Assembly: GCF_000699505.1 (NCBI RefSeq)
Contig: NZ_CP007490.1
Span: forward strand, 930,001 to 994,000
DNA: 64,000 bases
DNA from: Rhodoluna lacicola
Lineage (GTDB): Bacteria > Actinomycetota > Actinomycetes > Actinomycetales > Microbacteriaceae
Reading direction: 5' to 3'
Shown here: positions 1-64,000 of the stretch, piece by piece
Layout of the letters: each line of letters starts with the position of its first letter
How positions within the stretch are numbered: position 1 is the first letter of the stretch
Translations under genes and position numbers: made by a program
The notes under the pieces: generated by a model
Database searches by the model: none
What the model saw: only the letters and a program-made list of their open reading frames with translations
Told to the model about the DNA's origin: nothing

Positions 1-958
1 TAAGCATGGCCCGCAGGGCAACCAAGGTTTTTCCTGAGCCAACCTCTCCCTGAAGCAACCGATTCATGGGGTGTGACTTGCCGAGATCAGCTGCAATTTC
101 TTGCCCAACCGAAATCTGCCCGTTGGTTAATTTGAACGGCAAGGAATCATCAAATTGCTCAAGTAGCTTGCCCGCACCAGCAACTCTAGGGGTTGCCTTA
201 ATGTGTTGGTTTTCTGCACGACGCAGCAAGAGAGTAGCTTGCAGAGCAAATGCTTCATGGAACTTAAGGGTTTCGCGCGCTGCCTGCCAATCTGCATGCT
301 TTTCTGGTCGATGAATATTCCTGATTGCCTCGTCGAGTGAAAGTAATCTATTGAGCTCAACCACCTCGACGGGAAGCTCATCTTGGATTGGGCCAATTGT
401 GTCGAGAACAACCGCCATTGATCGCTGAATTGCCCAGGTGGTCACGCTTGAGGCGGCAGGATAAATAGGAATCGGCAGATCTGCCCAGCGCTTGGCATCT
501 TCGTCTGAAATCTCTTCAGGAAAAAGCTCGTAATCCGGATGCGCAAGTTGAAGTTTGCCCTGATAGCTGCTGACCTTACCGGCAAACAATCCTCGAGCAC
601 CGGTTCGCAATTCTTTCTGACGCCAGGACTGATTAAAAAATGACAGCGTCATGAAGCCGTGGCCATCAGTGATTCGCACTTCAAGAATGCTGCCGCTGCG
701 ACCCTTCATGCGGCGTTCACGAACCTCAACGATGTCGGCAACAACAGTTGCCGGTTCGCCCAATGGTATTTCGCTAATTGGCGTTAGCTCTCCCCTGGTT
801 GAGTATCGACGCGGAAAATGCATCAACAAATCTGAAACGGTGCCCAGTCCCAAATTTTTAGCGAACGACCTTGCGGTGCGGTCACCCAGCACACGGTCTA
901 GCGGTTCGATTGGAAGCAGCATGCTTCTATCTTCGCTGGTTGTCATTGGCCAATCCAT
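1..958 (-). CDS. recG: ATP-dependent DNA helicase RecG, N-terminal part (runs off left edge)
   Basis: This is the first ~319 codons of the branched-DNA helicase that remodels stalled forks and Holliday junctions. Reading leftward, the protein opens with the RecG wedge/OB region (LLMHFPRRYSTRGELTPI, then RITDGHGFMTLSFFNQSW). It reaches the helicase core with QGEVGSGKTLVALRAML (Walker A) just before the window ends; the DEXH box and the C-terminal motor lie outside. Two in-frame ATGs are possible, at 958 (MDWPMTTSED) and 946 (MTTSED), and I cannot choose firmly. It is divergent from rsmD with only ~40 bases between the starts. RecG next to RsmD is a common actinobacterial arrangement. Confidence 0.93.
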   Translation of the reverse strand, partial: MDWPMTTSEDRSMLLPIEPLDRVLGDRTARSFAKNLGLGTVSDLLMHFPRRYSTRGELTPISEIPLGEPATVVADIVEVRERRMKGRSGSILEVRITDGHGFMTLSFFNQSWRQKELRTGARGLFAGKVSSYQGKLQLAHPDYELFPEEISDEDAKRWADLPIPIYPAASSVTTWAIQRSMAVVLDTIGPIQDELPVEVVELNRLLSLDEAIRNIHRPEKHADWQAARETLKFHEAFALQATLLLRRAENQHIKATPRVAGAGKLLEQFDDSLPFKLTNGQISVGQEIAADLGKSHPMNRLLQGEVGSGKTLVALRAML

Positions 959-998
959 TAGGCGAGGCTGTAGGTGCGGCACTTATGATTGGAGTCTT

Positions 999-1571
999 AT
1001 GACAAGAATCATCGGTGGCATTGCCGGTTCAAGACAACTGACCAGCCCAGCCAAAGTAACCAGACCAACCAGCGACCGAATTCGTGAATCAATCTTTAAT
1101 CGGTTGGCTTCACGCGATCGCCTTGATAACGAGAGGGTCCTAGACCTTTACGCGGGCACTGGGGCACTTGCTCTGGAGGCAATTAGCCGCGGAGCGATTT
1201 CCGCGATGTTGGTTGAGCGCGATGGTAAGGCTGCAGCGGTGTGCATAAAAAACTGCCAGCTAGTTCAGAAAGCTTTAGAAAAAGAGGGTTTCTTCGAGGC
1301 CGTAACCAAAGTGGCAAACAAGTCTGTGCAAAATTTTCTGAACACCGATACCGCGGAGTATTCGCTAGTTTTTATTGACCCCCCATATGAGGTCTCTAAC
1401 GATGAGGTCATCGAAAACCTCGAGGCGCTGCTGCCGAGACTAAGTACAGATGCAATCGTGATGGTGGAACGATCAAGTCGTTCGGCTGCCCTGGCCATTC
1501 CTACTGGACTAGAACTAGATGAAGAAAAGTCCTATGGTGACACCGCCATATATTGGCTAACGCGTGGCTAA
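999..1571 (+). CDS. rsmD: 16S rRNA (guanine966-N2)-methyltransferase RsmD
   Basis: 190-residue SAM-dependent methyltransferase that modifies G966 of 16S rRNA. The start MTRIIGGIAGSRQL is the typical RsmD opening, followed by RPTSDRIRESIFNRL. The SAM-binding motif is VLDLYAGTGALALEAISRG and the catalytic NPPY-type motif appears as FIDPPYE. The frame stays open far upstream, but that extension lies over recG and does not resemble RsmD, so the ATG at 999 is chosen. It ends in a strong hairpin shared with the convergent gltA. Nothing in the gene looks unusual. Confidence 0.93.
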   Translation: MTRIIGGIAGSRQLTSPAKVTRPTSDRIRESIFNRLASRDRLDNERVLDLYAGTGALALEAISRGAISAMLVERDGKAAAVCIKNCQLVQKALEKEGFFEAVTKVANKSVQNFLNTDTAEYSLVFIDPPYEVSNDEVIENLEALLPRLSTDAIVMVERSSRSAALAIPTGLELDEEKSYGDTAIYWLTRG

Positions 1572-1574
1572 GCA

Positions 1575-1606
1575 AAAATCCCCCGAAGTTATCGGGGGAT
1601 TTTTTA
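1575..1606. terminator. Bidirectional intrinsic terminator between rsmD and gltA
   Basis: A near-perfect stem of about 12 bp (AAAATCCCCCGA paired with TCGGGGGATTTT, five-base loop) is flanked by A-runs on one side and T-runs on the other. It lies between the convergent ends of rsmD and gltA and can serve both. Confidence 0.9.
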
Positions 1607-1613
1607 TTTGGTC

Positions 1614-2903
1614 TTAACCAAAGAAACCTTTGAGCGAACGCTCTGGTTCACCAACGTAAATCTGCTGTGGGCGACCAATCTTTGTAGCCGGATCCACGTT
1701 CATTTCGCGCCAGTGAGCAATCCAGCCTGGTAAACGACCCATAGCAAAAAGTGCGGTGAACATACGCGGCGGGAATCCAAGTGCCTTGTAAATTACACCG
1801 GTGTAGAAGTCCACGTTTGGATACAACTTGCGCTCTTGGAAGTACGGATCTGCAAGTGCAGCAGCCTCTAGTTCTTTGGCAATCTGAAGCAATGGGTCTT
1901 TCACCCCAAGTTCAGCTAGAACCTGATCTGCGGTGGCCTTCACGATTCGTGCACGCGGGTCAAGGTTTTTGTAAACACGGTGACCGAATCCCATCAAGCG
2001 AATTCCGTCTTCCTTGTTCTTAACACGCTGAATAAAGGCTTGCACGCTTTCACCCGAATCTTGGATGTGCTGAAGCATCTCGAGGACAGCTTCATTTGCG
2101 CCACCGTGCAGCGGACCAAACAGGGCGTTGATACCTGATGAAACAGATGCAAATAGATTCGCCTGACTTGATCCAACTAGTCGAACTGTAGAAGTTGAGC
2201 AGTTTTGCTCGTGGTCGGCGTGCAAAACCAAAAGAGTGTCAAGTGCCTTGGTCACAACCGGGTTCTGCACGTAATCCTCGGCCATGTTTCCAAAGTTCAA
2301 GCGCAAGAAGTTCTCTACGTAGTTCAGCGAATTGTCTGGGTAAAGCAACGCCTGGCCCATGCTGTTCTTGTGTGAATAAGCCGCCAAGGTTGGTAGTTTT
2401 GCCAGGAGTCGAATGGTTGAAAGCTCAACCTGCTCTGGATCGTGCGGATCTAGTGAATCCTGATAAAAAGTTGACAGCGCAGAAACTCCAGCTGCCAACA
2501 CAGCCATTGGGTGAGCATTCTGCGGCATTGCGTGAAATAGATTCTTGAGATCCTCGTGCACCAGAGTGTGGCGCTGAATTTTTTCTTCAAATTTCTTTAG
2601 CTCGGCTGGAGTTGGCAGCTCACCGTAAATAAGTAGCCAAGCTGTCTCTAGGAAAGATTTTGTGCCAGCGAGTTGTTCAATTGGATAACCACGGTGGCGC
2701 AAAATTCCTTTTTCACCGTCGATAAAGGTGATTGCAGACTTGGTTGAAGCGGTGTTTACGAAACCTTGGTCGTATGCGGTAAGCCCAGTCAATGATGTGA
2801 GTTTCGAAATATCCACTGCATCGTGTCCGTCTACGGCAGAAATTACGGGTAGCTCTACGGTGATGTCTCCATAGGTGACTGTTACTTTATCGCTCGAGGT
2901 CAT
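1614..2903 (-). CDS. gltA: Citrate synthase (type II hexameric class)
   Basis: 429 residues, the usual length for GltA. It condenses acetyl-CoA and oxaloacetate to citrate, the first step of the TCA cycle. The catalytic triad is visible: His266 in GPLHGGANE, His308 in GFGHRVYK and Asp365 in NVDFYTG; the CoA/oxaloacetate region HADHEQNCSTSTVR lies at 228-241. The N-terminal beta-rich extension typical of the NADH-regulated bacterial type is present (residues 1-50). It lies 40 bases downstream of dapC on the same strand and may be the last gene of a mshB-like/fdxA/dapC/gltA transcript. The convergent terminator follows. Confidence 0.97.
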   Translation of the reverse strand: MTSSDKVTVTYGDITVELPVISAVDGHDAVDISKLTSLTGLTAYDQGFVNTASTKSAITFIDGEKGILRHRGYPIEQLAGTKSFLETAWLLIYGELPTPAELKKFEEKIQRHTLVHEDLKNLFHAMPQNAHPMAVLAAGVSALSTFYQDSLDPHDPEQVELSTIRLLAKLPTLAAYSHKNSMGQALLYPDNSLNYVENFLRLNFGNMAEDYVQNPVVTKALDTLLVLHADHEQNCSTSTVRLVGSSQANLFASVSSGINALFGPLHGGANEAVLEMLQHIQDSGESVQAFIQRVKNKEDGIRLMGFGHRVYKNLDPRARIVKATADQVLAELGVKDPLLQIAKELEAAALADPYFQERKLYPNVDFYTGVIYKALGFPPRMFTALFAMGRLPGWIAHWREMNVDPATKIGRPQQIYVGEPERSLKGFFG

Positions 2904-2943
2904 CGAAGCTCCTAGTGCTTTGTTTATGCCTTGATTAGGCCTT

Positions 2944-4053
2944 TTATAAGCCTATGGCATCGCGCAACCTGCGCGCTCCCTCGGCAATTTTGTCATCGGT
3001 GGCTGTAATTGAGAAGCGAACATAGTCGGTGCTGTGCTCGCCATAGAAAGTTCCAGGCACTACAACAATGCCAAGCTCTGCCATGCGATCTACCGTGCTC
3101 CAACAGCTTTCGCCGAGGGTAGCCCAAAGATACAAACCCGCCTGGCTTTCGGCAAGGCGAAATCCGTAAGCCCTTACAGCATCAAGCAGCACCTCGCGAC
3201 GCTCTCGATAAATTTCTTTTTCAATCTTTACGTGCTCCTCGTCACCAAGGGCCACAATCATGGCTCGCTGCACTGGGCCGGGGGTGTTCAAACCAGAGTG
3301 CATACGCAGATTAACCAGGCCCTTAATCAAAGAAGCCTCACCCACAGCAAAAGCGGCGCGGTAACCGGCCATGTTTGACTGCTTACTCAACGAGTAAACC
3401 GCCATTACCCCTTCATGGCTATCTCCACAAACTCGAGGATCTAAAACACTTGGAATTAATTTTTCACTCCACTCACCCCAACCAAGCTCGGCGTAACACT
3501 CGTCACTGGCGAGCAAGGCACCAAGTTCACGCGCCCGATCAACCGCCGCCTTCATTTCGGCAACGTCCATGACGCGACCATCCGGGTTTCCCGGCGAATT
3601 TATCCAAATCAATTTGGCGTTGCTAGGCCACTTAGCAGGGTCATCCTCTGAAATGATTTCGGCTCCGCACAGGGCTGCCCCAACGACGTAGGCAGTGTAG
3701 GCAACCTTGGGTTGCACCACCACATCACCCGGCCCCAGCCCCATCAGCAAAGGCAACCAAGAAATTAGTTCTTTTGATCCGATCGTCGGCATGACCTGAT
3801 CGGGTTTCAAGCCAGTGACTCCGCGTCGGCGAGCAAACCACTCAACAACTGCTGCTTTGAATTCGGGTGAACCGCCGGTAGATGGGTACCCCGGAGCGTT
3901 TGAAGAAGCATTAAGAGCTTCTTGAATAATCGTTGGCGTTGGATCTACCGGTGAGCCAACTGATAGATCAACCGCCCCGCCCTCGTGCAGTGCCGCTTTA
4001 GCCGCATACGGCTTGAGTTGCTCCCACGGGTACTCGGGCAGTCGATCGAACAT
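2944..4053 (-). CDS. dapC: Succinyldiaminopimelate transaminase DapC
   Basis: 369-residue class I/II PLP aminotransferase. The PLP lysine is Lys224 in SLSKQSNMAGYR; NSPGNPDG (153-159) and SDECYAELGW (183-192) carry the Asn, Asp and Tyr that hold the cofactor. DapC transfers an amino group from glutamate in the succinylase branch of lysine/meso-diaminopimelate synthesis. Its position 20 bases after a fdxA-type ferredoxin gene is the classic actinobacterial fdxA-dapC pair, which supports DapC over other aminotransferases. I cannot exclude a broader substrate range. Confidence 0.9.
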   Translation of the reverse strand: MFDRLPEYPWEQLKPYAAKAALHEGGAVDLSVGSPVDPTPTIIQEALNASSNAPGYPSTGGSPEFKAAVVEWFARRRGVTGLKPDQVMPTIGSKELISWLPLLMGLGPGDVVVQPKVAYTAYVVGAALCGAEIISEDDPAKWPSNAKLIWINSPGNPDGRVMDVAEMKAAVDRARELGALLASDECYAELGWGEWSEKLIPSVLDPRVCGDSHEGVMAVYSLSKQSNMAGYRAAFAVGEASLIKGLVNLRMHSGLNTPGPVQRAMIVALGDEEHVKIEKEIYRERREVLLDAVRAYGFRLAESQAGLYLWATLGESCWSTVDRMAELGIVVVPGTFYGEHSTDYVRFSITATDDKIAEGARRLRDAIGL

Positions 4054-4073
4054 TTCTGACTTTCCTAAAGTGC

Positions 4074-4394
4074 CTATTGGGCCTGATTAGGAAGCGCAGT
4101 AATTACTGGGTGGTCAGAATTAATTAGCCCAACCTTGGCCGCACCACCAGGTGAACCTATCTCACTGAAAAATTCGACGTTTGCTTTGTAATACTCAGAC
4201 CACTGAGAAGGTAGATCATCTTCGTAGTAGATGGCCTCTACAGGACAAACTGGCTCACAAGCTCCACAGTCAACACACTCATCGGGGTGAATGTAAAGCA
4301 TGCGGTCACCCTCATAGATGCAGTCAACCGGGCACTCCTCAATACAGGCCTTGTCTTTTACATCCACGCAAGGAAGCGCGATTACGTAAGTCAA
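4074..4394 (-). CDS. fdxA: Seven-iron ferredoxin FdxA (3Fe-4S/4Fe-4S)
   Basis: 106-residue cytoplasmic electron carrier. Cys9, Cys17 and Cys50 fit the ligands of a 3Fe-4S cluster, and Cys21, Cys40, Cys43 and Cys46 those of a 4Fe-4S cluster (CVDCGACEPVCPVEAIYYEDD). The long C-terminal tail after residue 60 is normal for actinobacterial FdxA. Electron partners such as cytochromes P450 or oxidoreductases are not in the window. It lies directly before dapC and 29 bases after the PIG-L deacetylase gene. Confidence 0.95.
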   Translation of the reverse strand: MTYVIALPCVDVKDKACIEECPVDCIYEGDRMLYIHPDECVDCGACEPVCPVEAIYYEDDLPSQWSEYYKANVEFFSEIGSPGGAAKVGLINSDHPVITALPNQAQ

Positions 4395-4423
4395 TGGAAA
4401 TCCTTTCGGGAACTGCTTCTAGT

Positions 4424-5554
4424 TTAACGATGGCCGCGTGAACTTCGGCGCCACGCCCCAGGTTGAATCTTTGGAAACATGATTACCAGCGCAAAAATTC
4501 CGATCGAACCATAAGCCCAGATATTGCCGGCATCGTTGCCAGGAATGAACAACTCCCCGCCCGGTTGGCGCTGAGCCAGCCAAAAAATTGTTCCGGCCAG
4601 CGTGGCGGTAACTAGGTAGAGGGCTCCGCGGCTGCGACGAAGAAGGCGCAAGGCCACAGCCAGTGACACCGTCATAACCAAAGCAACAATTAACCCGATA
4701 GGGGTCTGAGCATCGGTGTTTGCCTTCACCTGATGCATCATCGTGCCGGCAAGTCCCAGCAGGACACCCAGCGGCATCGCCCATAGAAAAGTTAGAGCAG
4801 AGCGAATTCCCACGAGTGCGCTGGGTGAAGATTTGCGAACTCGTTCAGGCCGGTCGTATCTGATTTCCTTGCCCGGCACGACCGAGTAGGTCTCGGCGTG
4901 CACAGCAACCTGACTAGCGTGAGCTTCAAGCGCAGCTTTCTTCACGGCTGCTGTTTTGGCGTTTCCAATCTCGGCGTCAAACGGCTCTCTAGGTTCGGCG
5001 ATCACCCAAAATTGCGGAGCTCGAGAACGACTCTGCTTGGCAAATTTTCGAATCGCCATTGCTGTTGCATCGTGAGCCATTTTGTGATCCGGGTGACCAA
5101 ATCCGCCGCGGCGGTTGTAAGTCAAAACTGCGTCAGGTTTGAATTCTCTAATTTTTGCGACGATGTCGTCAGCAATGATGGTTGTGGAAGCGGCAGATAA
5201 TGCAAGTTCATCAAGATCACGAGGCTTGGCTGGCTTTCCCCATGGGTTTATTCGCATTCCAGAATCAAGGTACGCACGGGTTCCCGCGAAAGCGTGTTGC
5301 ACGTTTCCAAAGGCTTTTAGCGCCTCCATTAATTCGGAGGCTCTAAATGAACCCATAGCGGCTAGGTCACCTTCTAGGGACTTGAGCTCGTCTAGCTTTA
5401 CCTTGCCACGTTCGCCACGGGTTAGGGTGAAAACCATCACCTCAGCTTTAGCCGAGATGCGATCAGCAATCACATGTCCGGTGAAAAGACTCTCGTCATC
5501 TGGGTGCGCGTGCACAATCAGCAGACGCTTTGGAGCGAATTTAGCTTTAGCCAT
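4424..5554 (-). CDS. PIG-L/LmbE-family deacetylase with C-terminal membrane domain (MshB-like)
   Basis: 376 residues in two parts. Residues 1 to about 245 form a zinc-dependent N-acetylglucosaminyl deacetylase fold, with the metal motif AHPDDE (His17, Asp20) and the second metal His in GGFGHPDHKMAHDA. The last ~120 residues hold about four hydrophobic helices with short loops and a basic end. In Actinobacteria this family includes MshB, which deacetylates GlcNAc-inositol during mycothiol synthesis. A SigR/RsrA pair at 42.6-43.5 kb makes mycothiol use plausible. MshB itself is soluble and ~300 residues, so the membrane tail is unusual and the exact substrate is uncertain. A different PIG-L deacetylase is possible. 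Confidence 0.8.
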   Translation of the reverse strand: MAKAKFAPKRLLIVHAHPDDESLFTGHVIADRISAKAEVMVFTLTRGERGKVKLDELKSLEGDLAAMGSFRASELMEALKAFGNVQHAFAGTRAYLDSGMRINPWGKPAKPRDLDELALSAASTTIIADDIVAKIREFKPDAVLTYNRRGGFGHPDHKMAHDATAMAIRKFAKQSRSRAPQFWVIAEPREPFDAEIGNAKTAAVKKAALEAHASQVAVHAETYSVVPGKEIRYDRPERVRKSSPSALVGIRSALTFLWAMPLGVLLGLAGTMMHQVKANTDAQTPIGLIVALVMTVSLAVALRLLRRSRGALYLVTATLAGTIFWLAQRQPGGELFIPGNDAGNIWAYGSIGIFALVIMFPKIQPGAWRRSSRGHR

Positions 5555-5570
5555 GCTTCAACTTTAGGTT

Positions 5571-5604
5571 AAAAACAAAACCCTCGGCTTAACGCCGAGG
5601 GTTT
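5571..5604 (-). terminator. Intrinsic terminator downstream of typA
   Basis: Stem AAACCCTCGGC paired with GCCGAGGGTTT with a short loop. On the minus strand it is followed by a T-rich run (complement of AAAAACAAAA), so it ends the typA transcript before the PIG-L deacetylase gene. Confidence 0.85.
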
Positions 5605-5617
5605 CGATTTGAATCAA

Positions 5618-7531
5618 TTAGTTCTTGTCGCTAGCGTGCTTGCGCTGTGAATACAGGCGGGCACGAACGTTTGAATCTAGCTCAACCTTGCGAATGCGAG
5701 TCGCCTCAGGGGTAACTTCAACACATTCATCTTCGCGAGCAAATTCAAGACACTCTTCAAGAGATAGTGTGCGCGGTGGGGTTAGCGACTGGAATTCGTC
5801 AGACGAAGCTGCACGCATGTTGGTGAGCTTCTTTTCTTTTGTAATGTTGACTTCCATATCATCGGCACGTGAGTTTTCACCGACAACCATTCCTGCGTAA
5901 ACCTCGCTGGTTGGCTGCACAAAGAATGTGCCACGCTCTTGCAGGCCGATCATCGCAAACGGTGTAACAACACCTGCTCGGTCAGCAATTAGCGAGCCGT
6001 TATTGCGCGTGGTGATCTCTCCTGCCCAAACGTCGTAGCCGGCTGAAATTGCGTTAGCGATACCGGTTCCCTTGGTCTGGGTTAGGAATTCGGTTCGGAA
6101 ACCGATTAGGCCTCGGCTAGGAACACGGAACTCCATGCGAGTCCAACCGGTTGAGTTGGCAACCATGTTCTTCATCTGTCCCTTGCGCGCTGCAAGTAGC
6201 TGCGTCATTGCGCCCAAGAATTCTTCTGGAACGTCAATGGTTAGGTCTTCGTAAGGCTCGTGCAGTTTGCCATCGATGCGCTTGGTAACCACCTGTGGCT
6301 TTCCAACGGTTAGTTCGTAGCCCTCGCGACGCATCTGCTCCACCAGAATCGCTAGAGCAAGCTCACCACGACCCTGAACTTCCCATGCGTCAGGACGCTC
6401 GGTAGGAAGTACCTTGATTGACACGTTACCGATTAGCTCTTTGTCGAGACGGTCCTTAACCAAACGCGCAGTTACCTTTGCACCCTTTACGCGACCAGCC
6501 ATCGGTGAAGTGTTGATACCGATGGTCATCGAGATAGCAGGGTCGTCAACTGTAATCATTGGCAACGGGCGAACGTCATTTGGATCAGCAAGAGTTTCAC
6601 CGATGGTGATATCTTCGATTCCCGCAACCGCAACAATGTCACCTGGGTTTGCTTCCTCAGTTGGGAAGCGCTCAAGTGCCTTGGTCTTTAGAAGCTCGGT
6701 GATCTTTACGTTCTGAGTTGTGCCATCCTGGCGAACCCAAGCAACCTGCTGACCCTTTTTCAAGGTCCCGTTGAAGATGCGTAACAAGGCAAGACGACCC
6801 AAGAATGGAGAAGCGTCAAGGTTGGTAACGTGTGCCTGAAGCGGTGCCTCATCGTCGTACTTCGGAGCTGGAATGAACTTCATGATTGCGCCAAATAGCG
6901 GCTCAAGGTTTTCACCTTCAGGAAGAGTGCCGTCGGCAGGTTTGGTTAGTGACGCAATTCCGGCGCGACCAGACGCGTAAATAATCGGAAGTTCCAGAAT
7001 GCCATCGATGTCTAGATCTGGCACGGTGTCGTGAAGGTCAGACGCAAGACCTAGCAATAGGTCGTGTGTTTCTTCAACTACTTCGTCAATGCGTGCATCG
7101 GTGCGGTCTGTTTTGTTGACCAGCAGGATAACCGGCAGTTTTGCCTCAAGTGCCTTACGAAGAACGAAGCGAGTCTGCGGCAATGGACCTTCAGATGCAT
7201 CAACAAGAAGTACAACGCCGTCAACCATCGAGAGACCGCGCTCAACCTCGCCACCAAAGTCCGCGTGACCTGGGGTGTCAATAACGTTGATTGTGATTTC
7301 CTTGCCGCCAGAGTGGTCACCCTTGTAAGCAATAGCGGTGTTCTTAGCGAGAATGGTGATTCCCTTTTCGCGCTCAAGGTCGCCTGAGTCCATAACGCGC
7401 TCGCCTACTGCGGCGTGGTCGCTGAACGAACCGGTCTGGCGAAGCATGGCGTCAACCAGTGTGGTCTTACCGTGGTCTACGTGGGCAACAATTGCGACGT
7501 TGCGCAAGTCATCTCTGGTGGCCTGAGCCAT
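5618..7531 (-). CDS. typA: Translational GTPase TypA/BipA
   Basis: 637-residue ribosome-associated GTPase needed for ribosome assembly and stress or cold adaptation. G1 is AHVDHGKT (16-23), G3 is DTPGHADFGGEVERG and G4 is LLVNKTDR, followed by the EF-G-like domain II, domain III/V and the TypA-specific C-terminal domain ending in basic residues. Length and architecture are normal for the family. It appears to be a single-gene transcript: its own terminator lies downstream, and a 185-base divergent intergenic region with an inverted repeat lies upstream. Confidence 0.97.
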   Translation of the reverse strand: MAQATRDDLRNVAIVAHVDHGKTTLVDAMLRQTGSFSDHAAVGERVMDSGDLEREKGITILAKNTAIAYKGDHSGGKEITINVIDTPGHADFGGEVERGLSMVDGVVLLVDASEGPLPQTRFVLRKALEAKLPVILLVNKTDRTDARIDEVVEETHDLLLGLASDLHDTVPDLDIDGILELPIIYASGRAGIASLTKPADGTLPEGENLEPLFGAIMKFIPAPKYDDEAPLQAHVTNLDASPFLGRLALLRIFNGTLKKGQQVAWVRQDGTTQNVKITELLKTKALERFPTEEANPGDIVAVAGIEDITIGETLADPNDVRPLPMITVDDPAISMTIGINTSPMAGRVKGAKVTARLVKDRLDKELIGNVSIKVLPTERPDAWEVQGRGELALAILVEQMRREGYELTVGKPQVVTKRIDGKLHEPYEDLTIDVPEEFLGAMTQLLAARKGQMKNMVANSTGWTRMEFRVPSRGLIGFRTEFLTQTKGTGIANAISAGYDVWAGEITTRNNGSLIADRAGVVTPFAMIGLQERGTFFVQPTSEVYAGMVVGENSRADDMEVNITKEKKLTNMRAASSDEFQSLTPPRTLSLEECLEFAREDECVEVTPEATRIRKVELDSNVRARLYSQRKHASDKN

Positions 7532-7581
7532 AGGAACATCCTCATTGTGAGCGCGCCAAACATAGTTGACGCATTGTTTGA

Positions 7582-7601
7582 GATAAATCTTGAAATTTAT
7601 C
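7582..7601. promoter_or_regulatory. Inverted repeat in the typA / DCC divergent intergenic region
   Basis: GATAAAT-CTTGAA-ATTTATC is a perfect 7-6-7 inverted repeat about 50 bases upstream of the typA start and 115 upstream of the DCC gene. It could be an operator or part of an AT-rich promoter. I see no other copy and no regulator next to it. Confidence 0.35.
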
Positions 7602-7716
7602 GGTGTGAATTAGGGGGTGCAGAACTGCATCTTTAAGCCCCTGCGCTTTCAGTCTACCTGCGAAAGCCCCCAAAAGGCAGGGATAAAAGGGCAGAAACAA
7701 CAAGTACCCTGAGTAT

Positions 7717-8088
7717 GTGAACACCGATGCCTTGCTTATCTATGACGGAGATTGCGCTTTTTGCAAGCAAAGCCTGAAGTGGGCTCTCGATAAACTACCT
7801 GCTTTCTGCCGCTACGTGGCTTTTCAGAAAGTGGATTTCAACGCTTTGGGGCTAAACCTTGCCGATGTGCAGCAACAGGTGTGGCTTATCGACGGCGATC
7901 GCAAGCTCGGCGGACATTTGGCGGTCAGCTGGCTTTTTAGGAATCAGCCCGCTTTGGGTTGGAGGGTCCTTGGTTGGCTAATCAAGGCATTTTCACCTAT
8001 TTCAGCCCGTGTATATAGATGGGTAGCTAAAAATAGACATCGCCTACCGGGCGGAACAGCGGAATGCACGATTGATGACAAACCGTAA
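7717..8088 (+). CDS. DCC-family (DUF393) thiol-disulfide oxidoreductase-like protein
   Basis: 123 residues with the family signature DGDCAFC near the start (Cys13 and Cys16 as a CxxC pair) and the GGHLAVSWLF motif in the middle. The family is predicted to be thioredoxin-fold redox proteins, but most members have no proven substrate. The start is GTG at 7717; the ATG two bases earlier runs straight into a stop. The end overlaps the next gene by 14 bases, so the two are probably co-translated. Confidence 0.85.
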   Translation: MNTDALLIYDGDCAFCKQSLKWALDKLPAFCRYVAFQKVDFNALGLNLADVQQQVWLIDGDRKLGGHLAVSWLFRNQPALGWRVLGWLIKAFSPISARVYRWVAKNRHRLPGGTAECTIDDKP

Positions 8089-8821
8089 GCAAATAACTTT
8101 TGAGATCATCATCGTCTTTGCCCTGAGTCTTGGGGCATCGGCGGTTTACTCAATTGTCTCGCTAATCGCGAAACTCACTGCCGAAGCGGGCCTTGCAGGG
8201 CAGACCACCTTAATTAATGGGGCGATGGCGCAGCGTGAATGGCTGGATTTCACCTATCAGATTCTTTCAATCGCTTTTGGCCTAGCTCCGGTGGCTCTAG
8301 CTCTCTACTTGCTATGGCAAAGCGTGGGCAGACCATTTGAAGCAATCGGTTTGCAGTTGGCGAACCCAGGCTTTTGGATCTGGCGGGGCTTTGCTCTGGC
8401 GGCGGTGATTGGAATTCCAGGTCTAGCTCTGTACGTGGGGTCTCGCCTGCTGGGAATTTCTTCAAAAATAGTTCCTGCCGACCTAAACGAATATTGGTGG
8501 ACTATTCCAATTCTTTTGTTGGCAGCGGTAAAGGCATCCTTACTTGAAGAAGTTTTGGTTATCGGGTACCTGTTTGACCGACTACAAAGACTTGGGATTA
8601 AGTCAAACGGGCAAATTCTGATTAGCGCTGCGCTCAGAGGCAGCTACCACTTGTATCAGGGTTTTGGCGGTTTCATCGGAAACTTTGTGATGGGTCTAGT
8701 TTTTGGCTGGGCCTACAAAAAATGGGGGCGAGTAATGCCCTTGGTATTGGCGCACTTTATTTTGGATGCAGTTTCTTTCGTTGGCTACTCACTTATCGGC
8801 AACTCGCTACCTCTTCCTTGA
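8075..8821 (+). CDS. CPBP-family intramembrane metalloprotease-like protein
   Basis: 248 residues with about seven to eight membrane helices. The Abi/CPBP motifs are recognisable: a double glutamate (LLEEVLVIGYLF), a conserved His in the second motif (LRGSYHLYQGFGGF) and a third in VLAHFILD. The residue that is often Arg in EExxxR is Ile here, as far as can be judged by eye, while the Glu and His residues remain. Bacterial members are proposed membrane proteases or bacteriocin-immunity-type proteins; the substrate is unknown. ATG at 8075 is preferred to TTG at 8072. Confidence 0.82.
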   Translation: MTNRKQITFEIIIVFALSLGASAVYSIVSLIAKLTAEAGLAGQTTLINGAMAQREWLDFTYQILSIAFGLAPVALALYLLWQSVGRPFEAIGLQLANPGFWIWRGFALAAVIGIPGLALYVGSRLLGISSKIVPADLNEYWWTIPILLLAAVKASLLEEVLVIGYLFDRLQRLGIKSNGQILISAALRGSYHLYQGFGGFIGNFVMGLVFGWAYKKWGRVMPLVLAHFILDAVSFVGYSLIGNSLPLP

Positions 8822-8879
8822 GAAGCCATCAGATGCGATTTTGCTTCTGGCTGGTATCTTTACCTTGTTGGCTAAAAAG

Positions 8880-8990
8880 TTAACAGATTTTGCATTTTGC
8901 AGGGGAAGTCGGTGAGAATCCGACGCTGACCCGCAACCGTGATCGAGTCTCTCGAAAGTCGGATTGCCTGCAGAGCCGCAAATGACTCCA
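8880..8990 (+). promoter_or_regulatory. Cobalamin (B12) riboswitch
   Basis: The highly conserved cobalamin aptamer core is easy to see: GGGGAAGTCGGTGAGAATCC followed by GACGCTGACCCGCAACCGTG (8902-8941), then the 3' part AGTCGGATTGCCTGCAGAG (8957-8975). TGCAGG/CCTGCA can close the outer helix. About 100 bases of leader remain before the first gene. They contain GGCGC-ACGC-GCGCC (9026-9039) followed by a pyrimidine-rich stretch, and a GACTCC/GGAGTC pairing; these could form the expression platform. The switch is expected to repress the five downstream genes when cobalamin is plentiful. Exact boundaries are approximate. Confidence 0.94.
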
Positions 8991-9082
8991 TTTTTACCGT
9001 CGAGGTCTGCGGTCGGAGTCGAATTGGCGCACGCGCGCCCTTTCGCCTTCGCACCCTGATCATCATTTGCGAAAGGCTCCGA

Positions 9083-10075
9083 ATGTTTGGACCAAAATCT
9101 CCAAGAAAAACGTTGGGCAAACTGGCGATTCTAACTTCGCTGGCGCTGTCGATCAGCACAGCAGCAATAACTCCAGCGACAGCAGCCGAAAATTATTCGA
9201 GCACAGTTTCGTTTCTAGCCAAGTCATTTGTAAACGGCAGAGCTCTAGAAGGATTCACCGCCGGAACCATGGAATACGGATTCACCTTGGATGCCATGAT
9301 GCAACTAAAAGCCGGAGGCAGATCTCTAGTGCAACAACTACCGGCGGTCAATTACATGCTCGGCACAAGATCGCAGCCATTGGGCACCGCATCGAACGGA
9401 TACCTATTCAACAAAGATGCGGCGCTTTCGCTGAATGTGGGTAGAGCTGGAAAATTCTTGTTCACCAGCGAAGTTATTGATGTACCCAACAACTCAATTC
9501 GTTATGAGGTCTTCAAACGACTTGCCGCTCGAATCAACAGCAAGACCGGCGAAATAACTGGAGTGACCTCAGGGGCTATCGATTACGCCTGGGTCGCGCT
9601 GGGGCTGAACAGCTACCAAGAGCACACTCTGGCGAATAAAGTCGTCCAGAAAATGTTGACCCTGCAAAACACCGATGGTGGCTTTGGTGAAGTGGATCCC
9701 CTGGTATCAACTCCAGATTCAACCGGTTTGGCTCTTCAGGCAATCAACCTTCGACAAGATTTTGGGACAACTGCGCAAGATAAGAAGCGAGCCGATGCAG
9801 AAAAGAAGGCAGTTGCCTATCTGATCTCAACAAGCGTGGATAAAAACCACTGGAATGCCTATGGTGAAGCGTCGGTGAATTCCACCGCTTATGCGGCTAT
9901 GGGTCTCAAAGCCGCCGGAAAAAAGATTTCTGCATATTCACTTTGGCTAAAGAATCAGTTAGCACCAAAGGGCGGATTCATGACCTCATGGTCTGCGGGT
10001 GCCGGTGACAAATTCGCCACCGCTCAGGCAATTGCTCCGTTACTTGGCAAGAGTTATCTAGACCTACTCCCCTGA
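9083..10075 (+). CDS. Secreted prenyltransferase-repeat (alpha/alpha-barrel) protein, transcobalamin alpha-domain-like
   Basis: 330 residues. A Sec signal peptide (basic start, hydrophobic 13-30, likely cleavage near TAA|E at 35-36) shows export, with no lipobox and no C-terminal anchor. The mature part has repeats of the squalene-cyclase/prenyltransferase type: AIDYAWVALGLNSY, LQNTDGGFGE with STPDSTGLALQAI, then SVNSTAYAAMGLKAAG and KGGFMTSW with DKFATAQAIAPLL. This alpha6/alpha6 fold is also that of the N-terminal domain of transcobalamin and intrinsic factor. With a B12 riboswitch upstream and an ECF transporter downstream, a role in binding extracellular corrinoid is likely but inferred. 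The ATG at 9083 is chosen because it gives the signal peptide; the frame upstream is riboswitch RNA. It overlaps the next gene as TGATG. Confidence 0.85.
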   Translation: MFGPKSPRKTLGKLAILTSLALSISTAAITPATAAENYSSTVSFLAKSFVNGRALEGFTAGTMEYGFTLDAMMQLKAGGRSLVQQLPAVNYMLGTRSQPLGTASNGYLFNKDAALSLNVGRAGKFLFTSEVIDVPNNSIRYEVFKRLAARINSKTGEITGVTSGAIDYAWVALGLNSYQEHTLANKVVQKMLTLQNTDGGFGEVDPLVSTPDSTGLALQAINLRQDFGTTAQDKKRADAEKKAVAYLISTSVDKNHWNAYGEASVNSTAYAAMGLKAAGKKISAYSLWLKNQLAPKGGFMTSWSAGAGDKFATAQAIAPLLGKSYLDLLP

Positions 10076-10623
10076 TGATTTCAGTTCCGTTTCGCGCTGT
10101 TCTAATTTCGCTAATTGCACTCGTTGCAATTGGTGGATTAGTGGCAACCAATGGAGAAAGACCAGTTGGACAAAATTCAGAGCAAGCCGTTTTTGAAGGT
10201 GCCTGCACGGACCAGGGAACCACTCTGTTAATCGATTTTGGCCCGCTTAGCGGTCGCGACCCAATAACCCGATGCGTCACTGGATTTACCGGAACGGGCT
10301 GGGAGTTGTTTGGCGCCGCCGGAATCAAGGTGACCGGCACGAGCGAATATCCTGAAGCCTTTGTTTGCAGGCTGGAAGACTTTCCAGCTGCCTCTATCGA
10401 GGACTGCCTGGGGACACCCGGTATCAAAAATGGCAGTTGGGCATATTTTTACGCAACGAGAAAAACAGATGCCAGTTCCTGGTCGCGCAGCCCAGTTGGT
10501 GCTGCAAGTCGAATGCCAGGTTGCGGTGAATCTGAAGGTTGGCTCTTCGTCGAACCGGGAAAAAATCAACAGCCAAACAGCCCATCAATATCCACGAAGC
10601 CAACTGTATTTACATGCAACTAG
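10075..10623 (+). CDS. Small exported/anchored protein, DUF4430-like (transcobalamin beta-domain-like)
   Basis: 182 residues with one N-terminal hydrophobic segment (residues 7-24) that is either a signal or a membrane anchor. The rest looks beta-rich, with four Cys in the first part of the mature chain. The segment GSWAYFYATRKTDASSW, then GAASRMPGCGESEGWLF, resembles the DUF4430-type pattern (WxYF...W...GA...G-x-EGW) found at the C-terminus of transcobalamin-like proteins. Because the preceding gene encodes the alpha-barrel half, the pair may be a split transcobalamin. The family call is by eye and moderate. The start overlaps the previous stop by one base. Confidence 0.7.
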   Translation: MISVPFRAVLISLIALVAIGGLVATNGERPVGQNSEQAVFEGACTDQGTTLLIDFGPLSGRDPITRCVTGFTGTGWELFGAAGIKVTGTSEYPEAFVCRLEDFPAASIEDCLGTPGIKNGSWAYFYATRKTDASSWSRSPVGAASRMPGCGESEGWLFVEPGKNQQPNSPSISTKPTVFTCN

Positions 10624-11588
10624 TTCAAGGACGCGCTTCCCAAATATCCAGGGCAAACGCTTTGCATCCAGTCACCTGGTGGATCCTGGGGCTCTGGGTA
10701 TCAGCAGCGGCAATAATAAGCACCAGCTTCAGCCCGCTTTTAGTTTTGATCTGCTTGAGCTTTTTTCTTGCGGTGGTATTTGAACCAAAGTGGTTTTCAA
10801 CCATGCGACTATATGCCTTACTCGCATTATTGGTCTTTGTGACTCGAATACTTTTTAGGTTGATTTTTAGTTACTCAGCTGGCGATGGTCCAGTGCTGTT
10901 GAGTTTGCCAACTCTAAGCATCAATCTAGGAATTGGCGGTCCGGTAAACCTACTGGGCCAAATAAGCCAATCCGCAATTGAACTTGCAATAGTGGATGGG
11001 TTGAGACTGGCAGCCATCGTGCTCAGCATTGGCATGGCAACGACACTCTGCCACCCAAGAAACCTACTGAAGTCAACTCCCGGAGCGCTTTATGAAATTG
11101 CCGCAGCTGTTTCAATGGCAATAAATCTTGCGCCACAACTGGTCATCAGCGCACAAAGAGTCCGTCAGGCAAGCCGCTTGCGCGGAAGAAGCCGCAAACT
11201 GGGCGCGATGAAAAGTATCGTGATTCCAATTCTCGAAGACACCATTGAAAGCTCCATGGGTCTAGCCGCCAGCATGTCTTCTAGAGGGTTTGGCAGACAA
11301 GGCTTCATGACGATAGCCCAACGCAGGACCAGCAGGATACTTTCAATAATTGCTTTGTCGCTGCTTCTGATCGGAATTTACCTCACCCTAACTTCTGGAT
11401 TCAGTGAATTGGCCACCGTTGTTGCTCTGATTCTTGGCCTGGCGCTATCTGCAATTGTCATTAAGTTTTCATCGAACAAAAAGATCCGAACTTCGTTGGC
11501 AAAAAGAAAACTAACCAGCGTTGACTATTTGGCAATCCTGCTTGGCGGAATTCCATTCACACTAATTTCATTTGGCTGGTGGATCTGA
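10614..11588 (+). CDS. ECF transporter transmembrane component EcfT
   Basis: 324 residues starting at the ATG at 10614, which overlaps the previous gene by 10 bases. It has several membrane helices in the N-terminal half, a cytoplasmic coupling segment with ARG-type motifs (VRQASRLRGRSRKLG and SMSSRGFGRQG), and a further hydrophobic C-terminus. EcfT couples ATP hydrolysis by the two ATPase domains to movement of the substrate-binding S component. Here it belongs to the riboswitch-controlled operon, so cobalamin or a precursor is the expected substrate (inference from regulation). It is somewhat longer than many EcfT proteins (~260) because of extra C-terminal helices. Confidence 0.88.
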   Translation: MQLVQGRASQISRANALHPVTWWILGLWVSAAAIISTSFSPLLVLICLSFFLAVVFEPKWFSTMRLYALLALLVFVTRILFRLIFSYSAGDGPVLLSLPTLSINLGIGGPVNLLGQISQSAIELAIVDGLRLAAIVLSIGMATTLCHPRNLLKSTPGALYEIAAAVSMAINLAPQLVISAQRVRQASRLRGRSRKLGAMKSIVIPILEDTIESSMGLAASMSSRGFGRQGFMTIAQRRTSRILSIIALSLLLIGIYLTLTSGFSELATVVALILGLALSAIVIKFSSNKKIRTSLAKRKLTSVDYLAILLGGIPFTLISFGWWI

Positions 11589-13204
11589 TGCTAAGAATCT
11601 CACAGCTGAGTTTTAGCTATTCGACCACCGAGGAGGCTGTAATAAAGCGAGCCTCGCTGAACTTCAACGAGGGTGAATTTTCTTTGGTTATTGGACCAAC
11701 TGGCAGCGGCAAAACCACCCTTCTCAAGACCATCTGCAGACTGGCACCGAATTTCACCGGTGGCAAATTTGAAGGTGAGATCTGGCTAGATGACACAGAG
11801 GTTTCTCAATCGCAGCCCAACCAAATTGCCGAGTTGATTGGATATGTTGGCCAAAACCCAGAATTAGGTTTTGTGACGCAAACAGTTCGTGAAGAGTTGG
11901 CCTATGGAATGGAACAGCTTGGATTTGAAGTTGAGGCCATGCAAGAACGAATTTCTACGTTTGCGTCGCTACTGGAATTAAGTGATTTGCTTGATGCAAA
12001 CCTCAGCGATATTTCTGGTGGTGAGCAGCAGCGTGTGGCAATTGGTGCCGCGCTTACGGCGGGGCAAAAAATTCTTCTGCTTGACGAGCCCACTTCAGCT
12101 CTTGACCCAGAGATTGCAGATAAAACAATCAAACTGCTCCGGAGGCTCGCTTCAGAGACCGCGACCACCGTGATTCTCAGTGAACATCGAATTGAGCGCG
12201 TACTGGAATTTGTAGATTCTGTTGTTCAGGTACAAACCGACGGCCGAGTGATCAAAGCGGCAGCTAGCCTGACAAACTTTGACAATCGCACCGAACCACC
12301 AATATTTTCGCTCGGCAAAAAGCTTGGCTGGCAGCCGCTGGAGCTGACCCTTGAAAAGGCCAAACAGCGCTGGCAGCAAAATAGCAAAAGCTATTCAACG
12401 TCTATTGACAAAGGCACAAAGCAAGACCACGACAGCAATCTTGATGTTGCCACCGTCCATGATCTATCGGTTAGTTATGGCAGTTTGCAGGCCGTGGTCA
12501 GCGTCAGCTTTTCTGCACGAGCCGGAACCCTCACAGCGCTGATGGGAAGTAATGGCTCGGGCAAATCCAGCGCCCTCTGGGGGATCCAGGGTACAAAGCC
12601 AAGCGCAGACGCAAAGGTCTCTGGACAGGTGCTGATAAAAAATCAAGACCCGGCCATTCAGGGAATCGCCGAGCGACTGGAGCTCGTGGCTATGGTTCCA
12701 CAGAAAGCCAGCGACCTACTTTTTTTGAATTCTCTTGGCCGCGAGTTAGGTGAATCTGACGCTACGAGCGAGAGTGAACCAGGAACTACCGCGAAAATTT
12801 TTGAAAAGCTAGCCGGCCGAATCAACCCAGCAATCCATCCGCGCGATTTGTCTACTGGGCAGCAGATTGCCCTCGTTCTAGCTTCACAACTGGTTAAAGG
12901 CGCATCGCTAATTTTGCTTGATGAGCCAACTCGTGGGCTTGACTACATCGCCAAGCGCGAACTTGCCGAAACGATTGGAAAACTAAAGTCCCAGGGTAAG
13001 GCCGTGATTATGGCTAGCCACGACGTTGAGTTTGTCGCTGAAATCGGAGATCAGGTTTTAATTTTGGAGAGTGGTCGAGTCGTCAACTCTGGAACACCTA
13101 CGCAGGTTCTTAGCCCTGGGTCAAAGTACTCACCTCAATTAACCGAGATAACTCAAACCCCCGGAGTGTTTAGGTTAGATCAGATTGCGGTGAAGAATGT
13201 TTAG
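11588..13204 (+). CDS. ECF transporter ATPase, two fused ABC domains (EcfA-A')
   Basis: 538 residues holding two complete ABC ATPase domains. Domain 1 (1-230) has Walker A GPTGSGKTT, signature ISGGEQQR and Walker B ILLLDEPTSALDP. Domain 2 (300-520) has Walker A GSNGSGKSS, a degenerate signature LSTGQQ and Walker B LILLDEPTRGLD. This is the fused form of the EcfA/EcfA' pair that drives ECF importers. ATG at 11588 overlaps the ecfT stop (TGATG) and is preferred to the in-frame GTG at 11579. The 3' end overlaps the S-component gene by 8 bases. Confidence 0.92.
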   Translation: MLRISQLSFSYSTTEEAVIKRASLNFNEGEFSLVIGPTGSGKTTLLKTICRLAPNFTGGKFEGEIWLDDTEVSQSQPNQIAELIGYVGQNPELGFVTQTVREELAYGMEQLGFEVEAMQERISTFASLLELSDLLDANLSDISGGEQQRVAIGAALTAGQKILLLDEPTSALDPEIADKTIKLLRRLASETATTVILSEHRIERVLEFVDSVVQVQTDGRVIKAAASLTNFDNRTEPPIFSLGKKLGWQPLELTLEKAKQRWQQNSKSYSTSIDKGTKQDHDSNLDVATVHDLSVSYGSLQAVVSVSFSARAGTLTALMGSNGSGKSSALWGIQGTKPSADAKVSGQVLIKNQDPAIQGIAERLELVAMVPQKASDLLFLNSLGRELGESDATSESEPGTTAKIFEKLAGRINPAIHPRDLSTGQQIALVLASQLVKGASLILLDEPTRGLDYIAKRELAETIGKLKSQGKAVIMASHDVEFVAEIGDQVLILESGRVVNSGTPTQVLSPGSKYSPQLTEITQTPGVFRLDQIAVKNV

Positions 13205-13964
13205 TCAATTGGTTCTTCGTCCTGTGCTGCTTGGACTTGCTGCAATGGCCTGCCTAATGATGTTTACCTGGCCCCTGCTGATTTCAACCACTGCACAGTC
13301 CGAATCTCAGCTTGCCCAGCTAACCTTCATAATTTTGCTGCCGACAGTTTTGATTTTGACCCTCCATGAGTTCTCAACGGGTAATTTGGATAGCCGGCAG
13401 TTAGCCATGCTTGGTGTGCTTACCGCACTCAATGCTCTGATTCGTATGCTGGGTGCCGGAGTTGCCGGAGTTGAGACTTCGTTTTTCTTGATCATTATTA
13501 GCGCCTATGTATTCGGGCCAGGCTTCGGATTTCTTATGGGCGCACTTTCGCTGTTGGTATCGGGTTTAATCACCGGTGGAATTGGCCCGTGGCTGCCGTT
13601 TCAGATGATGGCTGCAGCGCTCGTGGGAATCCTTGCGGGCTTGCTTCCCAAACCCAGACTCCTGTGGTTGCAAATGGCACTGCTTTTGGGCTACGCAGTT
13701 TTTGCCAGTTTCAGTTACGGTGCGTTAATGACGATGTGGAACTGGCCATTTCTTGCCGGTTTGGGTTCGGATGTTTCCTATCTTCCAGGAGCTGGAATTT
13801 TGGAAAACTTGATCCGTTTCGTAAATTACGAAATCCTCACTGGCGGATTTGTTTGGGATGCCGGTCGAGCCATCACTACTGTGATCCTCTTGGCATTAAC
13901 TGCACCGGCCCTGCTAACCACTCTTAGAAGAGCAGCCAACAGGGCCGGAATCAAGAAATTCTGA
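13197..13964 (+). CDS. ECF transporter substrate-binding S component (probably for cobalamin)
   Basis: 255-residue, highly hydrophobic protein. An N-terminal pair of helices precedes the core, which has an S-component look: GVETSFFLIIISAYVFGPGF, then LSLLVSGLITGGIGPWLPFQ. The Gly-rich, membrane-embedded GPWLPFQM region is typical of S components. It is the last gene of the operon; together with EcfT and EcfAA' it makes a dedicated group I ECF importer. B12 specificity is inferred from the riboswitch, not from a recognised ligand motif. Confidence 0.85.
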   Translation: MFSQLVLRPVLLGLAAMACLMMFTWPLLISTTAQSESQLAQLTFIILLPTVLILTLHEFSTGNLDSRQLAMLGVLTALNALIRMLGAGVAGVETSFFLIIISAYVFGPGFGFLMGALSLLVSGLITGGIGPWLPFQMMAAALVGILAGLLPKPRLLWLQMALLLGYAVFASFSYGALMTMWNWPFLAGLGSDVSYLPGAGILENLIRFVNYEILTGGFVWDAGRAITTVILLALTAPALLTTLRRAANRAGIKKF

Positions 13965-13973
13965 GATTTAAAA

Positions 13974-14387
13974 CTAGAAAAGCGGAAGAACGACAAGGGA
14001 CTGCAGAACTGTCGCCACAGCTGCTGCCGCAAACAAACCAAGGTTCGCCTTCCAGGTGTACTTAGCCTCTCCACGGGCAGCGTGCATCAAAAACGCCACA
14101 ACCATGGTCAAGGCCAATCCGGCACCGGCAGCAACACCAACCCACTGTGACCAAGCCAAGCCAGTGAGGTACGCACCAATCGGAGCCACGACAACACCGA
14201 TAGCGCCAAGGATTTCAAGCCAAGCGATAAGACGAACTAGGCCCATCGGTGTCTTCTCAACCCAACCCATGCCTGCGCCCAGCAAGGTTTCTTTGGTTGC
14301 CTTGGACTTGAATGATCCAGCCTTGTAGAAGCCGGATGCGGTAAAAACTGAAACCGCAAGTGCGGCGATTGCTAGAAAGATGTTCAT
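13974..14387 (-). CDS. DoxX-family membrane protein
   Basis: 137 residues with four membrane helices. The family layout fits: an N-terminal helix followed by SGFYKAGSFKSK, then MGLVRLIAWLEILGAIGVVV and a conserved acidic position in the second helix, and HAARGE before the last helix. Some DoxX-family members take part in thiol/redox control or quinone-linked oxidation; the role here is unknown. It converges on the ECF operon with only 9 bases between the ends. Its promoter region holds an inverted repeat of the kind bound by HxlR/MarR-type regulators. Confidence 0.8.
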   Translation of the reverse strand: MNIFLAIAALAVSVFTASGFYKAGSFKSKATKETLLGAGMGWVEKTPMGLVRLIAWLEILGAIGVVVAPIGAYLTGLAWSQWVGVAAGAGLALTMVVAFLMHAARGEAKYTWKANLGLFAAAAVATVLQSLVVLPLF

Positions 14388-14424
14388 GAAATTCCCTTTA
14401 TGTGTTGAATATCCGAGGTTTCGG

Positions 14425-14441
14425 ACTTACAGTTAGTAAGT
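14425..14441. promoter_or_regulatory. Inverted repeat ACTTAC-N5-GTAAGT upstream of doxX
   Basis: ACTTACAGTTAGTAAGT is a perfect 6-5-6 inverted repeat 38 bases upstream of the doxX start. The arrangement is typical of a dimeric repressor site such as those of HxlR or MarR regulators, which often control DoxX genes. No such regulator gene is adjacent. Confidence 0.5.
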
Positions 14442-14451
14442 AAAGCACGGG

Positions 14452-14468
14452 TTGACAAGATTTGTCAA
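14452..14468. promoter_or_regulatory. Palindrome TTGACAA-GAT-TTGTCAA overlapping a -35 box
   Basis: A perfect 7-3-7 palindrome whose left arm contains TTGACA, a consensus -35 element for the HicB-like gene starting at 14504. An operator superimposed on the promoter would suit autoregulation by that DNA-binding protein, but this is inference. Confidence 0.5.
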
Positions 14469-14503
14469 GTGGCCCTAGACAAAACTTGAACGGAAGGACA
14501 GTC

Positions 14504-14884
14504 ATGGAAATCAAGGCACGCGCCGAGCGCCAAGATGATGGCTGGCTGATTGCTGTCCCCTCGTTGGGCAACTACAAGACCACCTCTAAGCGTCTGGATA
14601 AAGCCACGGAGCAAATCAAAGTTCTTGCTGAAAAAACCACTGGTGAATCAAAGTGCGACATCGTGGTCAAGGTTGAGGCGGTAATGCCTGGAATCATTTG
14701 CGACATAGAAGCTGCGCAGCACAAAATGCGCGAGGCCGCAAAACTTCAGGAAGAAGCATCGAACGAAATCAGAGACGTAGTCTCTCGCATGCGAGATGAA
14801 GGTTTGACTATGCGCGATATCGCAATTCTGCTGGGTGTAACACCGCAGCGAGTGGCCCAACTGGCCCCCTGCACCACCGACTAA
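14504..14884 (+). CDS. HicB-like protein with C-terminal helix-turn-helix
   Basis: 126 residues. Residues 1-60 look like a partly degraded HicB antitoxin domain (MEIKARAERQDDGWLIAVPS, then strands and the helix TTSKRLDKATEQIKVLAE). A charged helical linker (65-98) follows, then a compact helix-turn-helix at about 100-121 (LTMRDIAILLGVTPQRVAQL). ATG at 14504 follows GGAAGGAC at a good distance and is preferred to an earlier in-frame ATG. No HicA toxin gene is adjacent, so it is either an orphan antitoxin or a regulator derived from one. The palindrome just upstream may be its own operator. Confidence 0.72.
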   Translation: MEIKARAERQDDGWLIAVPSLGNYKTTSKRLDKATEQIKVLAEKTTGESKCDIVVKVEAVMPGIICDIEAAQHKMREAAKLQEEASNEIRDVVSRMRDEGLTMRDIAILLGVTPQRVAQLAPCTTD

Positions 14885-14890
14885 TATTTT

Positions 14891-15541
14891 TTATACACGC
14901 CAAGTTGGTAGTCGCCAACCAAAAATCATGGCCGCAAACCTTAGTGCTGTGATTACTAAAGCACCAAGACCAACCGCGATGAACGAGCTCGTGCCCACAT
15001 AGTGCAGGCCAACCACAACCCAACCACCGGCGAAGGCAAGAATTGAATAGGGCTGGTGATCAACAAAGGCTCGGGGAATCTCATTGACTACGACGTCTCG
15101 CAAGACTCCTCCAAATACCGCGGTGATAATTCCCATGATTACCGCAACGATCGCCGGGACTCCAGCTTGAAGAGCAATGTAGGTTCCACCTGCGCTGAAA
15201 ATTCCTAGGCCAATCGCATCTGGCCAGGCGGTTGCTCGCTCGGTTGGTTCAAGATGGCGAGATCGAATGAAGATCAGGGCCAACAAACACATCGCCAGCA
15301 CTACCCAAATCCAGAATTGATTCTGCACCCAGAAAAAAGGGCGGCGATCTAACAGAATGTCGCGCAGGGTACCGCCGCCAAAGGCTGCAAGAAATGTGAC
15401 CATGGCCATGCCGACGATGTCCAGCTTTTTACGTGCCGCCTCTAAAAGACCCGATAGCGCGAAGGCCAAGGTGCCGATGATCTCAAACGCGATGTTCCCA
15501 TTAGTTACAAGCCATTCCGCAATTGAGATTCCCGAAGTCAT
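14891..15541 (-). CDS. TRIC-type cation channel family (UPF0126/YadS-like) membrane protein
   Basis: 216 residues made of two repeats of three membrane helices. Each repeat carries the Gly-rich signature seen in prokaryotic TRIC channels: FLAAFGGGTLRDILLDRRPF and GIITAVFGGVLRDVVVNEIP. Homologues are trimeric potassium-permeable channels; the physiological role in bacteria is not settled. It converges on the HicB-like gene, and its start is divergent from, and slightly overlapped by, the reading frame of the LysE-family gene. Confidence 0.88.
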   Translation of the reverse strand: MTSGISIAEWLVTNGNIAFEIIGTLAFALSGLLEAARKKLDIVGMAMVTFLAAFGGGTLRDILLDRRPFFWVQNQFWIWVVLAMCLLALIFIRSRHLEPTERATAWPDAIGLGIFSAGGTYIALQAGVPAIVAVIMGIITAVFGGVLRDVVVNEIPRAFVDHQPYSILAFAGGWVVVGLHYVGTSSFIAVGLGALVITALRFAAMIFGWRLPTWRV

Positions 15542-15566
15542 GTTCCAAGTATGTCAAGATTGCCGG

Positions 15567-16184
15567 GTGGATGTATTGATGACCGGAGCCTTGGCGGGTC
15601 TAGCTTTGGCTATTCCCCTTGGGCCAATGGCAATATTGCTGATCAGCACCACGCTCAAACATGGACGCGGAATTGGAATATTTGGCGCATTAGCCATGGC
15701 AAGCGTTGACTTCTCGTATGCCGCTCTTGTGTTTGCTTTTGGCACCGCCATCGTCAATTTGCTGACCGGTTGGGTTATGCCGCTGCGAATTCTAGGCTCG
15801 GCTATTTTGATATTTGTGGCGGTGAAGATTTTCATGGACGCCCGCCGGAGCTCAAAAATTGAGAGCCCAGACATGAGCAACTCAACTGCGTCACGGCTCA
15901 AAACATATGCAAAATTTTTTGGCCTCACCGTCTTAAACCCAGCCACTGCCTTCTACTTCTTTGGCATCACCCCTAGCGTGGCGACTCTTTCACAGGGAAC
16001 TGGGCTGTTTGGAATTGCATTATTTGCCGTTGGGGTTTTTATTGGTTCGGTGGTTTGGCAAATGGGCCTTGTTTTTGCCGCTCAGCTCACAAAGTCATTC
16101 ACCGATGTACGTGTGCAACACCGCATTCAGTACGCAGGCGCGATCTTGATTTTAGGACTGGCCATTGGCCTGCTCTTGAAATAG
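15567..16184 (+). CDS. LysE-family amino-acid exporter-like membrane protein
   Basis: About 205 residues with six predicted membrane helices. The N-terminal LysE/RhtB signature is clear (TGALAGLALAIPLGPMAILL), followed later by KFFGLTVLNPATAFYFFG. The family exports amino acids or cations; the substrate here is not predictable. The start is uncertain: GTG at 15567 gives the usual few residues before the first helix, while ATG at 15579 would also work. The frame upstream of that overlaps the TRIC gene. A terminator follows. Confidence 0.83.
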   Translation: MDVLMTGALAGLALAIPLGPMAILLISTTLKHGRGIGIFGALAMASVDFSYAALVFAFGTAIVNLLTGWVMPLRILGSAILIFVAVKIFMDARRSSKIESPDMSNSTASRLKTYAKFFGLTVLNPATAFYFFGITPSVATLSQGTGLFGIALFAVGVFIGSVVWQMGLVFAAQLTKSFTDVRVQHRIQYAGAILILGLAIGLLLK

Positions 16185-16196
16185 TAACTTAAGCAA

Positions 16197-16226
16197 AAAC
16201 CCACCATCGCTGGTGGGTTTTTTATT
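16197..16226 (+). terminator. Terminator after the LysE-family gene
   Basis: AAACCCACCA-TCGC-TGGTGGGTTT is a 10-bp stem with a four-base loop followed by TTTATT. It also lies just past the 3' end of ssrA on the opposite strand and may serve both directions. Confidence 0.88.
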
Positions 16227-16258
16227 ATATGGGATGAACTCTTTGGCCGAAGCCTGAG

Positions 16259-16629
16259 TGGAGATGGGGGGAATTGAACCCCCGTCCAATACAGAGTTTC
16301 TGACTCTTCTACGGGTGTAGCTTCAATAAGGTTCTACTCGGCCCCGGTACTAGCTTGAAGCAACATAACCGACGGGCCCAGTCTTAGTTTGAGTCCCTTG
16401 TAGCCCTAAGGCATAACTACAAAGCAAGATTTCTAAATGACGCTAGAACCCAGAACGAAATCAAATCTGGTCTAACGGACTTCGAGGCTAGGTGCTATTA
16501 AGCAGCTAGGGCAAAGTCAGTGCGTGATGATTTAGCACTTATAGTTTGCAGCGGACATTTACGAGTTGACGCTACATTCTCGACCCGCTTCATCCAGTTA
16601 CACATGCACTGTCGAAACCGATCATCCCC
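16259..16629 (-). ncRNA. ssrA: Transfer-messenger RNA (tmRNA)
   Basis: About 371 nt. On the minus strand the 5' end GGGGATGATCGGTTTCGACA (ending 16610) and GTGCATGTGTAACTGGATGA (next segment) is the conserved tmRNA opening. The 3' end GTTCAATTCCCCCCATCTCC closes the tRNA-like domain with an encoded CCA (CCA complement at 16259-16261). The tag frame is complement(16498..16536): A-K-S-S-R-T-D-F-A-L-A-A then TAA TAG, with GCT as the resume codon. The FALAA ending is typical of Actinobacteria. It rescues stalled ribosomes with SmpB, whose gene lies 126 bases upstream on the same strand. Confidence 0.97.
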
Positions 16630-16646
16630 ATATTTAGTTACCAACT

Positions 16647-16689
16647 CCCAAAAAATCCAACCTAAACGTCTGGGTCTCGATTTTTTGGG
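16647..16689. terminator. Inverted repeat between smpB and ssrA, possible smpB terminator
   Basis: CCCAAAAAATC and GATTTTTTGGG form a perfect 11-bp inverted repeat with a 21-base loop. It lies about 65 bases downstream of smpB and 20 bases upstream of the mature tmRNA 5' end, so it may end the smpB transcript or sit in the ssrA promoter/precursor region. The T-run is inside the stem, so it is not a textbook terminator. Confidence 0.45.
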
Positions 16690-16754
16690 GTTGCTTCAAT
16701 GGTAGGTGATACCGATGACATTGGCTAGGCCTGAGGCTGGCAGAATGCTGTGAA

Positions 16755-17228
16755 TTACCAGTCTTTGCCTTTGGAGGACATGGCACGATCGGCCTCGCGC
16801 TTATCGGTTTGCTCTTTCAGAGTTTGACGCTTGTCATACTCCTTCTTGCCTCGAGCCAGTGCTATCTCTACTTTTGCTCGGCCATCTTTGAAGTAAATAG
16901 ACAGCGGAACCAAGGTAAAACCAGATTCCTTTAACTTTGATTGAAGTTTCAAGATTTCTTCGCGGTGCAAAAGTAACTTGCGTTTACGACGCGAGGGTGA
17001 GTTATTCCAGGTTGCCTGGGTGTACTCGGGAATGTGAACATTCTCAAGCCACGCTTCACCACCATCAATAGATGCATAGCCGTCAATTAGTGAGGCGCGT
17101 CCTGCTCGAAGCGATTTAACCTCAGGGCCAGAGAGCGCCATTCCCGCCTCATAGGTGTCCAAAATTAGGTAGTCGTGGCGGGCTTTGCGGTTGCTAGCAA
17201 CAACCTTTTGACCACGTTCTCTAGGCAT
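16755..17228 (-). CDS. smpB: SsrA-binding protein SmpB
   Basis: 157 residues, normal for the family. SmpB binds the tRNA-like end of tmRNA and places it in the A site of stalled ribosomes. Visible family motifs are [14 protein letters not shown] and [20 protein letters not shown], then [12 protein letters not shown] and the C-terminal [20 protein letters not shown] that mimics the mRNA codon-anticodon region. It lies 7 bases after ftsX, with ssrA next downstream on the same strand, the common actinobacterial ftsE-ftsX-smpB-ssrA order. Confidence 0.97.
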
Positions 17229-17235
17229 AAGAATT

Positions 17236-18144
17236 CTATATTCGCAGGTATCTGCGGATTGCGAGGCCAGAGGCTAGAGCTGCCAATACTATTCCCGCAG
17301 CAATTAGAAGCGGCACAACGAGCAAGCCATCGCTAAGACTTACAAAGCTGGTGAAAGGAAGTCTTTCGGCAAGGTATCCCTGAACGAAAAATTGGACAAT
17401 ACCAAGCACCGCGGCTCCTGAAAGTAATGAGCCAATAGTTGCTGCAACTACTCCTTCAAGTATGAAAGGTAATTGAATGTAGAAGTTGCTGGCTCCCACG
17501 AGCCTCATGATGCCCAGCTCACGTCGGCGACTAAAGGCAGAGAGACGAATTGTTGTAGAGATCAACAGAGCAGCAGAGAAAAGCATTAGTGAAGCAATTC
17601 CAATTGCAGCAAGGGAGGCGGCATTCAAAATACTAAAAATTTGATCTAGGTAGCTTCGTTGGTCTCTAACCTCTTCAACTCCAGCAACTCCGGTAAAACT
17701 CTCTGTGATGATTTGACTCTTAGTCGAATCCTTAAGTTTCACCCAGTAGGTTTCATTCAGTTGTTTGGCGGTTACGTACTTTGCAACGGCGTTACCCTTG
17801 AACTGCTCCTGGAAAGTAGCGTAAGCCTGCTCGTGATCTTCGAAATAGAACTTGTCTATGTATTGGCTCAAGGCATTTGATTCAAGCTTCACCTTGACAG
17901 CAGCCTTTAAGTCTTCTGATGCCTCTCCTTGTGGGCAGACATCGGTCGCGGAAACATCGCTACACATGTAGACGGCTACCTGAGCGCGGTCGTACCAGTA
18001 GTTTTTCATTTGACCAATTTGCATCTGCAGAAGCGATGCCGTGCCCACGAATGTCAACGAGATAAATGTGACCAAAATTACTGAAACCACCATCGAAAGG
18101 TTTCGTCGGAAACCTTGAGCAACTTCGCTGAAGACAAACTTCAT
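17236..18144 (-). CDS. ftsX: Cell division protein FtsX (permease-like subunit)
   Basis: 302 residues with four membrane helices. An N-terminal helix (15-37, after the typical start [14 protein letters not shown]) is followed by a large extracellular domain holding a Cys pair ([12 protein letters not shown]), then three helices after residue 190 with [14 protein letters not shown] just before the third. FtsEX couples ATP use in the cytoplasm to activation of peptidoglycan hydrolases during division. The start overlaps the ftsE stop by one base, and smpB follows 7 bases later. Confidence 0.95.
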
Positions 18145-18821
18145 CAGTAAGAACCGCCAACCTGATCGCGAATAATTTCGCCGTCCTTAAGTTCCACAAC
18201 GCGCTTCTTGAGTCGATCTACAATCCCCCGGTCGTGGGTGGCCATAATGACCGTGGTACCAGCAAGGTTGATTCTCTCGATCAGCGCCATGATGTCCTGA
18301 GATGTTGCCGGATCCAGATTTCCGGTTGGCTCATCGGCCAGCAAAAGTGCAGGCTTGTTCACAATTGCTCTCGCCAAGGCAACTCGCTGCTGCTCACCGC
18401 CCGATAACTCGCTGGGAAGTCGGTCAGCTTTGCCTTCTAGGCCTACCAGGCGCAATACCTCTGGGACTGCTTCTTGAATGAAACCCTGAGATTTGCCGAT
18501 CACTTCAAGACTGAAAGCCACATTTTGAGCCACAGTTTTATTGGGCAGTAAACGGAAATCTTGAAACACCACTCCAAGTCGGCGGCGAAAGAATGGAACG
18601 CGTCGGCTGGGGATGCCAACCAAGTTTTCACCAAGAACGTGAACCGAGCCTTTGGTAGGCACATCTTCGCGAAGCATCAAGCGCATCAGCGAAGATTTTC
18701 CAGATCCAGATGCCCCAACTAGAAAAACAAAATCACCTTTGGCTACTTCTAGCGACACGTTGCTGAGCGCAGGACGCGCAGAACCGCGATATTGCTTACT
18801 TACGTTGGAGATGCTGATCAT
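18144..18821 (-). CDS. ftsE: Cell division ATP-binding protein FtsE
   Basis: 225-residue ABC ATPase. Walker A is GASGSGKSS, the Q-loop region is [20 protein letters not shown] (diagnostic of FtsE), the signature is LSGGEQQR and Walker B is [13 protein letters not shown]. It partners FtsX in the membrane. It lies 38 bases after prfB, and the four genes prfB-ftsE-ftsX-smpB read as one operon. Confidence 0.96.
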
Positions 18822-18859
18822 GATGATTCCAGCCTAAGAGCGGACAACGCTGGTTGAGG

Positions 18860-19972
18860 CTAAGCGCCCTGTTGTGTCTGCTTGCGCCAACGAATTCCGG
18901 CCGCGATGAACCCAGCCAGATCGCCATCAAACACGGCCGACGGGTTATTTACTTCGTAGTCCGTGCGCAAATCTTTGACCATTTGATACGGAGCTAAAAC
19001 ATAGGATCGCATTTGCTCACCCCAACTTGCCTTAACATCACCGGCAATCTGCTTTTTCTTGGCTTCTTCCTCGCGACGGCGAATTTCAAGCAGACGTGAC
19101 TGAAGAACGCGCATGGCAGCTGCCTTGTTCTGAATCTGGCTCTTTTCATTTTGGCAACTAACCACGGTGCCAGTTGGAATGTGAGTGATTCTTACAGCTG
19201 AATCGGTGGTGTTTACCGACTGCCCACCTGGACCAGACGACCTAAAAACATCAATTCGTATTTCATTCTCGGGAATCTCAATTGCCTCGGTTTGCTCGAC
19301 AAGTGGCACCACCTCAACCGCGGCAAATGAAGTCTGGCGCTTCCCTGCTGCGTTAAATGGACTCATGCGAACCAATCGGTGTGTACCTGCTTCAACAGAA
19401 AACGAACCAAAAGCATACGGCGCGTCAATCTCAAAGGTTGCAGACTTAATTCCGGCACCTTCGGCGTATGAAGTATCCAGAACCTGAACGGGCATTTTAT
19501 TTTTCTCGGCATAGCGCAGATACATTCGCATCAGCATCTCGGCGAAGTCAGTGGCGTCATCACCGCCAGCCCCAGATCTAATCGTGACAACGGCTGCGCG
19601 CGAATCGTATTCGCCGTTCAGCAGGGTTTGAATTTCTAACTCGGAAATCAGTGCTTGCAGCGAGGTTAGCTCCACCTTGGCCTCAGCCTGAACTGAAGCA
19701 TCGCCCTCAGTATTCGCCATCTCGACTAGTACCTCTAAATCATCTAAACGAGAATGCACCGATTCAAGTTTCGTCAGCATCCCTTGAGCGTGAGAAAGCT
19801 TGCTGGTCACATTTTGCGCGTGTACCGGCTCATCCCAAATATTTGGATCCGCGGCCTGCTGCTTTAACAGGACAATCTCATCGTTGAGCCTTTTGACGTC
19901 CACCACGTGTTGAATATCCGCGAATGTTGCACGAAGAGAGCGAATCTCTTGGGTGAGGTCTAGGTCTGCCAT
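18860..19972 (-). CDS. prfB: Peptide chain release factor 2
   Basis: 370 residues. RF2 recognises UGA/UAA stop codons: the SPF codon-recognition tripeptide is in [15 protein letters not shown], and the catalytic GGQ is in [20 protein letters not shown]. The frame runs unbroken from ATG at 19972, so the autoregulatory +1 frameshift known from E. coli prfB is absent, as in many Actinobacteria. First gene of the prfB-ftsE-ftsX-smpB group. Confidence 0.97.
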
Positions 19973-20008
19973 GTCTCTAATAGTTTAGGCGAGCGTCATA
20001 ATTGATTA

Positions 20009-21187
20009 GTGAGTTCAAATCGGCCGGCATTTCAAGCAAGACAACTTGCCCTACCGGTATACGTTCCCTCACTACTTTTTGCAGCGGGCGAATCAGGACT
20101 TATTCCTCTTATTCCTGCCAGCGCTGAGAATCTCGGCGCCGACCTGCCAACTGCAGCCTTCGTCGCGGGCCTAGTGCTGATTGGAACCTTGATTGCCGAT
20201 CTGCCGGCGGCAACAATCGTAAATCGTTTTGGTGAGCGCGTTTCAATGATCTGGGCTGGATTCATCGCTGCTCTGGGAGCTGGATTGGCCCTAATGGCCT
20301 CAAATATTTACCTGCTTGGAGCAGGGGTTTTTTTGCTTGGTATGACTGCCGCCATTTTTGGGTTGGCCAGGCACTCCTACATAGCCGAGACTGCCCCAAA
20401 GGAATTTCGCGCCCGGTCGCTTTCGATCTTGGGTGGCATGTTTAGACTCGGCGGATTCATCGGACCGCTGGTGGGCGCCTGGATAATTCAGAATTACGGA
20501 ATCCAAAATGTTTACTGGATGTCAATTATTTTCTGCGGACTAGCCGGTGCGATTTTGCTAACCACCAAGGCCGAAAAGATGCCAGATACCCCACCAAACC
20601 GCGCCGGTGGAATTTGGGTTGTTGCAAAACTTGAAAGTAAAAAGTTACTTTCCCTTGGTGTTGCCTCTGCCATGCTCACTTTTCTAAGAACGGTCCGCCA
20701 CCTAGCCTTGCCGCTCTGGGCCCTGCACATAAACCTTGACCTCTCGGTAACTGCGTTAATCATTGGCCTGGCGGGAGCAATTGATTTTGCACTCTTTTAT
20801 AACGGCGGTCAGGTGATTGATAAATATGGTCGCCGGTTTGCAGCCGTGCCAACCATGCTAGCGATTGGTATTGGAGTGGCATGCATTCCCTTTACCTCAG
20901 ATGCAACAAGTTTTGCGATTGTTGCCGTCGCACTCGCGGTAGCAAACGCGCTGGGCTCCGGATTGGTATTGACAATAGGTGCTGACTTGGCACCCGAAGG
21001 TGCTCGAAACGAATTCCTCGCCGCATTCCGCCTACTGCTTGATGGTGGCATCGCAATCGCGGCCCCCGTCATTTCACTTCTTACAATCGCCGTTGGGTTG
21101 TCCTCAGGATTGTTTGCAGTGAGTGGGGTTGCACTTGTTGGCGCTTATTTGATGAATCACTATCTTCCAAAGTACGGGATTCGTTAG
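20009..21187 (+). CDS. MFS transporter
   Basis: 392 residues with about 12 membrane helices. The MFS loop 2-3 motif appears as NRFGERVSMIWAGF and the repeat in the second half as DKYGRRFAAVPTML. The start is GTG at 20009. Substrate unknown: loop motifs resemble drug-efflux-type MFS proteins, but nothing decides it. It is divergent from prfB, with 36 bases between the starts, and overlaps the end of the convergent TadE-like gene by 4 bases. Confidence 0.85.
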   Translation: MSSNRPAFQARQLALPVYVPSLLFAAGESGLIPLIPASAENLGADLPTAAFVAGLVLIGTLIADLPAATIVNRFGERVSMIWAGFIAALGAGLALMASNIYLLGAGVFLLGMTAAIFGLARHSYIAETAPKEFRARSLSILGGMFRLGGFIGPLVGAWIIQNYGIQNVYWMSIIFCGLAGAILLTTKAEKMPDTPPNRAGGIWVVAKLESKKLLSLGVASAMLTFLRTVRHLALPLWALHINLDLSVTALIIGLAGAIDFALFYNGGQVIDKYGRRFAAVPTMLAIGIGVACIPFTSDATSFAIVAVALAVANALGSGLVLTIGADLAPEGARNEFLAAFRLLLDGGIAIAAPVISLLTIAVGLSSGLFAVSGVALVGAYLMNHYLPKYGIR

Positions 21188-21549
21188 TCGCTGAGGCGCG
21201 CCGAAGCGTGCGAACAGATAACTTTAGGCCCGACCCCAAGTGCAATTCTGAAAACAGGTTTCCAGCTGGCGCAAGCCACGGCCTTTACCGTGCGTGCATC
21301 AGGCAGTAATTCATCGCTGAGTTGCAGATCCGAAAACTGATCAGAGTCAATCAGCGCAAGAAATGATTCACTATTTTCTCCGGTACCGGCAACAAACAAT
21401 GCATCTGCCTCAGCCACCGTTGTGAGTCGTTTTTGAAAAATGAATAACGATGCAGCACCGATAGAAGTGAGCATCATCATTGCTGTAAATGCAAGCAGCC
21501 CAATCCCAAGCGGAGCAATTGAGCCACGTTCTGCTCTGATGCCGGTCAT
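21184..21549 (-). CDS. TadE-like / helicase-secretion-neighbourhood pilus protein (last gene of Tad locus)
   Basis: 121 residues. After a short basic start with RGSIAPLGIG comes one hydrophobic helix (about 13-40) and then a soluble part with two Cys. This is the shape of the Rv3654c-type TadE-like proteins at the end of actinobacterial tad loci. ATG at 21549 overlaps the previous stop as ATGA, which fixes the start although the frame is open further upstream. Probably a minor pseudopilin or assembly factor of the Flp/Tad pilus. Confidence 0.7.
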   Translation of the reverse strand: MTGIRAERGSIAPLGIGLLAFTAMMMLTSIGAASLFIFQKRLTTVAEADALFVAGTGENSESFLALIDSDQFSDLQLSDELLPDARTVKAVACASWKPVFRIALGVGPKVICSHASARLSD

Positions 21550-21893
21550 CGAACGAACACCGATGACGCCTCGGCGGAACCAACTTTGACCTTTAGGCGA
21601 AGCAGGCTTCCTTCCCCGAAACAATTTGGCTCGCAAAGCATTTCAAGCTCTGGGTCAACACCCACCTTGAAGTCTTGGGCTATCTGCCTGGCGGTTTGCT
21701 TAGGATCTAAATCCAAAATTACGAATGACCTAAGGGCATGTCTGGCTATGGATTCTGCGACCAACTGACTGGTTTGAAGGCTTGAAATTTGCAAGAACAG
21801 TGTCAAAATACCTACCTGCAGTAGCACGCCAAAAACTAAGAATTCAATGATGGCTGATCCAGTTTCATCCGTGTAAACAGCGTTATTTTTCAC
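21546..21893 (-). CDS. TadE-family pseudopilin
   Basis: 115 residues. The TadE feature is an N-terminal segment with Gly-Ser-Ala before a Glu and a long hydrophobic stretch: ETGSAIIEFLVFGVLLQVGI. A small extracellular domain with two Cys (LCEPNCFG) follows. It overlaps both neighbours, by 11 bases at its 5' end and 4 bases at its 3' end, consistent with tight co-translation in the tad operon. Confidence 0.8.
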   Translation of the reverse strand: MKNNAVYTDETGSAIIEFLVFGVLLQVGILTLFLQISSLQTSQLVAESIARHALRSFVILDLDPKQTARQIAQDFKVGVDPELEMLCEPNCFGEGSLLRLKVKVGSAEASSVFVR

Positions 21894-22275
21894 GAAAGGC
21901 TCTTCCGGTGGCAGTCAGATGATGTGCGCCAAGCCAGCCAAGGTTGGAAAAACCCGCTGTAATTTCAACAATCTCCTGATTCTCGTTCTCTGTTCGGCAC
22001 CTAATTTCAGCAATCAATTTCCCTTGAAAGGTGGCATTTATTTGCTCTCTAGCTCGAAGACAACCCGCGGCGGATTCCTGGTCAGCTAGGGCTGCAAATC
22101 TTGCTCCTTCAATTGCAGAATCTCTAAGAATCATCAAGGTGAAAGACGCCAGGGTGACTGAAATTGATGTCACGGCAAGCAACACCAAAGGTGCAGAGAT
22201 CAACACAAATTCAACGACCGCCGACCCGCGCTGAAGGCCTTGCTTAGTTGGTCTAAAAGGCCGCAACTTTTGCAA
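21883..22275 (-). CDS. TadE-family pseudopilin
   Basis: 130 residues with the TadE signature RGSAVVEFVLISAPLVLLAV near residue 17, the following helix, and the downstream RDSAIEGARFAALADQ that recurs in the family. Two Cys in the extracellular part probably form a disulfide. Its start lies inside the 3' end of the small pilin-like gene (23-base overlap), and its end overlaps the next tadE by 11 bases. Confidence 0.82.
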   Translation of the reverse strand: MQKLRPFRPTKQGLQRGSAVVEFVLISAPLVLLAVTSISVTLASFTLMILRDSAIEGARFAALADQESAAGCLRAREQINATFQGKLIAEIRCRTENENQEIVEITAGFSNLGWLGAHHLTATGRAFREK

Positions 22276-22408
22276 GGGCTTGCTCGAATACGCCCCGCAG
22301 AGCTGGTCCAGCCACAGACCAAAGCAGGACTACTAAGCCTGCAGTCATCAGCGTAATCAGAACCCAGCCCGGAACATCACCAGACTCATCACTTAGTTTC
22401 TTAATCAT
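22253..22408 (-). CDS. Small Flp-pilin-like protein (DUF4244 type), 51 residues
   Basis: This gene is short. Sequence: MIKKLSDESGDVPGWVLITL continuing into a hydrophobic helix and ending QALAKVAAF. The layout of a charged N-terminus, a Gly before a hydrophobic helix with few polar residues, and a short tail matches the small pilins encoded between tadC and tadE in actinobacterial tad loci (Rv3656c-like). The ribosome binding site ATAGGAGGAA lies directly upstream of the ATG. Likely the major structural subunit of the pilus; this is inferred from size, context and hydrophobic pattern. Confidence 0.8.
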   Translation of the reverse strand: MIKKLSDESGDVPGWVLITLMTAGLVVLLWSVAGPALRGVFEQALAKVAAF

Positions 22409-22416
22409 TTTTCCTC

Positions 22417-23049
22417 CTATAGAAATGACATGTTGAGCAATTGAAGACTTGGGTAAATAGCAAAAAGAACCGTGACTGGCAAAATCAGAAATACCAGCGG
22501 AATCAGCATTCGAGTTTCATTTTTACCGGCTTGCTTTAGTAGGTGATTAGAAACTTCCAACCGTACCGCCTCCGCTTGCTCAGCTACTATTCCAGCCAGC
22601 GGAGTTCCTCTATTCATGGCATTAATCAATTTGTTGCAGACTTCGACGAGTTGATGCTGAGGAACCCTCTTGGCAAGTTCAGAGAACTCAGATTCTAAAG
22701 AAGCGCCATACTCTATAGACCTAAGAGTCTTCTGCAGTTGCGTAGCAAGTTCACCTGAGAGCCTGGGCACCACCCGGTTTAGTGCTGAATAAATACTTTC
22801 GCCCGATGCCAGCGCCACAGAGAGCAGTTCTAGAAAATCCGGCAGTTCTCGCAAAATCTTTTGCAGGTATTTCTTTGGCGTGAAAATGCCGAGTATCGAT
22901 GTTTTGATAGCCGAGCCAACGAAAGTAGACCAGGGAATTGATTGAAGTTTTGGGGCGAGTCGGGTTGAAAGAGGTACGGGCCGAAGCGACAAAAAGAAAG
23001 AGTACGCCAGCCAAATTCCTGCAGCGATCATTAACCCAACAATAAACAT
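22417..23049 (-). CDS. Tad pilus inner-membrane platform protein TadC
   Basis: About 210 residues of the type II secretion F-domain family: LPDFLELLSVALASGESIYS, RLSGELATQLQKTLRSIEYG, then the C-terminal helices LIPLVFLILPVTVLFAIYPS. The start is ambiguous. ATG at 23049 is used, while GTG at 23055 would overlap the tadB stop as GTGA. With TadB it forms the membrane base on which the TadA motor acts. Confidence 0.85.
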   Translation of the reverse strand: MFIVGLMIAAGIWLAYSFFLSLRPVPLSTRLAPKLQSIPWSTFVGSAIKTSILGIFTPKKYLQKILRELPDFLELLSVALASGESIYSALNRVVPRLSGELATQLQKTLRSIEYGASLESEFSELAKRVPQHQLVEVCNKLINAMNRGTPLAGIVAEQAEAVRLEVSNHLLKQAGKNETRMLIPLVFLILPVTVLFAIYPSLQLLNMSFL

Positions 23050-23051
23050 TG

Positions 23052-23813
23052 TCACGAGGCAAAGACCCTGGGTTCCGGAGGCAACGCGCCTAAAACGTGA
23101 ACCAATCGATAGGCAAAAAAACTCAACACGAACCCTAATGACAGAACTAACGCGCCCGAGCTGGTGTTGTAAGTGGCGGCATTTTCGACACGAGAAGCCA
23201 ATAGTGCAACCACGACCCACGGTGCCCCAACGGCAATTTTTGCGGTGCCAAGCACCCAACTTTGTTTTGATTCGATTTGAGCAGTCTGTGCGATGTCACG
23301 TCTCAAACCAATTGACTGCTTTCGTAGTGTTGATAAAAGTGCCTCGGAGCCAGTGGCGCTAACCAATACGAGCACTTCGCATAACCGATCGGCATGCACC
23401 TCGCCAAGTTCCGCTTTCAGCTCCATAAGCGCCTGCTCCATTTCCCAACCCGCATCGAGTCTTCGCGACAAATTCGCAAATCTTGGCCTGAGGCGAACCG
23501 GGCCATGTAACGCAAGGTCATCGAATGATTCAATTAGTGACATTCCAGATGCAAGTGCTGAATGGATTGAATCCAATACCTCCGGCCATATTTTTGCTAA
23601 ATCGCGTCGTCGCTTTTTTGAGAATCCCGAAATCATTTCAATTTGCAAGGCAAACGCGCCAAGCCCCACAAAAAAACCAAGTACCGCCACTTGAAAGCTG
23701 AGGCCGACCAACCAGCCGACCAGTAATGCAATTAAGGATACTGCGACCAAGACCTGATGTTGCCCAAACCGATTGAGTCCAGCTCCTTCAACTATCGACC
23801 TAAACCAACGCAT
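23052..23813 (-). CDS. Tad pilus inner-membrane platform protein TadB
   Basis: 253 residues with the F-domain pattern: WPEVLDSIHSALASGMSLIE, LSRRLDAGWEMEQALMELK, DRLCEVLVLVSATGSEALLS, and flanking membrane helices at both ends. ATG at 23813 lies within the last codons of tadA, so the genes overlap by 14 bases. The longer in-frame extension reads through tadA and is not used. Platform partner of TadC. Confidence 0.85.
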   Translation of the reverse strand: MRWFRSIVEGAGLNRFGQHQVLVAVSLIALLVGWLVGLSFQVAVLGFFVGLGAFALQIEMISGFSKKRRRDLAKIWPEVLDSIHSALASGMSLIESFDDLALHGPVRLRPRFANLSRRLDAGWEMEQALMELKAELGEVHADRLCEVLVLVSATGSEALLSTLRKQSIGLRRDIAQTAQIESKQSWVLGTAKIAVGAPWVVVALLASRVENAATYNTSSGALVLSLGFVLSFFAYRLVHVLGALPPEPRVFAS

Positions 23814-24897
23814 CAGGAACCTCAGCAAAGGTAATGTTTTTGGAGTTTGGGTCCCAACTAACTTCAACGATCTGCGAGATAGACCGGGAACCATCGGGAT
23901 TTAATTGACAGTGAACGACCACATCTATGCAGCTACCAACCGTTGGCCTCACAAAATCGGTGGAAATATTATTTCCGGCAAGCAGTGGCAGCGTGCAAAG
24001 TTTGGCAATGGCTTCACGTGCGGAATTTGCGTGAATTGTGCAGGCACCAGGCAACCCTGAATTTAGGGCGATCAGCAAATCCAACGCCTCAGCCTCACGA
24101 ACCTCGCCAACCACCAGTCGATCGGGTCTCATCCGCAGCGCCTCTTTGACGAGTCGCCTAAGTGAAACCTCACCAATTCCCTCTAGATTTGCTTGCCGAG
24201 TCTGCAAAGCAACCCAGTCTGGCTTGGAAATTCGCAGCTCAAAAGTTTCTTCAACGCTGACTACCCTTTGGTTGTCTGCTATTTCGTTCAGGAGTGCGCA
24301 AAGAACTGTGGTTTTTCCTGACTGCGTTGCGCCAGAAATTAGTATGTTCTTTCTACTTGCCATAGCCGTGGCCAAATAGGAAGCGTGATCAGGGCGCATT
24401 GCTCCGGTCAACAGCAGTTCACCAAGCGAGATTATCTGCCGTGGAAATTTTCGAATATTGAGCGACCAATGCTCTCTCGTTATGTCAGGAATCACCACGT
24501 GCAATCTAGATCCGTCTGGCAATGAGGCATCTACAAATGGTGAGGATCGATCCAACCGCCGTCCCGTGCTTCGCAGCATGCGCTCCACAATCACCCGAAG
24601 TTCAGTGTGGTCAATCGAGATTGGAAGTGATTGAGAAATTCCTCGCCGGGCTATAAATACTTCTGCTGGCCCGTTGACCCAGATCTCTTCTATTGATGGA
24701 TCATCAATCAGATTTTGCAAGACACCAAACCCAAGCAGGTGATTTCTAAGGCCTTCGCGAACCTTAGCCTCTCTCGATAGATCGAGTGGTTCTTGTTCAA
24801 GGGTCTCGTCTAGCGCGGCCTGAATGATGCTTTCAGCATCACGGTCACCAGATGCAGCAAGGCGGCGGGCCAAGCCAACGGTCTCCTGAAAATTCAT
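23800..24897 (-). CDS. Tad pilus assembly ATPase TadA (CpaF family)
   Basis: 365 residues of the secretion-ATPase superfamily. The N-terminal domain has IDDPSIEEIWVNGPAEVFIA; the motor domain has Walker A GATQSGKTT, the Asp/Glu boxes SVEETFELRI and MRPDRLVVGEVREAEALDLL, and the His box TIHANSAREAI. It powers pilus assembly. It is the first gene of a leftward operon tadA-tadB-tadC-pilin-tadE-tadE-tadE-like. No TadZ/CpaE-like gene or prepilin peptidase is seen beside it. Confidence 0.92.
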   Translation of the reverse strand: MNFQETVGLARRLAASGDRDAESIIQAALDETLEQEPLDLSREAKVREGLRNHLLGFGVLQNLIDDPSIEEIWVNGPAEVFIARRGISQSLPISIDHTELRVIVERMLRSTGRRLDRSSPFVDASLPDGSRLHVVIPDITREHWSLNIRKFPRQIISLGELLLTGAMRPDHASYLATAMASRKNILISGATQSGKTTVLCALLNEIADNQRVVSVEETFELRISKPDWVALQTRQANLEGIGEVSLRRLVKEALRMRPDRLVVGEVREAEALDLLIALNSGLPGACTIHANSAREAIAKLCTLPLLAGNNISTDFVRPTVGSCIDVVVHCQLNPDGSRSISQIVEVSWDPNSKNITFAEVPDALV

Positions 24898-24991
24898 GGT
24901 CTCTCTCGCACTAAAGAGGTCCAGTTTTCGGCATATTTTTCTGGCTAACCGAACTTATCCACAGGTTTGACCAGTTAGACTATTCAGGCAT

Positions 24992-25076
24992 GCGGGAGTG
25001 GCGAAATTGGCAGACGCACTGGATTTAGGTTCCAGCGCCGCGAGGCGTGTGGGTTCAAGTCCCACCTTCCGCACCA
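24992..25076 (+). tRNA. tRNA-Leu (anticodon UAG)
   Basis: 85-nt tRNA with the long variable arm of a class II tRNA and an encoded CCA end. Acceptor GCGGGAG pairs with CTTCCGC, the T-loop GGTTCAAGTCC is present, and the anticodon loop TTTAGGT within CTGGA...TCCAG gives TAG (leucine CTA codons). It stands alone, divergent from tadA and convergent with the MFS gene. Confidence 0.97.
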
Positions 25077-25114
25077 GTCTTAGTGACTAAGACAAGATCT
25101 GAGCCAGACAAGCT

Positions 25115-26380
25115 TTAAGCGAAGTCTGGCTTGATTCTTTTAAGCAGCAGTACCGAGCCCGCTGCTAGCAGACACAGCACAGCCGCCGTGATCCAGGCGA
25201 TGAAATATGAGCCTTGGGCGTCCCTGATGGCACCGGCAAAAGCCGCTGCAATCGCTGCACCCACCATGTGCGAGGCAAAAACCCAACCGTAAACAGTTGG
25301 CGATTGATTCAAGCCAAAGTACTTTCGGCAGAGTTCGATAGTTGGTGGAACGGTGGCAATCCAGTCAAGGCCGTAAAACACCACGAAGAACATCAGTGGC
25401 AGTTCTACGGTGGGGCCAAGCACGAATGGAACCGTAAACAGCGCCAACCCGCGCAGCCCGTAATAAAACATCAGAAGGTAAATCGGATTGACTCGGTCAG
25501 TCAACCAACCAGACAAAATCGTGCCAACAAAATCGAAGATACCAACCAAGGCCAGCAACCCGGCCGCAGTTCCCATTGGCATTCCATGATCGTGTGCGGC
25601 GGGAATAAAGTGTGCGCCAATCAAACCGTTAGTTGTCCAACCACAAACAAAGAAGGTTCCGGCCAAGATCCAGAAAGCTGGTTTAGAAAGCGATTCAAAT
25701 AAAACTCCGATGGTGGCGCGTGCGGTGCGCGGTGCAGCCTTGCCAGCAGGTTCTTGACTTAGTCCACCGTACGGAATCGTATTTGCCTCAGCTGGCGAGT
25801 TCTTAAACCCTAAGAAAAATAGCGGAATGATTGAGGCAGCAAAAATCGCTATAACAATTGAAGAAACACGCCATCCACTATTCATTACCACGGTGGAAAG
25901 CATTGGAAGAAAAATCAGTTGCCCGGTGGCGTAGGCGGCGCTGAATATTCCGGTAACTAGTCCGCGGCGTTTGGTGAACCAGCGATTGGCAACAAGCGAA
26001 CCAAACACCAGCGCAAGGCAGCCGGTACCAAGACCCACAAAGACTCCCCAGTAAAGAATCAGCTGCCAGCCTTGGGTCATGAAGACAGTTAGACCAGTTC
26101 CAAGAGACACCAGCCCAAGTGCACTGACCGCAACCTTTCGAACCGTAAACCGCTCCATCAGGGTTGCCGCAAAAGGCGCGGTAAGACCGTAGACAACAAG
26201 ATTTACCGCAACGGCGTTAGAAGTTAGTGAGCGGGTCCATCCAAATTCCTGCTCAAGAGGCTGGAACATGATTGACGTAGTTGACCTAAATGCGGCGGCA
26301 GCAATCAGTGTCACAAATGTAATTGCAGCAACAATCCAAGCTCGATGAAGTTTGAATTGTTTTGGCTGCGCTGAACTCAT
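25115..26380 (-). CDS. MFS transporter (monocarboxylate/oxalate-formate antiporter-like)
   Basis: 421 residues and 12 helices. FQPLEQEFGWTRSLTSNAVA after helix 1 and WFTKRRGLVTGIFSAAYATG after helix 4 are the patterns of the OFA/MCP branch of MFS, which moves mono- or dicarboxylates. GWLTDRVNPIYLL marks the second half. It carries no linked metabolic gene, so the substrate is open. The start lies 94 bases from the unrelated convergent tRNA gene's far side; the upstream neighbour is the subtilase, 27 bases away on the same strand. Confidence 0.85.
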   Translation of the reverse strand: MSSAQPKQFKLHRAWIVAAITFVTLIAAAAFRSTTSIMFQPLEQEFGWTRSLTSNAVAVNLVVYGLTAPFAATLMERFTVRKVAVSALGLVSLGTGLTVFMTQGWQLILYWGVFVGLGTGCLALVFGSLVANRWFTKRRGLVTGIFSAAYATGQLIFLPMLSTVVMNSGWRVSSIVIAIFAASIIPLFFLGFKNSPAEANTIPYGGLSQEPAGKAAPRTARATIGVLFESLSKPAFWILAGTFFVCGWTTNGLIGAHFIPAAHDHGMPMGTAAGLLALVGIFDFVGTILSGWLTDRVNPIYLLMFYYGLRGLALFTVPFVLGPTVELPLMFFVVFYGLDWIATVPPTIELCRKYFGLNQSPTVYGWVFASHMVGAAIAAAFAGAIRDAQGSYFIAWITAAVLCLLAAGSVLLLKRIKPDFA

Positions 26381-26407
26381 AGGCCTAAGCCTATTTGTGA
26401 AATTTAA

Positions 26408-28204
26408 TTAGCCAGTGATTGCAATTAAGGCTTCCAAAGCCGTGGCGGCATTTAAGGTTCCAAGACCGCATCGGTTTGGATCTGCGGCACACTTAGAACC
26501 GGCCGGGAAAGGACGTACCGAAGCCTTCAATGCCTCCCAAACGATTTTTACGTCAATGTTTGGACGCAGTGAATACATCAATGCAATAATTCCCGCGGCA
26601 ACCGGAGCCGCCATGCTGGTTCCCTGCTCTAAGCGATAGTTAGGTTCGCTAGCGGCAATCAGACCAGAGTTTGAGGTTGAGTAAATCATTCCGCTTGAGC
26701 CGGCAGGGGCTAATCCGGCAGCGCGCTGGTCTCCACCCGGTGCTACCACGTCAACACCAAAGTTGGAATAAAAAGCAACATCGCCGGTGAAACCAACAGA
26801 ACCCACCGATAACGGTCCAGCGCAGTTAGTTGGGTAAACGCGAGCATTGTCTACTGGATTAAATGCGGTGTCACCATTACCGGCGGCCGCAACCAGAGTT
26901 ACTCCCCTGCTTTGCGCATAGTCAACAGCAGCCTGCACGAAAAATGGGCAAAGAGCAAAATCAAAAGTTCCGGCGCGAGGTTGGAATGCCATGGACATGT
27001 TGATCACCTTGGCAGGAGTCTTGTTTACTGGAATATCTGCAAGTGTCTCGCCATTGATTACAAATCCATTTAGGTCTTGACCAGCTGCCCAACGGATTGC
27101 CAGCGCCAAATCAACGGAAGAACCTTCGCCTTGAACTCCCAAGACTCTGATTGGTTGAATCTTTGCGTTCGGAGCAATTCCAGAGATACCAACTGAATCG
27201 GATTTTGCACCAATAATTCCAGCTACGTGAGTTCCGTGCCATGAAGATGAATCAGCACCAAGACCATCGCCTGGATCGGTAGGGTCTACGTCGCGACCAT
27301 CGCCATCACCTGACTTTGCGGCATCGGAAACGAAGTCATAACCGTCAACCAGTTGCCCGCTGAACTCGTCGTGAGCAGTAATTCCACTGTCCAAAACTGC
27401 CACCACAACCGAGCTTGATCCTCTAGTTGCCGTCCAGGCGCGGGTAGCCGCAATTCCATGTTCGGTACCCAGATACCACTGCAATGATATGTCAGCGTCT
27501 TGGGCTTGGAATTCGTCTACGTTGACCTCTGACCCACGAGAATTCTTAGCAGTCAAAGAAATTGAATAACTTACCCCAGAAGCAAGCCCGCCCAGGGTGC
27601 AGTAATTAAGCGCAACCGCAGAACAAGTAGATTCCAGGCCGGTGCTTGTGCGTGCCGTCACCTTATAAGAGGTAGCAACTGAACCGCGCTGATCTGCGGT
27701 TTGCGGTACCCAGCGCACCACATGTGAAGATGTCGCAAACGTGCGCTTGGTGAGACCAAGTAGTGCTGGGGCTTGTGGTGCGGTTGTGAGAGTCCTGGAA
27801 ACTACAGAAGATGGTTTACCAGTTTTTAGTGACGAACCTTTTTTGGTAATTGCGCTGACTCTAAAGAACGTTTGTGAACCCGCGGTCAACCCGCTTGAAA
27901 CCAAAGCTGTAGTGGCGGTTGATCTAGTGTTCGAAACAATGGTCTTCCAGGTGGTCTTGTTTTTGCTGGCCTCGATTTTGTAACCGGCAACTGTGGCGCC
28001 GTAAGTAGACGCAGGCCTTATCCAGCTAATTCTTGCCCTTGGGGTTTTTGGTGAGGCAGAGTTCCAAGCATCGGTAGCCACCACCGAGCGGACTGCGCTG
28101 GCTGCAGTGATGGTCGCTGCGTTGGCTACTTGCGCAGGTGAAATCAATGAAACCGCTACGACGGTTGCCAAAATGCTAGAGATTAGGCGACTTGATTTAC
28201 TCAC
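26408..28204 (-). CDS. Secreted S8 (subtilisin-family) serine protease with N-terminal fibronectin III domains
   Basis: 598 residues. A Sec signal peptide (cleavage near NAA|TI, residue 30) is followed by two fibronectin type III-like modules (about 35-140 and 145-235), then the peptidase domain. The catalytic residues are Asp272 (AVLDSGITAH), His323 (SWHGTHVAGIIGA), the oxyanion Asn443 (AAAGNGD) and Ser530 (GTSMAAPVAAG). No inhibitor I9 propeptide is obvious, and there is no C-terminal sorting signal. Probably released to digest extracellular protein. Adhesive FnIII modules placed before the catalytic domain are less common than after it. Confidence 0.93.
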   Translation of the reverse strand: MSKSSRLISSILATVVAVSLISPAQVANAATITAASAVRSVVATDAWNSASPKTPRARISWIRPASTYGATVAGYKIEASKNKTTWKTIVSNTRSTATTALVSSGLTAGSQTFFRVSAITKKGSSLKTGKPSSVVSRTLTTAPQAPALLGLTKRTFATSSHVVRWVPQTADQRGSVATSYKVTARTSTGLESTCSAVALNYCTLGGLASGVSYSISLTAKNSRGSEVNVDEFQAQDADISLQWYLGTEHGIAATRAWTATRGSSSVVVAVLDSGITAHDEFSGQLVDGYDFVSDAAKSGDGDGRDVDPTDPGDGLGADSSSWHGTHVAGIIGAKSDSVGISGIAPNAKIQPIRVLGVQGEGSSVDLALAIRWAAGQDLNGFVINGETLADIPVNKTPAKVINMSMAFQPRAGTFDFALCPFFVQAAVDYAQSRGVTLVAAAGNGDTAFNPVDNARVYPTNCAGPLSVGSVGFTGDVAFYSNFGVDVVAPGGDQRAAGLAPAGSSGMIYSTSNSGLIAASEPNYRLEQGTSMAAPVAAGIIALMYSLRPNIDVKIVWEALKASVRPFPAGSKCAADPNRCGLGTLNAATALEALIAITG

Positions 28205-28284
28205 GACTTCAGCCTATTCATCAAACCTTGGAATTACCTGAACCAAACCTGAAGATTAACTGGTTCGGTAGTAAACGGAAGGAT

Positions 28285-28860
28285 CTATAGAGACTTCTGC
28301 ATCAGAACTGTGCCGAGCCATCTGCCAAACTTGAAACCAACTTTGCCCAAATGGCCCTGGTGTTTGAATCCAAACCGCTCGTGCAAGGCTATCGATGACT
28401 CCGCGCCCTTGTCGCTAATTACGGCGACTATTTCTTTGACTCCGGCTGCCTTGGATTGCTCCAATAAAACGGTCAGCAACTTGGTACCAACTCGCTTGCC
28501 GATTGCTGCTGGGCGAAGGTAAATGCTGTCCTCCACGGTCCGCTTGAAGGCAGCTTTTTGACGCCACGGCGCAACATAGGCAAAACCTATTATTTGCCCA
28601 CTTGCACTTTCGGCAACGATGAATGGCAAACCCAAATCGGTGATCCACTTGTATTTGTCTGTCCAGTCCTGCAATGACATGGGGTCAAGATCAAAAGTGA
28701 CCACGCTGTTTTGAATGTAGTAGTTGTAAATCTCAACCATTGCGGAAAGGTCAGCTTCAGAAGCCTTTCGGATGACCGGCTCAGCATTTGTTTTTTCCTG
28801 CTCACCCTTTGCTTTTTTCATGCGCACCAAGCGCCAGCGTGATTCAGAATCCAAAGCCAT
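28285..28860 (-). CDS. GNAT-family N-acetyltransferase (phosphinothricin/methionine sulfoximine acetyltransferase-like)
   Basis: 191 residues. After a charged N-terminal tail of ~30 residues comes the Pat/YncA-like fold: RKASEADLSAMVEIYNYYIQ, then TFDLDPMS, IIGFAYVAPWRQKAAFKRTV (acetyl-CoA region preceded by DSIYLRP), and ALHERFGFKHQGHLGKVGFK. Related enzymes acetylate toxic glutamine-synthetase inhibitors or amino-acid analogues. The start is uncertain: Met14 (MKKAKGEQEK) is an alternative. It lies 10 bases after ung. Confidence 0.83.
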   Translation of the reverse strand: MALDSESRWRLVRMKKAKGEQEKTNAEPVIRKASEADLSAMVEIYNYYIQNSVVTFDLDPMSLQDWTDKYKWITDLGLPFIVAESASGQIIGFAYVAPWRQKAAFKRTVEDSIYLRPAAIGKRVGTKLLTVLLEQSKAAGVKEIVAVISDKGAESSIALHERFGFKHQGHLGKVGFKFGRWLGTVLMQKSL

Positions 28861-28870
28861 GCGAGTTCTC

Positions 28871-29527
28871 CTAACAAGACCAATCTATCGGCTGCTCGCC
28901 AGCTTGAATCAGCGCCTGATTTGTTCTTGAAAATGGTTTTGATCCAAAAAACCCTCGTCTTGCTGAAAGTGGACTTGGGTGGGCGGAACTCAACACGGTG
29001 CAGTCGCAAAGTGCCCCAGTAAGCTGCTGCGCCTGAGCTCCCCATAAAATCGCAACGAGTTTGCGGCCAAGTTTGCGATTCAAAACAGTTATGACCTGGT
29101 CAGTGAAATCGGCCCAGCCAATTTGAGTATGGGCGCCCGCCTCGGCAAGGTCTGTGGTCAGATGCCGGTTTAGCAGCAGCACGCCTTGACTAGACCACCG
29201 AGCAAGATCTCCACCAACAGAAACAGCTTTTCCAAGATCATCGCGCAACTCAATCAAAATGTTTTTCAGGCTTCGTGGCAGAGGCTTTACATCGGGGTTT
29301 ACTGCAAAAGAAAGTCCGATAGCGTGCCCTGCGGTTGGGTATGGATCTTGACCAACAATAAGAACTCGGACATCATCCAGAGGTTGCTCAAATGCTCGCA
29401 TGACCTGGTGGATTGGCGGGACAAATTCACCGGGGTGAGCGTTCAACTTAGCCTCGATGTTTTCTAGCAAAGGGCGAGCAGAGGCAAGGGCCGCCTGCCA
29501 GCTTGGATGCATTTGCTCGAAGAACAC
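28871..29527 (-). CDS. ung: Uracil-DNA glycosylase (family 1)
   Basis: 218 residues. It removes uracil from DNA in base-excision repair. The catalytic Asp61 is in VLIVGQDPYPTAGHAIGLSF, the Phe/Asn uracil pocket is represented by GVLLLNRHLTTDLAEAGAH, and the DNA-intercalating loop with catalytic His is SSAHPSPLSARRGFFGSKPF. Start at 29527 or at the in-frame ATG at 29512 (MHPSWQ). Divergent from metY. Confidence 0.95.
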   Translation of the reverse strand: MFFEQMHPSWQAALASARPLLENIEAKLNAHPGEFVPPIHQVMRAFEQPLDDVRVLIVGQDPYPTAGHAIGLSFAVNPDVKPLPRSLKNILIELRDDLGKAVSVGGDLARWSSQGVLLLNRHLTTDLAEAGAHTQIGWADFTDQVITVLNRKLGRKLVAILWGAQAQQLTGALCDCTVLSSAHPSPLSARRGFFGSKPFSRTNQALIQAGEQPIDWSC

Positions 29528-29560
29528 CCCTCTAGCGTAGGGCGAACATTACGTTGTGTT

Positions 29561-29589
29561 TCACGAGGGGTACCAGAGATCTCTCGTGA
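29561..29589. promoter_or_regulatory. Inverted repeat upstream of metY
   Basis: TCACGAG and CTCGTGA form a perfect 7-base inverted repeat around a 15-base centre that itself contains AGAGATCTCT. It lies 44-72 bases upstream of the metY start in the ung/metY divergent region. It may be an operator for a methionine regulator or a leader hairpin. It does not match a SAM riboswitch that I can recognise. Confidence 0.45.
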
Positions 29590-29632
29590 CTCCTACTGTT
29601 AGTCCTAGATCTTAAACAAGTTAGGGACGATT

Positions 29633-30931
29633 ATGAGTGCAGATCCATCAAACTGGGGCTTCGAAACAGTACAAATTCACGCAGGTGCGCAAGCAGATCC
29701 AACCACAAACTCGCGTGCGACGCCGATTTACCAAACCACCGCGTACACCTTTAATTCAAGTGAACACGCAGCGAAACTTTTTGGACTCGCAGAATTTGGC
29801 AACATCTACACCCGCATTATGAATCCAACTCAGGATGTTGCCGAAAAGCGCATCGCCGCCCTAGAGGGCGGAACAGCCGCATTGCTACTGTCTTCAGGTC
29901 AGGCTGCAGAAACCTTTGCAATCCTAAACATTGCGCAGGCTGGCGACCACATCGTTGCTTCATCCACCATCTATGGCGGAACCTACAACCTGTTCAAGTA
30001 CACGCTGCCAAAACTTGGGATTACCACCACATTTGTAGAGGATCAAGACGACCTAAACGAGTGGCAGGCTGCAGTGCAGCCAAACACAAAGGCGTTCTTC
30101 GCTGAGACCATTGGTAACCCAAAGGTTTCGATCCTCGACATTGAGGGGGTTGCCGAAGTCGCTCACTCAAATGGCGTGCCGCTGCTAGTTGATAACACCG
30201 TAGCAACTCCGTACCTGATTAGACCGCTTGAATTCGGAGCTGATATTGTTATTCACTCTGCTACTAAGTTTCTGGGAGGCCACGGAACAGTGGTTGCAGG
30301 AGCAATCGTGGATGGAGGCAAATTTGCCTGGAGCAAATCCGACAAATTCCCTGGGCTTACCACTCCAGATCCGTCGTACCACGGCGTCAACTACACAGCC
30401 GCATTGGGCGATGCGATTGCCTACATAATCAAGGCGCGCGTTCAGTTACTTCGCGACATTGGCGCATCAATAGCCCCGGCTAGCGCATGGCAACTCATTC
30501 AAGGCATTGAGACCTTGAGCCTTCGTGTAGAACGCCACGTTTCCAACGCCGAAAAGATTGCCCGCTTCCTTGAATCACACGATCAAGTTGAAAGCGTCAA
30601 CTACGCAGGCTTAGAGAGCTCCCCGTGGTTCGCGGCTGCTAAAAAATATGCACCCAAGGGTGCAGGTGCAATCGTGTCGTTCGAAATCAAAGGCGGGGTG
30701 AAGGCCGGATCTAAGTTCGTAGATTCTCTTGAACTATTTAGTCACGTGGCAAATATCGGTGATGTTCGATCACTCGTCATTCACCCAGCTTCAACCACAC
30801 ACTCGCAACTCACCCCGGAACAGCAACTTACAACAGGAGTTACTCCTGGCCTAGTTCGCCTTTCAGTGGGACTTGAATCTGTGGATGACTTGATTGCCGA
30901 TCTAGAGAGTGCTTTCGCCGCCGCCAAATAA
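29633..30931 (+). CDS. metY: O-acetylhomoserine aminocarboxypropyltransferase (O-acetylhomoserine sulfhydrylase)
   Basis: 432 residues of the Cys/Met-metabolism PLP family. It makes homocysteine from O-acetylhomoserine and sulfide. The PLP lysine is Lys212 in IHSATKFLGGHGTVVAG. Family marks are FETVQIHAGAQADPTTNSRA, YTRIMNPTQDVAEKRIAALE and SSGQAAETFAILNI. The long form (~430 residues) with metX directly downstream (26-base gap) favours MetY over MetB or MetZ. A ribosome binding site TTAGGGACG precedes the ATG. Confidence 0.95.
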   Translation: MSADPSNWGFETVQIHAGAQADPTTNSRATPIYQTTAYTFNSSEHAAKLFGLAEFGNIYTRIMNPTQDVAEKRIAALEGGTAALLLSSGQAAETFAILNIAQAGDHIVASSTIYGGTYNLFKYTLPKLGITTTFVEDQDDLNEWQAAVQPNTKAFFAETIGNPKVSILDIEGVAEVAHSNGVPLLVDNTVATPYLIRPLEFGADIVIHSATKFLGGHGTVVAGAIVDGGKFAWSKSDKFPGLTTPDPSYHGVNYTAALGDAIAYIIKARVQLLRDIGASIAPASAWQLIQGIETLSLRVERHVSNAEKIARFLESHDQVESVNYAGLESSPWFAAAKKYAPKGAGAIVSFEIKGGVKAGSKFVDSLELFSHVANIGDVRSLVIHPASTTHSQLTPEQQLTTGVTPGLVRLSVGLESVDDLIADLESAFAAAK

Positions 30932-30957
30932 AGGAAGAGCGATATGCTTATTCCCTA

Positions 30958-32166
30958 ATGGAATTTCAAACATCAGCCGGTGACTTAGTCCCGTCAGAAT
31001 TCATCACCGAGGAGCAAAGCCGCCAACTTATTGGTCGGCCTCCGGCCAGCGGTGCCTGGCGAGACGGTGATCCGGCTGGTGACCGCCAGTTTGCCCCGCT
31101 CTCGAATCTCAAATTAGAGAGCGGCCGCGTACTTGCGAACTATCGAATCGCCTTTGAAACTTGGGGTGAGCTTAATCACGAGCACACCAACGCGGTGCTG
31201 GTGCACCACGGGCTTACTGGAGATTCACACGCCACCGGAGATGCCTCAAAAGAGCATCCCACTGACGGCTGGTGGAAGCACATCATCGGCCCGGGCCTTC
31301 CAATTGATACAGACAAGTACTTTGTTGTTGCCAGCAATGTTCTGGGAGGTTGCCAAGGGTCAACGGGGCCATCCTCACTGGATACCAACGGCCGCGAATT
31401 TGGAACGTCTTTTCCATACATCACCATTCGCGATCAAGTTAATGCCCAACGCGAGTTGGCCCATCTAATTGGCATCAAAAAATGGCACGCGATTTTGGGT
31501 GGTTCAGTTGGCGCGATGCATTCACTTGAGTGGGCAATTATGTACCCCGATGAAGTCAAGCGAGTTGGTTTGATCGCAGGTCCCCCAGCCCTGACCGCAG
31601 ACCAGATTGCCTTAAATTCAATTCAAATACAGGCAATCAAGAGCGACCCCGCTTTCGCCAACGGAAATTACTACGACGCTAAGCCAGGCTTTGGGCCTCA
31701 CCAAGGTTTGGCGCTAGCCCGTCGCATGGCCATCTTGAACTACCGATCACCGAGCGAGTTAAATAACCGGTTCGAAAGAGCTTGGCAGTCTGGCGTTTCG
31801 CCACTTGGCGGTGGTGGTCGCTGGGCCGTTGAGTCTTACCTAGATTTCCATTCAAATAAATTCACGCGTCGCTTTGACGCCAACAGTTACATCACGCTAG
31901 TTGAGGCCATGAACTCTCATGATGTTGGTCGCGGTCGCGAATCACTTGAGGCGGCGCTTGGCAGCATCAAGGCTAAGAGCATTGTTGTTGGTATTTCATC
32001 TGACCGCCTGTTTCCGATTGAGGATCAACAAATAATTGCTGACAACATCGGCGGAGAAATTATCGGTGGAGGCCTGCAGGTGATTGAATCAGAATTTGGA
32101 CACGACGGGTTTCTGATTGAAGACATCAAACTGGCTCCAATGATTAAAGCGTTGCTTGATTCCTAA
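30958..32166 (+). CDS. metX: Homoserine O-acetyltransferase
   Basis: 402-residue alpha/beta-hydrolase acyltransferase that supplies O-acetylhomoserine to MetY. The nucleophile Ser183 lies in LGGSVGAMHSLEWA; the acid and base are in GISSDRLFP and EFGHDGFLIE. HHGLTGDSHATGD and GPGLPIDTDKYFVVASNVLG are typical MetX blocks. Acetyl rather than succinyl specificity is assumed from MetX family membership. Co-transcribed with metY. Confidence 0.95.
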   Translation: MEFQTSAGDLVPSEFITEEQSRQLIGRPPASGAWRDGDPAGDRQFAPLSNLKLESGRVLANYRIAFETWGELNHEHTNAVLVHHGLTGDSHATGDASKEHPTDGWWKHIIGPGLPIDTDKYFVVASNVLGGCQGSTGPSSLDTNGREFGTSFPYITIRDQVNAQRELAHLIGIKKWHAILGGSVGAMHSLEWAIMYPDEVKRVGLIAGPPALTADQIALNSIQIQAIKSDPAFANGNYYDAKPGFGPHQGLALARRMAILNYRSPSELNNRFERAWQSGVSPLGGGGRWAVESYLDFHSNKFTRRFDANSYITLVEAMNSHDVGRGRESLEAALGSIKAKSIVVGISSDRLFPIEDQQIIADNIGGEIIGGGLQVIESEFGHDGFLIEDIKLAPMIKALLDS

Positions 32167-32172
32167 AGTTTT

Positions 32173-33414
32173 CTAGGCAAGCGCTTTGGGCTGGGATTTC
32201 TTTTTTGATAGTTCGCCAAGCCTCAGGTTTGCATGAACGAGCATTGCAATTAGAAGCAAATTTCTAAGTGTCAGCGTGACAACGCTTAAGTCGCCAAGAC
32301 CCATTAGATCTATGTAAAGAATTGGATAAATTAAATTCGTAGTAAATGCAATTAGCAGAAGTCCCGTTATTGGCAGCCAGAGCTTCTTTGCCTTGAACAA
32401 AATCAAGGCCATCATCGGAATTGCCAACCACGTCATGAATTGGGGCGAGCCCACTTTGTTGAAGACAATCAAATCAAGGACCGCGGTAAGCGACATCGCG
32501 GCAAATACCTGGTTTCGATCTGCTCCGGCGCGGATAGCTCGGTAGCCAAGAAGAACCGTGATTGCTAAAGCAAAGAACATTGCCGGAGTCATCAGAAACG
32601 AAATTAATTCCACCTGGCTGCCATAGACCTGATTAGTAATAATTTCTTTGTCGTAATAGATGCCAGTATCGGCAACTCCAAATTTGGCAGCCCAGATCCA
32701 AATCATCGCAATCGGAGATTCAATTTGAATTCCACGACTGCCCTGCTTAAAAATGAATGAAAACAAACTTGAGTTAGCTCCAGCGGCCAGGGCAAAAGTA
32801 AGCACCGCGGCGACCGACAACACCGCAGCGTAAAAAACGAGCAATTTTTTCTTGGCTGAGATAAATGCACTCACCGCAAGGGCAACTGGCCAAATTTTGA
32901 TCCACGCTCCAAACGTGAACAGCGAAATCGCTAAAACAAGTCGATCTTTGCTCAGGGCCACTAATCCGAAAACTGCAACCGCTGCAGATATCGCATCGAT
33001 TCGTGCTACTCCTGCGGGGCCAAGCAGCAATAAAAAGCTGACCCAGAACAGTGCCGCCAGCTTTGCACTTTTGCCGGCCCTTCCCCATGCCGTGAGGGTT
33101 CCTACTGCAAGACTGTTTAGTAACGCCACAAGTGTTGCCCAACCAACAAGAATTCCTGACTGACCGCCAAAAAGTTTGGCTAGCAGCATTGGAGCAAGGG
33201 CTGGGTATGGGTAGACGAAATCTTGACTGATGCCAAAAACAGGGTTACCAAATTGGATCTGCTGCAACCAATAACCATAAAGAAGCACATCGTTCATGGG
33301 CCTTACCTGCTCAAACAGGTAGCCGTAGGCGAACAACAGGAATGGTGCCAAAAACGCCGCTAAAAACAGTGCGCTGAAATTCAGGCGCTTGACCCAAATT
33401 TCACTGATAGACAC
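32173..33414 (-). CDS. GT87/DUF2029-like integral-membrane glycosyltransferase
   Basis: 413 residues with about 10-11 membrane helices. The first extracellular loop carries acidic residues after helix 1 (RPMNDVLLYGYWLQQIQFGN, where the Asp would be catalytic) and QDFVYPYPALAPMLLAKLF. This layout fits polyprenyl-phosphate-mannose-dependent mannosyltransferases of the GT-C fold that build lipoglycans in Actinobacteria. The specific acceptor is unknown. It converges on metX and is divergent from the following MFS gene. Confidence 0.75.
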   Translation of the reverse strand: MSISEIWVKRLNFSALFLAAFLAPFLLFAYGYLFEQVRPMNDVLLYGYWLQQIQFGNPVFGISQDFVYPYPALAPMLLAKLFGGQSGILVGWATLVALLNSLAVGTLTAWGRAGKSAKLAALFWVSFLLLLGPAGVARIDAISAAVAVFGLVALSKDRLVLAISLFTFGAWIKIWPVALAVSAFISAKKKLLVFYAAVLSVAAVLTFALAAGANSSLFSFIFKQGSRGIQIESPIAMIWIWAAKFGVADTGIYYDKEIITNQVYGSQVELISFLMTPAMFFALAITVLLGYRAIRAGADRNQVFAAMSLTAVLDLIVFNKVGSPQFMTWLAIPMMALILFKAKKLWLPITGLLLIAFTTNLIYPILYIDLMGLGDLSVVTLTLRNLLLIAMLVHANLRLGELSKKKSQPKALA

Positions 33415-33447
33415 AAATCAAAGGCTACCCAAACCTATGCTTTAGAC

Positions 33448-34620
33448 ATGACATCACTGCAGAAAGCTAGAGCGGCTGTTTTCGTGTACTTTCTGCTCTG
33501 CGGATCTGCAGTGACAATCTGGGCAACCCACATACCCCTCGTGCAGAAGACGCTCGCGCTCTCACACACGCAAATCGGTTTCATAATCCTGCTAATGGGT
33601 GCCGGTGCTTTGGCTTCAATGCAGGTAGTTGGCGCCATGGTGGATCGTTTTGGCAGTGGCAGAGTGTTGGTCTGGATTTCCGTGGCGCTTGGTCTGGCAC
33701 TGGGCTTGCCTGGTCTGGCAATTAATTACTTGACTCTTGCTATCGCGATTTTTATTTTGGGTCTAAACATCGGCGGAATCGATATCGCTATGAATGCCCA
33801 GGCCCTCGAGTTGGAACGAGCATACGGGCGGCCAATCTTCTCTTCATTTCATGCCATGTGGTCAATCGGTGGTGTCCTTGGTTCGCTTTCTGCCGGTGCG
33901 GCACTTTCACTGAAAATAGCCATGCCCGTGACCATGGGCACCTGGGGCCTGCTAACCATCGCTACCGGGTTAGCGTTCTCAAAAAAGCTTCTCAACGTCA
34001 CGATTGATGCTGGCGCTGAGTCGGTTGCAAAATCCAAGGGTCGCCCGCGTGAGTTCTACTATGTGCTCTTCATTGGATTGGTTTCGGCATCGGCGGCAAT
34101 AATCGAAGGCATCGGAATCGATTGGTCCGCGCTGTTTACAATCGAAAAGTTCAACAGCTCTGTTGCGGTTGGCGGAATTAGCATTGCAACATTTACGGCT
34201 GCCATGGCAATAGTTAGATTCATCGCCGATAAAGTCGTGGCGCGTTATGGGCGAATTTTTGTGATTCGAAACGGGGCGTTGGTTGCAAGCGTTGGAATCG
34301 CGCTGTCTATTTTAACTCCGAACTTACCTCTCAGCTGGATTGGCTGGGCAATAGCCGGCATCGGTATTTCAGCTGTAGTACCGCAATGCATGGCTTTTGC
34401 CTCTGATATTGGTTCTCTGCAAAACCAAGGTCGCAACCTGGCCAAAGTTGTTGGCTTGACTTACGCAGGCGTTCTTGGTGGACCGGCGGTGATTGGTTTT
34501 ATCGGCAACGCAATTGGACTGCAAGGCGCTTTGGTTTCTGGCATCCTGCTGGCGCTTTTTATTGCCATCGGCTCGATTCTTATGCAGAAGGGCAAAGCTA
34601 AGTATGGTAAAACTATTTGA
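33448..34620 (+). CDS. MFS transporter (YbjJ-like)
   Basis: 390 residues and 12 helices. ATHIPLVQKTLALSHTQIGF near the start, NIGGIDIAMNAQALELERAY, then RPIFSSFHAMWSIGGVLGSL are the hallmark blocks of the YbjJ/fucose-permease-like MFS subgroup. Substrate unknown. Its last 17 bases overlap the old yellow enzyme gene, so the two are likely co-transcribed, which hints at uptake or export of a substrate or product of that enzyme. Confidence 0.87.
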   Translation: MTSLQKARAAVFVYFLLCGSAVTIWATHIPLVQKTLALSHTQIGFIILLMGAGALASMQVVGAMVDRFGSGRVLVWISVALGLALGLPGLAINYLTLAIAIFILGLNIGGIDIAMNAQALELERAYGRPIFSSFHAMWSIGGVLGSLSAGAALSLKIAMPVTMGTWGLLTIATGLAFSKKLLNVTIDAGAESVAKSKGRPREFYYVLFIGLVSASAAIIEGIGIDWSALFTIEKFNSSVAVGGISIATFTAAMAIVRFIADKVVARYGRIFVIRNGALVASVGIALSILTPNLPLSWIGWAIAGIGISAVVPQCMAFASDIGSLQNQGRNLAKVVGLTYAGVLGGPAVIGFIGNAIGLQGALVSGILLALFIAIGSILMQKGKAKYGKTI

Positions 34621-35686
34621 GCCAATCAAGATTCGGGATCTGGAAATTCGAAATCGAATATTCATTCCCGCGATGTGTCAATATTCCTGCGAAAACCAAG
34701 ACGGTGTGATTGGCGACTGGCATCTGATGCACCTTGGCGCAAGAGCTGCGGGCGGTGCCGGCATGATTATTGCCGAGGCCAGTGGGGTCACTCCAGAGGG
34801 AAGAATTTCTCCTTGGTGTCCAGGAATCTGGAATTTCGAGCAAGTCGCCGCTTGGGCCCGGGTGAATCTATTTATTCATGCACAGGGTGCAAAAAGTGCG
34901 ATTCAATTGGCGCACGCGGGTAGAAAGGGTTCCACCTACCGCGATTGGTCTGGAAAGGGTTCCGTTCCTCTTGAGTTAGGTGGCTGGCAAACCGTCTCGG
35001 CTACCGCTGAAGCTTTTGACGGATACGAAGCGCCTAGAGAGTTAAGCACAGCGGAAGTTCTTGATCTGATTCAAGATTTTGCCAAAGCCGCAAAGAATGC
35101 CCTGCTGGCGGGTTTCGATGCTGTAGAAATCCACGCGGCTCATGGTTATTTGATTCATCAGTTTTTGTCACCGATCACAAATCAGCGCACCGATGAATTC
35201 GGCGGTCCTCTAGAAAACCGCGCCCGTATCCTTCTGGAGATCATCAAGGCAATTCGCTCTGAGGTCGGCGATGTACTGCCGATTTTCGTGAGATTTTCTG
35301 CAACGGACTACCGCGAAGACGGTTGGGATGTAGCTCAAACTACTGAGGTAGCGAAGTGGTGTTCCGAATTAGGTGCGGATCTATTCGACATTTCCTCAGG
35401 AGGCCTAATAACCGGCGTCAAGATACCTACGGGACCCGGTTACCAAGTGCCATTTGCAGAAGAGATTGCAAGGAACGTGTCGAATCCAGTTGGTGCGGTT
35501 GGTCAAATAACCGATGCCCACCAAGCAGAAAATATTTTGCAAGCCGGAGGTGTGGATGTCATTTTGGTTGGCCGGGCCAGCCTACGAGACCCAAACTGGC
35601 CACTGCGAGCGGCTCACGAGCTTAGTGTTGAAATCGACTACTGGCCAAACCAGTACCTTCGTGGAAAATTTCCAAAAGATATCTAG
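34604..35686 (+). CDS. NADH:flavin oxidoreductase, old yellow enzyme family (YqjM-like)
   Basis: 360-residue FMN-dependent ene-reductase barrel. Features: KLFEPIKIRDLEIRNRIFIP, the YqjM-type Cys in MCQYSCENQDG, QLAHAGRKGS, the substrate-binding His pair in FDAVEIHAAHGYLIHQFLSP, and the FMN-binding end DVILVGRASLRDPNWP. Such enzymes reduce activated C=C bonds; the physiological substrate is unknown. ATG at 34604 is chosen; the frame is open upstream through the MFS gene, but that part is not homologous. Confidence 0.92.
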   Translation: MVKLFEPIKIRDLEIRNRIFIPAMCQYSCENQDGVIGDWHLMHLGARAAGGAGMIIAEASGVTPEGRISPWCPGIWNFEQVAAWARVNLFIHAQGAKSAIQLAHAGRKGSTYRDWSGKGSVPLELGGWQTVSATAEAFDGYEAPRELSTAEVLDLIQDFAKAAKNALLAGFDAVEIHAAHGYLIHQFLSPITNQRTDEFGGPLENRARILLEIIKAIRSEVGDVLPIFVRFSATDYREDGWDVAQTTEVAKWCSELGADLFDISSGGLITGVKIPTGPGYQVPFAEEIARNVSNPVGAVGQITDAHQAENILQAGGVDVILVGRASLRDPNWPLRAAHELSVEIDYWPNQYLRGKFPKDI

Positions 35687-35693
35687 TTACTCG

Positions 35694-36731
35694 CTACCTT
35701 CGGGTTGCGTCTTGCACTTCACCAACAAGTTCTTCAAGAATATCTTCAAGAAAAAGCACGCCTTGAATATTCCCAGAGCGATCTACGGCCTTAGCCATAT
35801 GAGCGTGAACCCTACGCATGCTTGCTAGAGCATCCTCGAGTTCCATATTTGAAGAGAGCGTGATTAGCGATCTGACTCGCTTGGCAGGAAAAGGATCATC
35901 AGCTTCATCGTGATCCAGGTCAATCACATCTTTCAAATGTAGGTAACCAACCAACTCATTATTTTCATCATTGAGCGGGTACCTTGAGAAACCGTGCTTA
36001 GCAACGGCTTGCTCAACTTCACGAGGTGTAACTGTTTCAGAAAAAGCAATCAACTTGTCTAAGGGAACGGCAACATCGCGTACTTTTTTCTCGGTGAATT
36101 CAAACGTGTTTGAAAGTGCACCACTGACATCTGAAAGCGCTCCCTCGCGAGTTGAATGTTCCACGATGTCTTCGACTTGATCCAGCGTGTATGTGCTGTT
36201 GGCCTCGTCTTTTGGTTCAAATTTAAAAAGACGCAAAATGCCATTAGAAACGGCATTTAGTCCGCCAACCAGTGGCTTTAGCGCCATGGCCAGAGCGTAC
36301 AGCACCGGGGTGAGCACGAGTGCGGCACGTTCGGGAATGGCCAGTGCAAGATTCTTCGGAACCATTTCACCGATAACTACGTGTAGATAAGTAACGATCA
36401 ACAAGGTGATTGCAAAAGTAACCGAACTCAAGACTGCATCCGGAACGCCAAGAGCATGCAGTGGGTACTCCAAGAGGTGGTGAATACTGGGCTCAGCAAT
36501 TAGAAGAATTAGCAAAGAAGATATTGTGATGCCGAGCTGTGCGGTGGCCAGCATGAGCGAAACATTTTCCATGGCCGAAAGCGTGATTTTTGCAGGCCTG
36601 CTGCCTGCCTCAGCACGCGGCTCAATCTGAGCGCGACGAGCGCTGATCAAAGCAAACTCGGCACCAACGAAAAAAGCGTTCGAAGCCAGCAACACCACTA
36701 GCCAAACCAGACCCTGCAAATCGCTACTCAT
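35694..36731 (-). CDS. CorC/HlyC-family CNNM-type membrane protein with CBS domains (second of tandem pair)
   Basis: 345 residues: a CNNM/DUF21 membrane domain (1-180, three to four helices, ATAQLGITISSLLILLIAEP and VIGEMVPKNLALA), then paired CBS domains (about 200-335). It lacks the C-terminal CorC/HlyC transporter-associated domain that its upstream partner has. The family is linked to Mg2+/Co2+ transport or resistance; the direction of transport is debated. ATG at 36731 overlaps the end of the partner gene by 8 bases. Confidence 0.87.
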   Translation of the reverse strand: MSSDLQGLVWLVVLLASNAFFVGAEFALISARRAQIEPRAEAGSRPAKITLSAMENVSLMLATAQLGITISSLLILLIAEPSIHHLLEYPLHALGVPDAVLSSVTFAITLLIVTYLHVVIGEMVPKNLALAIPERAALVLTPVLYALAMALKPLVGGLNAVSNGILRLFKFEPKDEANSTYTLDQVEDIVEHSTREGALSDVSGALSNTFEFTEKKVRDVAVPLDKLIAFSETVTPREVEQAVAKHGFSRYPLNDENNELVGYLHLKDVIDLDHDEADDPFPAKRVRSLITLSSNMELEDALASMRRVHAHMAKAVDRSGNIQGVLFLEDILEELVGEVQDATRR

Positions 36732-38046
36732 TATTTGCCTCCGAATACTCAAACTCGGAAGCCGGAGTGAACCTAACTCGATCAACTCTTCTGCCGTCCA
36801 TGCGCTCTACGCGAAGCACACCGTCTTCAATCTGAACCTCATCACCAACAGCAGGGATTCTTCCGAGCACACTCATTAAGAATCCAGCAACGGTTTCATA
36901 GGCGCCATCATCTGGAACTTTTATGGCCATCTCCAGCAGTTCATCCGGCCTGGTCATACCTGGGAAGAGTACTGAAGAATTTGCGCCTCGCGTCACCCCA
37001 GCCTTAGCCCTGTCATGCTCGTCGGCCAACTCACCAACCAACTCCTCGACAAGGTCTTCAAGAGTGGCTAAGCCCGCGGTGCCGCCGTATTCGTCAACAA
37101 CAATTGCCAACTGCAATCCCTTGGCGCGCAGCTCCACCATCAAGGTTTCTAGCCGCATAGTTTCAGGAACCCTAGGCGCCTCAACCATGATTGCTGATAC
37201 TGGAACATCCTCACGTTTTTCACGAGGCACTGCGGCGGCTTGCTTCACGTGGGCAACACCGATGATGTCATCGGTTGATCCATCAGAAATGGGGAAACGT
37301 GAATGGCCAGTTTTTATGGATGCCTCAATCAGCGAGGTGAGATTGTCGTCCTTGTCTAGAACGTGCATTCGAGGCCTTGGTGTCATCACATCAGCCGCAA
37401 CCAATTGGCTCAGTGCCAAAGTCTTGGTCAGCAGAGTTGCAGTTTGCGCATCCAGCGCACCCATGCTCGCCGAGCGGCGCACCAAAGAAGAAAGCTCTTC
37501 TGCGGTCCTAGTGGAACTCAGTTCTTCACGTGGCTCGAAGCCAAGCAGCCGGACTATTTTGTTTCCAGTCACGTTGAGGAACCGAATCATGAAATTGAAG
37601 GTCCAGGTGAAGGCAACTTGAAAACCAACCACGAATCTCAAAACCTTGAGCGGGCTAGAAAGGGCCATGTTTTTTGGAACCAGCTCACCAATGAGGAAGG
37701 AGAAAACGGTGGCAATAATCATGCCAAGAATTACGGAAAAGGTTCGCTTGAGGTCATTACTAATTGAAAGATCTCCAAAGAGCGGTGACAGAAGTTTGGT
37801 AAGTGCCGGTTCAGCCACAAATCCCGTTAGCAAAGTGGTTATTGTGATACCCAGTTGGGCTGCCGATAAGTGGGTGCTGGTTTGTCGCAGAGCCCGAATT
37901 GGCAAGGTGAGGCCCTTTTCGCCCCTGCTCTGTCGTGATTGCAAATCGTTGCGTTCAACATTCAAGAGCGAAAATTCGCTGGCAACGAAAAACCCGGTTC
38001 CAATGGTCAAAATTAGACCAAAACCAAGCATCAGCCATTCACTCAT
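36724..38046 (-). CDS. CorC/HlyC-family CNNM-type membrane protein with CBS domains (first of tandem pair)
   Basis: 440 residues: DUF21 membrane domain (1-190; SAAQLGITITTLLTGFVAEP and LIGELVPKNMALSS), two CBS domains (about 210-340; LAIVVDEYGGTAGLATLEDL), and the CorC_HlyC domain to the end (ETVAGFLMSVLGRIPAVGDE). Tandem long-plus-short paralogues like this are common in Actinobacteria and probably work as a pair. The start is divergent from kgd across a 171-base region containing an inverted repeat. Confidence 0.9.
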   Translation of the reverse strand: MSEWLMLGFGLILTIGTGFFVASEFSLLNVERNDLQSRQSRGEKGLTLPIRALRQTSTHLSAAQLGITITTLLTGFVAEPALTKLLSPLFGDLSISNDLKRTFSVILGMIIATVFSFLIGELVPKNMALSSPLKVLRFVVGFQVAFTWTFNFMIRFLNVTGNKIVRLLGFEPREELSSTRTAEELSSLVRRSASMGALDAQTATLLTKTLALSQLVAADVMTPRPRMHVLDKDDNLTSLIEASIKTGHSRFPISDGSTDDIIGVAHVKQAAAVPREKREDVPVSAIMVEAPRVPETMRLETLMVELRAKGLQLAIVVDEYGGTAGLATLEDLVEELVGELADEHDRAKAGVTRGANSSVLFPGMTRPDELLEMAIKVPDDGAYETVAGFLMSVLGRIPAVGDEVQIEDGVLRVERMDGRRVDRVRFTPASEFEYSEANNE

Positions 38047-38070
38047 AAGGCGGCACCGCCCGAGGGTCTA

Positions 38071-38103
38071 TGGTCAGAACCTGCTTTATCCATCGTCTGA
38101 CCA
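38071..38103. promoter_or_regulatory. Inverted repeat TGGTCAGA-N17-TCTGACCA between corC-like gene and kgd
   Basis: A perfect 8-base inverted repeat with a 17-base centre in the divergent promoter region. It is about 25 bases upstream of the CBS-protein start and 115 upstream of kgd. It could be a repressor site or a leader hairpin; no partner regulator is evident. Confidence 0.4.
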
Positions 38104-38217
38104 GCATACCGGCAGATTTCTAGTAATTCACTGGCCGAAACAGCCGCTTAGGCCAAATTGGACCGACCCCAGAAGGTAGGCTTAAGGCTCAAAGACTTTC
38201 ATAAAGAGGTGATTTCT

Positions 38218-41200
38218 CTGTCAGGCAACACTGAAAACGAGAACGGTTTTGGCGCAAACGACTGGTTAGTCGACGAAATGTATGCGCAGTACAAGGCAAA
38301 CCCTGATTCCGTGGACAAGGCCTGGTGGCCAATTCTCGAGAACTACAAGCCGACCGAAACTCCTCACGCAACCACAGGTCCGGTGGCTATTCAGCCAGCC
38401 GCACCAGCTGCACCCGCCGTGTCGGCCGCACCAGCTGCTCTCCCAAGCGGCTCGGCATCGGCGGTCGTGGCCAAGACAACTCGGGTAGAGGCAAAACCAC
38501 AGCCAATCCCGGCTCAGGCTCCGGTCACCGGACTAATCAACACCGTAGATTCAGAAGAAGTTGAGGAAGCCGATCAGGTCAACATCCTGAAGGGAATGTC
38601 TAAGGCTTTGGCGGCAAACATGGACGCCTCACTTGAAGTTCCTACCGCTACTTCGGTGCGCACCATTCCGGCCAAACTATTGATTGACAACCGAATCGTA
38701 ATTAACAGCCACCTGTCACGAACTCGCGGTGGCAAGGTTTCTTTCACTCACATCATTGGCTACGCGATTATTCGCGCGCTAAAAGAATTTCCAAGCCAGA
38801 ACGTTTACTACGACCTAGTTGAGGGGCGCCCGGCTGCCGTTCAACCGGCACACATTAACTTTGGTCTGGCAATCGACATTCCAAAGGAAGATGGCACTCG
38901 TGCACTGATGGTGCCAAACATCAAGCGTGCTCAGCGACTTAACTTTGCCGAGTATCTAACTGCTTACGAAGACTTGGTTAAGCGTGCGCGCGAAAACAAG
39001 TTGACCGCTGGTGACTTTGCCGGTTCAACAGTTTCACTAACCAACCCAGGTGGAATTGGAACCGTGCACTCGGTACCTCGCCTAATGAAGGGTCAGGGTT
39101 GCATCGTTGGTGCAGGTGCACTTGACTACCCCGCAGAATTCTCTGGTCTATCTGATGCGCAGCTTTCAAAGCTTGGCGTGAGTAAGACCATCACACTTAC
39201 CTCTACCTACGACCACCGCGTTATTCAGGGCGCCGGTTCTGGTGAGTTCCTAAAGAAGGTTCACGAACTGCTACTTGGTGAGCGTGGCTTCTACGACGAG
39301 ATCTTTGCCGACCTGCGCATTCCATACGAGCCAGTTCGCTGGGTTACCGATTTTGATCGTAACGAGTCAGACGACCGCGCCAAGGAAACTCGCATTCAGG
39401 AACTGATTAACGCGTATCGCGTACGCGGTCACCTGATGGCCGATGTTGATCCGCTGGAATACCAGCAGCGATCACACCCAGACCTAGACATCTTGAACCA
39501 CGGCCTAAGCCTTTGGGATCTTGACCGCACCTACAAGACCGGTGGTTTTGGTGGCAAGCCAAAGGCCGAATTCCGCGAGATCTACAAGATTCTTCGTGAC
39601 AGCTACTGCCGCACCGTTGGTGTTGAATACATGCACATCCAGGACCCGGCTCAGCGCAAGTGGTTCCAAGACAAACTAGAGCGACCATATGCGAAGCCTT
39701 CACGCGAAGAGCAGCTGCGAATTCTTGAGAAGCTAAACGAGGCCGAAGCCTTTGAAACTTTCTTGCAGACCAAGTTCGTTGGTCAGAAGCGTTTCAGTCT
39801 TGAAGGCGGCGAATCAACAATCGCCGCGCTTGATGAAATTCTTCAGGAAGCTGCGAATTCCCAACTTGAAGAAGTCGTTATCGGTATGGCTCACCGCGGT
39901 CGCCTAAATGTACTAACCAATGTGGCCGGAAAAACTTATGGTCAGGTTTTCAAGGAATTTGAAGGCAACACCGATACCAAGTCTGTTCAGGGTTCAGGTG
40001 ACGTGAAGTACCACCTTGGCACCGAGGGTACCTTCACCAATATGGAAGGAAAGCAAGTTCGAGTCTCACTTGCAGCAAACCCTTCACACCTTGAAGCCGT
40101 GAACCCAGTGGTTGAGGGTATTGTTCGAGCCAAACTTGACCGCACCCATTCGGTTTCGAATGAGGCTTACCCAGTACTGCCGGTAATCATTCACGGTGAT
40201 GCTGCCTTTGCAGGTCAGGGAGTTGTTCCAGAGGTTCTGAACATGTCCCAACTTCGCGGATACAAGACTGGCGGAACAATCAACATCGTGATTAACAACC
40301 AAGTTGGTTTCACCACCCCGCCTTGGGAATCACGTTCAACTGTTTACGCCACCGATGTCGCCAAGGGAATCCAGGCCCCTATCTTCCACGTCAACGGTGA
40401 TGACCCAGAAGCTGTAGTACGTGTTGCACGACTAGCTTTTGAGTTCCGTCAGGAATTCAAAAAAGACGTGGTTCTTGACATCATCTGTTACCGTCGCCGC
40501 GGTCACAATGAAGGTGACGATCCGTCGATGACTCAGCCTCTGATGTACAACCTAATTGAAGCAAAGCGTTCCGTGAGAACTCTTTACCTTGAATCACTTG
40601 TTGGTCGAGGCGACATCACGCGTGAAGAATTCGATGCCGCGAATGTTGGATTCCAGAGCCGCCTCGAAAGTGCCTTCACTGAGGTTCACGAGGCAATGAT
40701 TGCTGCCCCTTCACTCCCAACCCGTCCGGTTGGAATCGGTACCACAGCCAGCGATCACCCAACCATCGAAAAGGCAACTGCCATTTCTCGTGATGTCGTT
40801 GAGTTGATTGGTGATGCGCACAATAACCAGCCTGCTGGTTTCCACGTTCACCCTAAGTTGCAGCAGCTACTGACCAAGCGGGTTGAGATGAGCCGCGAAG
40901 GTGGCATCGACTGGGGCTTTGGTGAGCTTCTGGCACTGGGTTCTTTGCTCTTGGAAGGCAAGACCGTTCGAATGGCCGGTCAAGACAGTCGTCGCGGAAC
41001 TTTTGTTCAGCGTCACGCGGTGTTCCACGATCGCGAAAACGGTCAAGAGTGGATGCCGCTTCGAAACCTTTCCGCAGATCAAGCCAAGTTCTACATTTAC
41101 GACTCATTGCTGAGCGAGTACGCGGCAATGGGTTACGAGTACGGCTACGCAGTCGAAAACCCAAACGCTTTGGTGCTTTGGGAAGCCCAATTTGGTGACT

Positions 41201-41928
41201 TCGCCAATGGTGCACAGACCATCATCGATGAATTTATATCTTCGTCCGAGCAAAAGTGGAATCAGCATTCTGGTGTGGTTCTGCTCTTGCCACACGGATA
41301 CGAAGGTCAGGGCCCTGACCACTCTTCAGCCCGCATCGAGCGCTACCTGCAGTTGTGTGCTGAAAACAACATGACTGTGGCTCAGCCTTCGACTCCTGCC
41401 TCGCACTTCCACCTTTTGCGTCGCCAGGCTTACTCGAACCCTAAGCGTCCGCTGATTGTCTTTACACCTAAGTCCATGTTGCGCCTCAAGGCAGCTTCAT
41501 CTTCGGTTGAAGAATTTACCAATGGAACTTTCCAGCCGGTGATAGATGATCAGCAGGGACTAGACAAGAACAACGTAAAGCGCGTGCTGTTCTGCTCGGG
41601 CAAGGTTTACTGGGATCTATTGGCAGAAGCGCAAAAACGCAACGATGGCACCACCGCAATCGTTCGAGTTGAGCAGCTTTACCCAACCCCGGTTGATGAA
41701 ATCAAGGCAACCTATGCTCAGTATCCAAACGCAGAGCTAGTTTGGGTTCAGGATGAGCCGGCCAACCAGGGACCTTGGACCTACATCGGTCTGTTCTTGC
41801 CTCGCTACATGAATGGGCAGGTTGCCAAGCTTGTCTCTCGACCTGCCAGCGCCTCTCCGGCGACCGGCTCTGCGAAGCGTCACGCTGTTGAACAAGCGGA
41901 TCTCATTGAACGCGCCTTTAGCATCTAG
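38218..41928 (+). CDS. kgd: Multifunctional 2-oxoglutarate dehydrogenase/decarboxylase (E1 with fused E2-like domain)
   Basis: About 1236 residues. Order: N-terminal helix region (ANDWLVDEMYAQYKANPDSV), a Pro/Ala-rich linker (about 60-110), an E2-type acyltransferase domain (GYAIIRALKEF, FGLAIDIPKEDGTRALMVPN, TSTYDHRVIQGAGSGEFLKK), then the TPP-dependent E1 domain (GMAHRGRLNVLTNVAGKTYG, HGDAAFAGQGVVPEVLNMSQ, INIVINNQVGFTTPPWESRS, GRRGHN-type YRRRGHNEGDDP). This fused enzyme is the actinobacterial entry into succinyl-CoA or succinate semialdehyde. Start: AGAGGTGA at 38205-38212 is a near-perfect ribosome binding site five bases before CTG at 38218. TTG at 38158 has no such site, and GTG at 38209 lies within it, so CTG is inferred. 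Confidence 0.93.
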   Translation: MSGNTENENGFGANDWLVDEMYAQYKANPDSVDKAWWPILENYKPTETPHATTGPVAIQPAAPAAPAVSAAPAALPSGSASAVVAKTTRVEAKPQPIPAQAPVTGLINTVDSEEVEEADQVNILKGMSKALAANMDASLEVPTATSVRTIPAKLLIDNRIVINSHLSRTRGGKVSFTHIIGYAIIRALKEFPSQNVYYDLVEGRPAAVQPAHINFGLAIDIPKEDGTRALMVPNIKRAQRLNFAEYLTAYEDLVKRARENKLTAGDFAGSTVSLTNPGGIGTVHSVPRLMKGQGCIVGAGALDYPAEFSGLSDAQLSKLGVSKTITLTSTYDHRVIQGAGSGEFLKKVHELLLGERGFYDEIFADLRIPYEPVRWVTDFDRNESDDRAKETRIQELINAYRVRGHLMADVDPLEYQQRSHPDLDILNHGLSLWDLDRTYKTGGFGGKPKAEFREIYKILRDSYCRTVGVEYMHIQDPAQRKWFQDKLERPYAKPSREEQLRILEKLNEAEAFETFLQTKFVGQKRFSLEGGESTIAALDEILQEAANSQLEEVVIGMAHRGRLNVLTNVAGKTYGQVFKEFEGNTDTKSVQGSGDVKYHLGTEGTFTNMEGKQVRVSLAANPSHLEAVNPVVEGIVRAKLDRTHSVSNEAYPVLPVIIHGDAAFAGQGVVPEVLNMSQLRGYKTGGTINIVINNQVGFTTPPWESRSTVYATDVAKGIQAPIFHVNGDDPEAVVRVARLAFEFRQEFKKDVVLDIICYRRRGHNEGDDPSMTQPLMYNLIEAKRSVRTLYLESLVGRGDITREEFDAANVGFQSRLESAFTEVHEAMIAAPSLPTRPVGIGTTASDHPTIEKATAISRDVVELIGDAHNNQPAGFHVHPKLQQLLTKRVEMSREGGIDWGFGELLALGSLLLEGKTVRMAGQDSRRGTFVQRHAVFHDRENGQEWMPLRNLSADQAKFYIYDSLLSEYAAMGYEYGYAVENPNALVLWEAQFGDFANGAQTIIDEFISSSEQKWNQHSGVVLLLPHGYEGQGPDHSSARIERYLQLCAENNMTVAQPSTPASHFHLLRRQAYSNPKRPLIVFTPKSMLRLKAASSSVEEFTNGTFQPVIDDQQGLDKNNVKRVLFCSGKVYWDLLAEAQKRNDGTTAIVRVEQLYPTPVDEIKATYAQYPNAELVWVQDEPANQGPWTYIGLFLPRYMNGQVAKLVSRPASASPATGSAKRHAVEQADLIERAFSI

Positions 41929-41930
41929 TC

Positions 41931-42542
41931 ATGTCAACGGAAACTAGACGCGATGTGCGCATCGTCATTTTGGGCGATGCAATCATTTCAGCGGCTGGAG
42001 ATCCTAAAGGCATGGGTTGGGTTGGCCGGGTAACCTCAAAGACGCCGTCCAGTTTTCCTCGCATCGACATCTTTGCCCTACCGGCTCCTGATGAGACAAC
42101 ATCCATGTTGGCCGAACGCTGGCAAGCAGAGGTGCAACGTCGATTTAGCGCCGAGACTGAAAATAAACTTGTCATAGCGCTAAGCAACCACGACCCGGCG
42201 GCCGGAATTTCAATTTCTAGAAGCAGACTAAACATAGCCACCATCATTGATGAAGCTAAGCGCGCAGGAATCGAATCATTTTTGGTTGGCCCTACTCCTC
42301 ACCGTAATAAAGAATTAAATGGTGAGGTCGAGCACTTGGCTTCTGGCTTCGAAGATGTAGCGGACCGTCGTGGAGTAACTTTTGTGGACTGCTTCAGACC
42401 CCTGGTTGAGCACGAGGGCTGGAACCTAGAAATTGAAACCTCAGAAAACGGGCTACCTGGTCAAGTGGGTCACGGACTAATCGCCTGGCTAGTTCTTAAT
42501 CGCGGTTGGTATGAATGGTTAGGTATACCAGCGCCAGAATAA
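41931..42542 (+). CDS. SGNH/GDSL-hydrolase-like protein lacking the nucleophile serine
   Basis: 203 residues. It lines up with GDSL-family esterases of the form GDSxxxGxGDPxGxGWxGRV, but the first block here reads LGDAIISAAGDPKGMGWVGR, with Ala17 in place of the catalytic Ser (codon GCA). The Asn of block III may survive in ALSNHDPAAG. The usual C-terminal DxxH is not evident; the segment reads GLPGQVGHGLIAWLVL. It begins two bases after the kgd stop and probably shares its transcript. Either a pseudoenzyme or a subfamily using other chemistry. Confidence 0.72.
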   Translation: MSTETRRDVRIVILGDAIISAAGDPKGMGWVGRVTSKTPSSFPRIDIFALPAPDETTSMLAERWQAEVQRRFSAETENKLVIALSNHDPAAGISISRSRLNIATIIDEAKRAGIESFLVGPTPHRNKELNGEVEHLASGFEDVADRRGVTFVDCFRPLVEHEGWNLEIETSENGLPGQVGHGLIAWLVLNRGWYEWLGIPAPE

Positions 42543-42544
42543 AA

Positions 42545-42576
42545 AATCCGCACTCATTGAGTGCGGATTCTTATTT
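42545..42576. terminator. Bidirectional terminator between the SGNH-like gene and rsrA
   Basis: AATCCGCACT-CATTG-AGTGCGGATT is a perfect 10-bp stem (it can extend to 12) followed by TTATTT on one side and preceded by an A-run on the other. It serves convergent genes. Confidence 0.88.
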
Positions 42577-42582
42577 AAGCCT

Positions 42583-42831
42583 TTAGTGGGGAACGCCTCT
42601 TTGAATGTCTCGAATTCGATTCATGATTGAATCTGCAAGATCTTGAGGAGGCATTTCGGCACAAGCGCGACTAATCGCGTTGTTCAATACATTTTCGACA
42701 TCGTAGTCACCCTCGCAACTATCGCAGTTTGCTAGGTGTGCCGTGATGTCCTGTAGCTCTTGATCTGAGAGCTCATTGTGCAGATATTCGTGCACGTGGC
42801 GTTTGGTTTCTTCGCAATCAAATTCAGCCAT
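42583..42831 (-). CDS. rsrA: Zinc-binding anti-sigma factor RsrA (mycothiol-system type)
   Basis: 82 residues. The redox switch ligands match RsrA spacing: Cys6, His32, Cys36 and Cys39 (HLANCDSC, an HxxxCxxC motif with the extra N-terminal Cys 26 residues before the His). Reduced RsrA holds SigR; oxidation forms a disulfide, releases zinc and frees the sigma factor. The start overlaps the sigR stop by one base (TAATG), the conserved arrangement. Confidence 0.94.
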   Translation of the reverse strand: MAEFDCEETKRHVHEYLHNELSDQELQDITAHLANCDSCEGDYDVENVLNNAISRACAEMPPQDLADSIMNRIRDIQRGVPH

Positions 42832-43451
42832 TATGCGACTCCTTGGTTCTTTTCATTCGCTTCACTGTCGGAAACGTCGTATCCCTCTTGACGCGCATAA
42901 TCGGTCAGGAGTTTCTTTAGTAATTTCTTTCCTCGGTGCAGACGGCTCATGACCGTGCCAACCGGGGTTCCCATAATTTCTGCGATTTCAGAATATGGAA
43001 GGCCATCTACCACCGCGTAGTAGACAACCATGCGAAACTCTTCTGGAATTTCGTTAAGAGCTGTCTTGATGGTTTCAGATGGAAGATTATCAATTGCTTC
43101 AAGCTCGGCGGAACGAGTTGAAAGCGCAGTTACAGATTCAGCGGAACCCAACTGCCAATCCTCTAGATCGTCTAGGCCACCCTTGGCCTGATCTTTGGCA
43201 CGCTTGTTATACATGTTGATGTGCGTGTTAGTCATGATGCGGTAGAGCCACGCCTTGAGATTTGTGCCCTGCTGGAACTGACCCCAGGCAACAAATGCTT
43301 TCGCGAATGCCTCCTGAACCAGGTCTTCGGCATCAGAGGGGTTTCGAGTCCAGCGTAAGGCTGCTCCATACAGTTGCGGCATCAGCGGCAGTGCCTGCTG
43401 CTCAAATTCTTGGATTTGGGTCTGCTTGGCTTGTTCTTCAGTGGTCTTCAT
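42831..43451 (-). CDS. sigR: ECF-type RNA polymerase sigma factor SigR/SigH (thiol-oxidative stress)
   Basis: 206 residues from ATG at 43451 ([10 protein letters not shown]), which has AAAGAAG just upstream; the open frame before it is not conserved. Region 2 is [20 protein letters not shown] with [20 protein letters not shown]; region 4 is [20 protein letters not shown], then [20 protein letters not shown]. Group IV sigma factor directing thioredoxin, mycothiol and proteolysis genes after disulfide stress. Divergent from aroA. Confidence 0.94.
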
Positions 43452-43538
43452 CTTCTTTGAGTTTAGCCTTACGCCCTTCAACGGGTTGGTAAAGCCAGCA
43501 CTGGAGGCTACAAAAGGCGACATAGTAACCTTGAACCA

Positions 43539-44840
43539 ATGACTTCCAAGACCTATTCCCAGCCTGAGCGCTGGTTAGCCCCCGTGGCTAGCGGACCGCT
43601 CGACGCAAGCGTTGAATTACCTGGGTCTAAGTCGCTAAACAACCGTGAGCTGGTGCTTTCCGCTCTAGCCAAGGAGCCAACGCTGCTGACCGGCACCCTG
43701 ACCTCACGGGATAGCTCGCTGATGATTGACGCCCTGCGCTCGCTAGGCACTCAAATAGATGTCGACACCGATGGCAGCGTTCTGGTCACCCCCAAGCCAT
43801 TTGACCGGTCAGCGACTATTGATTGTGGCCTCGCCGGCACCGTAATGCGCTTTGTGCCACCGGTATCGGTGTTGGCAAATGGCGACATCAAGTTTGATGG
43901 CGACGAGGGCGCCAGGCGTCGCCCAATGCACACCACCATCAACAGCCTGCGAGCTCTGGGCGTAGCTGTCTCAGACGAGGGCGCCGCCGCCCTGCCTTTC
44001 ACCGTGCACGGAACAGGCAAAGTGGCCGGCGGTGAAATAACTATCGATGCATCGGCATCCAGCCAATTTGTTTCAGGTTTACTTTTGGCTGCGGCTCGCT
44101 ATGAGAATGGTTTGACACTGCGCCACGAGGGTGAGCACCTGCCATCGATGCCACACATTGAAATGACATTGGATTGTCTGCAAAAACGCGGTGTAAAGGT
44201 TTCATCTCCGGAACCCGCTGTGTGGCGGGTTGAGCCGGGTGAAATTTCTGGTGGAACGGTTGCGATTGAGCCGGATCTTTCAAATGCCGGCCCGTTCTTG
44301 GCTGCCGCGATGGTGGCCGGTGGAAAAGTGTTCATTCAGGGATGGCCGGAGTCAACCACCCAGGTTGGCGACGAGTTTGATGGCATTCTGCAGCAAATGG
44401 GAGCAAAAATAACTCGTCACGTTGGCGGGCTTGAAATTTCTGGGACCGGCGCGATACACGGACTAGACATCGATCTTTCAATCGGTGGCGAACTTACTCC
44501 AGTAATCGCTGCCCTGGCCGCGATCGCAGATAGTCCAACTGTTATACGCGGGGTTGCACACCTACGCGGGCACGAGACAGATCGCCTTGCGGCACTTGCG
44601 GCTGAAATCAATCGCCTCGGTGGAATCGCGCGTGAAACTGCTGATGGTTTAGAAATTGATCCAAGTAATAATTTGCACGGAGCGCTTTGGCGAACTTATG
44701 AGGACCATCGCATGGCAACCGCGGGTGCCATAATCGGGCTTCGCGTTCCTGGAATTGAAATTGAAGACATCACAACAACTTCAAAAACCATGCCAAATTT
44801 TGCTTCGATGTGGATGTCGATGCTAGGAACACAAGCTTGA
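43539..44840 (+). CDS. aroA: 3-phosphoshikimate 1-carboxyvinyltransferase (EPSP synthase)
   Basis: 433 residues. It transfers the enolpyruvyl group of PEP to shikimate-3-phosphate in aromatic amino acid synthesis. Visible blocks: [18 protein letters not shown] (Lys and Arg for substrate binding), [72 protein letters not shown] and [18 protein letters not shown]. AroA next to rsgA, hisN and divergent sigR-rsrA is the standard actinobacterial neighbourhood. Its stop overlaps the rsgA start (TTGA). Confidence 0.97.
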
Positions 44841-45877
44841 GTTGGCTCTACGAGCCAGAACCAGGTCAAAACGATCTGGACGAAACCGATGTTCGGGTTC
44901 GACCAAACCCAAAGGGAAATAAGCCCCGCACCAAAAAGCGTCCCGAGTACGCAGAAGCTCCACTGGGACTGGTGCTTGGTGTTGATGTTGGGCGCTATCG
45001 CGTGTTAATTGATGGAGAAGATCGCGTAGTAAACGCAACCATGGGCAAGGAGCTTCGCAAAACCGGAGCCGTTGTTGGAGACCGCGTTGCACTAGCCGGT
45101 GACACATCGGAAAATGAGGGCGCCCTTGCTCGCGTGGTGCGAATTGAGCCGCGTACTTCCTTGCTGCGCCGGAGTGCCGATGACTCTGACCAGGTTGAGC
45201 GTGTAATCGTTGCCAACGCAACCCAGATGGTGATTGTGGTGGCGATTGCCAATCCAGAGCCTCGAACACGCTTGATTGACCGGTACCTAGCGGCAGCTTA
45301 CGATGCCGGGCTCAAGCCAATCCTGGTAATCACCAAGACAGACCTTGCCAACCCCGATGACTTCCTCGCAAACTTTGCCGGCCTGAGTATTCCAGTGGTC
45401 TTGAATCGCTCCGACAAACCCGCGCTTCCGCAGCTTCGTGATTTGCTTGCCGGTCAGACATCGGTGTTTGTAGGCCACTCCGGAGTTGGTAAATCAACCT
45501 TGGTGAATTCTCTGGCGCCGCACGCAATGCGCGCCACCGGTGGCGTAAACGTGGTCACCGGTCGAGGTCGTCACACCTCCTCATCTGTGCGTGCGATTCG
45601 CTTAGACGAGTCGTTCAATGGTGGCTGGATTATTGACACCCCGGGCGTTCGCTCATTTGGGCTAGGTCACGTCAAGCCAGAGAATCTGCTGCGTTCTTTT
45701 GAAGATTTATATCAGGTGATTGAGACCTGCCCTCGTGATTGCTCTCATTCCGCGGATGCCCCCGACTGTGCTCTTGACGAAGCAATTGAGGAAGGCACGC
45801 TAGGGACAAGCGGCGCTGCACGAGTTGACTCACTGCGAAGACTTATTCAATCAATCGCAAATAACAGCAGCGAATAA
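44837..45877 (+). CDS. rsgA: Ribosome small-subunit GTPase RsgA
   Basis: 346 residues of circularly permuted GTPase that checks late 30S assembly. An N-terminal basic tail precedes the OB-fold (about 60-120). The G motifs appear in permuted order: G4 VITKTDL, then G1 GHSGVGKSTLVNSL, then G3 IDTPGVRSFGLG. The C-terminal zinc finger is CPRDCSHSADAPDC. The start is TTG at 44837 ([11 protein letters not shown]), overlapping the aroA stop by three bases; earlier starts would read into aroA. Confidence 0.94.
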   Translation: MSWLYEPEPGQNDLDETDVRVRPNPKGNKPRTKKRPEYAEAPLGLVLGVDVGRYRVLIDGEDRVVNATMGKELRKTGAVVGDRVALAGDTSENEGALARVVRIEPRTSLLRRSADDSDQVERVIVANATQMVIVVAIANPEPRTRLIDRYLAAAYDAGLKPILVITKTDLANPDDFLANFAGLSIPVVLNRSDKPALPQLRDLLAGQTSVFVGHSGVGKSTLVNSLAPHAMRATGGVNVVTGRGRHTSSSVRAIRLDESFNGGWIIDTPGVRSFGLGHVKPENLLRSFEDLYQVIETCPRDCSHSADAPDCALDEAIEEGTLGTSGAARVDSLRRLIQSIANNSSE

Positions 45878-45886
45878 ACTGAGCAG

Positions 45887-46660
45887 ATGAACTATCAAGC
45901 AGATCTAAATCTTGCACTGGAACTTGCTGACATTGCCGATGCAATTTCGCTTCAGCGTTTCAGGGCCCTTGATCTGCACGTTGAAGATAAGCCAGACCGA
46001 TCGCCGGTTACCGATGCAGACCGTTCGGTAGAACAGGCGCTGAAAAAGGTTTTGGCAGAGAAGGCACCGGCCGATGCCCTGATTGGTGAAGAATTTGGAA
46101 GCACCGGTTCAGCGTCAAGAACTTGGATTATTGACCCGATCGATGGCACAGCAAACTACCTTCGTGGTGTGCCGGTGTGGGCAACGTTGATTGCCCTGGC
46201 CGTAGACGGAAAGCCGCTGGTCAGTGTGGTGTCAGCACCCGCCATGGGGCGACGCTGGTGGGCCGCTCCCGAGGTGGGCGCTTTCACGAAAGACATCGAT
46301 GGAGCGGTTCGGGAACTCAAGGTTTCTGCAATTGGCGCTTTGGAAAACTCGTCGCTCAGCTACAACAACTTGCAGCTCTGGGATCAGGCGGGAATGCTGC
46401 CGCAGCTCACTGAACTATCGCGCAAAATCTGGCGCACCCGCGCCTATGGCGATTTCTGGAGCTACATGCTGCTGGCCGAGGGGGCGCTGGACATAGTTGC
46501 CGAGCACGACCTCAAGATTTACGACATCGCGGCGTTGGTGCCGATCGTTGAGTTGGCCGGCGGACAGTTCACCGCTCTGGATGGGCCACTGACCGCCGAG
46601 AGCTCATCGGTGTTGGCTACAAACGGCAAACTACACCAGGCGGTTGCCGGGCACTTTTAG
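45887..46660 (+). CDS. hisN: Inositol monophosphatase-family phosphatase, probably histidinol-phosphatase HisN
   Basis: 257 residues. Metal-binding motifs are GEEFGSTG (with preceding DKPDRSPVTDADRSVEQAL) and WIIDPIDGTANYLRG; the second-site Asp is in DLKIYDIAALVPIVELAGG. In Actinobacteria the copy following aroA-rsgA is usually HisN, which dephosphorylates histidinol-phosphate in histidine synthesis. Inositol-phosphate phosphatase activity cannot be excluded, and the nearby inositol catabolic genes make that worth noting. Nine bases separate it from rsgA. Confidence 0.88.
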   Translation: MNYQADLNLALELADIADAISLQRFRALDLHVEDKPDRSPVTDADRSVEQALKKVLAEKAPADALIGEEFGSTGSASRTWIIDPIDGTANYLRGVPVWATLIALAVDGKPLVSVVSAPAMGRRWWAAPEVGAFTKDIDGAVRELKVSAIGALENSSLSYNNLQLWDQAGMLPQLTELSRKIWRTRAYGDFWSYMLLAEGALDIVAEHDLKIYDIAALVPIVELAGGQFTALDGPLTAESSSVLATNGKLHQAVAGHF

Positions 46661-46685
46661 TGGCTTGTAAGCGCTCTTGTGCTAA

Positions 46686-46705
46686 TGTCATTACATGTTG
46701 TCAAA
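46686..46705 (+). promoter_or_regulatory. 20-bp motif upstream of gntR, shared with the iolC promoter
   Basis: TGTCATTACATGTTGTCAAA. It differs at only a few positions from TGTCATAACATACTGACATA in front of iolC (57949-57968). Internally ATGT-CATT-ACAT is an inverted repeat. The two sites flank the inositol region, so they may be the operator of the GntR-family regulator encoded just downstream. Confidence 0.6.
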
Positions 46706-46780
46706 GCATGGCGACTGTAAACATTGGTATTTGGAATGGCTATGAATCAGGTTGAACAGATTCTCCCGATTGGAGTATTC

Positions 46781-47503
46781 ATGGACCTGGACCGCTCGGG
46801 TCCTATTCCCCTGTACTTTCAAATCGCTCAGCGCATCGAAAAGGCAATTCTCAGTGGCGATTTACCCGCTGGATCAAGACTTGAAAACGAAGTTTCACTT
46901 GGTGAGCGCCTTGGGCTAAGCCGGCCCACTGTTCGTCGCGCGATTCAGGACTTGGTTGACAAAGGGCTTTTGGTAAGACGCCGCGGCATTGGCACGCAGG
47001 TCGTGCACGGGCAGGTTACCCGAGGTGTTGAGCTGACTTCGCTATATGAGGACCTGTCACGCAGTGGACAAAAGCCATCTACCAAAATTTTGGAATACAA
47101 AAAGATAAAAGCAGATAGCAAGATTGCCGAAAAACTTGGTGTTGAGCCAGGCTCTGAAGTGCTTTACATGCGCCGGCTTCGTGCGGCCGACAACGTTGCC
47201 GTTTCAATTATGGAAAACTGGCTGCCAGCAGAATTCTCCGACATTTCCGAGTCCGAACTAAATCAACATGGTCTCTACCAAATTCTGAGATCCCGCGGCG
47301 TCACCATTCGAGTCGCAAAACAGAAAATTGGTGCTCGCAAAGCCAGTCAGCAGGAATCCGCTGACCTAGCTATTGAAAAGCAAGCATCGCTGCTAACCAT
47401 GGACCGTACTGCATATGACAACTCAGGTCGAGCAGTAGAGTTTGGTCACCACTGCTACCGCCCTGACCTTTACTCTTTTGAGGTCACTCTGGTTGAAAAA
47501 TAA
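46781..47503 (+). CDS. GntR-family (HutC/UTRA type) transcriptional regulator, likely of inositol genes
   Basis: About 240 residues. A winged-helix domain (PIPLYFQIAQRIEKAILSGD, then RLGLSRPTVRRAIQDLVDKG, LVRRRGIGTQVV) is followed by a UTRA ligand domain ending GRAVEFGHHCYRPDLYSFEV. ATG at 46781 (MDLDRSGPIP) follows TTGGAG and matches the usual HutC start; in-frame ATGs at 46736 and 46742 are alternatives. A GntR gene at the border of an iol cluster is also the arrangement in corynebacteria, where the regulator represses iol genes. Regulation of the iol genes here is inferred. Confidence 0.88.
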   Translation: MDLDRSGPIPLYFQIAQRIEKAILSGDLPAGSRLENEVSLGERLGLSRPTVRRAIQDLVDKGLLVRRRGIGTQVVHGQVTRGVELTSLYEDLSRSGQKPSTKILEYKKIKADSKIAEKLGVEPGSEVLYMRRLRAADNVAVSIMENWLPAEFSDISESELNQHGLYQILRSRGVTIRVAKQKIGARKASQQESADLAIEKQASLLTMDRTAYDNSGRAVEFGHHCYRPDLYSFEVTLVEK

Positions 47504-47516
47504 ATTCGACAAATTA

Positions 47517-47553
47517 AAAATCTACCCGGCATTACTGCCGGGTAGATTTTTTT
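47517..47553. terminator. Bidirectional terminator between gntR and iolG
   Basis: AAAATCTACCCGGCA paired with TGCCGGGTAGATTTT, a perfect 15-bp stem with a four-base loop and T-run. It separates convergent gntR and iolG. Confidence 0.92.
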
Positions 47554-47567
47554 CGATGAGAGTAATG

Positions 47568-48578
47568 CTATTTGTAGAAGTCTGGCTTTGCAGCGTACTC
47601 TACGTTTTGTAAGGTGCCCGTATTTAGTGCTTTCACACCTGCCTCTACTGCTGCAGCAGCGAGGTAGCCATCCCAGGCTGATGGCCCATCGATTTTCCCC
47701 TGCTTAGTTGCAGTGACCCAGCGTTGAATCTGCGAGTCATAAGCAGCGGCGAATCGAGTCTTGAAAGACATGTGTTCCTGAGTTGAAATCTGACCATTGA
47801 ACCAAGTGGTCATGCCGCTTGTGCGACCAATCTCTGCAATTCCGTTTTCGAAAACTGCCTCTGTCTTTACCTCATAACCAAACTTCACTGAAACGTTCAT
47901 TTCAACTGTGGCAAGGACTTCTGACTTAGTCTTTAGTAGCACCAAAATTGGATCGCTAAACCCTGAGTGATTGTTTGAGTTGCGCTTCATGTGCTTAACT
48001 TCAACGGTTTCAATCGGAGAGTCAGTCAAGAAGCGAACAACATCAATCTCGTGAACCACTGAGTCAAAAATCAACATGTCGTTGTGGTAACTTTCAGGCA
48101 CAGAAGGGTTTCTGTGGGCACAGTGCAGACCAAGCAACTCCCCTTGATCCTTGCTTGAGATCAATGACCTTAGGTTTTCGTAGCCAGCATCAAAGCGGCG
48201 CATGAAACCAACCTGAATGAACTGCTTGCCAGTTGCAACTTCAGCCTCAACCATACGCAACGACGATGCTGCATCAGGAGTAAGTGGCTTCTCACAAAGG
48301 ATTGGAAGGCCGGCTGCCAACGCCGGCAACAACACTGGCTCGTGGAACTGACCTGGAGTTGCAATTAGAACGGCGTCCATTGCCTTGTCGGCAATTGCAG
48401 CCTCAACATTTGGGTACCACTTGGCAGCTGGAGCGTTTTCCATCGCTGACTTGGCGCGACCTTCATCTGGCTCGACCACTGCAGTCACGATTGCGCCGTT
48501 GATGCGATTTTGGATTCTAATAATGTGGTCTGCACCCATAAGGCCCGCGCCGACAACACCGATTCTTAGTTCTGACAT
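47568..48578 (-). CDS. iolG: Inositol 2-dehydrogenase (Gfo/Idh/MocA family)
   Basis: 336 residues. The NAD-binding Rossmann motif is GVVGAGLMGADH at the N-terminus; EKPLTPDAA holds the conserved Lys, and the catalytic Asp-His pair is in FDSVVHEIDVVRFL. IolG oxidises myo-inositol to 2-keto-myo-inositol (scyllo-inosose), the first step of the pathway encoded around it. Fifteen bases after the iolE-like gene. Other sugar dehydrogenase substrates are possible, but context favours inositol. Confidence 0.88.
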   Translation of the reverse strand: MSELRIGVVGAGLMGADHIIRIQNRINGAIVTAVVEPDEGRAKSAMENAPAAKWYPNVEAAIADKAMDAVLIATPGQFHEPVLLPALAAGLPILCEKPLTPDAASSLRMVEAEVATGKQFIQVGFMRRFDAGYENLRSLISSKDQGELLGLHCAHRNPSVPESYHNDMLIFDSVVHEIDVVRFLTDSPIETVEVKHMKRNSNNHSGFSDPILVLLKTKSEVLATVEMNVSVKFGYEVKTEAVFENGIAEIGRTSGMTTWFNGQISTQEHMSFKTRFAAAYDSQIQRWVTATKQGKIDGPSAWDGYLAAAAVEAGVKALNTGTLQNVEYAAKPDFYK

Positions 48579-48593
48579 TTAACTCTCTCTTGA

Positions 48594-49505
48594 TTAACGA
48601 ACTCGAGCAGCGTGTGTGCAACTCATGATGTGCTTTAGGGTGCGGTCGGCTATGGGTGCTGGGAAGTCAACGTCACAGCCGTACATGTCTTGCTCGACAA
48701 TCGCGAACATTTCAGGGTTGATCTGCGCTGCCTTTTCAATGATTGGAGCGAACTCTGGCACGCCCTCGAAGCCAGGCTCAGTCATTACTCCCCTAGCAAC
48801 TGCGTCAACGAATGGCATGTCGTTCTTTAGTGCCTCGGCAAGAATGTCAGGGTGTACCTGCTTTAGGTGCAGGTAGCCAATGCGCTCTGGGTAAGCGTTC
48901 ATCAACCTGACGTTGTCGCCTAGGTAGTAGGCAAAGTGACCGGTGTCTAGACAGAGGTTGGTGTATTCCTTGCTTGTCTCCTGCAGGAAACGCTCTACCT
49001 CGGCGTAAGTTCCAATGTGGCTGTCTGCGTGCGAGTGGAATTGCTGGTGAATTCCGTATTCCTCAAGCAAGGCCTTGCCAAGCTTGTCGTGCCCCGCGGC
49101 CAACTTCTTCCACTGGTCGTTATCAAGCACGCGTGATTCAAGCACCTCTGCAGTGGCATCTGAACGCCAAAGGTCTGGAATTACTACCAAGTGCTCTACG
49201 CCCAGCTTTGATACAAGGCCGGCAACATCTAATGCCTGATCCCAAGCGCGCTTCCACTGGTCATCGCCCTTGTGGAATCCGGTGAAAACAGTTCCGGCCG
49301 ACAGCTTTAGGTCGTGTTCGGCAAGAACATCGGCCAGTTGGTTTGGATCGGTTGGTAGATAGCCGAATGGTCCTAGCTCAATCCAGTGGTAGCCAGCAGC
49401 CTGCACTTCATCTAGGAAGCGCTCCCAAGGAACCTGCTTTGGGTCATTTGGGAACCATACGCCCCAAGAGTCTGGCGCTGTGCCAACACGAATTTGCTTT
49501 GTCAT
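48594..49505 (-). CDS. Xylose-isomerase-like TIM barrel protein, probable inosose dehydratase (IolE-like)
   Basis: 303 residues. It starts IRVGTAPDSWGVWFPNDPKQ and has metal-ligand positions typical of the sugar phosphate isomerase/epimerase fold: YHWIELGPFGYLP (Glu), FHSHADSHIGTY (His), LCLDTGHFAYYLG (Asp, His) and AIVEQDMYG (Glu). Dehydration of 2-keto-myo-inositol is the step otherwise missing from the cluster, so IolE function is likely. An inosose isomerase (IolI) is an alternative. It forms a two-gene unit with iolG, behind a 153-base intergenic region that probably holds its promoter. Confidence 0.78.
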   Translation of the reverse strand: MTKQIRVGTAPDSWGVWFPNDPKQVPWERFLDEVQAAGYHWIELGPFGYLPTDPNQLADVLAEHDLKLSAGTVFTGFHKGDDQWKRAWDQALDVAGLVSKLGVEHLVVIPDLWRSDATAEVLESRVLDNDQWKKLAAGHDKLGKALLEEYGIHQQFHSHADSHIGTYAEVERFLQETSKEYTNLCLDTGHFAYYLGDNVRLMNAYPERIGYLHLKQVHPDILAEALKNDMPFVDAVARGVMTEPGFEGVPEFAPIIEKAAQINPEMFAIVEQDMYGCDVDFPAPIADRTLKHIMSCTHAARVR

Positions 49506-49658
49506 AGCAACAAATCTAACCCAGACAGCCTGGCCTAGCGCCCCAATTGAGCAATTCTAGATAACACTTTTATAAACGATTGTGCATCGAATTCCTGGGC
49601 AAAAAGTGCTACTTCCCAGTCTTTATAAGGCCTATAGCCCCGTTGAGCCCTAGAGTAT

Positions 49659-50699
49659 TTACTTGCTCGTGCTAACTTTTGGCTTGCCCGTGCTAGTTCG
49701 AACCACCAATTTGGAGCTGGTCAAGATCTGCTGCGATAAGTACTGCTGCCCTTTGATTCGGGCAACAATGTCATCGACGGCTGCCTTGGCAATTTCATCC
49801 GGATCTTGCCGCACCGTAGTCAGGTTCAAGAATGGCAAGCTTGCGACTGTATCGTCATAGCCAACCACTGAGACATCTTCAGGAATTTGAATTCCGCTTT
49901 GAATAAGGCGATAAGAGAGACCTAAGGCAGCCTGGTCGTTGTTGCAAACGATGGCAGTGGGTAGGCCACGAGTTATGAACTTATCAGCGGCCTTAGAGCC
50001 GCCTTCTTCAGCGAAGTCCCCCTCAATCTCCACAATCTGGGTTGGTAACTTGTGTCGCTTCATGGCTGACAGGTAGCCCTCGAGGCGGAACTCGGAGTCA
50101 AGCATGTCTTTTGCGTAAACATAGCCAATCTGCCTATGGCCAAGTCCAATCAAATAGTCGACAGCTTCGGCAACACCAACTTCACCATGAGATGACACCA
50201 TGCCGCAGCGAACGCCCTCGAGCCGTCGACCAACACTGACCAGCGGAATGTTTCTTGCCAATTTTTGAATTGCAGTTTTGCTTTGCTGTGAAGAGAAAAG
50301 CACTAGGCCTTCGCATCGGTGGCCCAAGAGCTCCTGAATTGCACTTTCTTCTTGGTGGTTACTTGAAACGGAACTCAAAAACAAACGGTATCCGGCGGCA
50401 TGCGCGTACTTGTAAAGTGCGGGAATCAATTCACCCATTGAGGATTCATTGGGTCGAAACATAACCCCGATGTAATTTGAGTTGACACTTCTCAAAGAAC
50501 GAGCTGCAAGGTTTGGCTGGTAGCCAAGTTTCTTAGCCGCGGCCCGTATTTTGGCCTCGGTGGCTGCTCCAACACCAGGCTCGCCTCGAAAAACTAGACC
50601 GACCAGCTGGCGCGAGACCCCGACCTCTGCCGCAATGTCTGCCATGGTGGCATGGCGGATCTCACTGTTACTCTCTTTTTTGTCCACGTTTTTGGCCAT
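49659..50699 (-). CDS. LacI-family transcriptional regulator
   Basis: 346 residues. The HTH at about 17-40 (TMADIAAEVGVSRQLVGLVF) with hinge AAKKLGYQPNLAARSLRS is followed by a periplasmic-binding-protein-like domain (NYIGVMFRPNES, GHRCEGLVLFSSQQ, AIVCNNDQAALGLSYRLIQS, VSVVGYDDTVASLPFLNLTT). It lies between the two iol operons and probably controls the iolE-iolG unit or the whole region in response to a sugar or cyclitol. Upstream is the terminator after iolH. Confidence 0.92.
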   Translation of the reverse strand: MAKNVDKKESNSEIRHATMADIAAEVGVSRQLVGLVFRGEPGVGAATEAKIRAAAKKLGYQPNLAARSLRSVNSNYIGVMFRPNESSMGELIPALYKYAHAAGYRLFLSSVSSNHQEESAIQELLGHRCEGLVLFSSQQSKTAIQKLARNIPLVSVGRRLEGVRCGMVSSHGEVGVAEAVDYLIGLGHRQIGYVYAKDMLDSEFRLEGYLSAMKRHKLPTQIVEIEGDFAEEGGSKAADKFITRGLPTAIVCNNDQAALGLSYRLIQSGIQIPEDVSVVGYDDTVASLPFLNLTTVRQDPDEIAKAAVDDIVARIKGQQYLSQQILTSSKLVVRTSTGKPKVSTSK

Positions 50700-50712
50700 G
50701 TGGCAATCCTAG

Positions 50713-50749
50713 TAAAAAGCAATCCCTCGGCCTGCTAGAAGACCGAGGG
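50713..50749 (-). terminator. Terminator downstream of iolH
   Basis: On the minus strand CCCTCGG and CCGAGGG form a stem with a 12-base loop, followed shortly by GCTTTTTA. It ends the iolC-to-iolH transcript before lacI; readthrough into lacI is possible. Confidence 0.8.
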
Positions 50750-50772
50750 GCTTTAGTGCTGAAATTGGCAGC

Positions 50773-51648
50773 TTACTGGTGCTTGGCAATAAGTTTTTCA
50801 ATTGCCTCACGCTGGTAGATAGACATCTCACGCGCGTTTTCATTCTCGGCAAAAACACTCGAACACATGATGCTGTTTGGATTGTCAAGGAAGCCATTGG
50901 CCTTTAGCCCCTGGAACATCTCGTCAAAGTTAACATCTCCGGCACCGATTCTTAGGTGCTGGTGCACGCGTACCGCGTTACCCGGAGGGTTGGTGATGTA
51001 ACGCAAACCATGTGATGCCGTGTGGTCCATAGTGTCACTCATGTGCACGATACCCACGCGACCCTTGGCGACTTCCAGAATCTTTGCCGGCTGGTTTCCC
51101 ATGTGGAAAGTATGCGAGGCAACGTAAACCATTCCAAAGTTCTTTGAGTTTATGCCGCGAATCACTCGCCAAGCAGCAAGCCCATTTTCTACAAAGTCAT
51201 CTGGGTGTGGATCAATGAAAACCTTGATGCCCTCTTTTTCAATAATTGGAACAAGCTCTTCCATTGAACGGTAGAAAGCACGCTCTGATTCCTCGGCGCG
51301 CTCGGGGCGCCCGTTGAACTCGGTGCCAATGGTATCTACGCCAAGATCAGCCGTAATTTGAATCACTCGCTTCCAGTAGCGCACCGCTGCTTCACGAACA
51401 TCTTCATCGGGACCTGACCAGCGAAGCACTGGCAGCGTGGAAGCAATTTGAATGCCTGCATCTTTGACTGCTTTCTTGAGCTGTTTGACAAGGTCATCGT
51501 CACCTTTGGGGTGATTGAAGAAAGGAATTAGATCCGGGTGCGGAGTCATTTGCAGGTACTTGTAGCCTAGGTCTGCTGCAAGTGCTGGGAATTCCAACAG
51601 CGAGTGAGTGCTGTGGAACGGGGTTGGGTCCAGAGCGATTTTTACCAT
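50773..51648 (-). CDS. iolH: IolH-like TIM-barrel protein of inositol catabolism
   Basis: 291 residues of the xylose-isomerase-like fold. LGYKYLQMTPHPDLIPFFNH, LRWSGPDEDVREAAVRYWKR, FYRSMEELVPIIEKEGIKVF and the run ITNPPGNAVRVHQHLRIGAG agree closely with my recollection of Bacillus subtilis IolH. The exact reaction of IolH is not well defined. Last gene of the iolC-aldolase-iolA-iolB-iolD-iolH run, 42 bases after iolD. Confidence 0.83.
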   Translation of the reverse strand: MVKIALDPTPFHSTHSLLEFPALAADLGYKYLQMTPHPDLIPFFNHPKGDDDLVKQLKKAVKDAGIQIASTLPVLRWSGPDEDVREAAVRYWKRVIQITADLGVDTIGTEFNGRPERAEESERAFYRSMEELVPIIEKEGIKVFIDPHPDDFVENGLAAWRVIRGINSKNFGMVYVASHTFHMGNQPAKILEVAKGRVGIVHMSDTMDHTASHGLRYITNPPGNAVRVHQHLRIGAGDVNFDEMFQGLKANGFLDNPNSIMCSSVFAENENAREMSIYQREAIEKLIAKHQ

Positions 51649-51690
51649 TTATTTACTCCTTTGTAATTGCGTAACTTTAGCGCGGGATGT

Positions 51691-53613
51691 TTACTTGCGG
51701 TCTGCTGCGCCGTTACCTAGCAACAACTTTTGCTTTTGCTTTGCTTTGTCATAACCCACGTAGGCCCGCTTAGTGCTATCAAGATCAGAAATTGGCATTA
51801 CTGGCACATCCCACCAACCTTCGCCATCTGGTGCGTAGATGAGCGGGTCGTTATTTATGTGAATCAGAACTGGACCACCGGTGTGCGCCTTAGCCTTCTT
51901 AACGGCAGCCTTTAGATCGCTTATTGAGCTAGGTCCGGGCTCAACGCGAATCACTTTGACGCCGTAGCTCTCAGCATTTGCGGCTAGGTCGATTGGCAGC
52001 AGGTCACCAGTTTCGTGATTGTTGCCAGCCTCATCGCGGTAGCGGTACTTGGTTCCGTACCTTTGCGAACCAACGTCCTCAGAAAGGTGCCCGATAGACG
52101 CGTAACCGTGGTTTTGAATCAGCACGGTGATGAACTTCAAACGTTCTGCAACCGCGGTCACTAGTTCGCTGTGCATCATTAGGTAAGAGCCGTCGCCAAC
52201 CATCACGATCGCATCGCGAGTCTTGTCGGCACGCGCAACACCTAGTCCTGCTGCAATTTCGTAGCCCATGCAAGAAAACGCATACTCAACGTGGTAACCA
52301 AGGTCGTCACGCACCCGCCACAACTTGTGCAAGTCACCCGGTAGCGAACCAGCTGCGCAAATTACGACGTCACGTGGATCAGATGCTGCTTGAACCGCAC
52401 CGATAATTTCTGGCTGACCAGGTAGGTCACGTTTTTGATCTTCAAATGCAGCATCAACCGCTGCATCCCAGATTGACTTCTGCTTCGTGTACTCAGTCTC
52501 GTAATCGGCCGCTACGCGGTAGCCAGCAAGCTCTTCGGCAAGTTCATTGATTGACTCACGTGCATCGGCAACCACTGGAATAGCAGAGCCGTGCTTGAAA
52601 GCGTCAAATGAAGCAACGTTGATGTTGATGAACTTTACTTTTGGATTCTGGAACGCGGTACGGCTAGCGGTGGTGAAGTCACTGTAGCGAGTACCAATGC
52701 CGATGATCACGTCGGCCTCGGCCGCAATGCGGTTAGCGGCTGTAGTTCCGGTGGCACCAACGGCACCTAGGTTTTGTGCGTGATCCCAAACCAGCGAACC
52801 AACACCCGCCTGTGACATTCCAACCGGAATTCCAGTTTGCTCAACAAACTTGCGCAGATCGGTGTTGGCATCTGAATAAATAACTCCACCACCGGCAATG
52901 ATCATTGGGCTCTTTGCGCCACGGATTGCCTTGGCAACTTCGGCGATGATGCCACGATCCGGGCGTGGGCGGCGAATGTGCCACTCGCGATCGGCTAGGA
53001 ATTCCTCTGGAACATCAATCTCTTCTGCCTGAACATCTTCAGGTAGTGAAATGGTCACCGCACCGGTCTCTACTGGGTCGGTAAGCACACGCATCGCACC
53101 AAGCAAAGCAGAGTAGATCTGCTCGGGGCGAGTTACGCGGTCAAAAAATCGTGACAGTGGCTTGAAGGCATCATTCACAGTCAAGCTTGCATCGTTTGGT
53201 TGCTCCAACTGCTGCAACACCGGGTCAGCAACGCGATTTGCGAAAGTATCTGAGGGCAAAAGTAAAACCGGCAGGCGGTTGGTTGTTGCCACTGCCGCAG
53301 CGGTGAGCATGTTTGCTGCACCAGGGCCCACCGAAGCCGCACAGGCAAATGTTGAACGACGACGAGTCATTCGTGAGAAAGCGATGGACTCATGCCCCAT
53401 GGCCTGCTCGTTGCGAGCTTGGTGAAATGGCATCATCTTTGGATTGGTGACAGAAAGTTGTTTTAGCGCCTGACCAATACCAGCAACGTTGCCATGACCA
53501 AAGATTCCGTAGACACCCTCGATGGTGCGCACACGGATGTCGCCGTCGACGGTGTACTGGTGGGCTAGGAATTCAACTATTGCCTGACTTACAGACATTC
53601 TGCGAGTTGCCAT
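51691..53613 (-). CDS. iolD: 3D-(3,5/4)-trihydroxycyclohexane-1,2-dione hydrolase
   Basis: 640-residue ThDP-dependent enzyme that opens the cyclitol ring to give 5-deoxy-glucuronate. Features: VRTIEGVYGIFGHGNVAGIG at the N-terminus, RNEQAMGHESIAFSRMTRRR (Glu that activates ThDP), the central Rossmann-like domain, and the ThDP/Mg motif MVGDGSYLMMHSELVTAVAE with QNHGYASIGHLSEDVGSQRY. Length is as expected for IolD. Confidence 0.95.
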   Translation of the reverse strand: MATRRMSVSQAIVEFLAHQYTVDGDIRVRTIEGVYGIFGHGNVAGIGQALKQLSVTNPKMMPFHQARNEQAMGHESIAFSRMTRRRSTFACAASVGPGAANMLTAAAVATTNRLPVLLLPSDTFANRVADPVLQQLEQPNDASLTVNDAFKPLSRFFDRVTRPEQIYSALLGAMRVLTDPVETGAVTISLPEDVQAEEIDVPEEFLADREWHIRRPRPDRGIIAEVAKAIRGAKSPMIIAGGGVIYSDANTDLRKFVEQTGIPVGMSQAGVGSLVWDHAQNLGAVGATGTTAANRIAAEADVIIGIGTRYSDFTTASRTAFQNPKVKFININVASFDAFKHGSAIPVVADARESINELAEELAGYRVAADYETEYTKQKSIWDAAVDAAFEDQKRDLPGQPEIIGAVQAASDPRDVVICAAGSLPGDLHKLWRVRDDLGYHVEYAFSCMGYEIAAGLGVARADKTRDAIVMVGDGSYLMMHSELVTAVAERLKFITVLIQNHGYASIGHLSEDVGSQRYGTKYRYRDEAGNNHETGDLLPIDLAANAESYGVKVIRVEPGPSSISDLKAAVKKAKAHTGGPVLIHINNDPLIYAPDGEGWWDVPVMPISDLDSTKRAYVGYDKAKQKQKLLLGNGAADRK

Positions 53614-53631
53614 TTACTTACTTTCTTTTGC

Positions 53632-54525
53632 CTATTTTGTGTAAGGAAGTCTTGGATCTGGATCCTGGTGATGCCAGGTTTCACGAACCCAGGCGTGATT
53701 TGGATCATCGGTGATGTTCCAACTTCTATCTGGGTCTGGGCCTGCCATCACATTAAAGAAGTAAAGGTCTGCCCCTGGCGCTGCGGACACAGGTCCGTGC
53801 CAACCCCAAGGAACAAGACCCACATCACCTGAGCGAACCTCTGCAAGAACGTCGTACTCGCGTTCGTCAGAAGCATAACCGCGCAGGTATCCAACGGGAT
53901 CAGAATTTGCGGGTGCGGTGACAGTGCGTGAAACAGCGGTCTCAAAGTAATAAATCTCTTCAAGGTTTGATTCAACGCCTGGCACGTAGGTGTCGTGCTT
54001 GTGAGCCGGCACGCCAGACCAGTTTCCGGCCGGAACGATTACCTCAACCACGATGAAGCGGTCGGCATCTAAAGTTTCAGGAACGCCAAAGTTGTGTACC
54101 TGGCGACTTTCGCGACCGGCTCCACGAACGAAAACCGGCACTTCCTCTGCCTTGATGTAGCGCACCGGCTTGGTGTTTTTTGCTGGAGCCTCACCAACGG
54201 CAACTCGTCCATCACCAGAGATTTTTACCTCGGTGTCCACAGGTACATAAATTAAGTCGGCTGGGCCGTGAAACACCGATACCCGGCCGTTCAAGAATTG
54301 AGTCTTAAACGATGATTCGCCCGCTTCGCGATATTCAACCGTCAGACCCTTGCCTTCGAGCGGAAAGATAATGCGTTCGACTCCGTCGGCAGGGATGTGA
54401 AATGAATGCCCTTCAAGCAGGGTGCCGACCTTTAGGCCGGTGTGCTGCCAACCCTCTATCGAGGAGTCAACAACTACGTCCCAGCCATCTTGGCTGAGCT
54501 CACCCTTCTTGAAGAACCAATTCAT
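53632..54525 (-). CDS. iolB: 5-deoxy-glucuronate isomerase
   Basis: 297 residues of the KduI/IolB double cupin. It converts 5-deoxy-glucuronate to 2-deoxy-5-keto-gluconate. Metal-binding His and Glu are in SGVPAHKHDTYVPGVESNLE followed by EIYYFE, and VPWGWHGPVSAAPGADLYF. ATG at 54525 (MNWFFKKGEL) is used; the frame continues upstream over the end of iolA without conservation. Gaps to iolA and iolD are about 20 bases. Confidence 0.95.
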   Translation of the reverse strand: MNWFFKKGELSQDGWDVVVDSSIEGWQHTGLKVGTLLEGHSFHIPADGVERIIFPLEGKGLTVEYREAGESSFKTQFLNGRVSVFHGPADLIYVPVDTEVKISGDGRVAVGEAPAKNTKPVRYIKAEEVPVFVRGAGRESRQVHNFGVPETLDADRFIVVEVIVPAGNWSGVPAHKHDTYVPGVESNLEEIYYFETAVSRTVTAPANSDPVGYLRGYASDEREYDVLAEVRSGDVGLVPWGWHGPVSAAPGADLYFFNVMAGPDPDRSWNITDDPNHAWVRETWHHQDPDPRLPYTK

Positions 54526-54544
54526 TTCTATATCTTCTACGGTT

Positions 54545-56041
54545 TTAGTTCTGTGGGAAACCCAGGTTGATACCACCGTGGCTTGGGTCAAGCCAGCGTG
54601 ATGTCATGGTCTTCTCGCGAGTGAAGAACTTAACGCCCTCAACACCGTGAGCCTTAGTGTCACCAAATGCCGAATTCTTCCATCCACCAAATGAGTAGTA
54701 AGCAACTGGAACCGGGATTGGAACGTTGATACCAACCATGCCGACTTCGATTTCGTTCTGGAAACGACGCGCCGCTCCACCATCGTTGGTGAAGATTGCA
54801 ACACCGTTGCCGTACTCACCGTCGTTGATCAGCTTCACACCCTCGTCGTAGCTCTTTACGCGAACAACGTTAAGCACAGGGCCAAAGATTTCGTCTTTGT
54901 ACGCCTTTGAGGTTAGCGGAACATTGTCGATCAAGGTTGGGCCAAGCCAGAAACCGTTCTCGTCTCCGTCAAAGTTCTGCTTGCGACCATCAACGATGAT
55001 TCGCCCGCCATCCTTCTCTGCTATCTCGATGTAGCCAGCCACCTTGTCGCGGTGTTCCTTGGTAACCAATGGGCCCATGTCGCAACCACGACGACCGTCA
55101 CCGGTGCGAAGTTTGCCCATGCGCTCAACAATCTTTGCGATCAAATCGTCTGCAATTGGCTCCACTGCAACAGCAACAGAGATCGCCATGCAACGCTCAC
55201 CGGCAGAACCAAAGCCTGCGTTGATCATTGAGTCAGCAACTAGGTCTAGGTCAGCATCAGGAAGGATCAGTGCGTGGTTCTTTGCGCCACCAAGAGCCTG
55301 AACGCGCTTGCCGTGCTTTGAGCCCTCTTCATAGATGTACTTTGCCACCGGTGTTGAACCAACGAAAGAGATTGCTTTAATTCGCTGGTCTTCAAGCATG
55401 GCCTGCACAGTTGAGCGATTGCCGTTTAGAACGTTGAACACACCGTCTGGCAATCCTGCTTCTTTCCAGAGTTTTGCCATCCATAGGGTTGCACTAGGCA
55501 CCTTCTCTGATGGCTTCACTACAACAGTGTTTCCAGCAGCAATAGCAATTGGGAAGAACCACATTGGCACCATGGCTGGGAAGTTGAATGGAGAAATGAT
55601 TCCTACAACGCCAAGTGCCTGGCGAATTGAGTAAACATCTACACCCGATGAAGCGTTCTCGGTAAACATGCCTTTCAAAAGATGAGGCATGCCGGTAGCA
55701 AACTCAACGACCTCCTGGCCACGAGTAACTTCGCCCAGAGCATCGTCAAGAACCTTGCCGTGCTCCTCTGTGATTAGAGCGGCACACTCGTGCTTGCGCT
55801 CGTTTAGAAGTTCGCGGAACTTAAACATGATCGCCTGCTTGCGGGCCTGTGACATGTCGCGCCACTTTGGAAAAGCAGCTTGCGCACTTGCAAAAGCAGC
55901 TTCGATCTCAGTTTCTCCGGCTACGTTTACCTGCTTGGTTGCGATACCAAGGGCTGGATCGGTAACTAAAACAACGTGATCAGGCTTTCCTGAAACTTCC
56001 TGGCCATTAATCCAGTGTGGGACTACAGGTAGATTGCTCAT
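54545..56041 (-). CDS. iolA: Methylmalonate/malonate-semialdehyde dehydrogenase (CoA-acylating)
   Basis: 498-residue aldehyde dehydrogenase. It converts malonic semialdehyde to acetyl-CoA at the end of the inositol route. The MmsA/IolA signatures are HWINGQEV at the start, VGIISPFNFPAMVPMWFFPI, KPSEKVPSATLWMAKL, the catalytic Cys in GFGSAGERCMAISVAVAV (the Arg-Cys-Met context of this class), and FFTREKTMTSRW at the end. Also called mmsA; valine breakdown use is possible, but the location argues for inositol. Confidence 0.95.
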   Translation of the reverse strand: MSNLPVVPHWINGQEVSGKPDHVVLVTDPALGIATKQVNVAGETEIEAAFASAQAAFPKWRDMSQARKQAIMFKFRELLNERKHECAALITEEHGKVLDDALGEVTRGQEVVEFATGMPHLLKGMFTENASSGVDVYSIRQALGVVGIISPFNFPAMVPMWFFPIAIAAGNTVVVKPSEKVPSATLWMAKLWKEAGLPDGVFNVLNGNRSTVQAMLEDQRIKAISFVGSTPVAKYIYEEGSKHGKRVQALGGAKNHALILPDADLDLVADSMINAGFGSAGERCMAISVAVAVEPIADDLIAKIVERMGKLRTGDGRRGCDMGPLVTKEHRDKVAGYIEIAEKDGGRIIVDGRKQNFDGDENGFWLGPTLIDNVPLTSKAYKDEIFGPVLNVVRVKSYDEGVKLINDGEYGNGVAIFTNDGGAARRFQNEIEVGMVGINVPIPVPVAYYSFGGWKNSAFGDTKAHGVEGVKFFTREKTMTSRWLDPSHGGINLGFPQN

Positions 56042-56059
56042 TTAATTTCCTTTTTGTAA

Positions 56060-56935
56060 TTAGCCGTGAACTAGTTTGACGGCGGTGTCGATGGCGGCTC
56101 CAACGTTGCCGTCTTGTGGATAGAGAAGACTGCGGCCAATAACAAGACCACGAACCCCAGGTAGCTCAAGAGCTTTTTCCCAGGCCGCATATGAATCGCT
56201 TTGGTCACCAACTGGATCTCCACCCAAAAGCAAGGTAGGTAGAGTGGTCGATTCCATGACTCGGGCCATGTTTTCGACAACAGGTAACTTCATCCAGGTG
56301 TAAGCAGATGAATTACCAAGACCATTTGCGATGCTGATTGAGTTGATTACAGCATCGGTGCTTAAGTCGTTGCGGATTTTTCCGTCAACCCACTCACTCA
56401 TGAACGGCTCAAGCATTATTGGCAGCTTGGCAGCGGCGGCTTCGTTCACCGCTTTGTGAGAAATCTCAAGCATGTTGGAAGTTCCTGCATCGCCAAGATT
56501 TACTCGGTTCAACATCTTGGCAAAGTCCAGACGGTCACGAATAATGCCGCTTATGTCATAACCGGTAATCCGGTCGTCCATTTCAAATGAAGCTCCGCGA
56601 AGACCACCGCGGTTTAGCGAACCAACGACCAATTTGCCCTCAAGGCAACCAAGCAGTGCAAGGTCATCAATGATGTCAGGTGTTCCCAGAACACCATCTA
56701 CGCCTGGTCGCGACAGCGCCGTGGCAAGACGCTGCAGCAGGTCGTAGCGATTCTCCATGGCGCGCGGATTGTCTCTAACCGCTAAAGCATTTCGGGCCGG
56801 GTGATCCGCGGCAATTATGAATAGTCGGCCATCCCCCTGGATTACGTCACGACGAGTTCGAGAAGCATAAACCTCAGCAATTTTTTCAGGGTTGCTAGCG
56901 CGAACCTCACGCAACTTTGCAAAGTCCAAAGTCAT
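56060..56935 (-). CDS. Cgl0158-type (beta/alpha)8-barrel protein, probable aldolase of inositol pathway
   Basis: 291 residues. LFIIAADHPARNALAV near residue 40 is the entry of a class I aldolase-like barrel; GVDGVLGTPDIIDDLALLG, IMLEPFMSEWVDGKIRNDLS and LLLGGDPVGDQSDSYAAWEK follow. The same family sits beside iolC in corynebacterial iol clusters. It probably cleaves 2-deoxy-5-keto-gluconate-6-phosphate to DHAP and malonic semialdehyde, the job of IolJ in Bacillus. The stop of iolC overlaps its start by one base. Function is inferred from gap-filling. Confidence 0.8.
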   Translation of the reverse strand: MTLDFAKLREVRASNPEKIAEVYASRTRRDVIQGDGRLFIIAADHPARNALAVRDNPRAMENRYDLLQRLATALSRPGVDGVLGTPDIIDDLALLGCLEGKLVVGSLNRGGLRGASFEMDDRITGYDISGIIRDRLDFAKMLNRVNLGDAGTSNMLEISHKAVNEAAAAKLPIMLEPFMSEWVDGKIRNDLSTDAVINSISIANGLGNSSAYTWMKLPVVENMARVMESTTLPTLLLGGDPVGDQSDSYAAWEKALELPGVRGLVIGRSLLYPQDGNVGAAIDTAVKLVHG

Positions 56936-57891
56936 TACTTCATTCCCTTCACAATGTCTTCAACCTCTTCGAAACTTGGCATTGCAGTAGAGCATTCCAA
57001 GCGACTTGCCACGATTGCGCCAGCCACGTTTGCGAACTTAAGAATTCGCTCAAGCCCCCAACCCTGCAAAACTCCATAGCAAAATGCGCCGCCGAAGCTG
57101 TCACCAGCACCAAGGCCATTAACCACGTCAACGAAGTAAGGAGGAACCTCTACGGTTTCATCGCGAGTCTTGGCAAGCACTCCCTTGGGGCCCTGCTTTA
57201 CGACCGCGATCTCCAGCCCGCGCTCCAGCAAAGCATCAGCCGCACGCATTGGTTCTGTCTCGCCAACCGCAACCTGACATTCCTCTTTATTGCCAATGGC
57301 AATCGTTGCGTGAGCTAATGCCTTTTCAACCTGCTCGGTGGCCAACTCAGGTGCAGACCAAAACATTGGTCGATAGTCAAGGTCAAGAATGGTGTGCTGT
57401 TTACGAGCCCGAGCATCCCATGCTGCAAAGTGCGCGGCGCGAGAAGGCTCTTGGCTCAGGCCGGTCACAGTTGACCAGTAAATTTTTGCGCTTTTGATGG
57501 CTTCAAGATCCAGTTCATCGGTGTTGATAACTAGATCCGGAGCCTTTGGTTCGCGGTAGAAATAAAGTGGAAAGTCGTCTGGTGGAAAAATTTCGCAAAA
57601 CACGACCGGAGTTGGCAGACCAGCTACCCCAGAGACGAATTCATCACTGACCCCTAGGCGAACCAACTCTTGGTGGATGAACTTACCAAACGGGTCGTTC
57701 CCGGTGCGAGTTATCACAGCGGACTTCAAACCGTATTTGGCGGCCGCAACGGCAACATTTGTAGCGCTTCCGCCCAGGAATTTGCCAAACGAGGTGACAT
57801 GCTCGAGGCCAACACCCACCTGGTGCGGGTAAACGTCAACGCTCACCCGGCCAATGGTGATTACGTCGTATGGCTGGTTGTTCTGAGTCAT
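56935..57891 (-). CDS. iolC: 5-dehydro-2-deoxygluconokinase
   Basis: 318 residues of the PfkB/ribokinase family. It phosphorylates 2-deoxy-5-keto-gluconate. Motifs: TIGRVSVDVYPHQVGVGLEH, FGKFLGGSATNVAVAAAKYG (PfkB signature 1) and the anion hole with catalytic Asp VVNGLGAGDSFGGAFCYGVL (signature 2). ATG at 57891 is chosen over TTG at 57903, which has its ribosome binding site too close. First gene of the main iol operon, with the shared 20-bp motif 58-77 bases upstream. Confidence 0.93.
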   Translation of the reverse strand: MTQNNQPYDVITIGRVSVDVYPHQVGVGLEHVTSFGKFLGGSATNVAVAAAKYGLKSAVITRTGNDPFGKFIHQELVRLGVSDEFVSGVAGLPTPVVFCEIFPPDDFPLYFYREPKAPDLVINTDELDLEAIKSAKIYWSTVTGLSQEPSRAAHFAAWDARARKQHTILDLDYRPMFWSAPELATEQVEKALAHATIAIGNKEECQVAVGETEPMRAADALLERGLEIAVVKQGPKGVLAKTRDETVEVPPYFVDVVNGLGAGDSFGGAFCYGVLQGWGLERILKFANVAGAIVASRLECSTAMPSFEEVEDIVKGMK

Positions 57892-57948
57892 GCTGTTTTG
57901 CAAACCTTCTTTTTAGTTTCACCTAATACTAAGCAGGCTAGCATACTT

Positions 57949-57968
57949 TGTCATAACATACTGACATA
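57949..57968 (-). promoter_or_regulatory. Candidate iol operator upstream of iolC
   Basis: On the plus strand TGTCATAACATACTGACATA, an inverted repeat TGTCA-N8-TGACA, just upstream of a TATGCT that could be the iolC -10 box. It matches the motif before gntR (46686-46705) at most positions, suggesting a common regulator. Confidence 0.6.
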
Positions 57969-57989
57969 CCGTTGCCGAATCGTGACAAA

Positions 57990-58178
57990 TTAGGTGGTGA
58001 AGAAGTGCCACCCCAGCCACCACCAGACCACCATTAGGGCGATGCGGGTGTTGCGCTGATGCATCAATCTGGCCACCAAATCCCCAAGCGGTGCCAAAAT
58101 CTCCGGCCTTAGGCGGCCAAACAGCCACGCGGCAAAGCCAAGCATCAAAACCGAGGCATATTCAATAATCGGGATCAC
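57990..58178 (-). CDS. Small membrane protein of unknown function
   Basis: 62 residues with two hydrophobic helices: IIEYASVLMLGFAAWLFGRL, then a short basic linker (LVARLMHQRNTRIALMVVWW) and a Trp-rich end (WLGWHF). The start GTG at 58178 overlaps the stop of the upstream gene as GTGA, which supports it being real. It resembles small uncharacterised actinobacterial membrane proteins (DUF6186-like, low certainty). Confidence 0.65.
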   Translation of the reverse strand: MIPIIEYASVLMLGFAAWLFGRLRPEILAPLGDLVARLMHQRNTRIALMVVWWWLGWHFFTT

Positions 58179-58765
58179 TTGGTGCCCCGTTTTCTGCGAA
58201 TCTGCAGCAGCCCCACGCCAATCAGCATCCATAGAGTCAGAAAAATAGCCCTTCCCCAAGGTGACTCCAAGGTTGGATTCACCAAAATAGAGATGGTTGG
58301 GTAGGTGGAGTCATCCTTGTAAACCGCTGCGAATATGTAGGCAAAAAGCTCTGAAACCGCCATTATCAAAGCCAGCGTGACCCAAACCCACTTGGTCCTC
58401 ATCATTTGTTTCGTGGCACCGGGTTTTGGTCCATGATCCCGGTAGTACACCATCGAGAGGGCTATCGGTGCCAGGGTTAGCAGCAAAACCCGATTCTGCC
58501 AACCATCGCGCTGGGTAAACAACAAGACACTGCAACTGATCAAAATCACCACACCGATAACCCAGCCGCTGATCTTTGGGCGCTCTGGCATGTGCCAGGG
58601 AACCCAACGCTTCCAATCCGCAATCAGTAATAGGCAACCGATGCCGAAAATAATTGCATCTCCAAAAGAACCGCGGTTGATGTGGAAGGCCGTTACAAAA
58701 ACCAGCACTGGTAGCCACGGATTGATGCCGCTAAGCACAACCTTCAACCACTGGGAAAGATACAT
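58175..58765 (-). CDS. Integral membrane protein of unknown function
   Basis: About 196 residues with roughly six helices: WLPVLVFVTAFHINRGSFGD, AIIFGIGCLLLIADW, ISGWVIGVVILISCSVLLF, RVLLLTLAPIALSMVYY, VWVTLALIMAVSELFAYIFA and RAIFLTLWMLIGVGLLQI. I recognise no family. ATG at 58765 is preferred because the upstream extension runs into the cysK promoter region. Translationally coupled to the 62-residue membrane protein, so they may act together. Confidence 0.65.
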   Translation of the reverse strand: MYLSQWLKVVLSGINPWLPVLVFVTAFHINRGSFGDAIIFGIGCLLLIADWKRWVPWHMPERPKISGWVIGVVILISCSVLLFTQRDGWQNRVLLLTLAPIALSMVYYRDHGPKPGATKQMMRTKWVWVTLALIMAVSELFAYIFAAVYKDDSTYPTISILVNPTLESPWGRAIFLTLWMLIGVGLLQIRRKRGTK

Positions 58766-58874
58766 AAAAATTAGGTTATCGGCAGAAACACATACCGTAA
58801 CAGAGAGAAACATCGGTGTCGTGCGCCAAATAAATAGGGCAAACTTAAACAAATACCTTAATTAGGAAGAACTC

Positions 58875-59825
58875 ATGGCTCTTTACAACGACATCACCGA
58901 AGCATTTGGCAACACCCCTTTGGTACGCCTAAACCGCGTGACCGATGGCGCGGCTGCACACGTTTACGCAAAGCTTGAGTTCTACAACCCTTCGAGTTCA
59001 GTCAAGGACCGCCTGGCTATTGCGATGGTAAATGCAGCCGAGGAATCCGGAGAACTGAAGCCTGGCGGAACGCTGATTGAGGCAACTTCAGGAAACACGG
59101 GAATTGGTCTGGCAATGGTTGGTGCCGCCCGCGGTTACCGAGTAATTATTGTGATGCCAGATTCTATGAGCCTTGAGCGCAAAGTGCTTACTCGCGCATA
59201 TGGTGCCGAAGTAATTCTTACTCCGGCAGCCGAGGGTATGACCGGGTCTGTTGCCAAGGCAGAAGCTCTTGGTAAAGAGATCCCGGGTGCAGTTTTGGTT
59301 CGCCAGTTCGATAACCCTGCCGGCCCAAAGATTCACCGCGAAACCACAGCTGAAGAAATTTGGAAAGACACCGATGGCAAAGTCGCCGCTTTGGTTGCTG
59401 GTTCCGGAACCGGCGGAACCATCACAGGAACTGGCCGTCGCCTGAAAGAACTCAACCCAGAAATCAAGGTTTATGCTGTTCAGCCGGCCGCATCACCTCT
59501 ACTTACCGGCGGTCAGGCAGCCGGTCACCCAATTGCCGGAATCGGACCAAACTTCATTCCAAGCATCCTTGACACCACCGTTTACGACGAAGTTATTTCG
59601 ATTGCTAACAGCGATGCATTCGAGTGGTCTCGCCGCGTTGGTGCCGAAGAAGGCATCCTTGCGGGCATTTCCTCTGGTGCAGCTGTAAAGGCTGCAGTTG
59701 ATGTAGCCCACAAACCTGAATTTGCTGGCAAGATTGTTGTAGTAATCATCCCGTCATTTGGTGAGCGTTATCTATCGACAACTCTTTACCGTGACATTCA
59801 AGAGGAATTCAACCCAACTAATTGA
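58875..59825 (+). CDS. cysK: Cysteine synthase A (O-acetylserine sulfhydrylase)
   Basis: 316 residues. Lys44 in [16 protein letters not shown] binds [13 protein letters not shown] (71-80) binds the substrate carboxylate, and [17 protein letters not shown] holds the phosphate. It makes cysteine from O-acetylserine and sulfide. Strong ribosome binding site TAGGAAGAACTC before the ATG. Its stop overlaps the cysE start (TTGA), so the two enzymes of cysteine synthesis are coupled. Confidence 0.96.
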
Positions 59826-60328
59826 TACGTATAAGAGAAGACATCCAAGCCGGCTTGGCAAAAGATCCAGCCACAAGATCGGCTCTTGAGCTTTTCTTAA
59901 CTTCACCGGGCTTGCATGCCCTTTGGTCCCACCAAGTAGCCCACCTACTTTGGAAGTGGGGTTGGCACATTCCAGCCCGGATGCATTCCCAGTGGACTCG
60001 GTTTTGGACCGGAATCGAAATTCATCCCGGGGCAACGATCGGCCGTCGCGTAGTGATTGACCACGGCATGGGCGTGGTGATTGGTGAAACTGCAATCGTT
60101 GGTGATGACGTTTTGATCTATCACGGCGTAACCCTGGGTGGAAAAATCAATGATCGAGTGAAGCGCCACCCAACAATTGGCAACAACGTGTTACTGGGTG
60201 CGGGCGCAAAAATCATCGGTGATATTGAAATTGGTGACGGAGCAATGATTGGCGCTAACGCCGTAGTTACCAAGAACGTGCCCGCAGGCGCTGTGATTGT
60301 TGGCCCGCAAATCAAGCCGATTAATTAG
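59822..60328 (+). CDS. cysE: Serine O-acetyltransferase
   Basis: 168 residues, a short form. The N-terminal helical part includes [20 protein letters not shown] and [20 protein letters not shown]; the left-handed beta-helix has the hexapeptide repeats with [20 protein letters not shown] and YHGVTLGG (active-site His). It provides O-acetylserine for CysK. It lacks the long N-terminal extension of the E. coli enzyme, like EpsC-type enzymes. Start TTG at 59822. Confidence 0.95.
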
Positions 60329-60342
60329 AGCGGGATATTTAA

Positions 60343-60795
60343 TTACTGCCAAGCTCCAATAATCAAACCTGCGATGGTCAAGCAAACAACATCTTGACCA
60401 ACTTCAATTAGCCAAACCTTCAAGGCGCTGTAGGGATTGCCGTTCGCCTGCCCGAAGAATCGGTGCGATAGCGACGCGAATGCTCCCAGGCCCACTCCAA
60501 ATACAAAACCGAGGAATGCGCCCTCTGCCCCACCAAGTGCCGGGTTGGCAAGTTTTGCAAGCTCAAGAATTACAGCCAGGGTTGCTACCTGGACCAATGC
60601 ACCCAAATAGGCCCCGCCAAACATCAGGGCCATTTCAGCCCCGGTGGTTTTTCCGTCGTTGGTTGGAACTTCGCGGCCCTGCGCTTTGATCCAAATTGGA
60701 TAGAAAGTCTTTGGGCCAAACCATATTGCGCCAATGGCGAAAGAGCTGATTGATGCCACAAATACCGCAAGCCAGTTGATTTGTGAGAAGTCCAT
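60343..60795 (-). CDS. DUF1761 membrane protein
   Basis: 150 residues with four hydrophobic helices. The family opening INWLAVFVASISSFAIGAIW then FGPKTFYPIWIKAQG is clear, with a conserved Gly-rich third helix. Function of the family is unknown. ATG at 60795 (MDFSQINWL) is chosen; the extension beyond it lies in the promoter area of the small Cys-rich gene. Confidence 0.8.
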   Translation of the reverse strand: MDFSQINWLAVFVASISSFAIGAIWFGPKTFYPIWIKAQGREVPTNDGKTTGAEMALMFGGAYLGALVQVATLAVILELAKLANPALGGAEGAFLGFVFGVGLGAFASLSHRFFGQANGNPYSALKVWLIEVGQDVVCLTIAGLIIGAWQ

Positions 60796-60839
60796 CGGGT
60801 GTGCTTTCTGTGTCTTTACTGACAGGCAGACGCACTGTC

Positions 60840-60867
60840 TTGACAACAGTATAAGTAGGCGTAATCT
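60840..60867 (+). promoter_or_regulatory. Probable sigma-70-type promoter of the Cys-rich peptide gene
   Basis: TTGACA (60840-60845), a 16-base spacer, then TAATCT (60862-60867), pointing at the small gene at 60910. The -35 box is consensus and the -10 box is weak. Confidence 0.5.
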
Positions 60868-60909
60868 GAAAGCGAAGCCAGATAACCACTGGCCCAGAAG
60901 GAGATAAAC

Positions 60910-60966
60910 ATGACAGAGATTTCAATGACCGATTGCTGCGGCGGCGCTTGCCAGTGCAAGAAGTAG
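60910..60966 (+). CDS. 18-residue cysteine-rich peptide
   Basis: A very short reading frame. Peptide: MTEISMTDCCGGACQCKK, four Cys within eight residues (CCGGACQC) and a basic end. Support for a real gene: a textbook ribosome binding site AGAAGGAGATAAAC directly before the ATG, a plausible promoter at 60840, and a strong terminator 33 bases after the stop. No larger gene follows on the same strand, so it is not an ordinary leader peptide. Four clustered Cys could bind a metal ion or be redox active. I do not recognise the family. Confidence 0.6.
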   Translation: MTEISMTDCCGGACQCKK

Positions 60967-60998
60967 CCAATCGCTAAACAATCACTAAAGCTTTAAGG

Positions 60999-61029
60999 AA
61001 ACCCCCAAACATTGGCTTGGGGGTTTTCT
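60999..61029. terminator. Terminator between the Cys-rich peptide gene and the desaturase
   Basis: AAACCCCCAA-ACATTGGC-TTGGGGGTTT, a 10-bp stem with a following TTCTC tail. It lies between convergent genes. Confidence 0.85.
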
Positions 61030-61039
61030 CACGTTTGTG

Positions 61040-62128
61040 TTAGCTACGTGGCCGAAGCGTGGCCACCATTGGGCAGACAAATGGATCTGAGTTTTTACTC
61101 AGTCCAACATCGTTTAGATAACGCATGACCACCATGTAACTGGAGAGCAGATTCATCTCAACCAATGGGATTGCATTTTCTTTGCAGTACTCAACAACGA
61201 TCTTGTGAGCCTTGGCTAGGTTCGGGCGGGCCATTGACGGAAACAGGTGATGCTCTACCTGGTAATTTAAGCCGCCCATAAGGTTGTCGGTCAGCCAGGA
61301 ACCGCGAATATTTCGGCTGGTTAGCACCTGCCGCTGAAAGAAATCAATTTTTGAATCTTTTGCTACCAGCGGCATTCCCTTGTGATTTGGCGCGAAGGCC
61401 GCACCCATAAAGAAGCCAAACATAAGCATCATAAAGAACCACAGGGCAATCGCCCAGGCCCAGCCAAACATTAGAGTCAGCACAATGTATGGACCGGTTT
61501 GGCGAACCAACATCAAACCAAACTCAAGCGATCTGGTGCCAATCTTTCGGTCTTTGCGTTTCAAACTGGCAAGGCTGTCCAGCAGTAGATCAAATCCGGT
61601 GAACAAAAGAAGCAGCGGAAATAGAAAACCCTGGCGATTTGAGAACCAACGCTCGACACCTTTTTTCTCATCGCGTGATTCAACAGTGAAACTCAAAACG
61701 CGAATGGCGATATCTGGGTCCTCGCCAATTTGATTTGGCTTCTGGTGATGTTTGTTGTGCTTACGCAACCAGAAGCCGTAGCTCAAGCCAGCAAATAGAT
61801 TTGCCAGGATTAATCCAGCCCAATCGTTTGCCTTATTGCTCTTAAAAATTTGACGATGGGCAGCTTCATGAGCGATAAATCCGTACTGTGCTGCCATAAC
61901 ACCAAGCAGGCCAACGATTAGAAATGCGCCAAATATCCAAGCCCAGTGCTGAGCGACCATTTGCCCAAGGAAGCCCCCGGCTACCCAAAGTCCAGATGCG
62001 ATTACAGAAATGCCGATCAGGCGAATAACGTAAAAACTTGGCTTCTTGTGAAGTAGTCCAGCGTTTCTAACGCGGTTCAAGATTTCAGTGAATTGAGAGA
62101 CCGTCTGTCGGCCGACTAAAACGGTCAT
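61040..62128 (-). CDS. Membrane fatty acid desaturase (acyl-lipid/acyl-CoA type)
   Basis: 362 residues. The three His boxes of the front-end/omega desaturase superfamily are present: HEAAH (87-91), HNKHH (124-128) and QVEHHLF (290-296, with Gln as in front-end desaturases). Four to six membrane helices surround them. There is no fused cytochrome b5 domain, so an external electron donor such as ferredoxin is required; fdxA at 4.1 kb is one candidate but unlinked. It likely tunes membrane fluidity. Regiospecificity is not predictable. Confidence 0.92.
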   Translation of the reverse strand: MTVLVGRQTVSQFTEILNRVRNAGLLHKKPSFYVIRLIGISVIASGLWVAGGFLGQMVAQHWAWIFGAFLIVGLLGVMAAQYGFIAHEAAHRQIFKSNKANDWAGLILANLFAGLSYGFWLRKHNKHHQKPNQIGEDPDIAIRVLSFTVESRDEKKGVERWFSNRQGFLFPLLLLFTGFDLLLDSLASLKRKDRKIGTRSLEFGLMLVRQTGPYIVLTLMFGWAWAIALWFFMMLMFGFFMGAAFAPNHKGMPLVAKDSKIDFFQRQVLTSRNIRGSWLTDNLMGGLNYQVEHHLFPSMARPNLAKAHKIVVEYCKENAIPLVEMNLLSSYMVVMRYLNDVGLSKNSDPFVCPMVATLRPRS

Positions 62129-62137
62129 GTCCTAAGA

Positions 62138-62563
62138 CTACGGGCCAAAGAGGTAAATACCCTGTGGATTGGCTGTAAATGACCTATTTGGTCTTTTCTT
62201 TCCATAACCCTCGGAAATTTGCTTGAGTCGGTGTGCAACCAAGAGCTTGATGATCTTTTTGGTGAGCGGTTTTTCATTGGTGAAATGGAGCGCACTCAGG
62301 GTTTGCGAGTAGTTAGCCAAATCGGACTTCAATGCTCCAAGAGTTGTGCCAGAGAACGGGTAATAACTGCAGAAATTTTTGTTGGCAGCAAAACCGCCAA
62401 CTACCCCACCGGGCACCTTGAAGCAAGGCAGCCCATAACTGATTGCCTCTTCGGCATCGGGCAGCAGCCTGCGCATTTCTTGGCGGACTTCCTCTAGTAG
62501 CTTGCGCTGCTCTGGCGAAACTGTTTTTAGGTAATCGTCAATAACCGTCAAAGCTATTGCCAC
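62138..62563 (-). CDS. DUF1801 (YdhG-like) domain protein
   Basis: 141 residues. VIDDYLKTVSPEQRKLLEEV then EEAISYGLPCFKVPGGVVGG and CSYYPFSGTTLGALKSDL, NEKPLTKKIIKLLVAHRL are the family blocks; the fold is YdhG-like, small and soluble, with unknown function. The last 30 residues (GYGKKRPNRSFTANPQGIYL) extend beyond the usual domain. The start overlaps the neighbouring small membrane gene by 10 bases. Confidence 0.82.
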   Translation of the reverse strand: MAIALTVIDDYLKTVSPEQRKLLEEVRQEMRRLLPDAEEAISYGLPCFKVPGGVVGGFAANKNFCSYYPFSGTTLGALKSDLANYSQTLSALHFTNEKPLTKKIIKLLVAHRLKQISEGYGKKRPNRSFTANPQGIYLFGP

Positions 62564-62778
62564 CTAATCATCCCAATGACACCTGCGGTTGCATAGAAAA
62601 ACTGCAAAAGTAAAATTCCTTTGTGCTTTCCCAAATAAGCCCAGATGCCAATCAACGCGGATGAGGTAAGTAGTAATCCAAAACCAAGGAACTCAAGACC
62701 GGTATTGGATGCCACTAAAAGTGAGTAAATGATGGCCGTTGCTACGCCAAGCCATTCAAAAACCTTTTGAGTTTTCAC
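62554..62778 (-). CDS. Small three-helix membrane protein
   Basis: 74 residues with three hydrophobic helices separated by short loops (VFEWLGVATAIIYSLLVA, EFLGFGLLLTSSALIGIWAY, ILLLQFFYATAGVIGMIRW). It looks like a single-repeat transporter-like or CBU_0592-type protein; function unknown. It overlaps both neighbours (ATGA with the SRPBCC gene), so it belongs to a three-gene unit with the SRPBCC and DUF1801 genes. Confidence 0.7.
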   Translation of the reverse strand: MKTQKVFEWLGVATAIIYSLLVASNTGLEFLGFGLLLTSSALIGIWAYLGKHKGILLLQFFYATAGVIGMIRWQ

Positions 62779-63242
62779 CGGGCCAGAAAAATTTCCAGAT
62801 TGTCGAAGTAACTCTGCATGCCTTCGCGAGAGGCATCGGCCTGCTCAGCCGGCATCTCGCCAAATTGGGTGAACTTTACCCAGGACCTGTTGCCGCGTTC
62901 TTCAAAATCAACCACGATTAGGTGTGCGGGTGCGTTGTCATCGCGAGCGAGGAACTCCTGTTCGTCTTGACTATAAGAAAGCGTGTGCACCATTTTCTTT
63001 TTTGGTTCAAACTCGCTGTAGCGGCCCCAGAAATACGCGTTGAACCCGTTTGCGCTCACGTCAACTGCAACTGCCCAGCGCCCACCAACTTGATTTTCAG
63101 TGGTGACAGAGCCAGGAACCACAGTCAGCATGGTTGGGCTGTACCAGCTTTCAAGCGCCTGGGGTGATGTCCAGGCGTTCCAAAGCTCATCGATGCTGGC
63201 ATCAAACTCTCGCTCGACAAAATAAAGTTCGTTGTGTTCCAC
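62775..63242 (-). CDS. SRPBCC/AHSA1-domain protein
   Basis: 155 residues of the activator-of-Hsp90-like START superfamily: VEREFDASIDELWNAWTSPQ, ALESWYSPTMLTVVPGSV, GGRWAVAV and the C-terminal helix MQSYFDNLEIFLAR. Members bind small hydrophobic ligands; the role here is unknown. AHSA1 plus DUF1801 genes together are a common small-protein neighbourhood. It lies ten bases after ychF on the same strand. Confidence 0.83.
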   Translation of the reverse strand: MEHNELYFVEREFDASIDELWNAWTSPQALESWYSPTMLTVVPGSVTTENQVGGRWAVAVDVSANGFNAYFWGRYSEFEPKKKMVHTLSYSQDEQEFLARDDNAPAHLIVVDFEERGNRSWVKFTQFGEMPAEQADASREGMQSYFDNLEIFLAR

Positions 63243-63252
63243 TTTTCTTTCC

Positions 63253-64000
63253 TTAGACGTTGAAACGGAATTCGACTACGTCTCCATCTTTCATCACGTA
63301 GTCCTTGCCTTCCATGCGCACCTTTCCGGCTGCCTTAGCATCGGCCATGTTTCCCGCCGCCATCAGGTCGTCAAACGAAACAATCTCGGCCTTGATGAAT
63401 CCGCGCTGGAAATCGGTGTGAATTACGCCAGCTGCCTGTGGTGCGGTCCAGCCCTTGTGGATGGTCCAAGCCCTAGCCTCTTTGGGACCAACGGTTAGAT
63501 AGGTTTGCAAACCAAGGGTGTCAAAACCGATTCGAGCCAGTTGGTCCAAACCAGATTCGTCCTGACCAAGAGATGCCAGAAGTTCATTTGCCTCTTCGGC
63601 AGAAAGATCAATCAGCTCTGACTCAACTTTGGCATCAAGGAAAACCGCCTCGGCCGGAGCTACCAAGTCAGCCAGGGCTTTCTTCTTTGCGGCATCGGTC
63701 AAGATTGATTCGTCAACGTTGAAAACGTAAATGATTGGCTTGGCAGTTAGCAGACCCAGTTCCTTGATTGGGGTTAGGTCAACATCGGATGAAGAGATTG
63801 GCTTGCCGCCATTTAATACGGCGAGCGCGGCATCAATAGTTTCTAGCGCAGCCGGTTCCATTTTCTTGCCCTTGACCTCTTTTTCAATGCGCGGGCGCGC
63901 CTTTTCAAGGGTTTCCATGTCAGCAAGGATTAGCTCGGTGTTGATGGTCTCTATGTCACTCGCGGCATCTACCTTGCCGTCAACGTGCACTACGTCACTG
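63253..64000 (-). CDS. ychF: Redox-regulated ATPase/GTPase YchF, C-terminal part (5' end off right edge)
   Basis: About 248 residues of the C-terminal two thirds. DIETINTELILADMETLEKA, then LTAKPIIYVFNVDES (nucleotide-base specificity region), a coiled-coil arm, and the TGS domain: LQTYLTVGPKEARAWTIHKG, AAGVIHTDFQRGFIKAEIVS and EGKDYVMKDGDVVEFRFNV as the closing segment. The P-loop lies outside the window. YchF (OLA1) binds ribosomes and has a role in stress responses. No start codon should be assigned here. Confidence 0.95.
   Translation of the reverse strand, partial: SDVVHVDGKVDAASDIETINTELILADMETLEKARPRIEKEVKGKKMEPAALETIDAALAVLNGGKPISSSDVDLTPIKELGLLTAKPIIYVFNVDESILTDAAKKKALADLVAPAEAVFLDAKVESELIDLSAEEANELLASLGQDESGLDQLARIGFDTLGLQTYLTVGPKEARAWTIHKGWTAPQAAGVIHTDFQRGFIKAEIVSFDDLMAAGNMADAKAAGKVRMEGKDYVMKDGDVVEFRFNV

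Follow-up and report, generated by a model that had tools for sequence, protein, structure and literature searches.

Organization of the locus

Analysis of a 64,000-nucleotide stretch of Rhodoluna lacicola DNA (the window, by which we mean this whole stretch) reveals an adenosylcobalamin riboswitch and, on its 3' side, five genes with overlapping ends, in the order P1, P2, EcfT, EcfAA' and S component:

8877-9024, + strand: AdoCbl (cobalamin) riboswitch aptamer RF01482 (cmscan, 52.3 bits against a gathering score of 50, E 1e-6)
9045-9077, + strand: predicted hairpin, probable translational OFF platform (RNAfold)
9083-10075, + strand: P1, secreted alpha/alpha-toroid protein, 330 aa (signal sequence by eye, profile A8)
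10075-10623, + strand: P2, N-terminally anchored small beta-rich protein, 182 aa (alignments, profile-profile comparison with DUF4430)
10614-11588, + strand: EcfT transmembrane subunit (start ATG at 10614, homology to the EcfT of locus L032)
11588-13204, + strand: EcfA-EcfA' fused double ATPase, 538 aa (two ABC_tran stretches)
13197-13964, + strand: ECF S component, 255 aa (PF12822 ECF_trnsprt, 34.3 bits against a cut-off of 30.7)

Successive genes overlap by 1 base (P1/P2), 10 (P2/EcfT), 1 (EcfT/EcfAA') and 8 (EcfAA'/S component). The riboswitch followed by end-overlapping genes for an exported toroid, an anchored P2 and an ECF importer, as described in an earlier note on this DNA, is confirmed by cmscan, the reading frames and domain matches. 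The same gene order was found again in the loci L032, L033 and L119, and is therefore not due to chance. The riboswitch of the sister locus L119 scores higher than that of the window (60.2 bits); the L032 leader scores as RF00174 (31.7 bits, gathering score 31.5), and the near-identical L033 leader lies below the gathering score for a cobalamin riboswitch. RNAfold applied to 9028-9092 pairs the likely ribosome-binding site (GAAAGG, at about 9071-9076) with an upstream CCTTCGC, forming the hairpin listed above; the assignment also draws on RNAfold of L119 and on a segment alignment of the four loci. Since the leaders of L032 and L033 fold differently in RNAfold, we only infer the role of this hairpin as a probable OFF platform.

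The last three genes had been read as an ECF importer, and this holds, through the two ABC_tran stretches, the PF12822 match and, for EcfT, its homologues. The best NCBIfam matches of EcfAA' are ECF ATPases, below the cut-off. The putative EcfT matches no ECF model, PF02361 finds nothing in its own genome, and the protein gives only sub-threshold matches, to DUF681 and to an antiporter subunit model; its identity rests on homologues, namely the EcfT of L032 (E 8.1e-72), which itself matches CbiQ PF02361 with E 5.9e-8. CbiQ scores above the cut-off in six of the eight EcfT proteins scanned (the window's included), the two exceptions being those of the window and of L119.

The P1 and P2 proteins

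By eye, P1 carries a Sec-type signal sequence, and none of its Pfam matches is to an anchor domain. Alone, it matches Pfam only weakly; the TED_complement model matches the toroids of two of the three genus members (best E 5.3e-5). The toroid family profile A8 (19 rows, P1 first) matches squalene-hopene cyclase with E 1.3e-34, as well as complement TED. Scanned against solved structures, A8 retrieves squalene-hopene cyclases best, then other terpene cyclases and complement TED domains, and transcobalamin is absent among the best 60 of its 73 matches; A2 retrieves six squalene-cyclase-like chains (E 0.05-0.08), and the P1 sequence searched directly gives no match. Judged from these profiles, the P1 family is an alpha/alpha toroid, and the A8 match to squalene-hopene cyclase bears out the earlier description of P1 as an alpha/alpha-barrel repeat protein.

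P2 has an N-terminal hydrophobic segment and, by eye, no lipobox cysteine; the motifs GSWAYF and EGWLF are both present. All rows of an 18-row alignment share cysteines 44, 67, 98 and 111; once 36 rows are aligned, only Cys 98 and Cys 111 are still invariant, Cys 67 being nearly so. P2 matches no Pfam or NCBIfam model. The DUF4430 model PF14478 matches none of 18 P2 family members and nothing in the window's own genome at E 1. Profile-profile comparison of the P2 family with DUF4430, on the other hand, gives 96.0% with 59 rows and 93.1% with 18 rows, against at most 0.67% for 20 controls and at most 1.33% for unrelated families in a second run. The 30 P2 relatives from outside the window group reach 95.9% with DUF4430; the window group alone (3 rows) gives 9.9% with DUF4430 and 99.6% with these outside relatives. 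On this evidence P2 is a remote relative of DUF4430, the transcobalamin-type (SLBB) beta domain, in agreement with the DUF4430-like nature first suggested for it. The AlphaFold2 model of P2, with a pLDDT of 55.6, is too weak to judge whether the protein folds as a beta-grasp with a hairpin insert, and it has no meaningful structural match. Against solved structures, the P2 sequence gives one chance-level match, A1 and A10 one chance match each, and the P2 family profile matches no transcobalamin.

Gene neighbourhoods and descent of the operon

We examined 52 regions, all fetched by their P2 relative (20 from the family Microbacteriaceae and 32 from the wider phylum). ECF genes lie beside the P2 relative in 49 of these (20/20 in the family, 29/32 in the phylum), and a cobalamin riboswitch at gathering score occurs in 20 (5/20 and 15/32), not always directly before the operon. 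Wide occurrence of the pair without B12 riboswitches or ECF genes had been named as evidence against the proposal: in these P2-fetched regions, absence of ECF genes is rare (3 of 52), and riboswitches at gathering score are present in only 20 of 52. A toroid adjoins P2, is fused to it or lies in the operon in 25 regions (2/20 and 23/32), and in five loci (L085, L097, L099, L100 and L113) toroid and beta domain share a single frame; in the window they are encoded by separate genes. This recurrent adjacency and the natural fusion of the two are among the observations that favour the mechanism discussed below. In relatives, SLH (S-layer) or CWB2 (cell-wall) domains are fused to the toroid or to toroid plus beta domain. 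A toroid is detectable in only three of the 40 Microbacteriaceae genomes with a P2 relative, and in the regions viewed the toroid-free P2 relatives look by eye like lipoproteins or C-terminally anchored proteins, adjoining ECF genes. Natural fusions elsewhere fit the two-protein clamp of the earlier note, but the pair is not obligatory, with no toroid detected in 37 of 40 genomes.

An early phmmer view, in which the pair seemed confined to the window genus, was abandoned after a profile and then an iterated profile placed the toroid in 28 frames of these 52 regions, a count that takes in the window genus and L119. The suggested usefulness in dilute freshwater finds no support, and neither does a freshwater-specific device, because the same operon type is widespread in the phylum, in other orders and classes and including multi-megabase genomes.

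In the S-component tree the window, L119, L032 and L033 fall into a 12-row clade (support 98/97) that also holds operons with a toroid from other orders and classes. A single Microbacteriaceae clade is rejected (22 rows, p-AU 8.7e-6, the groups having been named after the tree was seen), which counts against simple vertical inheritance within the family; a clade of the window group with four unfused family members lacking the toroid is marginally rejected (p 0.037). A quick EcfA tree shows only that the window group lies with the unfused type. Horizontal acquisition of the operon is likely, though not proven, from these trees. The branch of the window group is long.

Link to B12-dependent enzymes

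Across 199 Microbacteriaceae genomes, with P2 relatives taken at E<1e-20 (two weaker matches dropped) and MetH defined by PF02965, a P2 relative occurs in 40, MetH in 34 and both in 33. A P2 relative is hence present in 33 of the 34 genomes with B12-dependent methionine synthase versus 7 of the 165 without; by genus the figures are 15/15 and 3/70. Fisher tests give p 1.2e-29 by genome and 4.5e-14 by genus, both inflated by relatedness. In three of the seven P2-positive, PF02965-negative genomes (L040, L043, L045) a B12-dependent ribonucleotide reductase lies just past the S gene, and MetH, NrdJ and PduO are neighbours of the operon in relatives. The window's own genome holds one PF02310 protein, a 1,207-residue frame that also contains the MetH domain. 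In the same-genus genome G154, P2, EcfT, EcfAA' and S component are lost at this site and an orphan toroid is kept; this genome has no match to the P2 profile, MetH or PF02310. The co-occurrence of P2 with MetH and the ECF neighbourhood make a role in B12 uptake well supported, and the B12 link drawn earlier is strengthened by the riboswitch, these enzyme neighbours and the co-occurrence.

Proposed mechanism and alternatives

We consider it probable that the locus is a self-repressed corrinoid uptake operon in which P1 and P2 capture B12 for the S component and the vitamin serves MetH. The operon would take up cobalamin (B12 or another corrinoid), and the imported cofactor would in turn repress it: at low adenosylcobalamin the riboswitch would permit expression of the five genes, likely because the ribosome-binding site becomes accessible. 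A dedicated ECF importer would be built from EcfT, EcfAA' and the S component. P2, tethered to the membrane at its N terminus, would supply a transcobalamin-type beta domain beside the S component, and the secreted P1 would cap or cradle the corrinoid on it. We infer that P1 and P2 bind B12 tightly, bind each other and pass the vitamin on to the S component; once imported it would serve MetH, the sole PF02310 protein that a search by that domain found in the genome. Since most family relatives are without a detectable P1, the core of the extracellular apparatus is probably P2, with P1 acting as an enhancer; a two-part clamp is plausible but unproven.

It is less likely that P2 by itself serves the S component as an extracellular receptor or docking partner, with P1 dispensable or an unrelated toroid riding in the operon of the genus. 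The 37 of 40 family genomes in which a P2 relative is found and no toroid detected, the lipoprotein-like or C-terminally anchored look of the toroid-free relatives beside ECF genes, and the orphan toroid kept by G154 after the loss of the rest would all suit such a role; yet a toroid accompanies P2 in 23 of 32 phylum regions, the two share one frame in five loci, and in the window there is a one-base overlap between their genes. P1 might also be a secreted enzyme that resembles terpene cyclases or modifies corrinoids, and P2 a protein with another surface function, the two being B12-co-regulated and not B12-binding. We regard this as very improbable: among solved structures the toroid family is indeed closest in sequence to squalene-hopene cyclases, no transcobalamin stands among the best 60 of 73, and the P2 family profile matches no solved one, but P1 is exported, its relatives bear the SLH or CWB2 fusions typical of surface binders, and profile comparison connects the beta family with DUF4430.

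The substrate, finally, could be another corrinoid (cobinamide, or cobamides that differ in the lower ligand) or cobalt, the extracellular pair setting selectivity. The EcfT relatives match CbiQ, a cobalt-transport family, and genes for cobalt transporters are likewise under the control of cobalamin riboswitches. Against this, the co-occurrence with MetH in 33 of 34 genomes, the co-loss, the PduO and NrdJ genes adjoining the operon in relatives, and the combination of toroid and DUF4430-type domain, which is the transcobalamin pattern, render such a substrate improbable.

Comparison with known systems

Toroid/beta-domain B12 scavengers were predicted in CbiO/CbiQ operons by Burroughs et al. 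2007 (PMC1796856), so the general idea is not new, and the window holds a divergent, split version of it. As far as the accessible text of that paper goes, those operons share with the window a secreted toroid with SLBB domains, a CbiO-like ATPase, a CbiQ-like membrane protein and, counted as a further likeness, a second SLBB protein, with B12 scavenging predicted; the transcobalamin-clade examples named there are from Firmicutes and archaea. The window differs in having two separate chains, a beta protein that escapes the DUF4430 model, an AdoCbl riboswitch, and an S-component gene within the operon; the word riboswitch is absent from the main text of PMC1796856. Animal transcobalamin, intrinsic factor and haptocorrin likewise combine an alpha/alpha toroid with a beta domain, C-terminal in animals (TCN proteins carry DUF4430 at the C terminus, according to the available part of PMC4350170), whereas in the window two proteins are involved, the beta part is membrane-anchored, binding is predicted, and delivery would be to an ECF importer instead of an endocytic receptor.

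ECF importers are described as capturing their substrate by the membrane S component (PMC5997447, where Rodionov et al. 2009 is cited on these transporters), and ECF-CbrT of Lactobacillus delbrueckii has, as proposed for the window system, a B12-specific one; CbrT is described as itself the substrate-binding protein, and the accessible portion of that paper mentions no extracellular partner. In BtuCDF the extracytoplasmic BtuF captures B12 (PMC5997447), a likeness to the extracellular capture proposed here. In the Pfam scan neither P1 nor P2 matches a binding domain of the BtuF type. The folds and the energising unit of BtuCDF differ from those of the window system. Among titles and abstract beginnings in open-licence PMC, no description of the toroid and P2 pair in Actinomycetota was found. 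What the present analysis adds is a version in two chains, a beta family that curated models miss, forms that lack the toroid, loss of the system together with methionine synthase, and a tree of S components in which the window operon groups with toroid operons from other orders and classes.

More tentatively, and with somewhat less than even confidence, we suggest that, in a large actinobacterial branch, ECF vitamin importers depend on a receptor of transcobalamin type outside the cell, which exists in three evolutionary states: two chains, as in the window, a fused surface-anchored chain, and a beta-domain lipoprotein alone. If so, the stand-alone beta domain would be an extracellular receptor for an ECF importer, a minimal transcobalamin, in a class held to work without one. 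Capture of B12 outside by P1 and P2, followed by transfer, would constitute a receptor-assisted form of ECF transport. The split pair, fusions and toroid-free versions would amount to a natural dissection of the transcobalamin assembly, with a bearing on how B12-dependent bacteria obtain the scarce vitamin. Freshwater Rhodoluna lacicola and Aurantimicrobium photophilum are reported, in the accessible part of PMC11577799, to be naturally transformable and grown with added B12, and the idea of B12 capture is therefore testable in principle.

Organization of the operon and its leader

Inspection of the genome, a single contig of 1,430,433 bases, bears out the observation of the earlier note that a cobalamin riboswitch precedes five overlapping genes: the aptamer scores 52.3 bits (gathering score 50), and the successive overlaps are 1, 10, 1 and 8 bases. 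The features are as follows.

8877–9024: AdoCbl riboswitch, RF01482
9083–10075: P1, 330 residues, signal sequence (by eye)
10075–10623: P2, 182 residues, hydrophobic N-terminal segment (by eye)
10614–11588: P3, EcfT, assigned by homology
11588–13204: P4, EcfAA', two ABC ATPase domains
13197–13964: P5, passes an ECF S-component model

A search of its own genome retrieves P1 a single time. A hairpin predicted at 9045–9077 pairs the likely ribosome-binding site, from which we infer that the riboswitch acts by translational control. The same hairpin is predicted in L119, one of three sister loci with this gene order, and is not predicted in the same form in the other two (L032, L033).

The toroid protein and the small protein P2

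P1 alone yielded marginal matches only, to a squalene-cyclase model (E 0.024) and a eukaryotic cobalamin-binding model (E 0.086). Judged by sequence profiles, P1 is an alpha/alpha toroid, as the earlier note had proposed, because a 19-row profile of its relatives matches the solved structures of squalene-hopene cyclase (E 1.3e-34) and of complement thioester domains. Among ten relatives scanned, three toroid chains (L101, L104, L105) and a frame fusing toroid and beta domain (L113) carry SLH domains and three fused frames (L097, L099, L100) carry CWB2 domains, which points to surface anchoring. In one frame (L100, 5397–8282) a toroid is combined with two domains of the P2 type and with three cell-wall repeats (CWB2); beside this frame lie another toroid and another P2 relative.

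The suggested DUF4430-like character of P2 is not seen in Pfam, where none of 18 P2 relatives matches DUF4430, but is recovered by profile-profile comparison: 59 P2 relatives match 32 sequences of DUF4430 type (two operon-linked, 30 retrieved from the phylum with PF14478) at 96.0%, E 3.8e-9, controls (one reversed, 19 column-shuffled) reaching at most 0.67%. The window group alone (3 rows) reaches 9.9% against DUF4430; it matches 30 wider P2 relatives at 99.6%, and these match DUF4430 at 95.9% (30 shuffles ≤0.89%, four unrelated families ≤1.33%). By this transitive argument P2 is classed as distantly related to the transcobalamin-type beta domain. The alignment of the 18 P2 relatives has four invariant cysteines, and a wider 36-row one has two; the AlphaFold2 model of P2 is weak, and of too low a quality to confirm the fold. 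PF14478 itself is above cut-off in one of 28 searched genomes with P2 relatives. Two operons containing a toroid and a P2 relative encode a second protein that passes PF14478, before the toroid in L087 (4034–4207) and after it in L096 (about 13982–14128), so that some operons hold two beta-domain proteins.

Gene neighbourhoods

The survey of P2 neighbourhoods covered 20 regions from Microbacteriaceae and 32 from 30 phylum genomes, mostly the best-scoring of 54 positives among 396 (L092 also belongs to the family). In these regions, all selected for containing P2 relatives, ECF genes adjoin the P2 relative in 20/20 and 29/32 cases, respectively (in L088 on the opposite strand); L091 and L113 lack ECF genes within the region, and in L109 the gene is at a contig edge. 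A toroid is adjoining, fused or within the operon in 2/20 family and 23/32 phylum regions, and two of the nine phylum regions lacking one (L106, L107) begin at a contig edge. Toroid and beta domain share a frame in L085, L097, L099, L100 and L113. Cobalamin riboswitches reach the gathering score in 5/20 and 15/32 regions, not always immediately upstream of the operon. In L103 a solitary P2-type lipoprotein gene (5900–6664) has a cobalamin riboswitch of its own immediately upstream; a complete toroid-P2-ECF operon lies on the other strand.

Thirteen of the 20 family regions (L034, L035, L037–L039, L041, L042, L044, L046–L048, L050, L051) have the P2 relative next to a single frame of 575–893 residues, stop to stop, matching both EcfT and ATPase, which suggests a single-chain ECF energising module. 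Eight neighbouring genes were tested by NCBIfam; above cut-off were B12-dependent ribonucleotide reductase (L040, L043, L045), PduO (L040, L045), MetH (L047) and the B12-independent MetE (L034), and below it MetF (L035).

Co-occurrence with B12-dependent enzymes

The P2 profile, derived in part from Microbacteriaceae, matches 42 of 199 genomes of this family at E 0.001, of which 40 were counted at <1e-20 (G030 and G164 excluded). The B12 domain of MetH, PF02965, occurs in 34 genomes, 33 of them with a P2 relative (Fisher 1.2e-29); by genus, P2 relatives are found in 15/15 with MetH versus 3/70 without (4.5e-14), both values being inflated by relatedness. The sole MetH genome lacking P2 (G169) is 82% complete. 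Seven genomes have P2 and no PF02965 match: in three (G138, G064, G190) NrdJ adjoins the operon, in G038 a match to the B12-binding domain PF02310 is divided between two frames, and in G104, G162 and G075 neither of these two domains was matched. In the window's own genome the sole PF02310 protein lies in the MetH frame. The same P2 relative appears in L120 (JABBOD010000006.1), titled Acidobacteria, and in G066:C84, placed in Microbacteriaceae by the genome set; both contigs are 88,718 bases long, and the discrepancy probably reflects a mislabelled metagenome assembly.

Function, mechanism and origin

The operon very likely serves uptake of B12 or a corrinoid. Burroughs et al. 2007 (PMC1796856) describe SLBB–toroid fusions, operons that include CbiO/CbiQ, and second SLBB proteins in the operon, with B12 scavenging as likely role; this prediction is in essence the hypothesis of the earlier note, which applies it to a split pair. 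No report of such a pair in Actinomycetota was found among titles and abstract openings of the open-licence PMC literature searched. For the proposed P1–P2 clamp, capture by the two chains followed by transfer to the S component is the best-supported mechanism, its last steps being inferred. An obligatory clamp is not supported: the main result against it is the rarity of the toroid in the family, where its profile matches 4/199 genomes; these four belong to the window's genus, and P2 adjoins the toroid in three. The P2 relatives inspected elsewhere in the family are mostly lipoproteins (by eye), and the toroid appears optional.

G154, a genome of the window's genus, has at the syntenic site, between CPBP-like and DoxX-like genes (named by eye), a toroid gene only:

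L157 8428–9402, minus strand: orphan toroid gene, frame open, signal sequence (by eye)

P2, EcfT, EcfAA' and the S component are all missing from this site, and the P2 profile, PF02965 and PF02310 are unmatched in the genome. The orphan has outlasted P2 and the ECF genes, which were lost from this site.

In a 49-row S-component tree the window, L119, L032 and L033 fall within a 12-row toroid-bearing clade (98/97) together with other orders and classes. Constraining the 22 family rows to one clade, a test chosen after seeing the tree, is rejected (p-AU 8.7e-6). The window group may have been acquired from another actinobacterial lineage, or it may be an ancient retention; the EcfA tree concurs solely in keeping this group apart from family members of the fused type.
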